A stretch of DNA of 64,000 bases from Cinnamomum chago (Eukaryota; Streptophyta; Magnoliopsida; Laurales; Lauraceae). Positions 1 through 64,000 of this stretch are shown in pieces. The notes beneath the pieces were generated by a model, which saw only the letters and a list, made by a program, of their open reading frames with translations, had not been told where the DNA came from and made no database searches. The stretch's first letter is position 1. Each line of letters opens with the position of its first letter. Location: positions 77,651,501 to 77,715,500 of the forward strand of contig CP142452.1 in the NCBI GenBank assembly GCA_038049695.1, given 5' to 3'. The translations under genes and the position numbers were made by a program.

Positions 1-410
1 CCACCTGAAGGTCTATACCAGAAAGGCCAAAGCCCACAAGGCCCAGCAGTGAAGGACTCTTCCCTAGATCTCCAACGACACATCTTCTCACCTTCCTATT
101 TTGCTGGATTCCTGATTTTGCTAGATTTGATTTTGTTAGATTTCTTAATTTTAGTATTAGCTAATAGTTAGGGATAATTGTTAGAAAGTCTATCTTAGTG
201 TTGTTTCCTAAATTAATTGATTGAAGTCTTTATAAGGGATGCAATGCTTCTTAATCGACAGACAGAAAATTGAATGAAATTAAGTTTCTCTCCATTGTGA
301 GTTCTCTTTGTTTGTGGTGTGAGACGAAGACATCCTATCATAAGCCCTCTTTGGCTTAGAGTTCAGCCCATTGGCTAATCTCCTCTTCCCTACTCTACAT
401 CAGTTAGTGG
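1..410 (+). mobile_element. LTR fragment of a retrotransposon (U3-R-U5 like), in the ABCB intron
   Basis: The stretch reads like the right part of a plant LTR. It has an AT-rich promoter-like zone, a TATA-type motif TTTATAAGGG near 229-238, then a leader of the kind found in Ty3 elements, ending near ACTCTACATCA around 400-408. The sequence after it is not a clean primer-binding site, so the element is truncated or decayed. It lies downstream (minus strand) of ABCB exon 4, so it is probably inside that gene's fourth intron. The superfamily is inferred. Confidence 0.45.
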
Positions 411-832
411 CAATCTTAAGAAAAGTATAGATCTTTAAATAAATCAAGGAAACATAAGACAAGATAGCAATCCTATTCACATAACATATCAAAACAGTTC
501 AATATAATAAACAAAATTTAGAACAAATTATCAAGAATTTCTATTGTCTAGATAATGTTTATAAAGGCATCTTCCACATTGAACAATTTGACATGTTATT
601 GCAAGCTTCTTTATTTAAATAACCGAAAATAACATGACATGTTTCAACAAGCATGAATCATAGAATCCAGTATGTCAGAATGCAGTTTCTTCTTTATCAA
701 TAAAGTAAAAAATGCAGGGACAACAATAACAAGACCAAACTATTCCAAGTCAAGCAATACAACTTCAAAGTGAGCTAGTTTTATGCTCAAAATGCTCCAA
801 AATACATCTATACCACAATGGAAATGAAGCAC

Positions 833-3647
833 CTGCTCAGCAATGCTTGCTGCTTCAGCATATGCATCTTGAATATTTTCTGCAAGCCTGTGCAAAAATA
901 TGTTTGATATCCCCCCTGCGGCAACAATGAATGGGCCGGTGGCCAATGTTAGAAGTGCAATCTGCCAGCAGTTGATCAGACCAATGATAAGACCACCAAA
1001 AAATGTTGCCATGTTATGAATATAGTTTCCAACCTGTTACAATTATTTTTTGAAAAAAAAAAAAACAACAAGAAGAATTAGAGCAACTTCCATCAAGAAA
1101 ATCAAATTCAGCAAAGAAGGTAACCAAATGGCAAGGAAAAACAAAGGTTTCATATGTTTCATGGAGCAACTTCAAAGTTTCAAACATACTTTCTCACTGA
1201 GGGCAGATTGAATTAGAAGCACATCACTCAGCACTTGACTAACGATATCCCCATTGTTCCCATATGTATCAAAGAAACTCATGTCCTGGTTCAGTAATAC
1301 TTGGACATATTTTGACCTGATGACAGCAGTCTGCCTCTCTCCAGTAAGAATCCAGCACGAGACCTCTATTACACAGATTGTATCAGTGAAAGAAGTTCAA
1401 AACATTCGTGAATACCATAAATAAGCATGAGCGCTTATAATAATGTGTTTGATCATACCTATCCATCCAGCAGCAAAAACACCAGAAGCTATATAAATAA
1501 TGTACAAAGCATGCTGCAAAATAAACAACCAAGAAGTTAAAGCAAAATGGAACGAATTCTAGAATGAGCCGTGTAACAAATAATTTTTTTTAAGCCGGGT
1601 CTTCACATAAACATGCAACTGAAAGGAAACCACACGACTGCCATAGAAAAGCCATGAGACTACAATTAGGGACCAAACTAATGACAGAATCAATTGCCTA
1701 GTTATGTTACATTTGTCCCCAGACATGTATACAGCTTTCAATATATAACATCATACGACGGAAATCTCATTAGTGAACACAGGTTGTTTTCCTTCTCAAA
1801 ATAGATGGCTTTGATGATTGTGGTGAAGAATTTTCTGATTTAGTGGACATAATATTCTGAGGGATGGAAAACCAGAAGGCCACAAACCTAAGAACATGAC
1901 TTAGTAAGTTCCACATTCACACACCCATAACCAAACGGTGGGAGACTAGTTTTGAAAACAGTAGGAGCTTTCATGCAAATAGCACTGTACTTTAGTAAAG
2001 CTATTTCCAAAATAAACAATAATTTCAACAATAAACTTTATACTGTATAAGCCATGTTACCAATGTGTGAGTAGAGAGTTCAAACTTGGAACGAGCATGA
2101 AGAAATTAACAATACTTCTTCATCTTTTGAGTTGTTCTGCCAGATCGGTCCCTCAAGATATTTGGTCTCCACTCGGACCCAATGAAAAAAATTGGATCAC
2201 TTCTTATGGATTCATTGAGAATGATTCTGATATTCGTGGTTTAATCAGAGGACATATCGCTTCTAACATAGGAATTGCTGAAAGTAAAATTCGGGAAAAA
2301 GAACCCATTGTATGGGATATACTTCAAGAAGTTATGCAGGGGCATCCTGTATTGCTAAATAGAGCGCCCACCCTGCATAGATAGGCATACAAGCATTCTA
2401 GCCCATTTTCGAGGGCGGATTTACATCCACTAGTTCATAAAAGATTCAATGCAAACTTTGATAGGGATCAAATGGATTCCCATTCAAAGAGTGCATAACC
2501 ACATTGATAAGCTCACACCAACCCGTCAATTTAGGATCCAATTCGGGATTTTCCTTAGGAGGTTTACACCATGTCCAAGTAAGGAACCATGGCATATAGG
2601 TTTGGAACAGATTTGAAAAAGCACTATCTCGTTGAAGGGTTCTTCTACCTACTTCCCCCTTCTCGTTAATATTTTTCTACATGTTTATATTTTTATATTT
2701 TTTCCTAAACGTAACTCCGAATTGTTTTGTAGAACCGAATCAGCCAAAACATATTAGTTTGGAGGCCAAACCGAAATGGAGTTTGAAACGAAATTATCAT
2801 CCATGTTTGAGTCTCCTCAAATTGACTCGGTTATCCCTACTATCCATATCATTTGGTATCAAAGCACGGTTTTGACTATGGGAACTACATGCACAGAAGC
2901 AATGAACAACAAAGTTGATAAGCTAGAAGATGACATGCAGCTAAGGGCGGCAAATGACCCAAGTCGGGTAAAATCAGGTGTCAACAGGTTGAAGCTCAAC
3001 CGATATTTGAGTCCATTTTTATAACAGGTTAGGCAAACTCAACCTGTATATGATGCAGGCTGACCTACATGATCCGCGCAAAAAGAAAAAAGAGGAATAA
3101 GAGAAACAAGAAGAGGACTTTCCTCGATCGACACTGAGAGACAATCAAACTTTAAATTCTTTTTCATTTATAATCATATATAGCAGATCTAATGAGGGAC
3201 TATTGAGAAATCAATGGATATAACAAAATCGCAAAAAAAGTGTCAACAAGCAAGCATGCTGCAGCAAATCTGGAGAAAATGATAAGGGTTTGTCTCCTCA
3301 TCTTCTTTCATCTTGTGTTGGGCCACTACCCTACATCTGGTGGGCCATCTCTATCTTGATCATTGGTGGGCCATGCTACATCTCCTTCACACAGTGGTCA
3401 AGACGCAACTGTGTTTTATCCATCATCTCTCAGTGCGCCGGAGCTACACCCTTCCTCTCCATCTTTCTCTACGTCCTTTGTTCCTCTTTCTCACTAAGCA
3501 AAGGGAATAAAATAAAAGTAGAGTAGAGATGGGTTTTGTCATTGTGAAAGATATACGGGGAAAGCAAAGATGGTTTCTGTCATTGTGAAAGACATAAGGC
3601 CTGTGAAAGAGATAAGAGCAAGGGACATTTCAAATAAAGAGAAAGGA

Positions 3648-3710
<63 letters not shown>

Positions 3711-6700
3711 ACTCTCATTGCACGTGGATAATTACCATTGGGGAAGAAACATAAGTTGCCATAGACTCCTAAGTGGTAGGATAGGATTAAGAAGCAGGTC
3801 GCCCGGGTTATGAAGGTCAGCCCTAACCCACACCTATGTTACTGCGGGTCAGGTTTATCTGACCTGTGATTGATCCATATAGGATGCAGGCAAGGTTATG
3901 TGGATCAGGTCAAATTTTGCCACCTCTACATGCAATAATGCACAAAATCATTGAGTGAGAACAAGGAGATCCTAGCAGCCTTGATTGCAATACAATATCA
4001 TGTTATCTCATCCGTTTCAAAGGACGCCAAATCGGAAGGCTCTTATGGGAATGGAGGTCGGAGGTGGGAATGGCAGTGCAATCCCATTTAGCACAAATGG
4101 ATTTTCCAAAATTCACTAGATAAGATCCAACCGGTTAGGTCTATCGAGCCAATGGTTCTTTGCATACCAAAATATGCCAGAAGATCAAAAGGTACTAATT
4201 GCCTCATTCCACCTGGAGTGCAGTACAGTCCAGTGGTTCCGATGGTACGAATTAACCCAACCAAACCTCACATGCGAGTTGTCGGTGAAGGCCATTTGCG
4301 TGAAAGTTGGACCCACCGAGTAAGTAGATTTTTTTATGAATCTCTTTCTCGGGTAGGTCAAACTGGAAAGGTATATGAGTATCAAACCCAATTGGAAAGG
4401 TTAGCTAATCATGTCAATGAGTGGAGCGAAAAGGCCTTAGTAGTGTGTTTCATTGGAGGATTGAAGGATGAAATCACCCTCGACGTTAAGATGTTTTTTC
4501 TTATGTGCACTGCTGTAGGACTTGCTCACATGCAAAAGGAAGAATTACAGTGGGCTAGTCCATCTGCTATTGATTCCATGATTGGGCGAGTCAACCCATC
4601 TAACCATGCAGTACTGAACCAACTGTTATAGCATGAATAGAAAGACCTGATGTAAGAAAAATGAGAAGTTTTCGCCAGGTGGCTGCTTCAAAAAGCCCCA
4701 ACTGTTCTTGATCGAAGTTGGCAGCGATTAAGAGGAAGAGAAGGAAGCATCAGTTACAGACGAAGAAGTGGCACTCGAGATCTCCATTCATGCACTGTCA
4801 AGGGCGACATCACTGCACACCATGAGGGTTTATGGACTAATAAAGCACCAACCTGTCTAACCTTCTATGTATACTTATGTCTTACAATGCACGTTAACTA
4901 CAAAAACATGAAAAGGCAATATAAAACAATAACTAAGAATGATGCAACACACCCTATGGTAAAGAAAGCTGCTATTGGAGTGTAGAGGTTAAGGACCGAG
5001 ATAAAGATGTTGTTACAAAGTTTGGTAAGGGACTAGGAATGTGGCTGGTGTTGTGTATTCGGGGTTTTACCAATGATCAATTGTAAGGGAGTCGGTAGGT
5101 TCCTTGTCAAAAAAAAAAATGTGGAAAATTATGAAATGTGTAAGGGGGTCGGCGGGTTCCTTGTCATAAAAAAAATGTGGAAAATTATGAAATGTATAAG
5201 ACGACAGAAAAAAGTTTAAAAACTAGCAAGTAATTATTGTTGGGTAAAAAAAAAAGTAGTAAGTAATTTCTTTCCAGTTGGTTTTACTTCTACACTGGTA
5301 AATAATACCGGGATTCCCTTATGCTTGATGGACACCAAATCCATACCACATATGCCCTAGTTTCTCAGAACTGTCAAGCGCCAAGCCACACCAACATTTC
5401 AAAGTTCACAAGTATATCATCAGGGATCATAGGCTAAAAACAGAGTTCCATTGTCTCAGAATGATAACACAAGCATAATAACTGTACAAAATGAGGGGAT
5501 CTTCTGTATTAAAAAAAAATAAAAAATGAGGGGATCTTCTAGCATAGCCATATTTCCAGTGATGCACTGAGAGCAGTCACCTTTTAATACAGTTCCCAAT
5601 ACATAACAACAAAATCCTCCCAGGGTGACAGCAAGCAAGGATATGGTGGCCAACATTTTCTTTCTCTAGAATAGTAAGTAAAGGAATCTCTTGGGCGCTG
5701 AAGGGAGGCAATTTATTACTCTTCTTGATCTTCTCAATAATGTGGATATTCCGGAGGAAGGAGAGGACTGCAGGATTTGGGATGGAACCAATGATGGATA
5801 CTTCTCAGTCTCTTCATATTATAAATCCATATCCATTTCAAACAAACAAATGCAAAGAAGTCCGCTAGCTGGAGTTCGGAAAATCAAAGCTCCTTCTAGA
5901 GTGGCTACTTTTGGATGGCCGGTACTTCATGGTAGGATTCTAATTATGGATAACCTTAGGTGAAGAAGAAGAATCACGGTAAATGCTTGCCCAATGTGTT
6001 CGGCAGATGAGGAGATGGTAGATCATCTCATGTTTTCTTGCAAAGTTTCCCAGTCCCTGTGGATATCTATTTTGGCTTGGTTTGGAAGCAATTGGCTGTT
6101 CCCAAGCTCGATTTTAGCTCTGTTCGAGTGTTGGAAGACGCTGAAAAATTCACCTAGAGGTAAAGAAATGTGGAGGTCTTTTTTTCTTGGAATGCTATGG
6201 GTCCTATGGAAGGAAACTTAGACGCTTTGAAGGAAAAGCTGCCAATGTGGACTCGCTATTACTAATAGGAAGCCTCAAATTAACTATAGCCTCTTGGATG
6301 ATAGTCCTTCCACAATTCCAAAATTACTCAATAGAGCAAATTATGCTCAAGGGGAAGGAAGTCGCTTTTGGGCATGAAGGATTTTAAATTCTTTTGGGTG
6401 TCCTGTCTTTTGCTCTCCTTTTGTTTTTGGTTTGGGAGAGGGTTTGCTGTTCTTTCTTTTGTCCTTTTGGGTGGCCAGTCCAGAAGACTGAGATATATTT
6501 GAGAACGGGGGTCCATGTATACTTGGTATACTGGATTCTGGGTAGAGTCCTCATAGTATGGGGTCTCTAGGTATATGGGTAAATCTGTCAGCTGTCCTAA
6601 CGGATTGTATGGCTGTGCATCTCCAGATGTTCCTGGAAGATTACTCATCTGTGCAGTTTGGCTGTGAGTCAACCAAGGTCGAATGGCTCTGATACCAATA

Positions 6701-7500
6701 CTGATAAGTGAGAGGCGCTCGTCGGGTATGCCCGGAGACACTTCACTCAATCGTGGGCTGATTGCACGTGCTCAGCCTTGGCACCTATCAGAGTCCATGA
6801 GTGGATTGGCCACACATGCCAGGGGCGGAGAGTAGACCTACCACGGTCTGAGTCTTATAGAGTTCCACCTGGCTACCGCCACGGAGAGTGATCTGTACGA
6901 CTCTGCAGGACTAGTAGGCTCTGGTACCAACATGAGGGTGTGTGTGAGATTTTGTGAAAATCTTTAAAACTTTGAAAGAAAAGATAAGAGAAAACAGAGA
7001 TTATAGAATAGAGCAGCCATCAGGGATAAGCACAATCTAAATAATAGTCCATATTATAAACTAATCCTTATAAAATGCAATAACATGTGGGTTATGGTCC
7101 ACCTATGCTTCCGGTCATCCTAGTCTTTCTCTATAAGTAGGCTGGAACAGCCTCTGGGAGGAACAGTATTTTACTGTTCAGGCCATATAGTGTCAGGACT
7201 CATCTTCTAGCCACCTACAGTACTCAGACAGCAGGACACAAAAGCCTCAACGCCTTCAGCGGCTAAACAGCAACAGTCCATTATGGTCCATACTTAGGTA
7301 TCGGCTATCACTATGGCCTTACTACATTTGCTGGGATATGCAGAGAAAAAGTAAGCATGCAGAAACATAATAATGGAAAATAACACACATATTATTACAA
7401 ATTAACAGGACAGTTTACAAAATACAAACTATTATAAGAAAGGCATTTCCCATCCGGCTACTCCAGAAGAGGCCTTAGCCTGTCATACTTGTGGCATGCT

Positions 7501-7572
<72 letters not shown>

Positions 7573-9387
7573 ATCCTATCTTCTACTACAAGTTTCAAGT
7601 CCTTATATAGGCAACATTTCTGTCAGACTTCAAAAACATAACATCAAAATGGAATAAAAGATAACTCCCGTGGGTTCACGGGTCTTCTGTGCGGGGAACA
7701 ACATCATGGAGTAGTGCCGTCTTTCCTGTCTTTTTGGAATCTCGAGGAGATTCGCGGGAATTTCGGTCAAATGTCTCCTGCTTTTAACTGTTCGCTCTAT
7801 TATACTTCTCCTGTACTGTTTCTTTTTGGTAATGATAGTAACCATTCAAAATAAATAAATAAATAAAGTAAACTGGTGTGAACTCCACTGTCAGGCAAAG
7901 TTTATATGACCAAAAGATAGATCCTCACGGCTAATAGCAGAGTTCGGGAGTGATAGACCCTTTGGAAATTATAATTTGTTCTTTCTAAATGAATCCTCTT
8001 AACATCATTTGGTCTATTTAAGGTCCTGTCGTGTTTTTCTTTTCGTGCGTGGCAGTGAGGAACAAGATGCTATCAGTTAACCAGTTTTACAAGCATCCAA
8101 AAGAAGGAATAACAGCTAACTGGCATATGATGCGAGAACAAGATAGTACATCAATAACTTCATCTTTTCTTGCATTGTGAATTCACACGGGAGGTTTTAG
8201 TTCTTTTGCCCAGTCATTTCAGAAAGGATGCAGTGCAGAAGAGTCTTTTGGAATTTGGAGTTATGAATTCTAATATGATTCAATGAGAATGGGAGGTGGA
8301 CATAGAGACCAGATCATTTCAGAGACTACTTTCAGTAAATACCCATAACCTTTCAACTCAAAAGAAATCCTTCTCCCTAGAAATTCATTCAACCTCTACT
8401 ATCATCCAATCCCACCAAAATATTGTTTTATTAACTCCCTAAAACTAATTAATCCATGTATTAATTTCTACACTCGCAAAATTATAAAGTCAATTTGTTC
8501 ACCAACTCCAACTCATTCTAGAAGATTATAATTATAAAGAAAAATATATTGCAAACAAATAACTTCTTCAATGAAGTTCAACAACAATTGCACCAAATTC
8601 ACAACCAAATCAAGACAATAAATTTCAACTAAGTGCCGAAGGGCGTATTTGCATGCATCCCAAATCATAAGCAGTATGGAATTATTAATACTTTCCACAA
8701 CACATGGCAGTCATTTCACCAAAAATGAAATACCACACTAGTTGGGCAACACTACTTTTCTTCCTTGGCAGTCCCAAATCATCGTAAGTCCAAATCATCA
8801 ATTTTGATTGTGTTGTGAAGTAGTAAAAACATTATTCCATTGAATCCAATCATTCCCAAAACAATCTCGCCCATCAAAACATTCAAACCAATTGCAATCT
8901 CAAAATCAAAACATCCAAACCATCCATAATCAAATTACAACCAAACAAACATTCTAAAGACTAAAAGTAACTAAACACCCAACCAAAAACCAGCTCATCC
9001 ACAACATACCTTGACGAATTCCTGAAAAATCTCATCTTTCGTCCTCTCCCGCTCCATCAACAACCCCAACACCTTCCCGAAGAAATGCAAATACAAGACC
9101 AGAGCCATCCCATGCGCCGCAGCCGCGATCGATCCAACCCCCATCAGAACCCAATCAAACCCATCAGCGCATGCAAACAACCTGGAGAAAGGCACGGCCG
9201 CTGGCGGCGGCTCCATGTCCTCCACCTCCTCTTCCATCCCTCCGGCATCCTCCTCCAAACTCACCGGCTCCGCGTTCGAGTCCATGTACGGAGACGGAGA
9301 TTCCGGCGGCTCCGACACCTCCGACACCGGCGTCAACGGCTGTATGTGGGGCGGGGACCACCCGAAGAGGCCGCGTGAGATCATCAT
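833..9387 (-). CDS. ABCB6/20: ABC transporter B family member 6/20-like, N-terminal part (exons 1-4, gene continues off the left edge)
   Basis: Encodes the start of a full-size plasma-membrane ABC transporter of the plant P-glycoprotein (MDR) group; ABCB6 and ABCB20 are known in Arabidopsis as auxin exporters. Coding exons on the minus strand are 9387-9010, 1513-1459, 1365-1190 and 1033-833. All have GT..AG borders and compatible phases, giving about 270 residues without a stop. The start is the ATG at 9387, because the protein then begins [14 protein letters not shown], the invariant N terminus of this subgroup; an upstream in-frame ATG at 9408 is not conserved. An acidic linker is followed by transmembrane helix 1 (about residues 80-110), helix 2 in exon 2-3, and helices 3-4 in exon 4, ending at the conserved [16 protein letters not shown] segment. 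The nucleotide-binding domains lie outside the window. Intron 1 is 7.5 kb and full of transposons. The exons show no lesion. Confidence 0.9.
2075..2650. other. Nuclear insertion of plastid DNA, a mosaic of ycf2 and rpoC1 fragments
   Basis: Three pieces from non-adjacent plastid loci lie side by side in ABCB intron 1. From about 2080 to 2236 the plus strand encodes a ycf2-type segment ([12 protein letters not shown]..., [12 protein letters not shown]). At about 2237 it passes without a stop into an rpoC1-type segment (RGHIASNIG..., [19 protein letters not shown]) that ends at a stop near 2384; a more decayed rpoC1 continuation runs to about 2475. Around 2575-2650 the minus strand encodes another ycf2 motif ([10 protein letters not shown]). 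The part between (2476-2575) reads open on the minus strand but I could not assign it. The fused 105-codon frame is not a gene; it is plastid DNA joined during or after transfer. Confidence 0.8.
2941..3927. mobile_element. hAT-like non-autonomous element inserted in the gypsy gag
   Basis: The left end reads CTAAGGGCGGCAAATGACC and the right end, reverse-complemented, AGAGGTGGCAAAATTTGACC, so the termini are imperfect inverted repeats. The flanks ACATGCAG (2933-2940) and ACATGCAA (3928-3935) match at 7 of 8 bases, as expected for an aged 8-bp hAT target duplication. The body (987 bp) has no transposase frame; the open frames near 3290-3526 look like chance. It carries a long CT microsatellite. 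Confidence 0.6.
3650..3709. repeat. (CT)n microsatellite
   Basis: About 60 bases of nearly perfect CT dinucleotide repeat inside the non-autonomous element. Confidence 0.95.
5083..5197 (+). repeat. Tandem duplication of a unit of about 57 bp
   Basis: Two adjacent copies (about 5083-5139 and 5140-5197) share the order GTAAGGG..GTCGG..GGTTCCTTGTCA, an A-run, then ATGTGGAAAATTATGAAATG. They differ by a few substitutions and in A-run length. The region between the gag fragment and the LINE (4641-5680) shows no gene. Confidence 0.8.
5680..6500 (+). mobile_element. 5'-truncated LINE (L1 type), C-terminal end of ORF2
   Basis: The plus strand encodes the end of a plant L1-type reverse transcriptase polyprotein. 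It begins in the connection region ([10 protein letters not shown]..., [17 protein letters not shown]). It continues through a broken frame into the zinc-binding domain found at the C terminus of plant LINE and related RTs: C-P-M-C, then D-H-L-M-F-S-C and a W-rich tail (about 5985-6215). In-frame stops at about 5961 and 6219 show it is dead. The hydrophobic 3' stretch to about 6480, ending in a pattern like [14 protein letters not shown], is typical of LINE tails. Left of 5680 no LINE sequence is visible, so the copy is 5'-truncated. Confidence 0.75.
6490..7640 (-). mobile_element. 5' leader and start of the first ORF of a reverse-transcribing element (LTR retrotransposon or endogenous pararetrovirus)
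   Basis: Read on the minus strand, a TATA box (CTATATAAGG, about 7603-7612) is followed by a GA-rich leader of several hundred bases. A sequence like a tRNA-Met primer-binding site, TGGTATCAGAGCC, occurs at 6697-6685, and a variant TGGTACCAGAGCC lies near 6925. An open frame overlaps the second site (about 6750-6328) and runs into the LINE junction, so its end is foreign sequence. I could not assign the protein. A long leader with a Met-type site fits both Ty3-type retrotransposons and caulimovirid-like endogenous viruses; no reverse transcriptase or movement protein is present to decide. Confidence 0.5.
7504..7571. repeat. (CT)n microsatellite in the retroelement leader
   Basis: About 68 bases of CT repeat (GA on the minus strand), just downstream of the minus-strand TATA box. 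Confidence 0.95.
7650..9009 (-). other. Remainder of ABCB intron 1, no recognisable element
   Basis: AT-rich intronic sequence between the retroelement and ABCB exon 1. I see no gene, repeat array or clear transposon end. The donor site GTATGT directly follows exon 1 at 9009. Confidence 0.6.
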
Positions 9388-9886
9388 CGTCGTGGAAGAA
9401 AAACCCAAGCCCTAAAACCCTAACCCTACTACCCTAATTCAACCAAACCCAACAAACAGATTCATGAGAGAGAGAGAGAGAGGAAGATGAAACAGAAGAA
9501 GAAAGAGGGGGTTTTGGGGTGTTTTATAGGTTGCTGTGTGCAGCTTCTACCATCAGACGAGGCACGAGTCTGAGAGAGGACTCGGGTGAGTCGAGGACTC
9601 AGCGAGAGAGCGAGCCTCCTCTTTTTTTTTTTCTCTGGTTCTTTGTTGCAGAAGCGCTTCTGAAGAAGCTCAGATTTTTCTCCTCGGCGTCTTTCTGTTT
9701 GTTTGACTGTTAAAAGGGAAGAGTGAGAGAGAAGGAGAGGAAGAGAGAGAGAGAGGTTGTTTGTTGTTTGGGAGATTTATCCGACAGTGGAATTGGCAGG
9801 CATGATTGCAAAATTTTTTTTTTTTTTTTTCCTTCTTTATCAGCAGCCCACCAACACCAACTGCTCTAGTTTTTTTTCTCTCACCC

Positions 9887-9918
<32 letters not shown>

Positions 9919-9960
9919 CAACGGGAAGAATCTTGTCTTGTTGATGCTTGGACCGTCCAT
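9388..9960 (-). promoter_or_regulatory. Probable 5' UTR and core promoter of the ABCB gene
   Basis: Sequence upstream of the ABCB start holds CT/GA tracts common in plant 5' UTRs and promoters (GA run about 9470-9481, CT run about 9888-9912), and CCCTAA-type motifs at about 9411-9433. I see no unambiguous TATA box. The placement is inferred from the gene's orientation. Confidence 0.35.
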
Positions 9961-10106
9961 CTTGTCTTGTGGGGTCGTTTTACTAATCCAGATTGTTGGG
10001 ATGGCTCCTCCAGGTTAATTTCTGAGGCTGCCAATGTTGATTTGGTCCCGTTGAAAGTCAATTGCTGCCCTAAGAAAATCGAGTTTAGAGAGTGTGAAAA
10101 GGAAGG

Positions 10107-10645
10107 GGGCAAACGGGATGGTTTCTTATAGGAACCAAGGGGGACCTAATCTAGGTCCGAATCCATTTCTAAATAATGGTTTCGATTGTAGATTTGATTT
10201 TTATTTGGAATTTATTTTGTTAGTTCCAGACCTGATTCCGATAGAAAAATCTAGATCCGGTTTCGGAACCGGTCCACTAGAGGATCAGAGTCCAGTTTCA
10301 AATTCATTTCTAATCTCTCTTTATTCTTCATTTTTTTTAGAATAAGCATGTCATTCAACTTATAACAGTGTATCAAGTCTATTACCTCCAATATTATACA
10401 TACAAATGTGAAGAAAAATGTTAATTTTGAGGTACAATTTGCAACATCAAAGGCTCATATGCTGAGTCCCGAGTCTATGAGTTGGAACATATATGGCCCT
10501 GGAATCAGACTCATTTATCAATCGGAACCTAAATTGGTTTCCGGACCCATACTCATTTATGAGTTGGAAGCTAAAATAAGTTCCAAACTCGATTTTTTGC
10601 AGGTCGGAACTTCCGGATAATTGAAGAAGACATGTTTGCAACCTT
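10107..10645 (-). mobile_element. Small non-autonomous hAT-like element, copy 1
   Basis: The left end GGCAAACGGGATGGTT and right end ATGTTTGCAACCTTA mirror the ends of the copy at 12577-13099, and the interior matches that copy in reverse complement. Shared blocks include CCGGTTTCGGAACCGG-like stretches, a polyadenylation-like AT patch and repeated GGAACC/GGTTCC motifs. No transposase is present. The strand is given relative to copy 2. Confidence 0.65.
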
Positions 10646-10649
10646 AGTG

Positions 10650-12540
10650 GCAATACTAATCTTTGTTTTGAATTACCCTTTTTTTTTTGTGGGATTGGCT
10701 TTCATTTTGAGAGGTTTTAATTTAATAGGACAATCTAAAGGATCAAGAGGAGTTTTGGAGGATGGTAAGTTGAGTGTGCTCAATCCCATTTCAAGTGGAA
10801 TTTGATTGGTGTTAATAAATATATGTCTAAATATATATATATATATATATATATGCCGCCCTGACCCACCTAAATTGGTGTGGCTGAAATCATCATCATC
10901 CTAATCACTTAATCAATAGGCCATAAATTTTCACTAGCTAAATAAGTGCAAAGTCAATCCAACGGTCCGATTCATTCAAATGTGATTCAGACTTAGAATT
11001 GGTGACTATTGAAAAAGGTCCCCATTTTATGGGCCACTCATATCAATCAATATGTGGGCCCACTAGGTGCGGTGCTGTGGGAGTGTAAGCACTAGTGCTC
11101 TATGGACAAGTGCCACAAAGGTGGAGCTGACCAATTTGTCATCAAGTTATCCTTTTATACACACTATTCCCAATGAGCTGACCAGTTTGTCATCAAGCCT
11201 ATTGATGAATTGGATTGAAATAACTATAATAAGAAAAATATATTCCAAAATTGTTATACAAGATGATCTAATGTGTTTGATATTTGTATACACTAATAGG
11301 TCTTACTAAACTATTTTCATCTTCCACCTCTCTATTAGGATTGTCATGGTTAGAGGTGAGCCATATAGGGTTCATTGCACCTATTGCACTATCTAATTCA
11401 TCGCATAAACCCCAAGTATCACACTGCACATGGAAATCTACAAAATCCCCACTGTTGAATTCCAATTTTTTTGTAGTCTAATTTTTTGAAGGATGCGTGG
11501 CTACATCAGTAAATTCATTTTTTCTAATGCACATCATCTCCTCTTGAATCAGCAGAAGTTCAAAATTTACAATTTGGACATTATTCATCACTGGATTCCA
11601 TAAAAGAAGCAATAAATTTCATGATGACCATTTGAGGTTAAAATTTATTGTCCGTTTGGCACTTTACTCATAAAATTAAAGATAAGTAAAGTCTCTATTT
11701 TTCATACAAGATGTCACATCAAATACACTTTATTCAAAACAACTCTCATCTTTTTCATAAAAAAAAATCAAAAAGCAACTACCTTTATTCATTAAAAAAA
11801 AAAACCTCAACTTTTCCATACAAAAGTCAAAAAGATTTCTTAACAAACAACTAAAAATAAAATATTATTATAATTTATTTATATTTTATTCTTTCTTCAT
11901 AATTAACTTTGCTTGACTTAACTATATTAATAAAGTTACCAAACTCACGAAAGATTAGAATCATTTGATACACTTTATATCGACGTTCAACATCTGACTC
12001 CAAACTCGTCATTAACCCAAGTGGACTCTATTAGAATGAACATTCTCTGTTTTTTTTCACCCCTTCCATAGATGGATGCTATATTGATGCTTCTATTTCA
12101 GAGGTGGCCCATCAAATAGAATTAACCTCCAAGATCGAGATGCCTTTATTTTGAACGGCCGCTGATATGTTCACTTTACACCCACCGTTTGTGGGGCCCA
12201 CGGGTCAAAAGGTTTCAAAGGAATATACATCAGGTCCACGACCATTCTATAGTTACAACCAACACATACTCATCTCTGATAGTAGGGACCACATGTACGA
12301 AACTTAACACCAGATGACAGATTATTCCTGGATATTGATAGTGAAAGTAGAAAAAAGTGGCGACACATGCTTCTAGCTCCATGACCATGAGGAGGGAATG
12401 CTCATCTGGTGGGGCCCACCAACTTGTGGTGCTCGGCAAACACAAAATCAATTGGCAAAACAGTGTTCGGTAACAATACTTCCTAATTCCATAGTGGTTG
12501 GTGCAGATGAGGACCATCCATTACAATGAGGGGATCTCTG
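10650..12540. other. Intergenic region with an AT microsatellite and one MITE; no gene seen
   Basis: An (AT)n tract lies at about 10830-10854 and a MITE at 11651-11948. The rest is AT-rich, with short open frames that have no homology I recognise and no splice structure. Confidence 0.6.
11651..11948 (+). repeat. AT-rich MITE, copy 1
   Basis: About 300 bp starting GTTTGGCACTTTACTC and ending AAAGTTACCAAACTC, so the ends form an imperfect inverted repeat. The interior shares with 13581-13892 the order ACAAGATGTCACATCAAA, an A-rich patch, CAAAAAGATTTC, AACTAAAAATAAAATAT and TATATTTTATTCTTT. Confidence 0.7.
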
Positions 12541-13187
12541 TTTTTTTTTTTTTTTCCAAGGGAGGGGTTCCCAACTAGGGTTGCAAAAGGGTATCTTATT
12601 ATTTGATTATTTGAAAGTTTCGACCTGTAAAAAATCGTGTTTGGAACCTATTTTAGGTTTTGACTCATAAATAGGTCAAGTCCGGAACCTGATGTAAGTT
12701 CCGATTGATAAACTGATCTGATTCCGGATCCATATAGGTTCTAATCTGTAGACTTAGGACCCAGCATATGAGTTTTTTATATTGCAACTTGGATTTTAGA
12801 ATCAATTCTTTTTTAGCATTCTTATGTATAATACTGGATGTTGTAGACTTTATGCACTGTTATAAGTGAAATAATGTGCTTATTTTAAGAAAAAAATGAA
12901 AAATAAAGAATAAAAAGAAAATAGAATCGATTTTGGAATTAGATTCGAGTCCTCTAGGTGGACCCGATTCCGAAACCGGATCCAGATTTTCTTATCGAAA
13001 TCGGGTCCGGAACCAACAAAACAGGTTCCGATTAAAAACCGAGTCCGAGTCCGGACCCACTGTGGTTCAAATCCGGAACCGTCCCGTTTGCAATCATATT
13101 CCCAACTCTTTGGGCTGGACTAATCCCTCCGAGTCTAGAGAGAAGTCGGGTAAAATCCATGTGGCCCCTAGGTGGTAGCACATATGG
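12541..13187 (-). mobile_element. tRNA-derived SINE (3' part) split by a hAT-like element
   Basis: On the minus strand this is the 3' part of the SINE seen whole at 20281-20459. The tail is the T-run at 12541-12555. The body (GGAGGGGTTCCCAACT | CTTTGGGCTGGACTAATCC...) is interrupted at 12577-13099 and resumes to about 13187. The tRNA-like head is missing. Confidence 0.75.
12577..13099 (+). mobile_element. Small non-autonomous hAT-like element, copy 2, nested in a SINE
   Basis: It begins AGGGTTGCAAAAGGGTATC and ends CCCGTTTGCAATCATA, an inverted terminal repeat around GGTTGCAAAcGGG. The host SINE sequence TTCCCAACT occurs on both sides (12568-12576 and 13099-13107), giving the 8-bp target duplication (TCCCAACT) expected of hAT elements. 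Length is about 522 bp. There is no transposase. It is in opposite orientation to copy 1, 1.9 kb away. Confidence 0.85.
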
Positions 13188-14035
13188 ACTCAACCTTCTT
13201 TTTCTGAAGAGCGGGCAAGACCTCTAGCTCCAGAAGATGGGAACCGTGGTCTTGATCACTTGGCCAATCCTTGGAGTTATCTTGGGCCAATTCAAAAGGT
13301 AAAGAAATCATTTTTTTGGTGGGGCCTACAAATAGGAGAAGGCTGCCTTTGAAGCTTGGGCTAGGTAAAAAGAGCACATTCACTAATTAATGGGTGAACT
13401 GATTAGCTAATTAAAAAAGAATACTGAGCAAACGTAAGAAGAAAGTAGTCTTGTTTTTTTGCCTGTGCTAACGTGATAAAACGGTTGGTCCTGATACGGA
13501 GTTGACTGTTACGAGCCTAATAAGGGTATTTAAATAATGACAAACATAGGTAACATAATGCCAACTTTATTCTTTACTTAACCATTTGGTAATTTAACAT
13601 AACAGTAAAAGTTAAGTAAAATTCACTTTTTTTAGACAAGATGTCACATCAAAATCACTTTAATTTAAAATTTTCTCCATCTTTAAAAACAAAAGAGTAA
13701 AAAAAAACTACATTTATCCACTAAAAGACAAAAAAAAATTTCTATTTTTTTATTCAAAAAGTAAAAAAGATTTCATACTAAACTACTAAAAATAAAATAT
13801 CACCATAACCCACTTATATTTTATTCTTTATTGATTTGATGCTTTACTTCACTTCATTCCACTTGATTTTACAAGTAAAATTATCAAAGAGGGGTATCAA
13901 TGGGCTCATAATTTAAAAATTCGAGCAAGCGTGTTTTTCTAACTGGGGTTGGGGCTTAGTTTGGGGTTTGGGACCATTGTATATGTACGCTCCTATTTTG
14001 AAAAGTAACGAAAAACATAACCGTAAATCTTTTTT
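13188..14035. other. Intergenic region containing the second MITE copy; no gene seen
   Basis: Apart from the MITE at 13581-13892 I see only AT-rich sequence. Confidence 0.55.
13581..13892 (+). repeat. AT-rich MITE, copy 2
   Basis: Same family and orientation as 11651-11948, with imperfect inverted ends CATTTGGTAATTTAAC and AAAATTATCAAAGAG. It is diverged from copy 1 by many substitutions and small indels. Confidence 0.7.
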
Positions 14036-14445
14036 TTTCCTTCTTACAAGTTTGCCCATACGACAAGTGTGAACATGTATCTTTTACTATATAGAAACCT
14101 TGTTTATTTTATGAACCAACAGTCTATTTGTAAAAGGTTCCGAAACAACTTCATCGTTTTATATATATTTTTTTAATTCTCTTATAAATACTAACCCAGT
14201 CACCAAACACTCATTCAAATCCCTCACTATCAACGCTGCAGTTGGAGATTGATCTAAATTATTTTTATAGAAGAGAGGTGTCTTATCAATGAACTGCCAA
14301 TGGACTGACAGAGCAACTCTTTTTTGAAAAAAATATTTCAACTCTTTTTCAAGTGTTTCAAAGTTGCCAAATTGACCCTAATATTTAGGCCTTAGTTGGG
14401 GTGAAGTGTGGGCATTTTATTCAAGGTGGGGTCCTAGTTCAACCC
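14036..14445 (+). repeat. Dispersed direct repeat, copy 1
   Basis: Collinear with 17868-18270. Shared blocks are CTTACAAGTTTGCCCATA, CAGTCTATTTG, GATTGATC, ATAGAAG.GAGGTGTC and GTTGCCAAATTGACCCTAAT, ending in a GTTGGGGTGAAG block. No protein-coding frame is conserved between the copies, so this is a dispersed repeat or an old segmental duplication rather than a gene. Confidence 0.75.
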
Positions 14446-14632
14446 GATCAAGGGCGGACCCGCGAGGGTGGGGGGCCTCCCATAAATTGCAAAAGACTCC
14501 TAAATCTAATAAAAGATTTTGGATTTTTTTTACATTGCCTCCTCCAAGAATTTCTTTTTCCTATTGGTCCCCCAAGGTATATTTTCTGGTTCTGCCACTT
14601 GTCCATATCTCCTATTAACAAGTATAGAGAAT

Positions 14633-14675
<43 letters not shown>

Positions 14676-15013
14676 AGAAAATTTTCAAAAACTCCACTTT
14701 CTCAAAACGGGAGTTTCTGTCCCCATCTAATAGCCAATGATTTATTAGTATTTAAGAGATCCACCTTTGCAGGAGAATATTTAGGAGAGAGAATTGGATA
14801 TGTGTATCACTGATGACATGTGTCACACTTTTATTGGCTAAAAGATGGGCCTTTTTCTATTTTTTTTAGAAAAATGCCTAAGGAGTTTTCTAACGTAACT
14901 CATACATGTATATATATATACACACACACATATGGGAGATGCTCCTAGTGGGGGCCCTCACAGTTAAGTATATCTCTATGCATATATATATATATATATA
15001 TATATATAATCAC
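14446..15013. repeat. Spacer with CA/TA microsatellites
   Basis: Holds a compound (CA)n(TA)n tract at about 14634-14674, another TA/CA tract at about 14908-14932 and an AT tract at about 14982-15008. A short hAT-MITE-like segment with ends GGGCGGACCC and GGTTCTGCCACT may span about 14452-14600, but its borders are unclear. Confidence 0.6.
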
Positions 15014-15735
15014 GGGTAATTTACACAAAAAACTCCATAGGTGGTCTTTACACAAATAAGGACCCAATAAAGATTTAGAAATAGAGCAGGTCCTCGAGTT
15101 ACTTTTTTCTAACTTTTTTTTTTTGTCACTTTGCAATATGGTTGATATTGACCATTCTATCATGTTCAGCAAATAAAACAGTCACAAGTTGTGAGAAATC
15201 CGACTGATAAATTTATTGATATTGACCATTAAGGCTAAGTGATGATGGTCGATATCGACCATTCTATAATGTTTAGTAACTAAGACACTTACGGGTTGGA
15301 TCGCCTGTTACATGACAACCTATTCACATTGATCACCTGTCACATTCTCACATTTTCACTTCATTTATCACCTATTACATGACAACAAGAAAAAAACCAT
15401 AAATAAATGACTTCAATGTAATTCAGAGAAAATGAAAAACAAGGTTATGAATCATTGATTTCCAACTATAATGAATCTCATGATTCTACAAAAAAAAAAA
15501 AAACTCATGTCTCTAAATTCAAGAGAAAATCAAGAATAGTGATATGAATTTTTGCATTTCTAATCTGAAAGAATCATAAAAGTCACAACCCTCTTACCTA
15601 CAAATTCCAGTTCAGACTTACTTCCTCTTCATTCTTTCTGTCTCTCGGTCATAACATCAAATACATGGAAGAATTCACTTTCGAACCCTCTCGTTCCCAA
15701 AATCCTCTTTCTCTCTCAGAGTCAACATCAAAAAC

Positions 15736-15832
15736 ATGGACTCCAACTCCAAAGTCGTCTCCATTGCTCTCGTAAAACCAATCAAGGACCGAGACTTCCT
15801 GACCTATCTCTAATCCTACCTCACCAAATGCA
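15736..15832 (+). pseudogene. PEX11-like gene fragment carried by the MULE-like element
   Basis: From the ATG at 15736 the frame reads MDSNSKVVSIALVKPIKDRD, then FLTYL, a stop codon, and SYLTK. This resembles the N terminus of plant peroxisomal membrane protein 11A, where a K-D-R-D-F-L motif precedes a Y-L-x-K-R-D-G-V-D-K helix. PEX11 proteins drive peroxisome elongation and division. The similarity stops at about 15832 and an in-frame TAA replaces a codon, so this cannot make a PEX11 protein. The identity rests on about 30 residues and is moderate. Other GC-rich parts of the element may also be captured sequence, but I could not name them. Confidence 0.5.
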
Positions 15833-16424
15833 TGGCCCTGCACATAGATCTTCTATTTATTTTTTTTAATCTTCACCTAGTCTAGATTCCTTCTGCTGCT
15901 TCCCGGCGTGGGCCGACAAAACAGTATCCAATATCCTTTATTCTCTTCTCCTATTCAAACAAGAGATCAGACATCTTTTCCTTTGTCTGCAGGCAAACCC
16001 TGTGGCCCACAAGGGATGTGATCTAATCTATCCTTCAACCCGGGCAGTGGGCGACTTTCAGCATCCGACTTCAGCTTCGTGAGCCTAAGCAGACCCTCTG
16101 TTCTCTCCTTTTGTTATGCGTTTTGAAACATCGGCAAGTCTTTTGCAACTTTAGTCCCTTTGTTTCAACTTCAATCAACATAAACAATAGAAAGAAGAAA
16201 CAAAAGACCCATTTCAATCAATAGTAACAAATCCGAACCAAATGGGCAAAAGAAGAAAAGGGTCTCACTTACTCTCGCTTCCGATAGCAGAGCACCTGAT
16301 TTGTCCAATAAATGGCCACTTCTGGGCAAAGAGTAATCGCCTAACGATGCCCAATCCAAAAAGCTAGAAATCCATCACAAATCAAACGAACAAACGACGA
16401 CGACGACAAGAAGAAATGAAGGAA

Positions 16425-16427
<3 letters not shown>

Positions 16428-16479
<52 letters not shown>
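16428..16479. repeat. (GA)n microsatellite
   Basis: About 52 bases of uninterrupted GA repeat within the MULE-like element. Confidence 0.95.
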
Positions 16480-16482
<3 letters not shown>

Positions 16483-16966
16483 AGAGTTGCTTTCTGTAAT
16501 GGGATTTTTTTTCTAACCTTCATGTAGGCATTGATGGAGGCCCTGTGGCCCTGCTTAAGAGTTAAGATCAGATAAAGATCCGATCTCTTCAACAGATGTG
16601 GCCCAACTCGAGAGAGCTTAGGAACCCTCTATGCGTTTTCTTCTTCTATTCTAATGAACTCGAGAGAGCCCAGAACCTCTGTTCTTTGCAACTCCAAAGA
16701 ACCCGATTTGTGTGGCCCACCTGGAGATCAGCTCCCATCTCCGTCTCTCTGTTGGTTGATGAATTGAGATACGAAGGTGTCGGGGTTAAAAGGAAGATGA
16801 AGTGGATGACCTACTGGGGTGTCACAGTAGACAGTGATGGTCAATATCGGCTATTTAAAAATAAAAATACGACGAAAGGGACCAAAGGACTCCTTCTGTA
16901 TACATAATTTTACTGGGTCCTTTACTGTGTATCGACCACCTATGGGGTTTTTTCTCGTAAATTCCC

Positions 16967-17867
16967 TCTAAAATCATTTATCCGAGTATAACATCAAGCT
17001 ACATATAATTTATAAACTATATATGGCATTGCCACAATTTTTGTGGGACTTGTTTGAGGTTGTTGTCCCTCCTGCCAATAAAATTAAAGCCTCTTTCTAC
17101 ACTCCTGACAAAAATACCCTTGTGTCATTTTTCATAAAACTTCTTTAATAAATTATTTAAGAGAAATGATTAAATCCAGTCCAAATGATCTAGTGGGGCC
17201 TACTTCAAACATTTATGCATGGATTGTTAAAAAGAGAGGATCTCAAATCACTTTAAAATAGTTTTCTTAAATGGTTATGATCATCAAAATCAAAATGGCC
17301 AATTTTGGCGAGGAATGAGGTTAAGAAAATACCAAAATCTGTCATAAGAAAATGGTATTTTAATCATTTCTCAAAAACTTTATTGAGACGACTTGATTGA
17401 AAGAATTACAAAAAGACTTTCATACTTCTTTTAAAATATGTAAAATTTTATGTAGTATTTTTGGAATGAGTTTAAAGTCTTATATTCTTTTTGAGATTTC
17501 CCCTTTAAATTAAGAAGTTGTTCATGTCTCAATCATGACAAATCTGTTTGAACTATTGTACGAGAACAAATTGGTGGGCTAGGTCGTGTGGGTGTTTTGA
17601 ATTTCATATTAAAGACTTGAATACTTGAAGCCATGACCATCTTTTATATGTCTAATGTATTTTAAGCATATTATATATCATATTAGGTGCAGATTAGAAA
17701 GTCTACTTTATGGGCGTATTTTACTCAAAACAATGATGTTTGAATGCTTTAGATTTTTTGAACAAATTTATATGAATGTAGGAATATCGAACTAACACAT
17801 CTTGACTCTTCTTCTGAAAAGTGAAAAAATATATAACTTTTCAAACAGACATGAATATTAAAAGCAC
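16967..17867. other. Intergenic region, nothing recognised
   Basis: AT-rich sequence with no long open frame, repeat array or transposon end that I can support. Confidence 0.55.
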
Positions 17868-18270
17868 TTACTTTTTTTCTTCTTCTTACAAGTTTGCCCA
17901 TATGACAAGTTTGAACATACATAGCTTACTATATAAAAACTTTGCTCTTTTTTTTTTTTTAATTAACAGACAGTCTATTTGAAACACCTCAATTTCTTTA
18001 ATTTCTTACTTTGAATGAATACTCATCAACGCATGTCCCTCACCATCAATACTATAATTACGGATTGATCCTAATTATTTCTATAGAAGGGAGGTGTCTC
18101 AATTAACACTAAGCTACCAACAGATTGGCAAAACAACTCTTTTTAACAAAAAAAAGTTGATTCAACTCTATTTCAAACCTATCAAAGTTGCCAAATTGAC
18201 CCTAATATTAGGCCTAAGTTGGGGTGAAGCGGGGCGATTTTTTTCAAGGTGTGGTCCTGGTTCAAACTAG
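17868..18270 (+). repeat. Dispersed direct repeat, copy 2
   Basis: Partner of 14036-14445, same orientation, with small indels. The sequences on either side of the two copies differ. Confidence 0.75.
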
Positions 18271-20266
18271 AGATGTCAAATGGGTCGGGCCGGGCCGGGC
18301 CGGTTTGATAAAATAGTTTCAGTAAAAAAAGAAGAAAGAATACAAGTACTCATTCTACTATATTAAACGAGAGTTTGATAAAATAGTTATTTAAAGATAA
18401 AAAAGACTCAAGCTTAAGTATACCTCCATGCATGTTTTTGGGGGCAATTGCCTCCATTAGACTTGGTCCGCTTCTAAAACTCATAAAAATTTAGGGTCAA
18501 ATTCACGTGAAAATCCTAAGACCGCCTCCAAAACCCACATGAAAATTCTGAATTTGCCCCTCAAAACCCAACTATCTATTTGGGTCCGCCCACTCAAGCG
18601 AAAATCATGCGTCAGCCATTGACCATGAAAATTATTGTAATTCTTTTATTTTATTTTTCTACCATATACCATTGATTGGACTACTAGTAACATCTTCAAA
18701 ACAGTTTTATTGCTTTCCTTTTAGATTATTAATCTACCCAACCATCTTTTAAATTGGGGTGAAAAAGTTTAAAGAGATCAATAGCTCATGGCTTTAGTCT
18801 AAAACTTAATGCACCTGTGAGTCATGTGACTGTGAAATGAACGAACAAACATGATACTACGTGGCGTATCCTTTGGGTTTCCTTTTCTCCCCAGTTGGAG
18901 GAAGGTGAGGACAGGGAAATGTACTAAACGGTTGTCGTATTTTATTTCTTGCTTGAGGTTGAGGGTAGTCTCAGTAGAGTCTACAATAAATTTTCAAGAG
19001 GACAAAGGTCTAATAAAGGTGAGTCAGGATCCCTTGTTTCAGCTCGTCATATCAAATCATGTCATCTCTGTAAAATTATTGTTTTCATTACGAGAGGATG
19101 CATTACTTAACCGGAGATTTTATACCGTTGACATGGTTTAATTGGACGAAACAATATCTTCCTATTTCAGTGAAACAGGGGATCTAGATTGAATAATTTA
19201 AAGACAGCAGCCATAACAACTGGAAAAACAATGGATTAGATTGGTTACAAAAGAAATGGCAAATTAAAAAAAAAAAAAACAATGAATTAGATCGAGAACG
19301 AGGGGTTGCCCAGTTAGTTTGTTACCATACCTTTCACCCTGATGACTATAAAGCGAACTATGGGCCCCTTCCTCCTCACAAGTGCATTTTTTATTTATTT
19401 GTGAGTGCTTATTTTCTCCTGCTCTCATGGATCCTAGCTCCCTTAGCAACAAAAGAAGGAGTTAAACAAGAGATTGCACCTGGCATAAATTAATAAATTT
19501 TGATCAAAGATAGATTTGATTTGGACTTTTGCCCCTTGCCCCTGCACTACTTTATTTGTAAACTATAGTAAACGCTCCCTATTCAATTAAAAAAAAAAAC
19601 CCAATGAGTTTGGTATTACAAATCATAGTTTTTTCACATGTGGAATTGGTCATGAGGAAAAGAATCTGTAAAGGTTAGCCATTTGAAAAGAAATATGACC
19701 AAAATTTGTATGCCATTAGCTATTTGATCATCATTAAATAAACAAATTGAAGACAAATATATTAAAATAGGGAGTGGTTCATTATCATTTTTTTATATAT
19801 ATTTACAAGCAGACTCCTTCTTAAACTCCACACAAACTATGAGCTAAGAACCATTCTTATTTCCTTATTTAAAAATTTACTCCAACTTTCTTTATAAACT
19901 TCTCTGTGACAAAGCCAATTGACTGATTTGAGTCCAACTACACACCAGATTCAGATATTTGAATGTCATCAAGGTCAAGTTGGGTGTAGGGGAAATAGGG
20001 GTTGCACTTACAGCTAGACTAGAATTTATGTCTTGGGAATGACCCAACAAATAAAACCAAAACAATTGGCTTACCCACGCAAATCATGACCCCAAGGTTG
20101 GGCATCATCTGGTTGCACATTAGTTTCAACCTGCCAAAAACTATGAAACAATGAAATCATTGAGTTAGAAGATTATCCCACTTAGGGCAATTAATGAGTT
20201 CTATAAAGACTCCGTGGCATGACTCTAATGGTGGGCCAACCTATTAAAAATCCGAACAATTCGGAC
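18271..20266. other. Intergenic region, no gene recognised
   Basis: Starts with a GGGCCGGGCCGGGCC patch at about 18287-18303. A 96-codon open frame at 18851-19141 has no homology I recognise and no supporting splice or promoter context. The rest is AT-rich. Confidence 0.5.
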
Positions 20267-20280
20267 AATCTAACTTGCTT

Positions 20281-20459
20281 TTTTTTTTTTTTTGGTGCTA
20301 TCGGAGGGTTTCCAATCCTTTGGACTGGACTAATCCATTTGAGATCAGAGGGAAGCCGGGTAAACTCCCCCACAGCCCCAGTGTGGTACTGCAGTTTCGA
20401 ATCTACAACCTCTAGATGCAAACCGTGGTGTTAGGCCAACTGAGCTATTCCTTGGGGTT
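20281..20459 (-). mobile_element. Complete tRNA-derived SINE with 14-bp target-site duplication
   Basis: On the minus strand the element begins AACCCCAAGGAATAGCTCAG. It has a Pol III A box (TAGCTCAGTTGG) and a B-box-like GGTTGTAGATTCGAAAC about 35 bases later, then a non-tRNA body, and ends in an A-tail (T-run at 20281-20293). It is flanked by the perfect repeat AATCTAACTTGCTT (20267-20280 and 20460-20473), the mark of LINE-assisted retroposition. The tRNA-like head is not a functional tRNA gene. Confidence 0.88.
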
Positions 20460-20473
20460 AATCTAACTTGCTT

Positions 20474-23400
20474 CTTTTGCACAAGAGGAAGGGACTTCAA
20501 TAAATACAATATATACACTGGTCATGCTGTTTGATCACATGGTTTACATAAAATTAATTTATTAATCCTCATTTCTTGTGGAAAAAGGGGTTTTAACCAG
20601 ACTTTTACCTCACATGTGTTCAGACATTTTAAAATTTTCTACAGTAATTTCTTCCAGTGTAGGACATTGCATAATACACACAGTAGGAAATTTAGCTTTT
20701 TTCTAATTCTAGAAACTTCTTTCTCTTTGCATTATTTGATAAGTAGGATTTTGTATGATATCTTATAGATATAGAATATTCTATAGTATAAAGGCGAAAT
20801 TATCATTTTTGCATTATCTTTTGTTTATAAACTTTTTCTGCAGGGATTTTTAAAATGTCAGCTCCTACCGGGCAAAGTCAGTTCTATGGGCAGATGTGCA
20901 TTCAAAACCTCTGAAAATTTATGTGAATTTCTTTATCATGCATAAAGAGAGGTGATCTTTCTTAATGATGGGAAGTTAGGTAAAGTCACTAAATTGGAGT
21001 TGTTTAGATTCTGATATGGCACTGATTATGAATTTTGGTGGGTGCTGTAATAAAATGAAATTATGCTGCATTATAGTTTCATCCTTATTTCCATTACAGT
21101 AAAAAAAAGTTAATCCATGGAAAAAAGTGGATCATTAATTGGCATCCATAAGTCATGTGATTGGTTGTTTAGTTAAGATGCAATATTATTAAGAGTATTC
21201 AAGATTTGAATTGTCTGATTAATAGATAATAAAATGGACTGCAGAAGTGTGATGGTAAAGATTCAAATCTGTGAATTCTATATTAAATTATCCATGATTT
21301 TGCCTATATGATTATTACGTTAGCTAGCCATAATTATGGACCACTAACAAAAGAATTTGTAGAAGAAGTTTCTAACACATCTAAGGTGGATTGATGGTAA
21401 TATATAATCTGATATGCTTTTGCTATAGTTGTCTCAATAATTATCTGGAGAAGTTTCCAACAAACCCCAGAACCAATTCTTAATCCTACATGATAAGTTA
21501 GTTAAATGATGCTTATTTTATTTAGTGGAAGATCTCTCAAGAACCTCTCTTAAACCCATATTAGGCATGCTTACCAGTACCCTTTAGGACATGAGAGCAA
21601 ATCCTAGGAGAAATCATGTTTCATCATTCTCTCCCCCTTCACTTGGGCAATCAACTTAACCAGCCAACACAAGTGTTAGCCTAAGTTAAGAGCATGGATT
21701 GGCATAACCATTGGCCAAGTGTAATGTGAATCCCCCATATGCTTTCCCATGAGTGGAAAGAGTAAAACTCAATAGTGGGGCTCACCGATTGAAATTCTAA
21801 GTAGCTCAAAATGATATCCTTAAATCTCACCAAAATAGAAGTTGGTTTCACTGAAGATTGAGTACATTATTAAGAAAGTGATTAACACAATCGTATTCAT
21901 TTAAGATCATATGCATTATTTACATTCTTATTTATTTTTCTTTAATGAAAGTTTTTGTTACTGTTTCAGAAAAAAAAAAATCTTATTCATATATCTAATT
22001 TTACAATGGAACCAACTCTTACTTTAGTAAACTTTTAGGGCACTCAACAAGCATAGGATATTCCGTAAGCGAGGAAGACATTCATAATGAATGGCTGAAA
22101 TTTTCAATAAGGTGGGCTCAATTGTAATGTTCTACTCCTTCCACTCATGGAAAGCATGAAGGAGACATACAAGGATTCCCACTTTAAAGGAGTCTTGATC
22201 ATCTATCACATTTGTTATATATTCACTGTGAGTGGACTAATAATACTCCGCCATGTCATCCAAAGTTCTTCACGTGGAAGTCTAGCTAAAACTAGACTAT
22301 GGGTTTTGAGAAAAAAAAAATCATAAATAAATAAAGAGAGAGAAGGAAATAAAACTAAAACCACACTAGGCTGCAACTTGCAGGGGAGCTCTCTAATGAC
22401 AAAGATCCTAGCTGTCTAATCTTCGAGCCTCGGTGTCATTTGTCGATTGCACGTGATTCTAACCTTTGTGCACACACCCCACATAAAAACAATGAACACA
22501 CTAATAGATTAGAGATTGCAAAAAGAAGAAATATATTATTAAATCCAGCTCATCTCTCTTGTAGTCCCTTGAGTCCTATCTTTTTCCTTTTAATAGTGCT
22601 GACTTGATGGAACTTGCAGGGGTGGGGGGATTCCCAGTGTCACCATTTCATGGGCCATCTTAACCAGTTGGAAAAACAGAGTGCCCCAATTGGAAAATAA
22701 CAGTTTTTCTATCTCCCTTTTATTGATCTTGTTTTTATTTCTTTGATGTATTTAGCCTCTCTTCTCTTTTGTGCATACCATCATGTCTTTTCTAGTTTAA
22801 ATATTTTTACTTTTTTTTTTTTTTTTTTTTTGTGTGTGTATGCATATGATACCATATTTAAATGCACCGTTATCTAATTAGTGGTACGCATAATAAATGA
22901 ATAATAGATCTATAACTCCTTCTTTATGATCTATTTTAATGGCATTCATCCAGTGTTCTGGCTGCTTTAGGGATAGTCCCATTCAATACTCTCTAATCAA
23001 ATAATCTCTTTCTCCTAACAACATTGAATTGATCTGTCATATGCCTTGTTCGAAGTTCTCTGACAGGAGGATTAAGATGGGTAGATATATGGATCAAAGG
23101 ATGATTAATTAAGTCAGCTGAAATATAATGTATCAACAATCAAGGAACAATTCTAAAATTAATTAAAGTTAATTTGGACATTCTAGAAATAGATAAATGC
23201 ATGCTTATTTTGTAGAGGACAGGAGGGGCTGATCTATAGCACTCTTCTACCAATTATCACTTGTTATTGGTTAATCCAGACCAATTGATAGATGGGTGAA
23301 TAAAATGATTAATGTTTAGACTGTTACACTGTGGAATGATCCTTGTTTTACTAGATAAGGATTGGTAAATTGATGATTGAAAATATAGACATTGGTCCAT

Positions 23401-24599
23401 ATAATTTTGTTCAATGACTCATGCAGCTAGCGCACACACTGAACAAAACAGGAAAAATAATGTTAATGAAGTTGAATTTCAATTTTGTGCCATTCTTTTT
23501 AGCTAAGTAATTTCCAAAAAAACCTTGCTTTGGGGCCCACGTCAACACATGCTATCATCCAACTGAAGAGGCATTGGAAGCTCTGACAACCTAATAATAG
23601 CAAGACATGAAAAAGGCAAGCCAGTTCTAACAATAGCCATCTTCTCCAATCCATCCAAATGATAACATTCATGGTGCATCCAACCTTTTTAATTTTTATG
23701 ATGGCATCATGATGGACTCCACCCACCACTCCCGATGAAATCACAGTGGACACTACCTGCCTTCCTCATCATATATAAACACAGAAGAAGAAATTACAAA
23801 GACATTGTTGGTAAAAACATATTGTAAAATCCTTTCGAGAGTAATAAAGTAAGTTGGAATCCCATATTTTATTTAAAACCTTATCCCATTCATTTAGGGT
23901 TGATAATTTTGAATTCCACGTGAAACATACAAATACAATATAAAGAATCAAGACAATACAATTCATAACCTCTTGTCTTTCTCACATATTTACATACTCT
24001 AAGATATCATATTTTTAGTATTATCTGCTTTTGTTACAAGTACTTGTGGTCCATTTTACCTGTTGCACAAGCTATATCTGGTACAGCGAATGCCATATTT
24101 TAAGCTATGAATTGCAATTCACAAAAATATTGGTGATACGCCACTTGTTTCTTTTACCTAGTTCTTTATTAGGATATAAGAGGATATTAACATGGTAACT
24201 ACTAAAGATATTTATAACTTTTATAATCCTGTAGCCATCGTGCACGTAAATGGGTTGGGTTTGGAATGCGGACAGGAACATTAGGGTGATTCTGAATGCA
24301 CCATCGATTTTTCTGAGCACACCTGCCTTTTTTTAAAAAACTTGGATATGACAAAAATACCCATAAATTTCGTATATATTCCGTACATATCTCATGTGCA
24401 CGGATATGAAACGCCATGCACATGATATATGCACGGTTTTCTCCAGTCATACACCTCTTCTGTGCACGGCTCTAAAACTCCGCGCACTCTTTTTTGTGCA
24501 CAGGTGGATCAAGTTCATCAATCATTATTAGAAAAGGCTTTGTTTTGGTGATTCAGTGTTATTTATTAAGCACATGAGTGGGGAGCTCTTCATGGGGAT
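20474..24599. other. Long AT-rich intergenic region, no gene recognised
   Basis: No reading frame with recognisable similarity or a conserved splice pattern is visible on either strand. A T-run lies at about 22812-22830. Short open frames on the minus strand near 23499-23966 and 24105-24450 look like chance. Confidence 0.5.
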
Positions 24600-24950
24600 T
24601 CTTCGGACAAGATCAATAGTCGGTGGTGGTGTTGGGCGGTGGAAGATGGGAGAGGGAGAGGAGAGGCCACCTGTGACGACGAGCAACGGGCAAGAGGTAG
24701 AGAGCGGGAGAGAAAGGGGGAAAAGGAGAGGGGGAAACAGAGGTCAGAGGGATTTTGGGCAAGGGCTGACGGCACGTGAGAGGGAGAGGGGGGAGAGAAG
24801 AAGAGAGAAGGGGGGGGGGGGGGGGGCTGCTGGCGGCGTGAGAGAGAGGTAGAGAGGGAGAGGGATTGGTGGCGGCAGGGTTGGGTGGAGGTGGCCGGAG
24901 CACGAAACAGGGAAGGAAAGAGGGTGAGGAGATGAGAGAAGATGAGGGTA
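24600..24950. repeat. Low-complexity purine-rich (GA/GGA) tract
   Basis: The plus strand is dominated by GAGAGG, GGAGAG and GGGGG runs, including an uninterrupted G-run near 24810-24827. Open frames on both strands here arise from the composition and are proline/serine- or arginine/glycine-rich with no domain. Confidence 0.8.
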
Positions 24951-25806
24951 TTTTGGGTATTTTTGGAAATGTGGGTGGGCTCAGCAAAAGAGGTCGGTGC
25001 AAATAAAATTTCCCAGAACATTAACCTGACTTTGCTAGACCCAGACCCGAGTTAATCAAGAATTTGTTATTATGATTTTTATATGTTTTAATTATTCTAA
25101 TCTAATATGTTATTCAGATCTTTATCTACATTCCAATTTCCACATAATATATTTTTATACATTAAACATAATATGTAATTTGGTATCGCCAGACCAGCTG
25201 GGTGAAATAAAACTTGATCATCAATTGGACCTGAAATGAGAACCTAGACCTAGATCTTAATTATCAAAATCATTGTTGTTGTCATCATCAATGCGTTGTC
25301 CTAAATTATGTTGGGATGAACTATTTGAATTTTATTTCTTCATTTTAGTCTATATTGGAATCATGGACTAAAGAGCATCGATTGGTTGATCGCTCGTGTA
25401 AAACTTTTCTTTTGCCTACATACAGATCAGGTTATCAATCATGTCCGGAAAATAAGTTCCACTAGGTTTATTATTATTTTATTTTAAGTTAGCCGTTAGG
25501 TTCCTCGAAAAATTAGGCAAGCACAGATCCATTGAAATCCCTACAAATACATCAACCTATACGATATTTCCTTGTTAAAATTGGATTGAAGAATTATGTT
25601 ATCATCATAATTAATCCTCATCACAGAAGGAGTATCCTTTTCTTTTCCGCAACTAACATTTTTATGAATACAAATAGTGGTAATATCTGCATTTGATGAT
25701 GATAATAATAATAATGATGATAACAATGATGATGATAAGGATGATGATAGTAATAATTCTTAAATTCAAATTCACTCTAACCATGGCACCATGGTGTATA
25801 TATAGT
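24951..25806. other. Intergenic region with a short GAT/AAT microsatellite
   Basis: An imperfect GATGAT/AATAAT tract lies at about 25692-25755. No gene is seen. Confidence 0.6.
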
Positions 25807-26045
25807 TAACGCCAAGGGGTTGGCGGAGTGTTTAGGTCCTCCCTCTTGTGGAGCTAGAGGTTTTGGTATCGGCCCCCGGTTCCCCCTTCTTCAGGAATCG
25901 AAGGTTGAGTCCACTAATGCTACCAACTTGAGGTGATAGGGGTTAGCTACCACCTTGGGCTGATAGGGGTATTTACCCAGCTTCCCTCTGGGCTTGGAGG
26001 GGTTAATCTAGCCCAAAGGGTTGAGAACCCTCCTATATATATATA
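25807..26045 (+). mobile_element. tRNA-derived SINE, related to the one at 20.3 kb
   Basis: The head reads GCCAAGGGGTTGGCGGAGTG, with a B-box-like GGTTGAGTCC region further on. The 3' body matches the SINE at 20281-20459: GTATTTACCCAGCTTCCCTC, TTAATCTAGCCCAAAGG, GAACCCTCCTAT. It runs into a TA tract. TATATATAGT flanks both sides, a possible target duplication that is weak because of its simple composition. The tRNA-like head differs from that of the 20.3-kb copy, so it may be a different subfamily sharing a 3' end. Confidence 0.7.
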
Positions 26046-28136
26046 TATAGTCGGCCCCACTTTTTTATATAATTTTTACAATCAAATAGTTGACCCCCTT
26101 TTGTTCCCCAGTTTTTTCAGGTCATGGAGCTCATCTTGAGCCAACTTAGTTTTTTTTTTATAACCCCCATGAATTGCCGTAAGTCCAAACTTGATGCCCA
26201 TCCAATTTTTACTCACCGTTGGATTTAAATCATAAGAAAATAATGACTCTAAAATCATTAAACTAGATCAAGGGGTTAGGATGATATAATGGAGTTGAAA
26301 TTTTAAACATATTTAAGTCTTATCTATATCTTTTCATCCAATGGCATTCCATGTTGTGGGTCCTATTAAGAGGGCTTTTTTTTTTTTCAAAAAAAAACAC
26401 ACTCCCCAGGAACTCCCCCAAGAGTTATCTAGCACTCCTCACTCTAGATACAGCCATAATTTCGCGTGGCATTATGTTGGGTGCTTATAATAGAAAAGGA
26501 TTTTAAAGGCTTAAATCTTTATATTTTTTGCTTAAATATATAAACAAGCCTAGGTTGCCCTCAAGCTCAAGCCCAAGCCCGACTGCTTCATACCAGCTCA
26601 AGCTCGAGCCGAGCTTGCTTTTACTTTAACAAGCCCAAGCTAGACTGTAAATTATTAGCCAAGCTCGTCGGTCGATAGGTGCATGCTTTGTGCACATCAA
26701 AGCATGCTTGGGCTCATGGATAATGTTAACCTGATGGAACCAAGCTAGAAATTGAGCGGCATGGTGACTTGCCTGGCACATGTAAGTATCACAAATACCT
26801 GGAAGATGATGAATGTGAATAACCTATGAGCCACACTTTTAAATAAAAGTTCCAGGTATCTAAAATGTAAGGCCATCAACAAACATGATATAGATAGAAC
26901 ACACTCGAGCTCTGGGGCTCTGGCCATCATCAAACACCCAACTCCAGGAAAGGGTGCATTTATTAACAAGATAGAAGACAATAGGAAAATGATACACTGT
27001 GATCATTTTAAAGCCCTTAGCAAGTATAACTGACAAGGTCTTTACTTGAAATAGCAAGCAAACAATTTTAGTAACATATGTAAAATTGGTTTAAGGATGG
27101 GCATTTGTTTCAATGTGGACACTTAATAGGGAATACAACTAATGCTTTTGAATTTTGATTAACTGCTACATACCATACCAGTGTCATCTTGGATGAGATG
27201 TTCCAAGCCCCTGAGGTCTTCAAACAGTCGCAAATAAACGCAGGCCTTTTCCCACCCATTTGAAGCATGGTTCTAAAACTATGTGGGACTCTTGAAAACT
27301 TGGACCGAGTTACTGCACTCGGGAGAAAACAAAGGACTGAGTAAGAAACTTGGTACTTAACTAGTTATGGCCAGACAAAGGTTAAATCGGCTAAGACTCT
27401 GTTGACCCAAGACAAGTCTCAGGTAAAAATCAAGAGTAAAAATATAAAATTCTGAACCTTTTTCTTTAATCCTGGAGACTAGATTGTCTGCAAATTGGCT
27501 AGGCCTGTTGGCTTTCTGGCCAGCCATGTTTCTGCAGTTTTTTGAACTATGGTTTGGGGGAGTGCGGGGTGTGAAGCTTTCCATGATAATTCACATGGTG
27601 GAACCCCACTAGTAGGTTAAACTGATCCAAACTCACAGCATTCTCTGACTATAATCAATGGCGGGATACATGTTTTGCATGGAATTGATGTGGCCAGATG
27701 TAGTAGCCACACCTGGCTGGCTGGCTGGAATGGACACTCAGGATGGACCAGTGGATGAGACCCAACGGGGTGGCTTGTTTCGTAAGACGGTAAGGGAAGC
27801 TTGTACAAGAGCATTATATATATATATATATAATTTTGCAATGCAAACATGGAATCATCTTTTCTTTAGCACCTATGGAATACTAAAAAATAAACGTACA
27901 ATGAATTTGAAATGGTAAAATGGAACTGGTCTCTAGTTAATTTTTATACCATCTGGATCACAATTCTAATTAAAAAAATCAGAAAAAAAAACACCTCATC
28001 TGCCAGGGAAAAAAAGTTGGATCTTTACGCACAAACTCCAAAACAAAATTACAGTTTACCCAGATAGTACCTAGACACGAGACACCCAAATCACTTGAAG
28101 GCTAGAACCCAAGAAGACCATGTCAAAGCCATTGAT
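26046..28136 (-). other. Sequence downstream of RPL23A; weak coding-like stretch, otherwise nothing assigned
   Basis: Includes a segment rich in CAAGCTC/GAGCTTG motifs at about 26560-26680, typical of a MITE end. On the minus strand at about 27275-27175 an open stretch (NGWEKACVYLRLFEDLRGLE) is followed by GGTATG, which would fit an exon and donor, but I cannot name it or find partner exons. Short AT repeat at about 27813-27831. The RPL23A 3' UTR should begin at 28136. Confidence 0.35.
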
Positions 28137-28789
<653 letters not shown>

Positions 28790-30637
28790 ATACTTGTTAC
28801 ATTACATCCCGAGTTAATCAAGATTAACTCTAATTAATCGTGATTTAACATGGTTTAAATGTAATTAATCACATTAAGAGTGATTAAGGACTAAATTGGA
28901 TTGAATTAGTTTCATTTGAGGGACTTAGACATAATAGAATGAATTTGAAAGGGATTCACTTGATTGAGTTGAATTTAAACTCAAAGTGATGATATGAAGG
29001 AGTTTTTCGTAAATATGAATTTGTGCGTATTTCGTCGAATGAGGTGGCATTTTATACCATCGTGTGTATCTCGATGAGTACAATAACTTTCATAATATAT
29101 ACACTTTCATTTGGCTTAACATGAATCACATGGGTCTTGAATTGACTTCAATTATAATTAAGCATAATGTATGGGGTTAAGATGCAAAACACATATGATA
29201 TGTGTCAAGAACTTAAGTTGCATGACATTAGGTGTCTTTGTTCCAGCAACTTGGAGAAAGAGGGAGAATAGCAAAAGTTGAGTTCTTCTTTGTTTCTTTT
29301 TATCAAGTGTAGACAAGGAGACATTGTAAGTGATTCTTAAGTGGGTAATTGTGTGAAGTCTCTTCTCCATCATCTTTGTCATTAAGTGGGTTAGGTTTTC
29401 TTGGAGATTGGTGATTTTGAGTTCAACACTCAAAGAACAAAAGGATTTTTGTGTTAAAGCACAGCACAAGGCAAGTATAGACATGTCAACTAAGTCTGGC
29501 ACTACATAGTGATTTCTATAAGCTCTTTGAGCTGAATCTGCTGCAGCAGATTAGTTGGGAGTGTTCCGGAGCTCCGTGGTGATATCAGTTGTCCTTGGCC
29601 CGGACTGTGAGGCCCCACCCTTGGTGGGCCCTCTAATTACTACTTTATAAACTAATTTATGCTAATCTATGTTAATTATTGGTTAATTATTGCTAATTAC
29701 TACTAATCCCTACTAATCTCTACTAATCTTTGCTAATCTTTGCTAATCTTGGTTAATTACTCTTTATTTGTGCTAATTAGGGGTTATTAGAGAGATTAGT
29801 TAGATTCTCCTAGCTTCTAGTTAGATTAGCTTAGTTGAGTAGAATTTTCAATTAATTGGGTGTTAGTGCTAAACCTAGGCTATTAGTGCTAGTTAGGCCA
29901 TTAATAGAGTTTAATTAACTAATTAAGGTTGGGTTAGTGCAAAAGGGTGCCCTCTCTAGAAGCTTCCTACCAAAGGACCAAACTAGCCCCAACCCTAACC
30001 CTAACCACATAAAAACCCTAGGGCTAATCTTGTCCTTAATCTCTTCCCTAGACCTATATAATGGCTCTAATCCCCATTGCAAACCCAAAACCCTAAGCCA
30101 GCCCCTTTCCCAAGAAAACCTCCGGCAACTGTTTTCCCATTTCCTCTTCTCCTCTCTCCCTCATTCCTCTCCTACGTATGAGCTGAGAAATTGCAACAGT
30201 CACTGTTGCTGGGATTTCCCTCTTGAGACTACTACAGCTGCTCCTTCATTCTCTCTTCTCCCTTTCCCATTTCATTTCCTCCAAGCCACTGCTACATCAT
30301 CTTCTCATTTCCCTCATTTCTTCACCTGGGAGCTTTTGTAGCTGATTCTGTTGCTGCTGGGATTTGCATCAAGGAGTTGCAGTTACTGTTACAACTGCTG
30401 CATCATCTTCTTCTTCTTCTTCTCTGGTTCAGCTGGGACTCTCTTCTCTCTTTTATTGCTCAAATCATTTCTCTTGATTTCTAAAGGCAAGTGCACCTAC
30501 TGTTAACTTAGAATGTATGTGTTTTCCTTTGATTTCTGTGTTTCATTTCATGTTTGTAATTAATTGAGTCTTAGAAATTACCTGGAGCCTCTGTTGTTTG
30601 TTTGGATGGATTTGGGCATTGATGGATGGGGGTTTCA

Positions 30638-30659
30638 CCCCCCCCCCCCCCCCCCCCCC
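30638..30659. repeat. Poly-C run
   Basis: Twenty-two consecutive C residues on the plus strand, inside the inner LTR. Length is prone to sequencing error. Confidence 0.9.
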
Positions 30660-30807
30660 ATTTGGAAGATCAATGGGCCACAAGGTTGTCAATTAATGGG
30701 CATTAGAGTTGTTTGATGTTTGGAGATGATTTGGTGAAGTTTGGGACTGATTGGAAGTGATTTGGTGGAAAAACGGGTTGAAATGGAGAAAACCTGAAAA
30801 CTGGTCT

Positions 30808-31386
30808 CAGTGCATGGCCGAGACCAGTGCAGTGCAGTGCATGGCCGAGACCAGTGCAGTGCAGTGCATGGCCGAGACCAGTGCATGGCCGAAACCAGTG
30901 CAGTGCAGTGCATGGCCGAGACCAGTGCAGTGCATGGCCGAGACCAGTGCAGCACATGGCCGAGACCAGTACAGTGCAGTGCAGTGCATTGCATGGCCGA
31001 GACCAGTGCATGGCCGAAACCAGTGCAGTGCAGTGCATGGCCGAGACCAGTGCATGGCCGAAACGAGTGCAGTGCAGTGCATGGCCGAGACCAGTGCAGT
31101 GCAGTGCATGGCCGAGACCAGTGCAGCACATGGCCGAGACCAGTACAATGCAGTGCATGGCCGAGACCAGTGCAGTGCAGTGCATGGCCGAGACCAGTGC
31201 AGGACCGAGCTCAGTACATGGCCGAGACCAGTGCATGGCCGAGACCAGTGCATGGCCGAGACCAGTGCAGTGCATGGCCGAGACCAGTGCAGGACCGAGC
31301 TCAGTACATGGCCGAGACCAGTGCATGGCCGAGACCAGTGCAGTGCAGTGCATGGCCGAGACCAGTGCAGGACCGAGCTCAGTGAC
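30808..31386 (+). repeat. Tandem repeat built from a 17-mer and a 5-mer, about 23 core units
   Basis: The core unit GTGCATGGCCGAGACCA (17 bp) occurs about 23 times with few changes. Between units there are zero to three copies of the 5-mer GTGCA, so spacing is 17 + 5n. A variant 17-mer GTGCAGGACCGAGCTCA appears three times near the right end (about 31196, 31288, 31366) as part of a larger repeat. The unit lacks stop codons in most frames, so several frames on both strands stay open for 190-260 codons; these are artefacts of the repeat. Confidence 0.92.
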
Positions 31387-34015
31387 TGAAATTTCATGGA
31401 AAAGATGACCTGATACTTGGGATTTACAGTAGAAAATGTTTAAAGCTGGGACATCCATCTTTCTAGGGTTTTTGGTGTATGCGGTCAATCACCCAGGCCA
31501 GGTGTTTGACCGGACACGCTGGAAACCTTTAGAAATGAATTAAGTCTTCCAGGAGGCCTGACTTAGGTTAGTCAGTGCACTCGGTTGGTCCTCCCGGCCA
31601 GGAGATCAACCGAGCTCACAACACATCAGGTTCACCTGGAAAAAACCCTGATTGTTCCAGTTTTCAACATTTAGGAGTTATGATCAGTTGTGGGGCCCAT
31701 TGACCATCCAAATGAGCATTTATCAGTGATCTAAGCCCGAGTCAACGGTGTGGCTCAACCTTGACTCGCGGGGACCACAGTTTAGGGTTTAGGTTATTAA
31801 TCTAAGATGATTCGACCTCTAAGAGTTGTCAACAATGCCCTTAACCAACTAAGCACCAAATATAGTATTTTATGGCATTAATGACACCGTTTAGAGATCG
31901 AATTACCGGAGATAGACCTGGATCTAAAGTGGCCCATTACCTAGGATTGGACCGTTGCTTTTCCCGTTGATTCTCTGATTGAAGTTATACTTCACTGTTA
32001 TTATTATTCTGTCATTCTTAGATCTTTAGAATAGCTGTTTACTATTAATTGAACATAAATGGAAGACCTGAACCTAGGGTATCTAGAGGTGACCCGATAG
32101 TGTGGTTTCGGAGATCATTGACCCGTGTCTGTGTCTAGGCGGGCCCTTAATGGGCCTAAGTGTGGAGATGTGAACCCTTTAGCTTGGAAAGGTAGTTTCT
32201 ATTGGACTGTTAAGTAATATGGATTGCAATGGAACTGTTTATCAGTAGTAGATGGATTAGTTGCCTCGTTTGGACGGTTTTAGACCAGGCCATGTACTGA
32301 TGGGCCTTGGTATGGATCCAACGAGTGGGCCTGGACCTTGAATGAGATCCAGAGACTGTATTGGGATGTGTAGACCTCTTAGAGATATTGTTAGGACCTT
32401 GTTCACGCAAGGCAAAGCCTAGACAGACACAGACCTTAGAGTTATTCTCGAGTCGGCATGAACATTCACTCGGTTGATTTAAGCTCAGCCTGTGGACTGA
32501 TCATCCCCGGTAGGAGCTAGTTGAGTATGGTGAAGCTATCATGATGAGCTGTGTGGTTAAGACGGCAAGGTGTCATACCGTGCCAATCTGGAGTGATGAG
32601 ATGATGAGTTGATGAGTGAGAGTCGGGATTAGTTATTCCCTGGTGAGATTCCCCACCGCGACTGTGTTCAGTATGGGAGGGCCGCGGCATAATATCCCGC
32701 GGTATTCCAGCTCGTGTGAATGTGCCATCTTGTTTATAGTAGTTTAGATGTTTTCTATTTATACTGATTCCTTATGATTTAAATGCACAACTGCCTAGTT
32801 CTTTTCCCTTGCTATTCATTTAACTTATGTACCCGTCTTTATTTCCTTTGATATATATATATGCTATGTTAGTAGTATGCTGTATCTTGCCAGATCGTTT
32901 AGATCTGACCCATTCTATGGTGCTTAGGCCTTGACCCAGAGATCTCTGACGATGCACTAGCTGTAGTGGAGTCACCCGTGGCAGGAGGGTACGCTTGGGG
33001 CCCGGCCGACACGGATGTCGAGCCGGAGGGCGAGGAGTTTATACACGGGTTTTGAGGGACTCCATTTATTTTGGGTTTGAGCGAAACTTTGTAGTGAGTT
33101 GGGTAGACTCAAAATGTATTAACTTTGATTAATATTGAATCATTTTAATTAGACTGATGTTCCGCTCATACTTAATATATATATACATCGATACCTATTG
33201 CTTCCGCTTTGTTTAAATCGTTATGCTTCCGCAATATTAAATGTTATAACTATGTTGGTCAAAAAGTTTTAAATTGGACCTCACTGCGGCCTACGATCTT
33301 GGAAGTTCTCGGATTTTCCGGGAAGTAGCGCGCCAATTTCGGGAAATCGAGCGAGTATATCGGTATCCGGAATTGGGGCGTTACACGGACTCTGATAAGT
33401 CCCACAATAAATGAATCATTCCGTATGGAAGAGAGAATCCTCTCCTTTGAGGGAGATGAATATGGAATTGAATTGAAATTGATTCTATTGTAGTTTGCCA
33501 AATACAAAGACAATAATTGAGAATGAGTTGGAATTGGAATTAAACCAATCTAACACTAAATGAAATGAATTAAATGTATGTATCATTAGCATGTTTAATC
33601 ATGTAAGTGTTTATACATTGCTGAATTGTGAAATTCATAGTGTTATTGATGGCATTACAAGCACAGCTGCCCTTGCCGGTCCTTCTGAGACCACATCGCC
33701 ACCGGAGACGTCCGGTACGGTTCCTCCAGGAGGACTAGTAGAATGGAAATGAAACTTTGAGTTGAGATGTGTTTAAAACGTTTCATACTTTTGATCTTTG
33801 CATTGTATTTAAATATGCAAGTGCTTGATTGTAAATAGTGTAAATGAGTTTTGTTTTATACATGAGCAATGTATACTTTTGTTATTCCGCATAATATGTT
33901 TAATTGATATCCCTTGTGAATTTTAATGCGTTAAGATTCACGGGAGTAAGTATGCGACGCGACTCGGTGTTAACTTGAATTAGTCCAAATCTCGGGTTCG
34001 GGTCGTGTCAATACT

Positions 34016-34525
34016 CTATCCTTGTTTTTTTCTGATCCGTAACATGACTTGGACCCAACAACCACAAGGTTGCAATAGTGAGCCCTCCTAATGGACATAG
34101 TTGAAAAACCCACCATATCGGAAGAACCTACTAATTCAATCTTTCGTCTTTCTATGAACTGTTTTATATTTTTAAGAGTCAGCTAGTTGGTCACTTTTTT
34201 ATCGCCAAAAAGGGCCAATTACAGATCTCTCTGGGACATTTTTGGGACACCATACTCTGCATTCCATGACATCCACACTAGATCACATAATCAAGTATCC
34301 CATAAAGGGGAATTTGGAGGCAGAGAAAATTATATATTTGCTGCAGATCAAGATCCTACAATGCCATCACCCATAAAGCAATATAATCATGTAGATGGAC
34401 ACCCCATGCAGCACTAATTGGACACTTACCCTTTATCATATTGTATGGACCTACACATGGAAACTTAAAAGTAGCAAATCTGACTCTAGATTAAGGAACT
34501 GCTCATTGTAGGTATGGCCTAGAAG
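34016..34525 (-). other. RPL23A intron 2 between the outer LTR and hAT copy A
   Basis: Intron sequence with no recognised element. It ends in CCTAGAAG (34518-34525), one half of the original 8-bp target duplication of hAT copy A. Confidence 0.6.
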
Positions 34526-37500
34526 CAGGGCCGGCTCACCCCATAAGCTACTGAAGCAGGTGGTGGGGGCCTCACCATGAGGGGGGCTTCAAAATTTTGT
34601 AAATCAGGCTAAGGCAAATCCCAATTTTCAAGCCTCATTCATCATTATCTACCACTTAACGGTAAATAAGTTAACAAACCAAAAGCCTAATTCATCATTC
34701 TCTACCAACGGTAAATACATTAACCATTAACCAACCAACGCCCAATCGAAAGAAAGCATTAACCCCCAACTCTTCGTTTTCCAGGGACTGCCCAACCCAC
34801 GGTGCAACTGCAACTCTTCGTTTTCCACAGACTCCCCAACCCACTCTGCTCTATTTATCTCCTCCACCCAAACCCAAAACCCATTGTTTTATTCTCCATA
34901 ATCTAGCAAACAACAACAAAAAAAAAAAAAAAAATAGTGTCCCCCAATTCCAGCCGCCCCCCAATCGAGCTCTTCCATCCATACCAAATCCGATCTCAGC
35001 CCCTCTTCTCTGATTGAATCAAGCAGAAAAAAAAGAAAAAAAAAAAGCAAAGAAGAAGTAGCAGCAGCGAGGCACCGAGGTGGAGAAGGTACCTGGCACT
35101 GGACCATCATCGCATCAGCCCCTCTTCTCTTCTCAGCCGATCTCAGGCCCTCTTCTCTTCTCTTCTCATCATCTCGCCGATCTCAGACTCAGCCCCTCCA
35201 GGCTCCAGCCCTTCTTCTCTCAGCCGCTTCTTCTCCATCATCATCATCAATTCATCAATCATCATCACGCGATCGGCGATTCACGCAATCACGCCCTGGG
35301 CCCCCCGCCCCTGGCATCAAGCCATCAACAGTTCAACACCATCTCGCAGTCGCCGATTTCACTATTTCAGCAGGTAGCAGTCAGTCCCTCTTCTCTGATT
35401 GATTCATTGAATCAAACTGAAAAAAAAAAAAAGAAAGGAAAGAAGAAGAAGAAGCATCGCCGAAGATTGAAGAAGCACCGCCTGGGACTGGGAGTTCCAT
35501 ATTTCCATTTGACATAGAGCATCAGAAAGCTTTAATAAGGGTTTTAAGCTTTGAGCCTTTGACCTCGTTCTACGCACAGTAACGATTACACATTTACACG
35601 AGTGGGCCGAGTGGTGGAGTGGGCTGTGAGCGAGTGGCAGGCTGCAAGCTGCATCGTCATCACTTATTCACTTCATTGGAGTGGGCTTACATGTTACATC
35701 AGTAAGACAGTAACATCACGAGGGCCTGGTTTGTAGATCCGGACTTGGACTGCGCTTGCTCTTTTGGAACAGGTTCTTGGCTTTTTTTCTTCTTCTTTTT
35801 TTTAATCAAATCTGCATCTAATATACTGTTACAATATAGGTGATATTTATCTATTTGTTATTACTATGAAACGTAAGTTTGAATCTGGTGCTCAAAAACG
35901 TCAACGGAAAAAAAAAGAACAAGAGTTGATTCAATCTCAAAAAGATGCGATGTATAAATTTATTAAAAGAAATAAAGAAGATGAGATAGTGAACCCACCT
36001 ATAGAGAATGAACAGCTAGAGGGTAATGACGAACATAAATTAGATGATATTGAAACCATTAGAGAAAACGATGAAATTGAACATGAACTCGATGATAATG
36101 AAAGAATTAGACAAAATGATAAAATTGAACATGTTCTTCCTAGCATAGAACCTAATGAAAGTGCTGAGCTGAATGAGAATAGGAAAATAAACTTAAACTC
36201 AGCGGAAGTTTCGTCATTTGAGGAGAACCCCGGTGAACCATCTAACACTCTACTTGCAAATATATATGACCCGGGACAATGGAATAATGTTGATATAAAA
36301 CTAAGAGATTTATTAGTAGAAAAAGGTCCAGTTAGGGAAATCGGTTTAAAATATCCAGTCGGTGAAAAGTCAAGGAGATTTTCAATTAGACATTATACTC
36401 AAATAGCGCCAAATGGAGAAAAGTTTGATAGAAAATGGTTGGTATATTCAAAACATTGTGATAAGGTTTTTTGTTTCTGCTGCAAGTTATTTTCAAAATC
36501 TAAGAAAAGTCAATTGAGTAATGAAGGATGCAAAGATTGGAGAAATATTAGTCTTAAACTAAAACGTCATGAGAACTCAACTGGACATGCTAAAAACATG
36601 CTTTTGTGGATTGATTTAAAACAAAGGTTATTAAATAATAAGACAATTGATAAAGATATCCAAGAACAAATTGATAAGGAAAAAAAACATTGGAAAAATG
36701 TACTAGTAAGAATTATTGCTGTGATTAAAACCATTTCTAAGAATAACATGGCATTTCGTGGAAGCAATGAGAAGCTTTATGAAGAGAATAATGGGATTTT
36801 CTTAAGTATTATTGAAATGATTGCTGAATTCGATCTAGTAATGCAAGAACATGTTCGGCGTATCAAACAAGGTGTAATTAATAATCACTATCTTGGGCAC
36901 ATAATCCAAAATGAATTGATACAATTGTTGGCAACTGAAGTAAGAAATTTCATAATTACAAAACTTCGAGAAGCAAAATACTTTTCTGTTATCCTTGATT
37001 GCACTCCGGATAGAAGTCATCATGAACAAATGACCCTCGTTTTATGATTTGTAAATGTTTCAATAAGCCCAGTACAAATTGAAGAATATTTTCTGAATTT
37101 TATAAAAGTTGATGATACATCAGGAAAAGGACTTTTTGAGGAACTCATCAAAGTTTTAGAACTATTTAATCTAGATATTAATGATGTAAGAGGGCAGGGA
37201 TATGACAATGGATCGAATATGAAAGGTAAGCAACAAGGTGTGCAAAAACGATTGCTAGATTTGAATCCTAGAGCATTTTATACACCTTGTGGATGTCATA
37301 GTCTTAACTTAGTTATTAGTGATATGGCAAGCTCTTGTATAAAAGCGGTGTCTTTTTTTGGAGTAGTCCAACGTATCTATTGTTTATTTTCTTCATCAAC
37401 TAAGCGGTGGAAAATCTTTACTGACAATGTGAAAAAGCTTACTGTTAAGACATTATCAATAACACGTTGGGAGAGTCGAGAAGAAAGTGTTAGAGCAATA

Positions 37501-38600
37501 AGGTATCAAGCTCCAGAAATAAGAGATGCATTACTTGAGTTAGCAAATAGTAGTGACGATCCAAAAGTAAAAAGTGAAGCTGAAAGTTTAGCTATACATG
37601 ATATAGGAAATTATGAGTTTTTATTAGGTATGGTTATTTGGTATGAAATATTATTTTCTGTTAATTTGGTTAGTAAAAGTTTACAATCTAAAAAAATGCA
37701 TATTGATGGTGCCATTAGTGAATTAAAAGGTCTTGTTACATTCTTTGAAAAGTTTAGAGAAAACGGATTTGAGAAATCTATAGATATTGCAAAATGTATA
37801 GCACGTGAAATGAATGTTGAACCAATATTTCATGAAAGACGTATAATCCGAAGGAAAAAACAATTTGATGAGAGTGCCGATAACGAGGTGACTCAATCCC
37901 CAGAAGAGTCTTTTAGAACTACTTATTTTTATGTATTGTGGATCAAGCACTTTCATCTATTAGAAATAGGTTTGAACAACTTAAGAGCTACGAAGAAATG
38001 TTTGGATTTTTATTTGATATCAAAAGGTTGAAGTTATTAGATGATGATGATTTGAAACAGAGTTGTCTTAATCTTGAGCAATTCCTAAAACATGGGGAGC
38101 ATTCTGACATTGAAGGTATAGACTTGTTTGGAGAACTAAAAGTATTAAGAGAAGCTTTGCCAACAGGAACTCAAAGTGCACTTCAAGTATTAGATTATTT
38201 AAATAAAATTGAGTCTTTTCCAAATTCATATATTTCTTATAGAATACTATTAACAGTACCTGTTACGGTTGCTTCCGCCGAAAGAAGTTTCTCGAAATTA
38301 AAGTTAATAAAATCTTATCTGCGATCAACTATGTCACAAGAGAGATTAAGCGGGTTAGCCATTTTATCTATTGAGAAGAAAATTTTGGAAAACCTTGAAT
38401 ACAAAAACTTGATCAATAAATTTGCATCACAAAAGGCAAGAAAGGTTAAATTCACTTAAAAAAATGAATCCCTTAACAAGTTCCAAAAAAAAAACTAAAA
38501 AAGAAAAAACAATTTTTTTGTATTTTTGCCTGGAGCCACAAATTTTGGGGCCTCATTTATACTTTCGCCTGGGGCCACATATTGTCTTGAGACGGCCCTG
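34526..38600 (+). mobile_element. hAT transposon, copy A (4,075 bp)
   Basis: Terminal inverted repeats are CAGGGCCGGCTCA at the left and, reverse-complemented, CAGGGCCGTCTCA at the right (12 of 13 identical). The interior carries a broken transposase gene in plus orientation (35866-38459) and a long Ser/Pro-coding CT-rich leader (about 35080-35520) that I take to be 5' non-coding. The flanks CCTAGAAG (34518-34525) and AATGTGGT (38601-38608) are not duplicates of each other; they match the flanks of copy B instead. Copy B at 39609-43702 is nearly identical in opposite orientation. Confidence 0.93.
35866..38459 (+). pseudogene. hAT transposase (TTF-type zinc finger / ZMYM1-like), copy A, two lesions
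   Basis: The reading frame opens with a Lys-rich N terminus ([17 protein letters not shown]). An acidic region is followed by a TTF-type zinc finger (about residues 155-245, C-F-C-C-K-L-F-S then K-R-H-E-N-S-x-G-H), a DUF4371-type region ([14 protein letters not shown] onward) and part of the RNase-H-like core. It ends with the hAT C-terminal dimerisation domain (VASAERSFSKLKLIKSYLRS). An in-frame TGA at 37045-37047 splits it after TLVL, where relatives have an Arg or similar codon. A one-base deletion in a T-run near 37925-37930 then shifts the frame, so the C-terminal part is read from about 37938. Without these it would be about 860 residues. No functional transposase can be made. Copy B has the same two lesions. 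Confidence 0.88.
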
Positions 38601-39608
38601 AATGTGGTGAATAATCTTATATTGCGAGCAGTTGAAATTCTGTTATTTTCTTGTAGAAGTTAGGAAGAACAGAAATGTTGTAGCAACGAACTGCTGTTCT
38701 TGTCTTGAGATTGGAACTTAGAAGGCAGAAAGAACCTGCGGGAATCAATGTCCTATTGGAGGTCCAGGGTGATTCCGGTTCTTGTATGTATTGTGTGATT
38801 GTTGAAGTTTGATAAAGAATGCGAACGCACACACAAATAGAGAAAAATAAACAGAGAATTTTATCCTTCTCGTAGGGCCTTTAGACTTGGGTTCTTTGGC
38901 ATCCAGCTCCAACAGTTGACTGGAGATTCTGATAAAGGTTTTCTGTCTTATCATTATCTAGGACACCCTCCACCAAGGCATCGGCGTTATTTATGTTGAC
39001 CTATTTCTATCTGAATAGCATCTGCTCTGAACTATTTTTTTTTTCCCCTTCAAGACATCATTGGTTTGTGCTATTATGCATTTCTTGCCTCCTTTTACTG
39101 TCATATCTTAATAGTTACACAATTTTGTCAATTACTGCACAGCTGCTGCCACAAAGAAGACCGATCCAAAAGCACAGGCCTTGAAAGCTGCCAAGGCAGT
39201 GAAATCAGGCGCTTCAACCTTAAAGAAGGCGGCCAAGAAGATCAGAACATCTGTCACATTTCATCGCCCAAAGACTTTGAAAAAAGAAAGGAACCCCAAG
39301 TACCCTCGTATTAGTGCACCCCCAAGGAATAAGCTAGACCATTATCAAATACTCAAATACCCCCTCACGACGGAGTCTGCTATGAAGAAGATAGAAGACA
39401 ACAATACTCTGGTTTTTATTGTTGATATTAAAGCGGACAAGAAAATGGTAAAGAATGCAGTGAAGAAGATGTACGACATTCAGACCAAGAAAGTGAAAAC
39501 CTTGATCAGGTCAATCTCTATGATTTTCCCTTTTTATTTTTTTACTTTTCCTTTGTTTGGCCCTCAGCATATATTCACCTTTTTTGTATTTGTGGACGCT
39601 CTTCTAGG
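38601..39608. other. 1,008-bp inverted segment between the two hAT copies
   Basis: Bounded by AATGTGGT at the left and CTTCTAGG at the right. These are reverse complements of the sequences just outside copy B on the right (ACCACATT) and copy A on the left (CCTAGAAG). Reversing the segment restores a matching 8-bp duplication around each transposon and puts RPL23A exon 2 back on the minus strand between exons 1 and 3. Confidence 0.88.
39143..39509 (+). CDS. RPL23A: RPL23A exon 2, in inverted orientation
   Basis: Preceded by a TGCACAG acceptor and followed by a GTCAAT donor. It encodes the Lys/Ala-rich N-terminal extension ([20 protein letters not shown]) and the core of the uL23 fold, including [47 protein letters not shown] and [13 protein letters not shown]. 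The first two bases complete an Ala codon begun by the final G of exon 1; the last two bases (AG) are completed by exon 3. No plus-strand exon 1 or exon 3 exists nearby. Its true partners are on the minus strand. Confidence 0.93.
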
Positions 39609-42600
39609 CAGGGCCGTCTCAAGACAATATGTGGCCCCAGGCGAAAGTATAAATGAGGCCCCAAAATTTGTGGCTCCAGGCAAAAATACAAAAAAATTGT
39701 TTTTTCTTTTTTAGTTTTTTTTTTGGAACTTGTTAAGGGATTCATTTTTTTAAGTGAATTTAACCTTTCTTGCCTTTTGTGATGCAAATTTATTGATCAA
39801 GTTTTTGTATTCAAGGTTTTCCAAAATTTTCTTCTCAATAGATAAAATGGCTAACCCGCTTAATCTCTCTTGTGACATAGTTGATCGCAGATAAGATTTT
39901 ATTAACTTTAATTTCGAGAAACTTCTTTCGGCGGAAGCAACCGTAACAGGTACTGTTAATAGTATTCTATAAGAAATATATGAATTTGGAAAAGACTCAA
40001 TTTTATTTAAATAATCTAATACTTGAAGTGCACTTTGAGTTCCTGTTGGCAAAGCTTCTCTTAATACTTTTAGTTCTCCAAACAAGTCTATACCTTCAAT
40101 GTCAGAATGCTCCCCATGTTTTAGGAATTGCTCAAGATTAAGACAACTCTGTTTCAAATCATCATCATCTAATAACTTCAACCTTTTGATATCAAATAAA
40201 AATCCAAACATTTCTTCGTAGCTCTTAAGTTGTTCAAACCTATTTCTAATAGATGAAAGTGCTTGATCCACAATACATAAAAATAAGTAGTTCTAAAAGA
40301 CTCTTCTGGGGATTGAGTCACCTCGTTATCGGCACTCTCATCAAATTGTTTTTTCCTTCGGATTATACGTCTTTCATGAAATATTGGTTCAACATTCATT
40401 TCACGTGCTATACATTTTGCAATATCTATAGATTTCTCAAATCCGTTTTCTCTAAACTTTTCAAAGAATGTAACAAGACCTTTTAATTCACTAATGGCAC
40501 CATCAATATGCATTTTTTTAGATTGTAAACTTTTACTAACCAAATTAACAGAAAATAATATTTCATACCAAATAACCATACCTAATAAAAACTCATAATT
40601 TCCTATATCATGTATAGCTAAACTTTCAGCTTCACTTTTTACTTTTGGATCGTCACTACTATTTGCTAACTCAAGTAATGCATCTCTTATTTCTGGAGCT
40701 TGATACCTTATTGCTCTAACACTTTCTTCTCGACTCTCCCAACGTGTTATTGATAATGTCTTAACAGTAAGCTTTTTCACATTGTCAGTAAAGATTTTCC
40801 ACCGCTTAGTTGATGAAGAAAATAAACAATAGATACGTTGGACTACTCCAAAAAAAGACACCGCTTTTATACAAGAGCTTGCCATATCACTAATAACTAA
40901 GTTAAGACTATGACATCCACAAGGTGTATAAAATGCTCTAGGATTCAAATCTAACAATCGTTTTTGCACACCTTGTTGCTTACCTTTCATATTCGATCCA
41001 TTGTCATATCCCTGCCCTCTTACATCATTAATATCTAGATTAAATAGTTCTAAAACTTTGATGAGTTCCTCAAAAAGTCCTTTTCCTGATGTATCATCAA
41101 CTTTTATAAAATCCAGAAAATATTCTTCAATTTGTACTGGGCTTATTGAAACATTTACAAATCATAAAACGAGGGTCATTTGTTCATGATGACTTATATC
41201 CGGAGTGCAATCAAGGATAACAGAAAAGTATTTTGCTTCTCGAAGTTTTGTAATTATGAAATTTCTTACTTCAGTTGCCAACAATTGTATCAATTCATTT
41301 TGGATTATGTGCCCAAGATAGTGATTATTAATTACACCTTGTTTGATACGCCGAACATGTTCTTGCATTACTAGATCGAATTCAGCAATCATTTCAATAA
41401 TACTTAAGAAAATCCCATTATTCTCTTCATAAAGCTTCTCATTGCTTCCACGAAATGCCATGTTATTCTTAGAAATGGTTTTAATCACAGCAATAATTCT
41501 TACTAGTACATTTTTCCAATGTTTTTTTTCCTTATCAATTTGTTCTTGGATATCTTTATCAATTGTCTTATTATTTAATAACCTTTGTTTTAAATCAATC
41601 CACAAAAGCATGTTTTTAGCATGTCCAGTTGAGTTCTCATGACGTTTTAGTTTAAGACTAATATTTCTCCAATCTTTGCATCCTTCATTACTCAATTGAC
41701 TTTTCTTAGATTTTGAAAATAACTTGCAGCAGAAACAAAAAACCTTATCACAATGTTTTGAATATACCAACCATTTTCTATCAAACTTTTCTCCATTTGG
41801 CGCTATTTGAGTATAATGTCTAATTGAAAATCTCCTTGACTTTTCACCGACTGGATATTTTAAACCGATTTCCCTAACTGGACCTTTTTCTACTAATAAA
41901 TCTCTTAGTTTTATATCAACATTATTCCATTGTCCCGGGTCATATATATTTGCAAGTAGAGTGTTAGATGGTTCACCGGGGTTCTCCTCAAATGACGAAA
42001 CTTCCGCTGAGTTTAAGTTTATTTTCCTATTCTCATTCAGCTCAGCACTTTCATTAGGTTCTATGCTAGGAAGAACATGTTCAATTTTATCATTTTGTCT
42101 AATTCTTTCATTATCATCGAGTTCATGTTCAATTTCATCGTTTTCTCTAATGGTTTCAATATCATCTAATTTATGTTCGTCATTACCCTCTAGCTGTTCA
42201 TTCTCTATAGGTGGGTTCACTATCTCATCTTCTTTATTTCTTTTAATAAATTTATACATCGCATCTTTTTGAGATTGAATCAACTCTTGTTCTTTTTTTT
42301 TCCGTTGACGTTTTTGAGCACCAGATTCAAACTTATGTTTCATAGTAATAACAAATAGATAAATATCACCTATATTGTAACAGTATATTAGATGCAGATT
42401 TGATTAAAAAAAAGAAGAAGAAAAAAAGCCAAGAACCTGTTCCAAAAGAGCAAGCGCAGTCCAAGTCCGGATCTACAAACCAGGCCCTCGTGATGTTACT
42501 GTCTTACTGATGTAACATGTAAGCCCACTCCAATGAAGTGAATAAGTGATGATGATGCAGCTTGCAGCCTGCCACTCGCTCACAGCCCACTCCACCACTC

Positions 42601-43702
42601 GGCCCACTCGTGTAAATGTGTAATCGTTACTGTGCGTAGAACGAGGTCAAAGGCTCAAAGCTTAAAACCCTTATTAAAGCTTTCTGCTCTTCTGATGCTC
42701 TATGTCAAATGGAAATATGGAACTCCCAGTCCCAGGCGGTGCTTCTTCAATCTTCGGCGATGCTTCTTCTTCTTCTTTCCTTTCTTTTTTTTTTTTTCAG
42801 TTTGATTCAATGAATCAATCAGAGAAGAGGGACTGACTGCTACCTGCTGAAATAGTGAAATCGGCGACTGCGAGATGGTGTTGAACTGTTGATGGCTTGA
42901 TGCCAGGGGCGGGGGGCCCAGGGCGTGATTGCGTGAATCGCCGATCGCGTGATGATGATTGATGAATTGATGATGATGATGGAGAAGAAGCGGCTGAGAG
43001 AAGAAGGGCTGGAGCCTGGAGGGGCTGAGTCTGAGATCGGCGAGATGATGAGAAGAGAAGAGAAGAGGGCCTGAGATTGGCTGAGATCGGCTGAGAAGAG
43101 AAGAGGGGCTGATGCGATGATGGTCCAGTGCCAGGTACCTTCTCCACCTCGGTGCCTCGCTGCTGCTTCTTCTTCTTTGCTTTTTTTTTTTTCTTTTTTT
43201 TCTGCTTGATTCAATCAGAGAAGAGGGGCTGAGATCGGATTTGGTATGGATGGAAGAGCTCGATTGGGGGGCGGCTGGAATTGGGGGACACAAATTTTTT
43301 TTTTTTTTTTGTTGTTGTTTGCTAGATTATGGAGAATAAAACAATGGGTTTTGGGTTTGGGTGGAGGAGATAAATAGAGCAGAGTGGGTTGGGGAGTCTG
43401 TGGAAAACGAAGAGTTGCAGTTGCACCGTGGGTTGGGCAGTCCCTGGAAAACGAAGAGTTGGGGGTTAATGCTTTCTTTCGATTGGGCGTTGGTTGGTTA
43501 ATGGTTAATGTATTTACCGTTGGTAGAGAATGATGAATTAGGCTTTTGGTTTGTTAACTTATTTACCGTTAAGTGGTAGATAATGATGAATGAGGCTTGA
43601 AAATTGGGATTTGCCTTAGCCTGATTTACAAAATTTTGAGGCCCCCCTCATGGTGAGGCCCCCACCACCTGCTTCAGTAGCTTATGGGGTGAGCCGGCCC
43701 TG
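39609..43702 (-). mobile_element. hAT transposon, copy B (4,094 bp), inverted relative to copy A
   Basis: Plus-strand ends are CAGGGCCGTCTCA at the left and TGAGCCGGCCCTG at the right, so it mirrors copy A. Differences from A are few. In the protein these include H for R at residue 3 and I for R just before the zinc-finger-distal SHHEQ motif; there is also a short extra segment in the leader near 43070-43090. Flanks are CTTCTAGG (39601-39608) and ACCACATT (43703-43710). It lies in what was RPL23A intron 1. Confidence 0.93.
39750..42343 (-). pseudogene. hAT transposase, copy B, same two lesions
   Basis: Minus-strand frame from the ATG at 42343 through the TTF zinc finger to an in-frame TGA (about 41164-41162), continuing in the same frame to about 40178. 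A one-base frameshift then moves the dimerisation domain to another frame, ending at 39750. The stop and frameshift are at the same positions as in copy A, so the defect predates separation of the copies or has been shared between them by gene conversion. Transposition would have needed a transposase supplied by another element. Confidence 0.88.
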
Positions 43703-43710
43703 ACCACATT

Positions 43711-44561
43711 GAATTCCTTTCTTGATAACTGGGTATTCATTTCCCAATTTCCACTAAATGAGAGGATATTTAATGGTCATTTTTGGATATTCACCTTTAA
43801 TTCTTCATTTTTAACCACTTATAGAAATTCAAGATTTTAGATATCCTAGGAATTTAATTACATGAAACATACGGGCCGCAAGAGAAACTTTGAAGTGCTT
43901 CTCTAACTGTCATATTTCAACCTCTACTCTGCCTCTCCTCTGAAAGGATATTCTCATCGTCATCAGCACAGTCCCCATTTTAGCCAGGCCTAGTTTACCT
44001 CTTGACTCTCCAACCACATTCAAATTCTTGGCCGAGCCAGTTTCCAATGCACTATAGTTTTGTCCCTTCCCGGCTCCTGCGCCACCGTGCATTACGGCTT
44101 CTCAATTCATAACAATCTCTGATACAAAGAACTCTTTAAGTTCTTTTTGACGAAACTCTTTCTGTGCCCCTGTGATTTGTGATCCTTCCAAATTCCCACA
44201 TACATTTAGTTATGCACACTTCTAAGAAAACATGCCATAGTGTAAGTTCTACCACAAACATCATGCAGCAGCAACAGTAGCAAGTATATTTTTTATTTGT
44301 TAACAAGTAATGGATATGGAACCCATAAAAACAGAAAGCAAAAACATATAAGATTGAGTTCAAAGTCAATGTAAGATCATTAAAGAATAATAAACCTTTG
44401 CCACATTAAATAACAGTAATAATTACTAGAAAATAATAATACTAAAACTACCAACATATGCAAGAAGTCAAAGAACAAAAGGATGTAGCTGGAACCCGAG
44501 TCCAGAAAAGCCTTCATTTGAAAGTATTGCATAAGAACAATGGTAATGTGTGGATCAATAC
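43711..44561 (-). other. RPL23A intron 1, part next to exon 1
   Basis: Begins after exon 1 with GTATTGATCC on the minus strand. It has no other recognisable feature up to the ACCACATT target duplication of hAT copy B. Confidence 0.6.
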
Positions 44562-44580
44562 CTTTAGAAGAGGGAGCCAT
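44562..44580 (-). CDS. RPL23A: RPL23A exon 1 (six codons plus one base)
   Basis: ATG at 44580 is followed by codons for MAPSSK and a final G, then the donor GTATTG at 44561. Very short first coding exons are usual in plant RPL23A genes. The leftover G joins CT at the start of exon 2 to make Ala, so sequence and phase agree. Upstream on the minus strand an acceptor (TTTTCCAG, 44624-44617) suggests a 5' UTR intron. Confidence 0.85.
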
Positions 44581-44616
44581 TTAGCAAGAACAACTCAAAC
44601 ACTCACACTAAAGTAC

Positions 44617-46114
44617 CTGGAAAACAATAAAAGGTAAGCACTATTTCAAGAACCCATATCCAAGGAAAGAATATAACTGGTAAAAAAAATAATTCTAATT
44701 TAAAAGAATTAGAAAGATGATACTACTATTTGGTGCTGCTTAAAGGATCATGTTTATGACTTCTACTGATCTAGGAACTGCCCCACCTTTTCTTAGTCTA
44801 AGCCAATTATATTACATGGCTCAATGACTAGGTACTCGCCAAATCTCAACTCAAATGGTGTGATATACACTGTCAAACTCTCAAAATATGTATTTTTTTT
44901 TTTTTTTAATCTTAGTGATCAATCCAACTGGGTATGTCACTCCCACTGACATTAACTTTGGGCAGTGTATTTTCATAGAAGTGCATGTGATATGAATGAC
45001 TTGGATCAAGAAAATTTGGGTCCTCCATGACTCAGCAGAAGGTAACAGCATGGGAAAGTCCCATTAGTGATGTAATCCAAACAAAGAATTGCGAAAATTC
45101 AGTTTGGATCATGGGTCACATCCAACCCGATGACCGACAGGCCCGGTGATGCACACAAGAAGGCCCAAGGGGAAGGCGCTTGTCATCGTGAATCTTCCTA
45201 GGCCCTTTCTTGGGTGTGTGCATTAGTTGTGGGGCCGATGATTGTAAGTTATGAATTAATACAAATGTCAGATATGAAATGTGGGACACACATGGTCGAA
45301 AGACCCATTGTTGTCAGAATCCCCTACTATTCGAATCCAATGATTCATGAATCTTATGATTCAAGTGATTCGGCTAGGCGAAAATAGCCATAACCAAAAA
45401 GTTAATATTTAATCATTTTATTTTTTTCCTTTCTTTTTTAGCATTTCTATTTTTAAAAAGGTTATTTAGTGATTAAGGAAACCTCTTCAAATCTTTTGTG
45501 GTTTTGGGGATGCTTTAGAGATGAATGGGAACAAGCATTCCACCATATGTATGGACCTTTTTTTTTTTTTTTTTTTAAAGGTAAAATTCATTAAGGAAGA
45601 GCAAAGTTTTTCTTATTTTTTGTATGAGCTTCATTCTGTATTCATTTAAAATTTTTTTTTTCCTTTTTCTTTATGAACATTTCTTTAACATTTTAAAGAG
45701 AAAAAGGAACTATAGCAAATTGTTTATTTTCTTAATAATGTTGATATCTTAAATAAGAGAAGGCTCTCCTAAGCTTAAGCTTAGAAGATAATTTCGTAAG
45801 CTCATGCTTGTGGGGCTCATCTTTGGTCCATTTAAATGAACTAAATACATGACCCCCCAAAATCGCACATGTTCGCCAACTTTTGGTCAAATCTGAATTT
45901 ACTAGACTGTTGGATCAACTATGTATCGATCCGAATGGACTATTGACCATTAAACTTTTGGACCCCACATGGAGATGATAGAAATCACGTATGGAGCTGA
46001 TTTTTTTTGTAGAGAGGAGGATCCCAGGGAGTCCTTGAAATCCCCCCATCTCCATCCCCATGCGCGTCCCCAAGCAGGCCCACCACACACTTGAGCTTAG
46101 GAGAGCTGCCCCCT

Positions 46115-46148
<34 letters not shown>

Positions 46149-46589
46149 TTATCAAGCGCACCCAATAAACTGCAGTTTAAATGCATCCAGTGTAGATGAA
46201 CCAGTGGCTGTGAAAATTATACAGGGCGAAATGGTCATACACGTCCAATTGGTGGGTCATTGTCAGTAACCATTCACTTCCTAAGAGATTAAACCAATGA
46301 TTCCATTTCTGGGTCACCACCCAAATGAACAATCCACACAAAAAACAACACCCCACATTACAGGCGTCCGTTTTAATGCAGAAAAAAAACAGATACCTTA
46401 ACTGCATTGCATTTCTGGGCAATGCTCGCCCCTAATCAAAGGTACTAGCTTTCGGAAATTTTTGAACAGATAACAAGTAATCAAATCAAAGGCAACCAAT
46501 TTGAAAACCAAAACCAAAAAAAACAAAAGCAAATCCCCAAATCATGAAAGAAAAAAATGCACATAAACTCAGAGAGACAGAGAGAGAAC
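44617..46589 (-). other. Probable 5' UTR intron of RPL23A
   Basis: Inferred between a donor CCAG|GTTCTC at 46589 and the acceptor at 44617. It holds T-runs at about 44889-44908 and 45560-45578 and an (AT)n tract at about 46118-46145, but no gene. Confidence 0.45.
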
Positions 46590-46910
46590 CTGGAAGAAGA
46601 AGCAAAGAGCTGCTGCCTGCTGCAGCTGCTTTTTAGGGCTTCGGAAGAGCAAAGAAGAATGGCAGAGAGCATGCAGATATGTATATCTTGGAGGATTTTA
46701 GGATTTTCTGGTGGCCATACTGGGCCGAGCCACGACGAAGCCCAGCTCCAAGGGTAGAAGGGACATATTTGGCTCAGGTTGGGCTGACAGGTGAACAGGC
46801 AAGGGCCCAACACCGACCTGACCTATTCATTACTTGCGAGCATGCAGATATTCTTTCGGACTCTGGTTGGAGCCTTTTAAGGGTAGGGGTGTCATGAACC
46901 CTAGGATTAA
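46590..46910 (-). promoter_or_regulatory. RPL23A 5' UTR exon and promoter with site II elements
   Basis: On the minus strand 46660-46590 reads like a plant ribosomal-protein 5' UTR (GAAGCCCTAAAAAGCAGC). Upstream of it are four TGGGCC/T site II motifs on either strand (46721-46726, 46739-46744, 46780-46785, 46804-46809) and an AACCCTAG telo-box-like motif at 46897-46904. Site II plus telo-box is the known arrangement that drives growth-linked expression of plant ribosomal protein genes. This supports the minus orientation of the intact gene. Confidence 0.6.
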
Positions 46911-47851
46911 TTTGCTAGGAAGGATGGCAATGTACTGGCTAATTAACTGGAGACCAGCTGCATCAATTTGGGTGGAAATGGGTTTATAAATTTTGAATCG
47001 AGTCGGATTAAATTAATTCGATCGGTTTGTGTGACCTTTAAATGAAAGTATAATGTTTTTTAAGTAAAACTTGGCAATATGAGGTATTTATCTTTACCGA
47101 TAGAGATTTTTAATAAGTAAGTCCCACATTGGAGTTTCACAATAAATAGATCTAAAGTCTTCAAATAAGTCTTCAAATAAGTCTTCTTTTATTTAAGCAG
47201 TTTTTTTCATTTGAAATTATCAATAAGCATATAAAAAATGTAAATTGATATTGATGTGTTCTTATGCATGGCTCCCTGTTCCATATGGTACTATGCTCTT
47301 TTAGTAAATAAAAGACAATAGGACTAACAAAAATACTATATGAAAGGTTGTTAAAACTTTAAAAAATTTCACTAGCCAATACACTCATAATTGAGTGGTG
47401 TTGGCACCTTAGTAGTACACACATATCAATGGATAGATCTCTAGGCCTTCGAGTTTAAAGCCAGACATCGGAAAACTTGAGCCATTCAAGTTAAGTCAAT
47501 ATCTTTCCCCAATCCTCCTATACAAGGCACTACAAACTTTGGCTCACCTTCCAAAAAATAAGTTGACTTGCCAAGTTTTCCAACATTGATTTAAAGACAA
47601 ATAGCATCTATCTGGTCATAATTCAAATTGACCTGTGTAGGATAGGGCTGCAAATGGGTATCCAATAATTCAAAGTTTCAGAAAAAAAAAGAAAAAGAAA
47701 AAGTATGGAACCTAGTTTTGGATCCGGGAGAAATTCAGCTCAGGAACCATGTATGTGGGATATGGAACTTTCAACTCCCGAATTGGATCCTTGCACTTTT
47801 CAACCTAATAATATGAATACAAGAAGATTATATTCGATTAGTAAAGAGATA

Positions 47852-47886
<35 letters not shown>

Positions 47887-49790
47887 GTTGTAAGGGTCTA
47901 AATAGCTTGAGTTATATCATAATGTGTCTTCTTAACTTTAATTATATACCATTTAATAGTCTCACTTTTATATTTAAAACTTTATTTTAAAGCCCTTTTA
48001 TCCAATTATACCATTTTATTTTTGAATTCAGATCCAGTTCCGACCCAAAATTGGATCCATTATCATGCCAAACTGCAAAAATGAAATGACAGGGGCCTCA
48101 TAGCTTGACCTTACCTGTTATTTGTTGCTGGACCCAACGTCTTCAATCTCTAGATTTTCAGCATCTTAACATAGTGCTTTTTATTGAGAAATGATTCAGA
48201 GCTGATATTGGCTAATGCCCGATTAAACTTGCATGAGGCCCCATACTTGTTTGACTGAGTTCTCCCATTTCACATGCATCTCTTTCTTTATGGGAGGCCT
48301 GAATTCGGATTTATATGCACAGATGAAATAATCACATATATGACATAAATGGTTAAAGCTTTTATACACATGTATTTGAAGTGATATACTTGCTCTCTTA
48401 GAGATAAAAAAAAAAAAAAAAGAAAAAGAAAAAAAAGCCCGCTTCTTACATAGAGTGGTTGCGTGAGATAAAGTGGTTTGATTATACAAAGATAAGCCTT
48501 GTAGAGGCCACATTAAGAAAATACTGATAGATCATGTGTTTTGTATCTCATTTTTATTAAATGTCGATATTATTATAAAAATGTCAATTTCCAATAACAT
48601 CATGATATTTTAAGTTTTTAACAAAATATTGTCAAAACAAAAAAAAAAAAAAAAAAAAGGGAAGAGAAAACATGAGAAAATTATGATTTTATCGGAATAA
48701 AAAGGTAAAGATATTGGTAAAAATTACATAAAAGTCAGTTTTCGACAATATTTTAATTTTAATTTTTTATTTTTCTCATAAAATTAGTTATCTTGACAAT
48801 TTCAGAGAGATGACAATTTCCTGATAAGGATATCTGTGACACCCCAGGCCACCACCATCAAAATAAAGGACAAGAATTTCCAGTTAGGGATAACTTAGGA
48901 GGGTCCACAAATCCAAAAACCATTGGTGCATTTTCTCTTACAAGTAAGTTACACAATCCTTTACAAAAAAAGAAAAAAAAAAGTAATGCATTTAAAATGC
49001 TGGACTTAAGCCAAATCTTTTTGTTAGAATGGTCAAGCCATGTCTGAGATTAGTGCTTAATTAATTGTTGGGTTTGGTTCTGATTGAATTGTGCTGAATG
49101 CCCAATTACCCTATTTAACAGTTTATAAACATGATTCTATGCATGAAGATGTGATTATACATTGACAGTTTTTCCAGAATGCACACTTTGTTTAACATCC
49201 ATATATTTTCTATTTTCCGGAAGGCGACCTACCTATGATCACTCTAATCCCCTTTGTACAAGCTCCCAATGAATTGGTATTGATCTCAAATTGAAAGATT
49301 CAACTGTTATTCACTATTAGATTTAAACGAAAGAATTTGCACTAATAAAGCCAATAAACTTTGAGGAGATTAAAATGTTTGGATAACTATTAGATTCAAC
49401 TGATAGCTTTACCGGATACAAAGGTAATCGGTATTTATAAAATTTTAATAAAAAAAATCAGATTATTAATATTGTTGTCTTTCTAATCTAAAGTCATGAA
49501 ATGGATAATGAGCATATTAAAGGATGAAGTCTCTACCCTTATGTCCAAGTTGTGCCTAATGAGGTTGGATGCTTGTCATTGCCTATTGGACTTTCTTTCT
49601 TTCATATGGGTGGACTCAAAACGTCCTGTTCTTGAGTCAGAGACCCACTGCCCAAGCAGTAGGATCCTTCTTAAATTTGATATAAAACGGTTGGCTCTCT
49701 GGCGCCAAGGATAGAGTCTGGTAGCAAGCAAAGAGAAGAAAAAAAAAAGAAAAAGAAAAAGAAAAAGGAACAAGAACACCTTACTTTTAC
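46911..49790. other. Intergenic region between RPL23A and RIBA3
   Basis: Contains a possible third copy of the small hAT-like family (47645-48080), an (AT)n tract at about 47853-47885 and A-runs at about 48406-48437 and 48636-48658. No gene is seen. Confidence 0.55.
47645..48080 (+). mobile_element. Possible third copy of the small hAT-like element family
   Basis: The start AGGGCTGCAAATGGGTATCC resembles the left end of the element at 12577 (AGGGTTGCAAAAGGGTATC). The body has the same GGAACC, GGATCC and TTCCGACCC style blocks, and the end (GCCAAACTGCAAAAAT) could be a decayed terminal repeat. No target duplication is visible. Confidence 0.4.
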
Positions 49791-52559
49791 ATGGATTGCT
49801 TTCTCCTTCATCATCCATTACATTCTAATATAGTCATAAGCTCAAGGTTCCATTTTTAATATGCTTTCAATGGATTTCTTTTCACATGGACCATCCATGA
49901 GTAATATGTGATGCATCTTGTAACTTTCTTGTATATTTTTCACTTAATCATTTTCATGGATCTTGTTCTGTATTCAGCTTCCACCGCACTTTTGCTTCGC
50001 TAAGTGGTCATGGACTTCAGATGAAAAAGAAGGGGTTGGTGAAGTCGGCCTGCTTGGCAACAGGGGACGATGGATTTAAAGTGGGAGACTTGTTGGGTGG
50101 TGGATCTTTGAAAGGAAATGAAAATGGGTCTGTTTTCAAAAGTTTAGATGAGTCGGGCACTATGTTGTTTGGGACATTGAGTGCAGAGATAACACCAGAA
50201 ACTATTGATTTCTTTGTTAGTGATGCAGAGGGCGATCCAGACTGCCCTTCTAAGGGGTTTACATCGATCGAGCAGGGGCTAAATACTTTGCGACAAGGAA
50301 AGGTTAGTAGTTTAGAATTGCATATGGAACAATTTACCTGATTTGCTTCGTTTTGCTTCTTTTAATTTATCATAACCTATGATGCCAAAAACTGATATGG
50401 ATATGAACATGTATGTGGGAGGGGGGATATAAATCTGACTTTTCTGATATCTAGGATATGAATACAGTCTAAGTTTACACATTCTAGTTTGTGATACCAT
50501 GACAATGGTGTTTAGGATTCAGGTAAGTGTCTAGTTCACTGATGGATTATTCCCTTACTACATGTGGGACCCTTTTTTGAGATGTCATAACTGGCCTCCT
50601 TCTTCACAAATGGTGTGCTAACAGAATTAGTTTAAGTTTATGGACTACATCTTTACATAATGATTTAATCCCAAATTTCTATTTCATTAAAGATAGCCAA
50701 TGACTATTTATAAGACTACAACTACAACAAATAAACTAGGAAACTCAATCATACCAACGTAGTAAACCTAATCCTCATCACATCTTAACTCTATCTCAAA
50801 ATAACTCAATCTTAATGCAGGAAACTTACTCCCAAAAGTACATATTAATCCATTGACCTAATTACAAATAAACCCAACTATTTTTCAATATTCTCAACAG
50901 GTTGTAGATTAGCCATCTATTAAATCTCAGCTACATCAAGCTTTGATACCAACTGACATAACCCTAATCACCAAGAAGAAACAAAGGTTTAGAGGATGAT
51001 ATGATGATAGCTTCATACCTAGGGACTTGTTTCCTGAGTGCTTCATACAGCTTTCATACAAAAGTAAAATGGAAGTGGAAACATGACTCATGCAACAATC
51101 ACACCAATTCCCAGTCTAAAATTCTCTTTTTCTGACACCAACAATCATAGAGGCCTGTGGGTTTTAATGGGCTGGATGCATTGATTTGAGTTTGCATTTC
51201 TTTAGCCAGGTTTTCTTGTTTTGGCCATAGTTTTTTCAGGCCTCTTTTCCTCCTTTCTTTTAGCATGATGCAGGCTGCCATATCCCTCAATTTTAACGGA
51301 GTAACTTTGAAAAGTTAATACTTACAAGTTATAATTGATTGACTGATTTGGTGGACTCTCACGTGGGCAATGTCCAAGGGGTGCACTGTTTAATTCATCA
51401 AATCTAAGGGTTAAAATAGATGGTCAAAATAAAAATAAAAAAATCATGGGACTGCTAATTATCATTATCTTGCTAGAAATGTAATGTGGAAAAGGTTTTT
51501 GATGTCTAAACTCTAATCCACAACCCCATCTTTTAGTTCTTGGATATATCTGAAAGCCATGTGTCATGAAATGGAGGTCAGTTGCAATCACCACTGTAAT
51601 AGCCCTACTTTATACTATCCAGCATTGATATGATGAGTTTGTATGTTGACCGGGGATCAACTTATGCAGCAAACATGCCCAACAATATGGATTAAATTGT
51701 AGCAAAAAAGTTTGGAACATGAAGTCTGTGGTCAGGATTGATTTTGGAACCCTTGAGATTTTATTTATTGTATGGAATTTCCAGAATGATCTATCTAGCT
51801 AAACACGTTTTCTATTCTCTAGTTTGTGATTGCTGTAGATGATGAAAATGGTGATGATGAAGGGAATCTGATCATGGCAGCATCTTTTGCTAGTCCTAAG
51901 GCTTTGGCATTTATGATGAGGCATGGCTCTGGAATTATCTCTGTTGGGATGAAGGAAGAGGATCTAGAAAGGCTGATGCTACCATTGAGGTCAACAGGCA
52001 GTGAGAATGAGGGCCCATCTGCAGCAGCTTATACAGTGACAGTGGTATGAATTTCTGTTTATTTTGTTCGGAGCACTAGTACCAAGTTCAGCTAGAGATA
52101 GCACATACCAATTTCTGTTTATTTTGTTTATGCCATTTGAAAATTTGACTTGAAAGTCTACACAAAGACTGCTTGTGTCTTATAAATTGAACTAAAGGTT
52201 GACTGATGGATAGGATGTTCTATTGTGAATAGTTTGCAACCCAAAAATCACCCTCATTAAATAATCATTCATCACAGCGGTCGAGTCAAGTGCCTGCAAC
52301 TTGGGCTCAGATTGCGCCTGCATGTTTTTGTTGGAGAGGCACAAAGGAAAACAACTTGAATGAAGTCTAGGAGATTCTTGGTAAAGTAAAGCCCCACATC
52401 CCACATCGCCTAAGTAAAGCCTTTGGCAATGCTTCAAATATACCTGTTTGGGCCTTTCACCTCAAAGCTTAAGCTTTTGGGTCGGTATATGGTATCTTAC
52501 ATGCTATCAAAGCGGTTTTCAATCCCGTAAAAGTAAAGCCCTATATATACCTCTCATGT

Positions 52560-52734
52560 ACATAAGGATGCTGTCAATCAATTGTGGACCTATGAGCTTA
52601 AGCCCCTAGGATAGTATGAACTCAGTTTCTTGACAATGATGAGTACTTCAACTTGCAAATTGAAGTGCATCCTTCCAGTACAATGGCCATTAAGTATAAA
52701 ACTGAAACATAAGGATGCTGTCAATCAATTGTGG
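52560..52734 (+). repeat. Perfect 28-bp direct repeat in RIBA3 intron 3
   Basis: The sequence starting ACATAAGGATGCTGTCAATC and running 28 bases occurs at 52560-52587 and 52707-52734. It could be a trace of a small local duplication. Confidence 0.8.
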
Positions 52735-55700
52735 TACATAGGGAGAAAATAGCTAAAGAAGTTTTTAGATGCCCCAACTGGGGGCTTTTCAACCTTTTCT
52801 GTTTAGTATTCTGGTCTTTCATACAATGATGGCTGATTACTGATATTCAAGATCATGTCATGAAGTCATGACTCAGTTATGTCTAATCAAATTTTAGGCT
52901 GAGTTGAGGAAGTCTGGATCAGCGAAGGCTTTATGAGTTTCTGAAATTTGTTTGATTTTCAACCTCATCAGGATTTGAAAGTGGGAGTATCCACTGGAGT
53001 GTCAGCCTGTGACAGGGCAAGGACTATTCTTGTTCTTTCATCTCTTGATTCTAAGCCAGAAGATTTCAGAAGACCAGGCCATGTTTTTCCTCTCAAGTAT
53101 AGGAATGGTGGTGTTCTAAGGAGAGCTGGTCACACTGAGGCTTCGGTTGATTTAGTTTCACTGGCAGGTCTAAGGCCAGTATCTGTTCTTTCGGCTATTG
53201 TTAATGCAGAAGATGGCTCTTTGGCTGGTTTACCTTATTTGAGAGTACTAGCTGGGGAGCACAGCTTACCAATCATCTCCATCACTGATCTGATAAGGTG
53301 AGTCTTGGGGTAAGATATTCAGTTGGGTCTGAATTGAAACGCACAGTTATTTGGCAGGAAGTATGTGATCATATCTTAAGCCTTGAGTGACCTGAACTGT
53401 TTATTGCATGGGCCCAATGGTGGATGGATGATACTCCAAAATATCTTCTTGACGCCAGAGTTCTAATTTATACTTTTCAATTTATATCCGGAAAGAGAAG
53501 GTTAAGAAAAGAAACAGATGAATTTTTTTTTTCTATGAATGGTGAGAGAAGCAAATATTGTGTGGCTAGGATCTAGTAACTTGTGTTAATTTGGAGGCAA
53601 AGTCTATTATCAGTGGGGTTTATAAAATAAACAATCTGGGTCACCGAACCTTGGGTTTGTCATGTACTAACTCAAGGCCCAAGGATGTGGCAAACGAACT
53701 AGTTGAATAGTGGACCAGGTAACTCTGTAGAACAACATTGATTTGGAAACCGTTCTTTTACCTTTCCTATTTTATCACCCAAAAAGATTAAAACACACAT
53801 TTAGTGCATTATTCCAATGAAAAATGATAAATTTATAGTATCACTGGATTGCCAAGTGAATTCAGGTTCTTCCAAGTGAGTTGATGAACTGGACTTGCTC
53901 TATTTTGAACTGTTGAAGGGAAATGAACTGGGGATGGTTCAAAAAGACTAGTTTGCAGTGTGTCCCTAACGGCTTTGAACAAGGAAACTATTGCTTCAGG
54001 TTCAAAAGGACTAGTTTATCCTGCTTGGGTTTTACTTTTTGGAGATCTAGAGCATTCCATCTGGTGGACCAATCATTAATTTATAACAGAATGAATATCC
54101 CTATTCGAAAGTTTCACTTTGAATGTGTTAGCCCATTGTTTCTTGTAACACATTTTGTCCAATCTTCCCATTCTGTTTAGAAAGCATGGTTACACTTCCA
54201 CATCTCCCATTAGAGGAAGTTTTCTAGTGCTGTGATCTGACTGAAAAGGCTTCCACTGGAATAACAAGTTTGGATCACAAGAAGATGATGTTTCTTTTAA
54301 TTGGACATCATATAATATATTTCATAGCATCATGTACTGATTTGAACCCAAACCAAGCTTTACTTACATCATAACTATTTTGCCTTAGATTCATGCGGAT
54401 TCTTCCTTACATTGGGAATCAATGGTGATCTCCTATTTGCATTTAGCTATTTAATATCATATGGTTCAAGTGGCAATAGTTTAATTCAACAGGGAGACAT
54501 TGACAATGGGCAAGATGTTCTTGTCAGAGTGCATTCTGAATGTTTAACTGGAGACATATTAGGATCTGCTCGGTGCGATTGTGGCAATCAGTTAGCCTTC
54601 GCCATGCAACTAATTGAGCAGGCTGGTAAAGGTGTGCTTGTATACCTCCGCGGTCATGAAGGAAGAGGGATTGGATTGGGTCAGAAACTCCATGCGTACA
54701 ACTTGCAGGATTAAGGACACGACACAGTAGAAGCTAATTTGAAACTTGGGCTAGCCGCAGATTGTCGCGAGTATGGAATTGGTGCTCAGGTAATTGATCA
54801 AAATTCAAAACTATCATCTCTAGCAATATTTTTGTAATTTATTATGAACCGTTCTCCTTTGTGTTAACCATGATCTCAATTCTACACTTGAAGTTTGTGT
54901 TTAGTTGATTCTCATCATCGTTATCATCAAAGCCTGATCTCATCTATGTAGAGTTGGCTCTGTGACTTCTACTCTTCCATTCAACCCAAGTATTTATTTT
55001 CAGTTATATTTTTAGTAGTGACATGGTCCATCATGTCTTTCTTCAATATTCTCTCTTTTTTCTTGTTTCTTGACAATTTTACTCTTCAGAGCACCATGTA
55101 GGAGCCATTTCCGCTATTTTGAGTGCCTGCCAAATCATTACAAACATTATTCCTTGGTTTTCTTTCCTGAAGGTTTCCATATATCTGTTTAAGGAGTGTT
55201 TGGATGTCTTTAAAATCCAGTTGCCTGCAAACTTTGGTAGATTGCATGTTATCCATTCCAGTGTGCAACAATTTTGGTTCAACTTAGTATATCCAACTTT
55301 TCTGCCCCAAATCAATGGCTATGAATTGTGGTATTCTATCACTTGAATTTGTTTTCTTGAAATGGAGGAAAAAAAGCACCTTGTATTCTCATCCCATCTC
55401 AAGCATATGGTAGATTGGGTAATCATGTTTTCACCAAATTGTTTAAGGATCCCAATTTATATAGGAAAGGAAACAGAAGAAGAAACTTCAAAGTCAATTT
55501 CTGTCCTAATATCTCTAACAACATAACAAACATCGCGAGCACAATTAGCAAGCAATTATAATGTGAGGAATTCCTCTAACCAATTCATTTATTCTAACAC
55601 TGTGCAGTGGTCTCTATTCCATTTGTTTTTTTTATATTCTTACTGTAGTTTCAACTCTGGAAAACAATACAAATACGCGAGCTCACTCTCATGTTTGGCT

Positions 55701-55779
55701 ATTTCCTCTTTTAGTCACCAACTCGCTAATATTCCATCCACTACCTTGAGGCCATAACATTCATTTGAGGAGTACACTC

Positions 55780-56640
55780 TGTAAGTGTTGAAAAATTACT
55801 CACAAGATAAAGGGAGCCTAAGAGGACTTATCCGAATGACCGGAGAGAGAGAGAGCTGATCGCTTCAGGGACCTGAAAGGGGGGAAGAAGAGGTCAGAGG
55901 ACCCTGGCTGTGGGCAGCACAGGGCACTCCGATGCCTAAGTTAGTACAAGGGAGATGATCGGTGAAGAAAGAGTTGTGGATGGTTGCATGCAAGTAAACG
56001 TGCGTACCTTTTCCTGGGTGATGGATCCTCTTATATGAGAAAAGCCTTAGGATATCTGTTCATGGACTTCTTGATTTGACTGCTAGGGATACATTAGCCC
56101 ATAGAGCCATCAATGGGGGTCAAACTTAGCTCACATTGCATTAAATGAGGGTCCAATCAGCTCATGCTGCATTAAATGCTAGTCACGTTGGGTCTGATCT
56201 TGCTTTGACTTATTGGCGGCTGGGATCTCATCGGATTCTTTCTTGGACCCTGCCTCGATATGGCTGCAGTCACTGGATGTGACTTTGTTAGGGATTTAAT
56301 GAAAGTGGACGGCTCAGATGCTGTCTATGTCCCATCAGCGCGTGCCCAAACCCTGCCACGTGTTCGGATGTCAGGTGTGGCTGTCTACGCCTGTCTTGGG
56401 CAGAACTTCTCACCTTGGCTGTGGCCGAGACGAGCATCCCTTTCTGGCACAGCTTCTTGCCGAGACGAGGAGTGTCGGTGGTGGTCTCGACAAACACTCC
56501 GTTTTCCGACGCCAAGACGCCTGTAGCCGAAACGGGACTCCAGCATGGATTATCGCCAGTCTTTGCTTAACTTGCGCATTAAGGGATGCCCCACACACAC
56601 TCCATGACTTGATATCATTTATGATTTGCCAAAAGAAACA
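55780..56640. mobile_element. GC-richer insertion in the last RIBA3 intron, probably LTR-derived
   Basis: Composition changes sharply here from AT-rich intron to a GC-richer block. It has a GAGAGAGAGAG tract (about 55845), CCGAGACGAG-type repeats at about 56423-56468, and no coding frame I recognise. It may begin at TGTTGAAAAATTACTC (about 55787), but I could not find a matching end or target duplication. Confidence 0.35.
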
Positions 56641-57281
56641 CACTTTCATGAACGACATAGTATGTGATGCTTGCTTCCATTGTTGTTGTTATTGAATATT
56701 TTTTTCTTCCCTTCCTGTGCGAACTTTGTAATTTAAAGTGGTACATAGATACCTACAGAGAGAGGATTTTTTTTTTTTTTGTCATTTACATGAACTTAAT
56801 TTCATTGTTGCCAACAGATACTGCGGAACGTAGGGGTGCGAACCATGCGCCTTATGACAAACAATCCAGCTAAGTTCACTGGTTTAAAGGGGTATGGTTT
56901 AGCAGTTGTTGGACGAGTTCCAGTCTTATCTCCCATAACTGATGAAAACTGGAGATACTTAGAGGCTAAACGTACTAAAATGGGCCACGTTTATGGCTCA
57001 GATTGGCCCGGACCCATAGCTGGGTCGGTTAACCCGATTGTAAATAATACAGACACAACCAATGAAGGACAGACAGATTGAAGTCAACAACAATTCATAC
57101 TCAAATGAGGCATGATATATATTCTGTATCATATTATTCAAAAAATGAGGCCACAAGTGTCATTGGTTTCTTTCTTTCCCTTCAGTTCTTTGTTCACATT
57201 CAAAATAACTTGTGATTCCTGGATATTGAGAAATGATGGCAGGATTAATATGTATTGACATTAACAGGCTTCAAGTAAGTG

Positions 57282-58154
57282 TAAAGGTGGCAAATGTGTT
57301 TAACGAAATGGATACGGTGCTTGTAAGTTTTATTATCTTAGGCTTAATCAATCTGCTGCTGGGTTAATGTTCCATACTCAAGAAACATACTTCGACCCCA
57401 TTTAATAACTGGGCCGGGCTTGGATTAAGTGAGAGAAAGCCCACAGCCCGGCCTGGCCATACTCGTGTAAGGAATGCAGGTAATTTAACTGAATTTGTCC
57501 AAATAATTGCTCAAATGCCAACAAAAGTGATTAAAAGCCCGTTTCAACCCCGATTGATTGATTAAATGGGCGGGCTTGGGCCTGACTTTTATGTCCCGTA
57601 TAGGGCTTGGAAACCTTAGCCCGGCCCAGCCATGAACACTGTTAGAAGATAGGGGCTTCTTTTGTGCCCACATGACTGAAAAATGTGACTAGCCGCTGAT
57701 GTGGCATTAATCACATATTTCCTCCTCGGCACTCCTATTTAACTGAAATTTGAGACTATATTTCTCTTCATTATCTCTATGTGGCCCAAGAGGCGGAACC
57801 GGTATACAGTGATTGGGGGAGCCATTGCTTGGAAAAAATTCTCAAGGGACATTGCTAAAAAATTCTTAAAATATTAATTTATCTAAAGGGCTTTTTTTTT
57901 TGGTAATTTAGGACTGCCCCTGCCAACCCCTAGTTTCGCCTCTCTGTGGGCCCACTATAGAGTGTTTCAAGGTTGCCGTGTAATAGCTGCAAGACGGGGA
58001 ATGGATCCCGTGTAGGGCGGGGCAGCAGTGGGTCTTTTTGGAGACTTTTCTAATCGGATCTTGGATTTTTCTTAATTGGTTAGATGTAATAAATAAAGTT
58101 GAAATGCTCAAGCCTCAAGCCTCCTCAAAGTCTCTGGTCGAGAACAGCAAAAAG
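57282..58154. other. Spacer between RIBA3 and the receptor-like protein gene
   Basis: Contains GGCCCGGGC-type patches (57410-57640) of the kind seen in plant MITE ends, and a small MITE at 57789-57943. It should also hold the receptor gene's promoter and 5' UTR, but I cannot mark a TATA box with confidence. Confidence 0.5.
57789..57943. repeat. Small MITE of about 155 bp
   Basis: The ends AGAGGCGGAACC and GTTTCGCCTCT are imperfect inverted repeats. Flanks GTGGCCCA and GTGGGCCCA are close to an 8-bp duplication. hAT-type origin is inferred. Confidence 0.45.
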
Positions 58155-58733
58155 ATGAAAGGCTCTTCTTACATCATGATGTTGGTGGTGGTGGTGAGTT
58201 TGTTGAATTGTTATGTGGAGTGTGAGGGGTGTTTGGAGGAAGAAATGTCACTTCTCTTGCAGCTTAAAAGCTCATTTAACCTTTCAAAGGAGGATTCCTG
58301 GAGTAGTTGGAAAGGACAAAACTGCTGCGAATGGGGAGGGGTTCATTGCAGTAATACAACGTCTCGTGTGTCTGACATCCTTCTCAAAGACGTTAGGCCG
58401 CTGTCAGCGGATAGAATCTGGTACCCAAAGGAGTCTGTCAAGATACTTGCTCAATTCAAAGAGTTGCAATATCTCATTATGTCCAGTAATCGGATGGGTG
58501 GATCTGATATTCTCCAAGGTAATAAGATCGCTCAAAATACTGCTTTGAGCTCTGTTTGAGTTAATTTTTATGTGTATAAATCTAATACTATGTAAATATT
58601 AGGAGAATTCTAAGTCATAACCAGTTCTTTATTGTTGTTGATATTATTATTGTTATAATTCTTTTTGGAAGAAAAGTACTTTTGATAGTGCCCACATATA
58701 TTGAATTAATCCCATCACAGGGAGCCTCAACCC

Positions 58734-59419
58734 CAGTGGCAGATGGAGTGTAATCCACTGGGGGCCTGGCCCCCCAGTGGATTTCTAAATTTTATTTCTA
58801 ATACTGGTGGGGCCCACTAATTTTTTCCATTAGGCCCCCAATGAATTTTTTGGGCCCCCAATGGATTTTTGTAGCCCAATATTAACTTTAATTAATATAT
58901 GTTCGGATACTACTTGTGTGTTTAAATATGTCCAACTGCTATTGCAGGCAGACTTTTTGGGAAAAAAATTTTTATGTACACTAAGTTAGGCCCAAATCAA
59001 TTAGGCCCCCAGTGACATTGAACCAAGCCCCCCAATGAAAACTCGTAGAGAACAATTGTGATAAATAAATATGTCTTGTTTTATTGCTTGAAATTATTAT
59101 ATTATATTTGTTCCATATAAAAGGTTTGGGGTAAATCTGCACACTATTTGTCCTTGCTAGGCATGATTTGCAATGCAGTAGAAATCTACAAACTATCTGT
59201 CTTTGAATGCACATTTTTGTGTATTAGTTACTGATAGTGTATGTAAAAGGTCCACTACTTTTTTTGTGTATTGTTTTTTCTCAAGCATGAAGAAAAAAAG
59301 AAGAAAAAATCATTTGCAATCATATAAATAATAATAAAAAAAATTCCGGGGGCGTTGCCCCCGTACCGCCTATTACTTAATCGTGCCCCCAGTGATTTTG
59401 AATCCTGGATCCGCCACTG
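58734..59419. mobile_element. Non-autonomous hAT element (686 bp) in the receptor gene intron
   Basis: The ends CAGTGGCAGAT and ATCCGCCACTG are inverted repeats with one mismatch. A perfect 8-bp duplication CTCAACCC lies at 58726-58733 and 59420-59427. No transposase is encoded. It sits in the single intron of the receptor-like protein gene (58519-59999), well away from the splice sites. Confidence 0.9.
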
Positions 59420-60898
59420 CTCAACCCTATATACTCTTTATAGCAATTTGCTTTTATCCTGTTATCATCATCAACGTTATTGGAAGAATATAAGTTTTGA
59501 TATGGCCCACATATGATACATTCCTATCACATGGGGGCAAATGAACTAAGGTGGATATAGCTCTACTATAATTTAATTTATTAGAGTGATGGGCAAATCA
59601 TTTTCTATCACAGGCTAACACACTCATGATTAAGTGATGTTGGCACTTTTTATTTTCTATCAAAACAGACATCACTTGGCCTGGGCTGCTTTGCATTCAC
59701 ATTTAATTTCTTTTGCTCTTGTTCTAGAACGATATTACTTTAAAAATATATGGGCCTCAAAATTTACGATTTGTGGCCTTTTGCCTATAAGTGGCCGGTC
59801 CAACATTCTGTGGCCCAGCCTATCCAGTGATTAGGCCTAACATTTGGGCCAAGGTTTCAGCAACACAAACTGAGAACTAGATTGACTAGAAAAAGAGTGG
59901 AACACAAACCAAAGAAATAATGACTTAATTATTTTATGAAGAGAGGTGCTAATATTCTTCATGACTAAAAATTAATAACTCTCTTTGTTTTCATCGTAGC
60001 ATTTTGCAAATTGCAGTACTTGAAGTCACTCGGACTTTCTTCTACTTCGTTGGAAGGTAAAATTCCTCATTGTATTGGAAAGATGCATTCCCTTCAAGTC
60101 TTGGATTTATCCGACAATCAACTGCAAGGGACTGTTTCTCCTTCGACATTCAACAACCTTACAATGATCACAGCTCTTCTTCTTTCTAACAATCACTTTG
60201 TTGGTACAATTCCATTTTCCATGTTTGCAAACCTCTCCAAACTCATTTCACTTGACCTATCAAATAATTACCAATTGGAAGTGGAAACTGAGTCGCCAAA
60301 CTGGGTTCCTCATTTCCAACTAACAAGTCTAAACTTAGCAAACTGCAAGCTGAACAGACTTAGTGGTAGCATTGTCCCAAGTTTCCTCTCCACCCAACAC
60401 ACCTTAGAATACTTGGCTTTGTCGAATTCCTCCCTTGCTGGGGACATTCCTTCTTATTTGTTATACAATTCTACGCAATACCTGGAGTTGCAAGGAAACT
60501 CTTTCAGTGGCCCATTTCCTCTTTCTCACCAAAATACAACTTCACCACTCACGTCACTTGACATATCAAACAATCGAGTTTATGGGTCACTTCCTGAAAA
60601 CTTTGTTGACCTCTTCCCTATTTTATATTATTGTGACATGTCTGCAAATGCTTTGCAAGGCAATCTTCCTCCAAAAATGGGTATAGGGTATTTGCAATCG
60701 CTGTTCTTGTCCGACAACAACTTCTCTGGAGAATTGCCCCCTGGCCTGGTGAAAAGCATCCGCATGAGATACTTGGTCTTATCAAACAACAGATTGCAAG
60801 GTGAGATGCTTCCTGGAAATGGAAGCATGGGAGGACTAGTATGCTTAGAGCTTGATGGCAATGAGTTCACCACCCCCCCTAACATCTCAAAAACTCCC

Positions 60899-62228
60899 TG
60901 ATCAATCCTAGAAGAGGGTTGCAATTATTAATTATTCTCCGCTATTATCTCTGCTTGAAGAAGCAAAGACGTTAACCGAGTATCGTATCCACTGGGACAA
61001 AAAGGCTAAGTTGCGCTGTTTCCTAAATTCCTAAACTAATTCTATTGGAAAACGAAGTAATGGGCTGATTGGTTTTGATTAACAAATTAAAGATTTCTAA
61101 ATTAACAAAGTAAAAGATAGGGTTGATTCAATTAGAGAAAAGATCTAAGGGTACGAATCCACTCTAACCTCGCACAATGGCAAGTATAGGCTTAGGGTTT
61201 TATTGTCAACGCTACAGAAACTCGTCTTGGTTACAAACCTTCAGAGTCAATAAATAAAGGATGCGGATGTAAATCAGGGCATAACCTATCTCTATGGCAT
61301 AGATTATCCTAAATCTAACAAGCACATTCATTCAAGCATCATTATATGACTTAGTATTCAAATCTACAAGATTAAAATACCAAAGAAAGAAATATTGCAT
61401 TCATAAAATCCATTCAATGAATTAGCATCTTGTCATATAATCAAAAGCGTTTAAAATAAACCCTAAACCTATACATCACCATAAACAAAAGGTTAGGGCT
61501 TCATCGCAACCCAAAGATAAGGAGTTAGTTACGCATGGACGACGATTGACAAAGAATCTCTGATGAAATCGCCATGGCTCCGCTTCCAAAAGCTCCAAAA
61601 CCTTGCTCCAGACCTTCTCCCAAAGTGTGAATATCCCCAGAAACGAGTTAGGGCTCCTATATATAAGTTTTGGGGTGAAAAAGGTCTTTAATTCGGGTAG
61701 GAGATGGATTCCCGTCGGGTCCGGGCCCACTGGTCATCACAGCGAACTTCGCGAGGTCATATCTCCCTCGATATAGCTCCGATTTGCACAATCTTGGACT
61801 CCACGGATATCTACTCGAAAAGATCTTTCCAACGGTACGTAGATTTAATGAATCCGACACTCGAGTTGAAAGTTATGACCATTTCAAGTTGCTGCCTCTG
61901 AAAATTTCGAGAATCATAGTGCAATTAGAAGACCTTCCATGTTGGCATGCTATGGGGTGAGTGGGACCCATGTTGGAGACCCAAGGCATGTTTGGACTCT
62001 TACTTTGCTTTCTTATTTGAGTCTCCTCCCATATTTGGCAATCTTTCTTACTTGCAACTCCTTCTTTGTCATGCTTTGTGATTTCTTCCATTTTAGCTAT
62101 GAATTTCTCTCCTTGCATTTGTAGGGCCTACAAACAATAAAATAACATAATTAGTTTAATTAATCTCTATTGACGGTATAACCAAGTCCTCGTTAGGGGC
62201 CTAAAATGCATCTTTTAGGCTCTCATCA
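60899..62228 (-). mobile_element. Solo LTR (1,330 bp) inserted in coding exon 2 of the receptor gene
   Basis: Ends are TGATCAATCC at the left and GGCTCTCATCA at the right (TG...CA). A perfect 5-bp duplication CTCCC flanks it (60894-60898 and 62229-62233). There is no internal retrotransposon coding region, primer-binding site or second LTR. The orientation is a guess: on the minus strand the element starts TGATGAGAGCC. The intact duplication and the open host frame on both sides point to a recent event. Confidence 0.88.
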
Positions 62229-63157
62229 CTCCCAATTTGGTAATCCTGAACATAAGGAACAACCATTTGTCCGGAAATATCTCAAGTTGGTTGCCTGTGC
62301 TTCAGTCTTTAACTGTGCTCTTGGTAAGTGGAAATCGTTTCGAAGGTTCGATTCCGTCACATATTTGTCAAATGGAGTCATTGCAGTTATTAGATCTCTC
62401 TTGTAATGGCCTTGGAGGAGCCGTTCCGTCTTGCCTTGCTGGTGTTCCTTCTTGGAAGAGTGATTATTACTCAGGGTTGATAGGCGTTCCAATTGATTTA
62501 ATCACCAAAGGAATATCATACAATTATACAGGCATTCCTGTCCAGTTGATGACTTTGATTGATTTGTCGTGGAACAAGTTGACGGGAGCTATTCCATTTG
62601 AAATGGGAAATATGAAAGGGCTAAAGGCATTGAACTTGTCACACAACCTTCTTAACGGTCCCTTGCCAGTATCATTTCAAAATATGGAGAACTTGGAGAG
62701 TTTGGATCTTTCACATAACAATCTCACAGGAAAAATCCCTCAAGAATTCACCAATCTTAGTTTCATGAGTACTTTCAATGTTGCTTTCAATAACCTATCA
62801 GGTGAGATTCCATCCCAAGGACAGTTTCTCACATTTACAAATAGTAGCTATGAGGGGAATCAAGGTCTCTGTGGCACACCGTTGACAGTAAATTGCTCAT
62901 CAAATAATCCCAAGCACCCCAATGAAAATGGGAAAGTAGAAGAAAAAGAAGAAAATGGGATCCTCGACAGTGATTTGTTTTACTACTCATGTGTGGCCAT
63001 CTCATACTGTTTGGGTTTTTGGGGCTCCATTGGCCTTCTCTTTTTCAGTAGTTGGAGGAAAAAATTCTACATGACCATGGATGCATTTCAAGATTGGTGT
63101 TTTTGGAAACTTTGGAGAATGGTGAGATACATTAGAAATCGATGTTGTAATCAGTAA

Positions 63158-63357
63158 TATAAGAATTTGCATGAAAGAATGTAATGCTCATGAATGAATG
63201 TTACGCCGTCTTTATGTTCTTTGTGATCATTATGTGTTGCTACATCTTGATGAGTGTTTTCATATGAAATATTATTATGTGCTAAGTTTGGAACCTAGGG
63301 GTAAAAATTTGGCTGATGATCAGTTCACCCCTTTGCTGATCATGCAGTCTTGTTGTT
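63158..63357 (+). other. 3' flank of the receptor gene
   Basis: Probable 3' UTR of the receptor gene. No polyadenylation site can be fixed and no other feature is seen. Confidence 0.5.
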
Positions 63358-63690
63358 GGAAGGGGTTTGGTTTAGTAGTTGTTGGACGAGTTCTTCTCTT
63401 ATCCCCACATTATAGAAAAATTGAAGACTCTTAGTGGCCAAACCTAATAAAATGGGCCACGTTTATTGCTCAGATTGGCCCGGACCCATAGCTGAATTGG
63501 TTAACCTAATTGTTAATAATACAGACAGAGCCAATAACGGGCAGACAAATTGAAGTAAAAAATGAGGCCACAAGTGCCATTGGTCTCTTTCTTGCCCCTC
63601 ATTCCTTTGTTCACAGTCAATATCTTGTGATTACTTTGAAATTGACAATTGATGACAATATGAACACCTATTGACATTAACAGGTTTCAA
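63358..63690 (+). pseudogene. Second, decayed copy of the RIBA3 last exon and its 3' flank
   Basis: From AAGGGGTTTGGTTTAGTAG the sequence follows the RIBA3 last exon at about 56889-57081 (GTTGTTGGACGAGTTC, AAAATGGGCCACGTTTAT, CAGATTGGCCCGGACCCATA, AATAATACAGACA) and then its 3' flank up to TATTGACATTAACAGG. It has frameshifts and stops, so it codes for nothing. It lies in the same orientation as RIBA3, 6.4 kb downstream, with the receptor gene between. Confidence 0.88.
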
Positions 63691-64000
63691 TTAATATGGT
63701 ATCTGTTTGCCATGGTGGGTGCCACGCGTCTTGACTAGGATTATTCGACTAGGGTCTTTCCCACGCGTCTTGCGAGGGATTTCTCTCGTTGACTGGTTGG
63801 ATAAAAATAAAAGGGAGAATTTCAAAAAAGGCCTTTAAGCTTCTACCTTATTTCAAAAAGAATATAAATTTTAAAAATTTTCAAATTAGTCCTTAAGTTT
63901 TACAGGAAGTTCTCAATTAAGGAGATCCATCCATTTAAAGCTATTTTTCAACAACTTTTTTCCCAAATTTTATTAAGGGAAAAAAGCACTATACCTACCT
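63691..64000. other. Right edge, nothing recognised
   Basis: A short repeated CCACGCGTCTTG motif appears at about 63722-63733 and 63761-63772. No gene or transposon end is identifiable. Confidence 0.5.

Follow-up and report, generated by a model that had tools for sequence, protein, structure and literature searches.

Inversion of a uL23 (RPL23A) exon between two oppositely oriented hAT transposons with exchanged target duplications

Two nearly identical hAT transposons, copies A and B, in opposite orientation bound a segment of about 1 kb that carries exon 2 of a uL23 (RPL23A) gene and is turned around with respect to the DNA on either side. The inversion is strongly supported. It reverses one exon and thereby breaks a ribosomal-protein gene, and the allele in the assembled orientation is probably null, making no protein. 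With moderate confidence, the inverted segment could be attributed to two opposite hAT insertions followed by homologous recombination between them. The locus, found within a 64-kb stretch of DNA (the window), offers a small natural example where the target duplications and the order of the exons lead to the same conclusion on both the inversion and the ancestral state.

Copy A is flanked by the octamers CCTAGAAG on the left (34518–34525) and AATGTGGT on the right (38601–38608), and copy B by CTTCTAGG (39601–39608) and ACCACATT (43703–43710), all read on the plus strand. These octamers pair crosswise: the left flank of A (34518–34525) is the reverse complement of the left flank of B (39601–39608), and the right flank of A (38601–38608) is the reverse complement of the right flank of B (43703–43710). 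Comparison of both flank pairs gives no matched target duplication belonging to either copy alone. Each octamer is present twice, exchanged between A and B, and has the length of the 8-bp target duplication characteristic of hAT elements; such an exchange is expected for inversion by ectopic recombination. According to the 8-mer frequencies of the window itself, the chance of one reverse-complement match is 4.8e-5, and that of both is 2.3e-9. The crosswise octamers, none matched around its own copy, had been claimed in an earlier note on this DNA, and all four are present where it had placed them. The flipped stretch that it delimited (38601–39608) is correct provided that the inner octamers are included; the host segment between them, which holds uL23 exon 2, occupies 38609–39600 (992 bp).

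The leader, start-codon and last exons of uL23 lie on the minus strand, so the gene runs right to left and exon 2 alone is reversed. The start-codon exon (44562–44616, minus strand) codes for MAPSSK plus one base at 44580–44562 and ends with a GT donor. It was chosen by donor, phase and place from 16 sites of the window fitting the start pattern, and the choice is supported by the Persea americana protein P0002, which likewise begins MAPSSKAAATKKT. The 5' boundary of this exon is placed at 44616, as suggested by an acceptor-like CAG and by similarity to the Persea sequence. Exon 2 (39143–39509, plus strand, 367 nt) has an AG acceptor and a GT donor and is located on the strand opposite to the other uL23 exons. 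The last exon (28221–28137, minus strand, 85 nt) has an AG acceptor and contains the stop codon; besides exon 2, it is the only strong uL23 match in the window. The leader exon (at least 46676–46590, minus strand), probably 5' untranslated, agrees in 26 of 29 residues with what is annotated upstream in Persea P0002 (E 7.9e-14). A weaker resemblance to upstream residues of P0002, interrupted by two stops, is seen immediately before the uL23 ATG. The annotated upstream residues of the Persea protein are probably an untranslated leader.

When joined, the coding exons (19 + 367 + 85 nt) are compatible in phase and give an open product of 156 aa plus a stop. This product carries both Pfam domains of uL23 (PF03939, 74.7 bits; PF00276, 45 bits) and along its entire length shares 97% identity with Persea americana P0002, the closest by identity among the best 120 of 6999 homologues; the top match by E-value in the same set is a longer Perilla protein that is only 74% identical. 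The likeness to Persea suggests that the gene belongs to a Lauraceae-like plant. Splicing of exon 1 directly to exon 3 is out of frame. In the would-be intron 2, a minisatellite-like array with units around CAGTGCATGGCCGAGAC is observed (30808–31384), and the long open frames that overlap it on both strands are probably spurious.

An in silico flip of 38601–39608 brings CCTAGAAG to both sides of copy A and ACCACATT to both sides of copy B, and it makes the three coding exons colinear and in order on the minus strand. In this flipped-back state, copy A is located within uL23 intron 2 and copy B within intron 1. Target duplications and exon order are two unrelated records, and their agreement indicates that the gene-breaking arrangement seen in the assembly is derived. 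The claim that the segment between the transposons is inverted is strongly supported by the crosswise duplications and, independently, by the strands of the four uL23 exons.

The reconstructed protein has several unusual residues. At position 125 it has K instead of the N present in 119 of the best 120 homologues (of 6999), and at position 137 H instead of the Y present in 118 of them. At position 36 it has A, a residue found in 3 of the 109 of these 120 homologues aligned there, K being found in 98. Both Persea uL23 proteins checked have the common residue at positions 36, 125 and 137; six further unusual positions are common to the new sequence and Persea P0002. Judging by the residues, K36A, N125K and Y137H could be a weak hint of relaxed constraint, as might be expected of a uL23 copy that is dispensable. 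Persea has another uL23 protein, P0005, encoded on another contig, and this makes the loss of one copy plausible.

Other features of the window are located away from these exons. Plus-strand frames at 58038–63157 encode a leucine-rich-repeat N-terminal domain and leucine-rich repeats and likely belong to one or more genes of the LRR receptor type. The plus-strand frame 52948–53301 matches positions 84–190 of 191 of DHBP synthase (riboflavin synthesis; E 6.6e-39), probably as one exon of a gene or as a fragment. A weak match to retrotransposon gag is found in the frame 4152–4631 (20.2 bits, below the 24.1 cut-off).

Copy A (34526–38600, 4075 bp) carries its transposase on the plus strand, and copy B (39609–43702, 4094 bp), inverted relative to A, on the minus strand. 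Copy A and the reverse complement of copy B are 99.3% identical, with nine mismatches and three indels (1, 10 and 8 bp) over 4094 aligned columns, which agrees with the earlier description of the arms as inverted, nearly identical and about 4.1 kb long. Homologous copies in opposite orientation are therefore present at both breakpoints, as expected of a transposon-mediated inversion by ectopic recombination. The similarity of the arms ends at the element termini, which argues against involvement of a larger host duplication. Both copies start with CAGGGCCG and finish with CGGCCCTG, so that CAGGGCCG occurs at both ends of A and B as the short terminal inverted repeat typical of hAT elements. 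Exact copies of the 8-bp arm ends were not found elsewhere in the 64-kb window.

Assignment to hAT is supported by the copy A frame 37938–38459, in which the hAT dimerisation domain (Dimer_Tnp_hAT, PF05699) scores 57.6 bits, well above the cut-off of 21.4. The frame 35866–37047 matches DUF4371 at 31.9 bits, slightly below the cut-off of 32.1, and the frame 37219–38031 has no Pfam match. The best 120 of 1228 relatives of the first transposase frame are at most 67% identical to it, over part of the query. Those named by organism are plant proteins, some are named zinc finger MYM-type or TTF-type with HAT dimerisation domain, and their precomputed domains include DUF4371 and, in several cases, also the hAT domain. 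The transposase of copy A is broken by an in-frame TGA (37045–37047) and then by a change of frame at approximately 37.9–38.0 kb. Copy B has the same TGA and frame change; the surrounding bases recur, and the frames are 393, 270 and 173 aa long in each copy. The shared defects point to common descent from one defective element, and both copies would have moved with transposase supplied from elsewhere.

The first transposase frame differs between the copies in two residues. Residue 3 is R in copy A, the common state (58 of 78 aligned), and H in copy B; residue 383 is R in copy A, which is absent from the residues printed for this position, and I in copy B (22 cases; V is commonest, with 61), both counts referring to the best 120 of 1228 relatives. 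Both copies seem, on these residues, to have changed since their split, and the differences consequently do not separate the models of origin. Divergence of the arms, nine mismatches in 4075 compared bases, is 0.22%. At a plant substitution rate of roughly 5–7e-9 per site per year, it would correspond to an age of approximately 0.15–0.25 million years, a value that is not relied upon here, conversion between the arms making them look younger.

The preferred sequence of events would begin with the entry of near-identical, already defective hAT elements, in opposite orientation, into the minus-strand uL23 gene. Insertion B could have occurred in intron 1 at the target ACCACATT, and insertion A in intron 2 at the target CCTAGAAG. 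The two inverted 4.1-kb copies would then undergo homologous recombination, flipping the 1 kb between them, swapping the inner target duplications and reversing exon 2. For this account we infer that the insertions came before the inversion, that homologous recombination produced it, that the protein is missing and that the segment may flip again. Recombination between inverted elements is described for maize as leaving elements with duplications that are usually non-identical (PMC8225341). The differences between A and B are distributed unevenly: the inner 1345 columns of the arm alignment have none, and all 12 are found in the outer 2749. Such an inner run could stem from recombination or from a conversion tract, a weak signal. 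The chance of it is 0.008 for the inner end, 0.017 for either end and 0.109 for any gap, and 0.069 when only the last four differences, which lie in the transposase part, are counted.

Homologous recombination is preferred only modestly over its rivals. The earlier note had named it as the cause of the inversion; the inversion itself stands on the flanks and exon strands, and the mechanism is plausible without being unique, since the same four flanks could result from insertion of a hybrid element. In this sister-chromatid reaction, a single hAT is present, the ends of the two sister copies of one element jointly enter a nearby site, and an uninverted two-element state never exists. In a symbolic model, the resulting string of flanks and elements is identical to that produced by recombination. 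Hybrid insertion should give copies identical at birth and exchanged duplications, and should neither delete nor duplicate host DNA; the near identity of A and B and the swapped octamers fit it, and recombination fits equally. Only one insertion is needed, which explains the 99.3% identity and the common TGA and frame change, whereas recombination first needs the same gene to have received two near-identical insertions, oppositely oriented and separated by about 1 kb. The Galileo paper (PMC2775673) calls the two outcomes strikingly similar, with the copies identical after hybrid insertion and chimeric after recombination, chimerism of both copies being its criterion for an inversion by ectopic recombination. 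Sister-chromatid transposition is also described for Ac/Ds, yet with inverted duplications and composite insertions as products (PMC8225341). At uL23, both copies are broken, so hybrid insertion would require an outside transposase in addition to an unusual reaction, and it does not predict the difference-free inner columns, weak as that signal is. This origin is possible, though somewhat doubtful. The locus is well suited to telling homologous recombination from hybrid-element insertion, both of which leave the same flanks.

Misassembly is an improbable source of the structure, though it would account for the flipped exon as well as for the crosswise flanks. In this case, the true chromosome would have matched duplications and a colinear uL23 gene, the 1-kb segment having been joined backwards within the near-identical arms. 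The identity of the inner 1345 columns means that reads shorter than this cannot orient the segment. However, the window is free of N, so the structure was assembled through, and reads over approximately 9.2 kb would span the whole of it; the three substitutions at near-invariant sites weakly hint, moreover, at a uL23 copy that could be lost. In maize, inversions are documented to arise when two hAT elements undergo reversed-ends transposition into a new target (PMC8225341), but in the symbolic model such an event makes only one new crosswise pair of duplications. Two pairs are present here, and this reaction can be given next to no credence. Chance likeness of the flanks, with unrelated insertions having lost their own duplications, was rejected as practically negligible: its probability is about 2e-9, the reversal of the exon would still have to be explained separately, and supporting evidence for this reading was not found. 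A composite (macro-transposon) origin was also discarded by reasoning, as the left flank of A should then equal the right flank of B directly, which the flanks do not show.

The segment might flip again, as the two-state switch suggested in the earlier note would require, by analogy with humans, in whom inversions mediated by inverted repeats of 1.6–24 kb recur (PMC3961182). In silico, one orientation of the segment keeps uL23 colinear and the other does not. In either orientation, a transcript from the uL23 promoter would cross a whole hAT in the sense and then in the antisense direction, forming a hairpin with 4.1-kb arms. A live exon switch, in which exon 2 would change orientation repeatedly, either in tissue or in the germ line, and the 4.1-kb hairpin could silence the hAT family by analogy with Mu killer and Mutator, is the boldest reading and highly improbable. 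If both orientations occur in one species, the locus would allow inversion to be measured in the nuclear DNA of a plant.

A literature search found no hAT-linked inversion in Lauraceae, and absence from print is not claimed. In the Factor VIII intron inversions of haemophilia A, inverted repeats recombine, turning part of a gene and breaking it. Those inversions are human and the inverted segment is far larger (140 kb in one abstract), whereas at uL23 hAT repeats flank one exon. Ectopic recombination between repeats, transposons among them, is listed in a review of plant inversions, which states that mechanisms of this type occur in plants (PMC7093584). The Galileo inversions 2j, 2q7 and 2z3 of Drosophila buzzatii are polymorphic chromosomal inversions with 7-bp duplications and elements of the P superfamily, for which chimerism of the copies was demonstrated; the uL23 case is a 1-kb inversion inside one gene (PMC2775673). 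Alternative transposition of maize Ac/Ds shares with the uL23 locus a hAT element at each breakpoint and 8-bp duplications. In maize, reversed-ends events have one new duplication pair and inverted fragments of approximately 81–82 kb (PMC8225341), in contrast to two crosswise pairs and a segment of about 1 kb here. Mu killer of maize likewise has inverted transposase sequence beside a gene, and a read-through hairpin RNA of approximately 4 kb was proposed for it; it belongs to Mutator rather than hAT, and it is a partial inverted duplication that is known to act in silencing. The paper on it ties this silencing to antisense transcripts rather than to read-through, leaving long hairpins possible (PMC3440606). 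Transposon-mediated inversion with exchanged duplications is already known, and the uL23 locus is a small, unusually legible case of it, in which one ribosomal-protein exon is turned.
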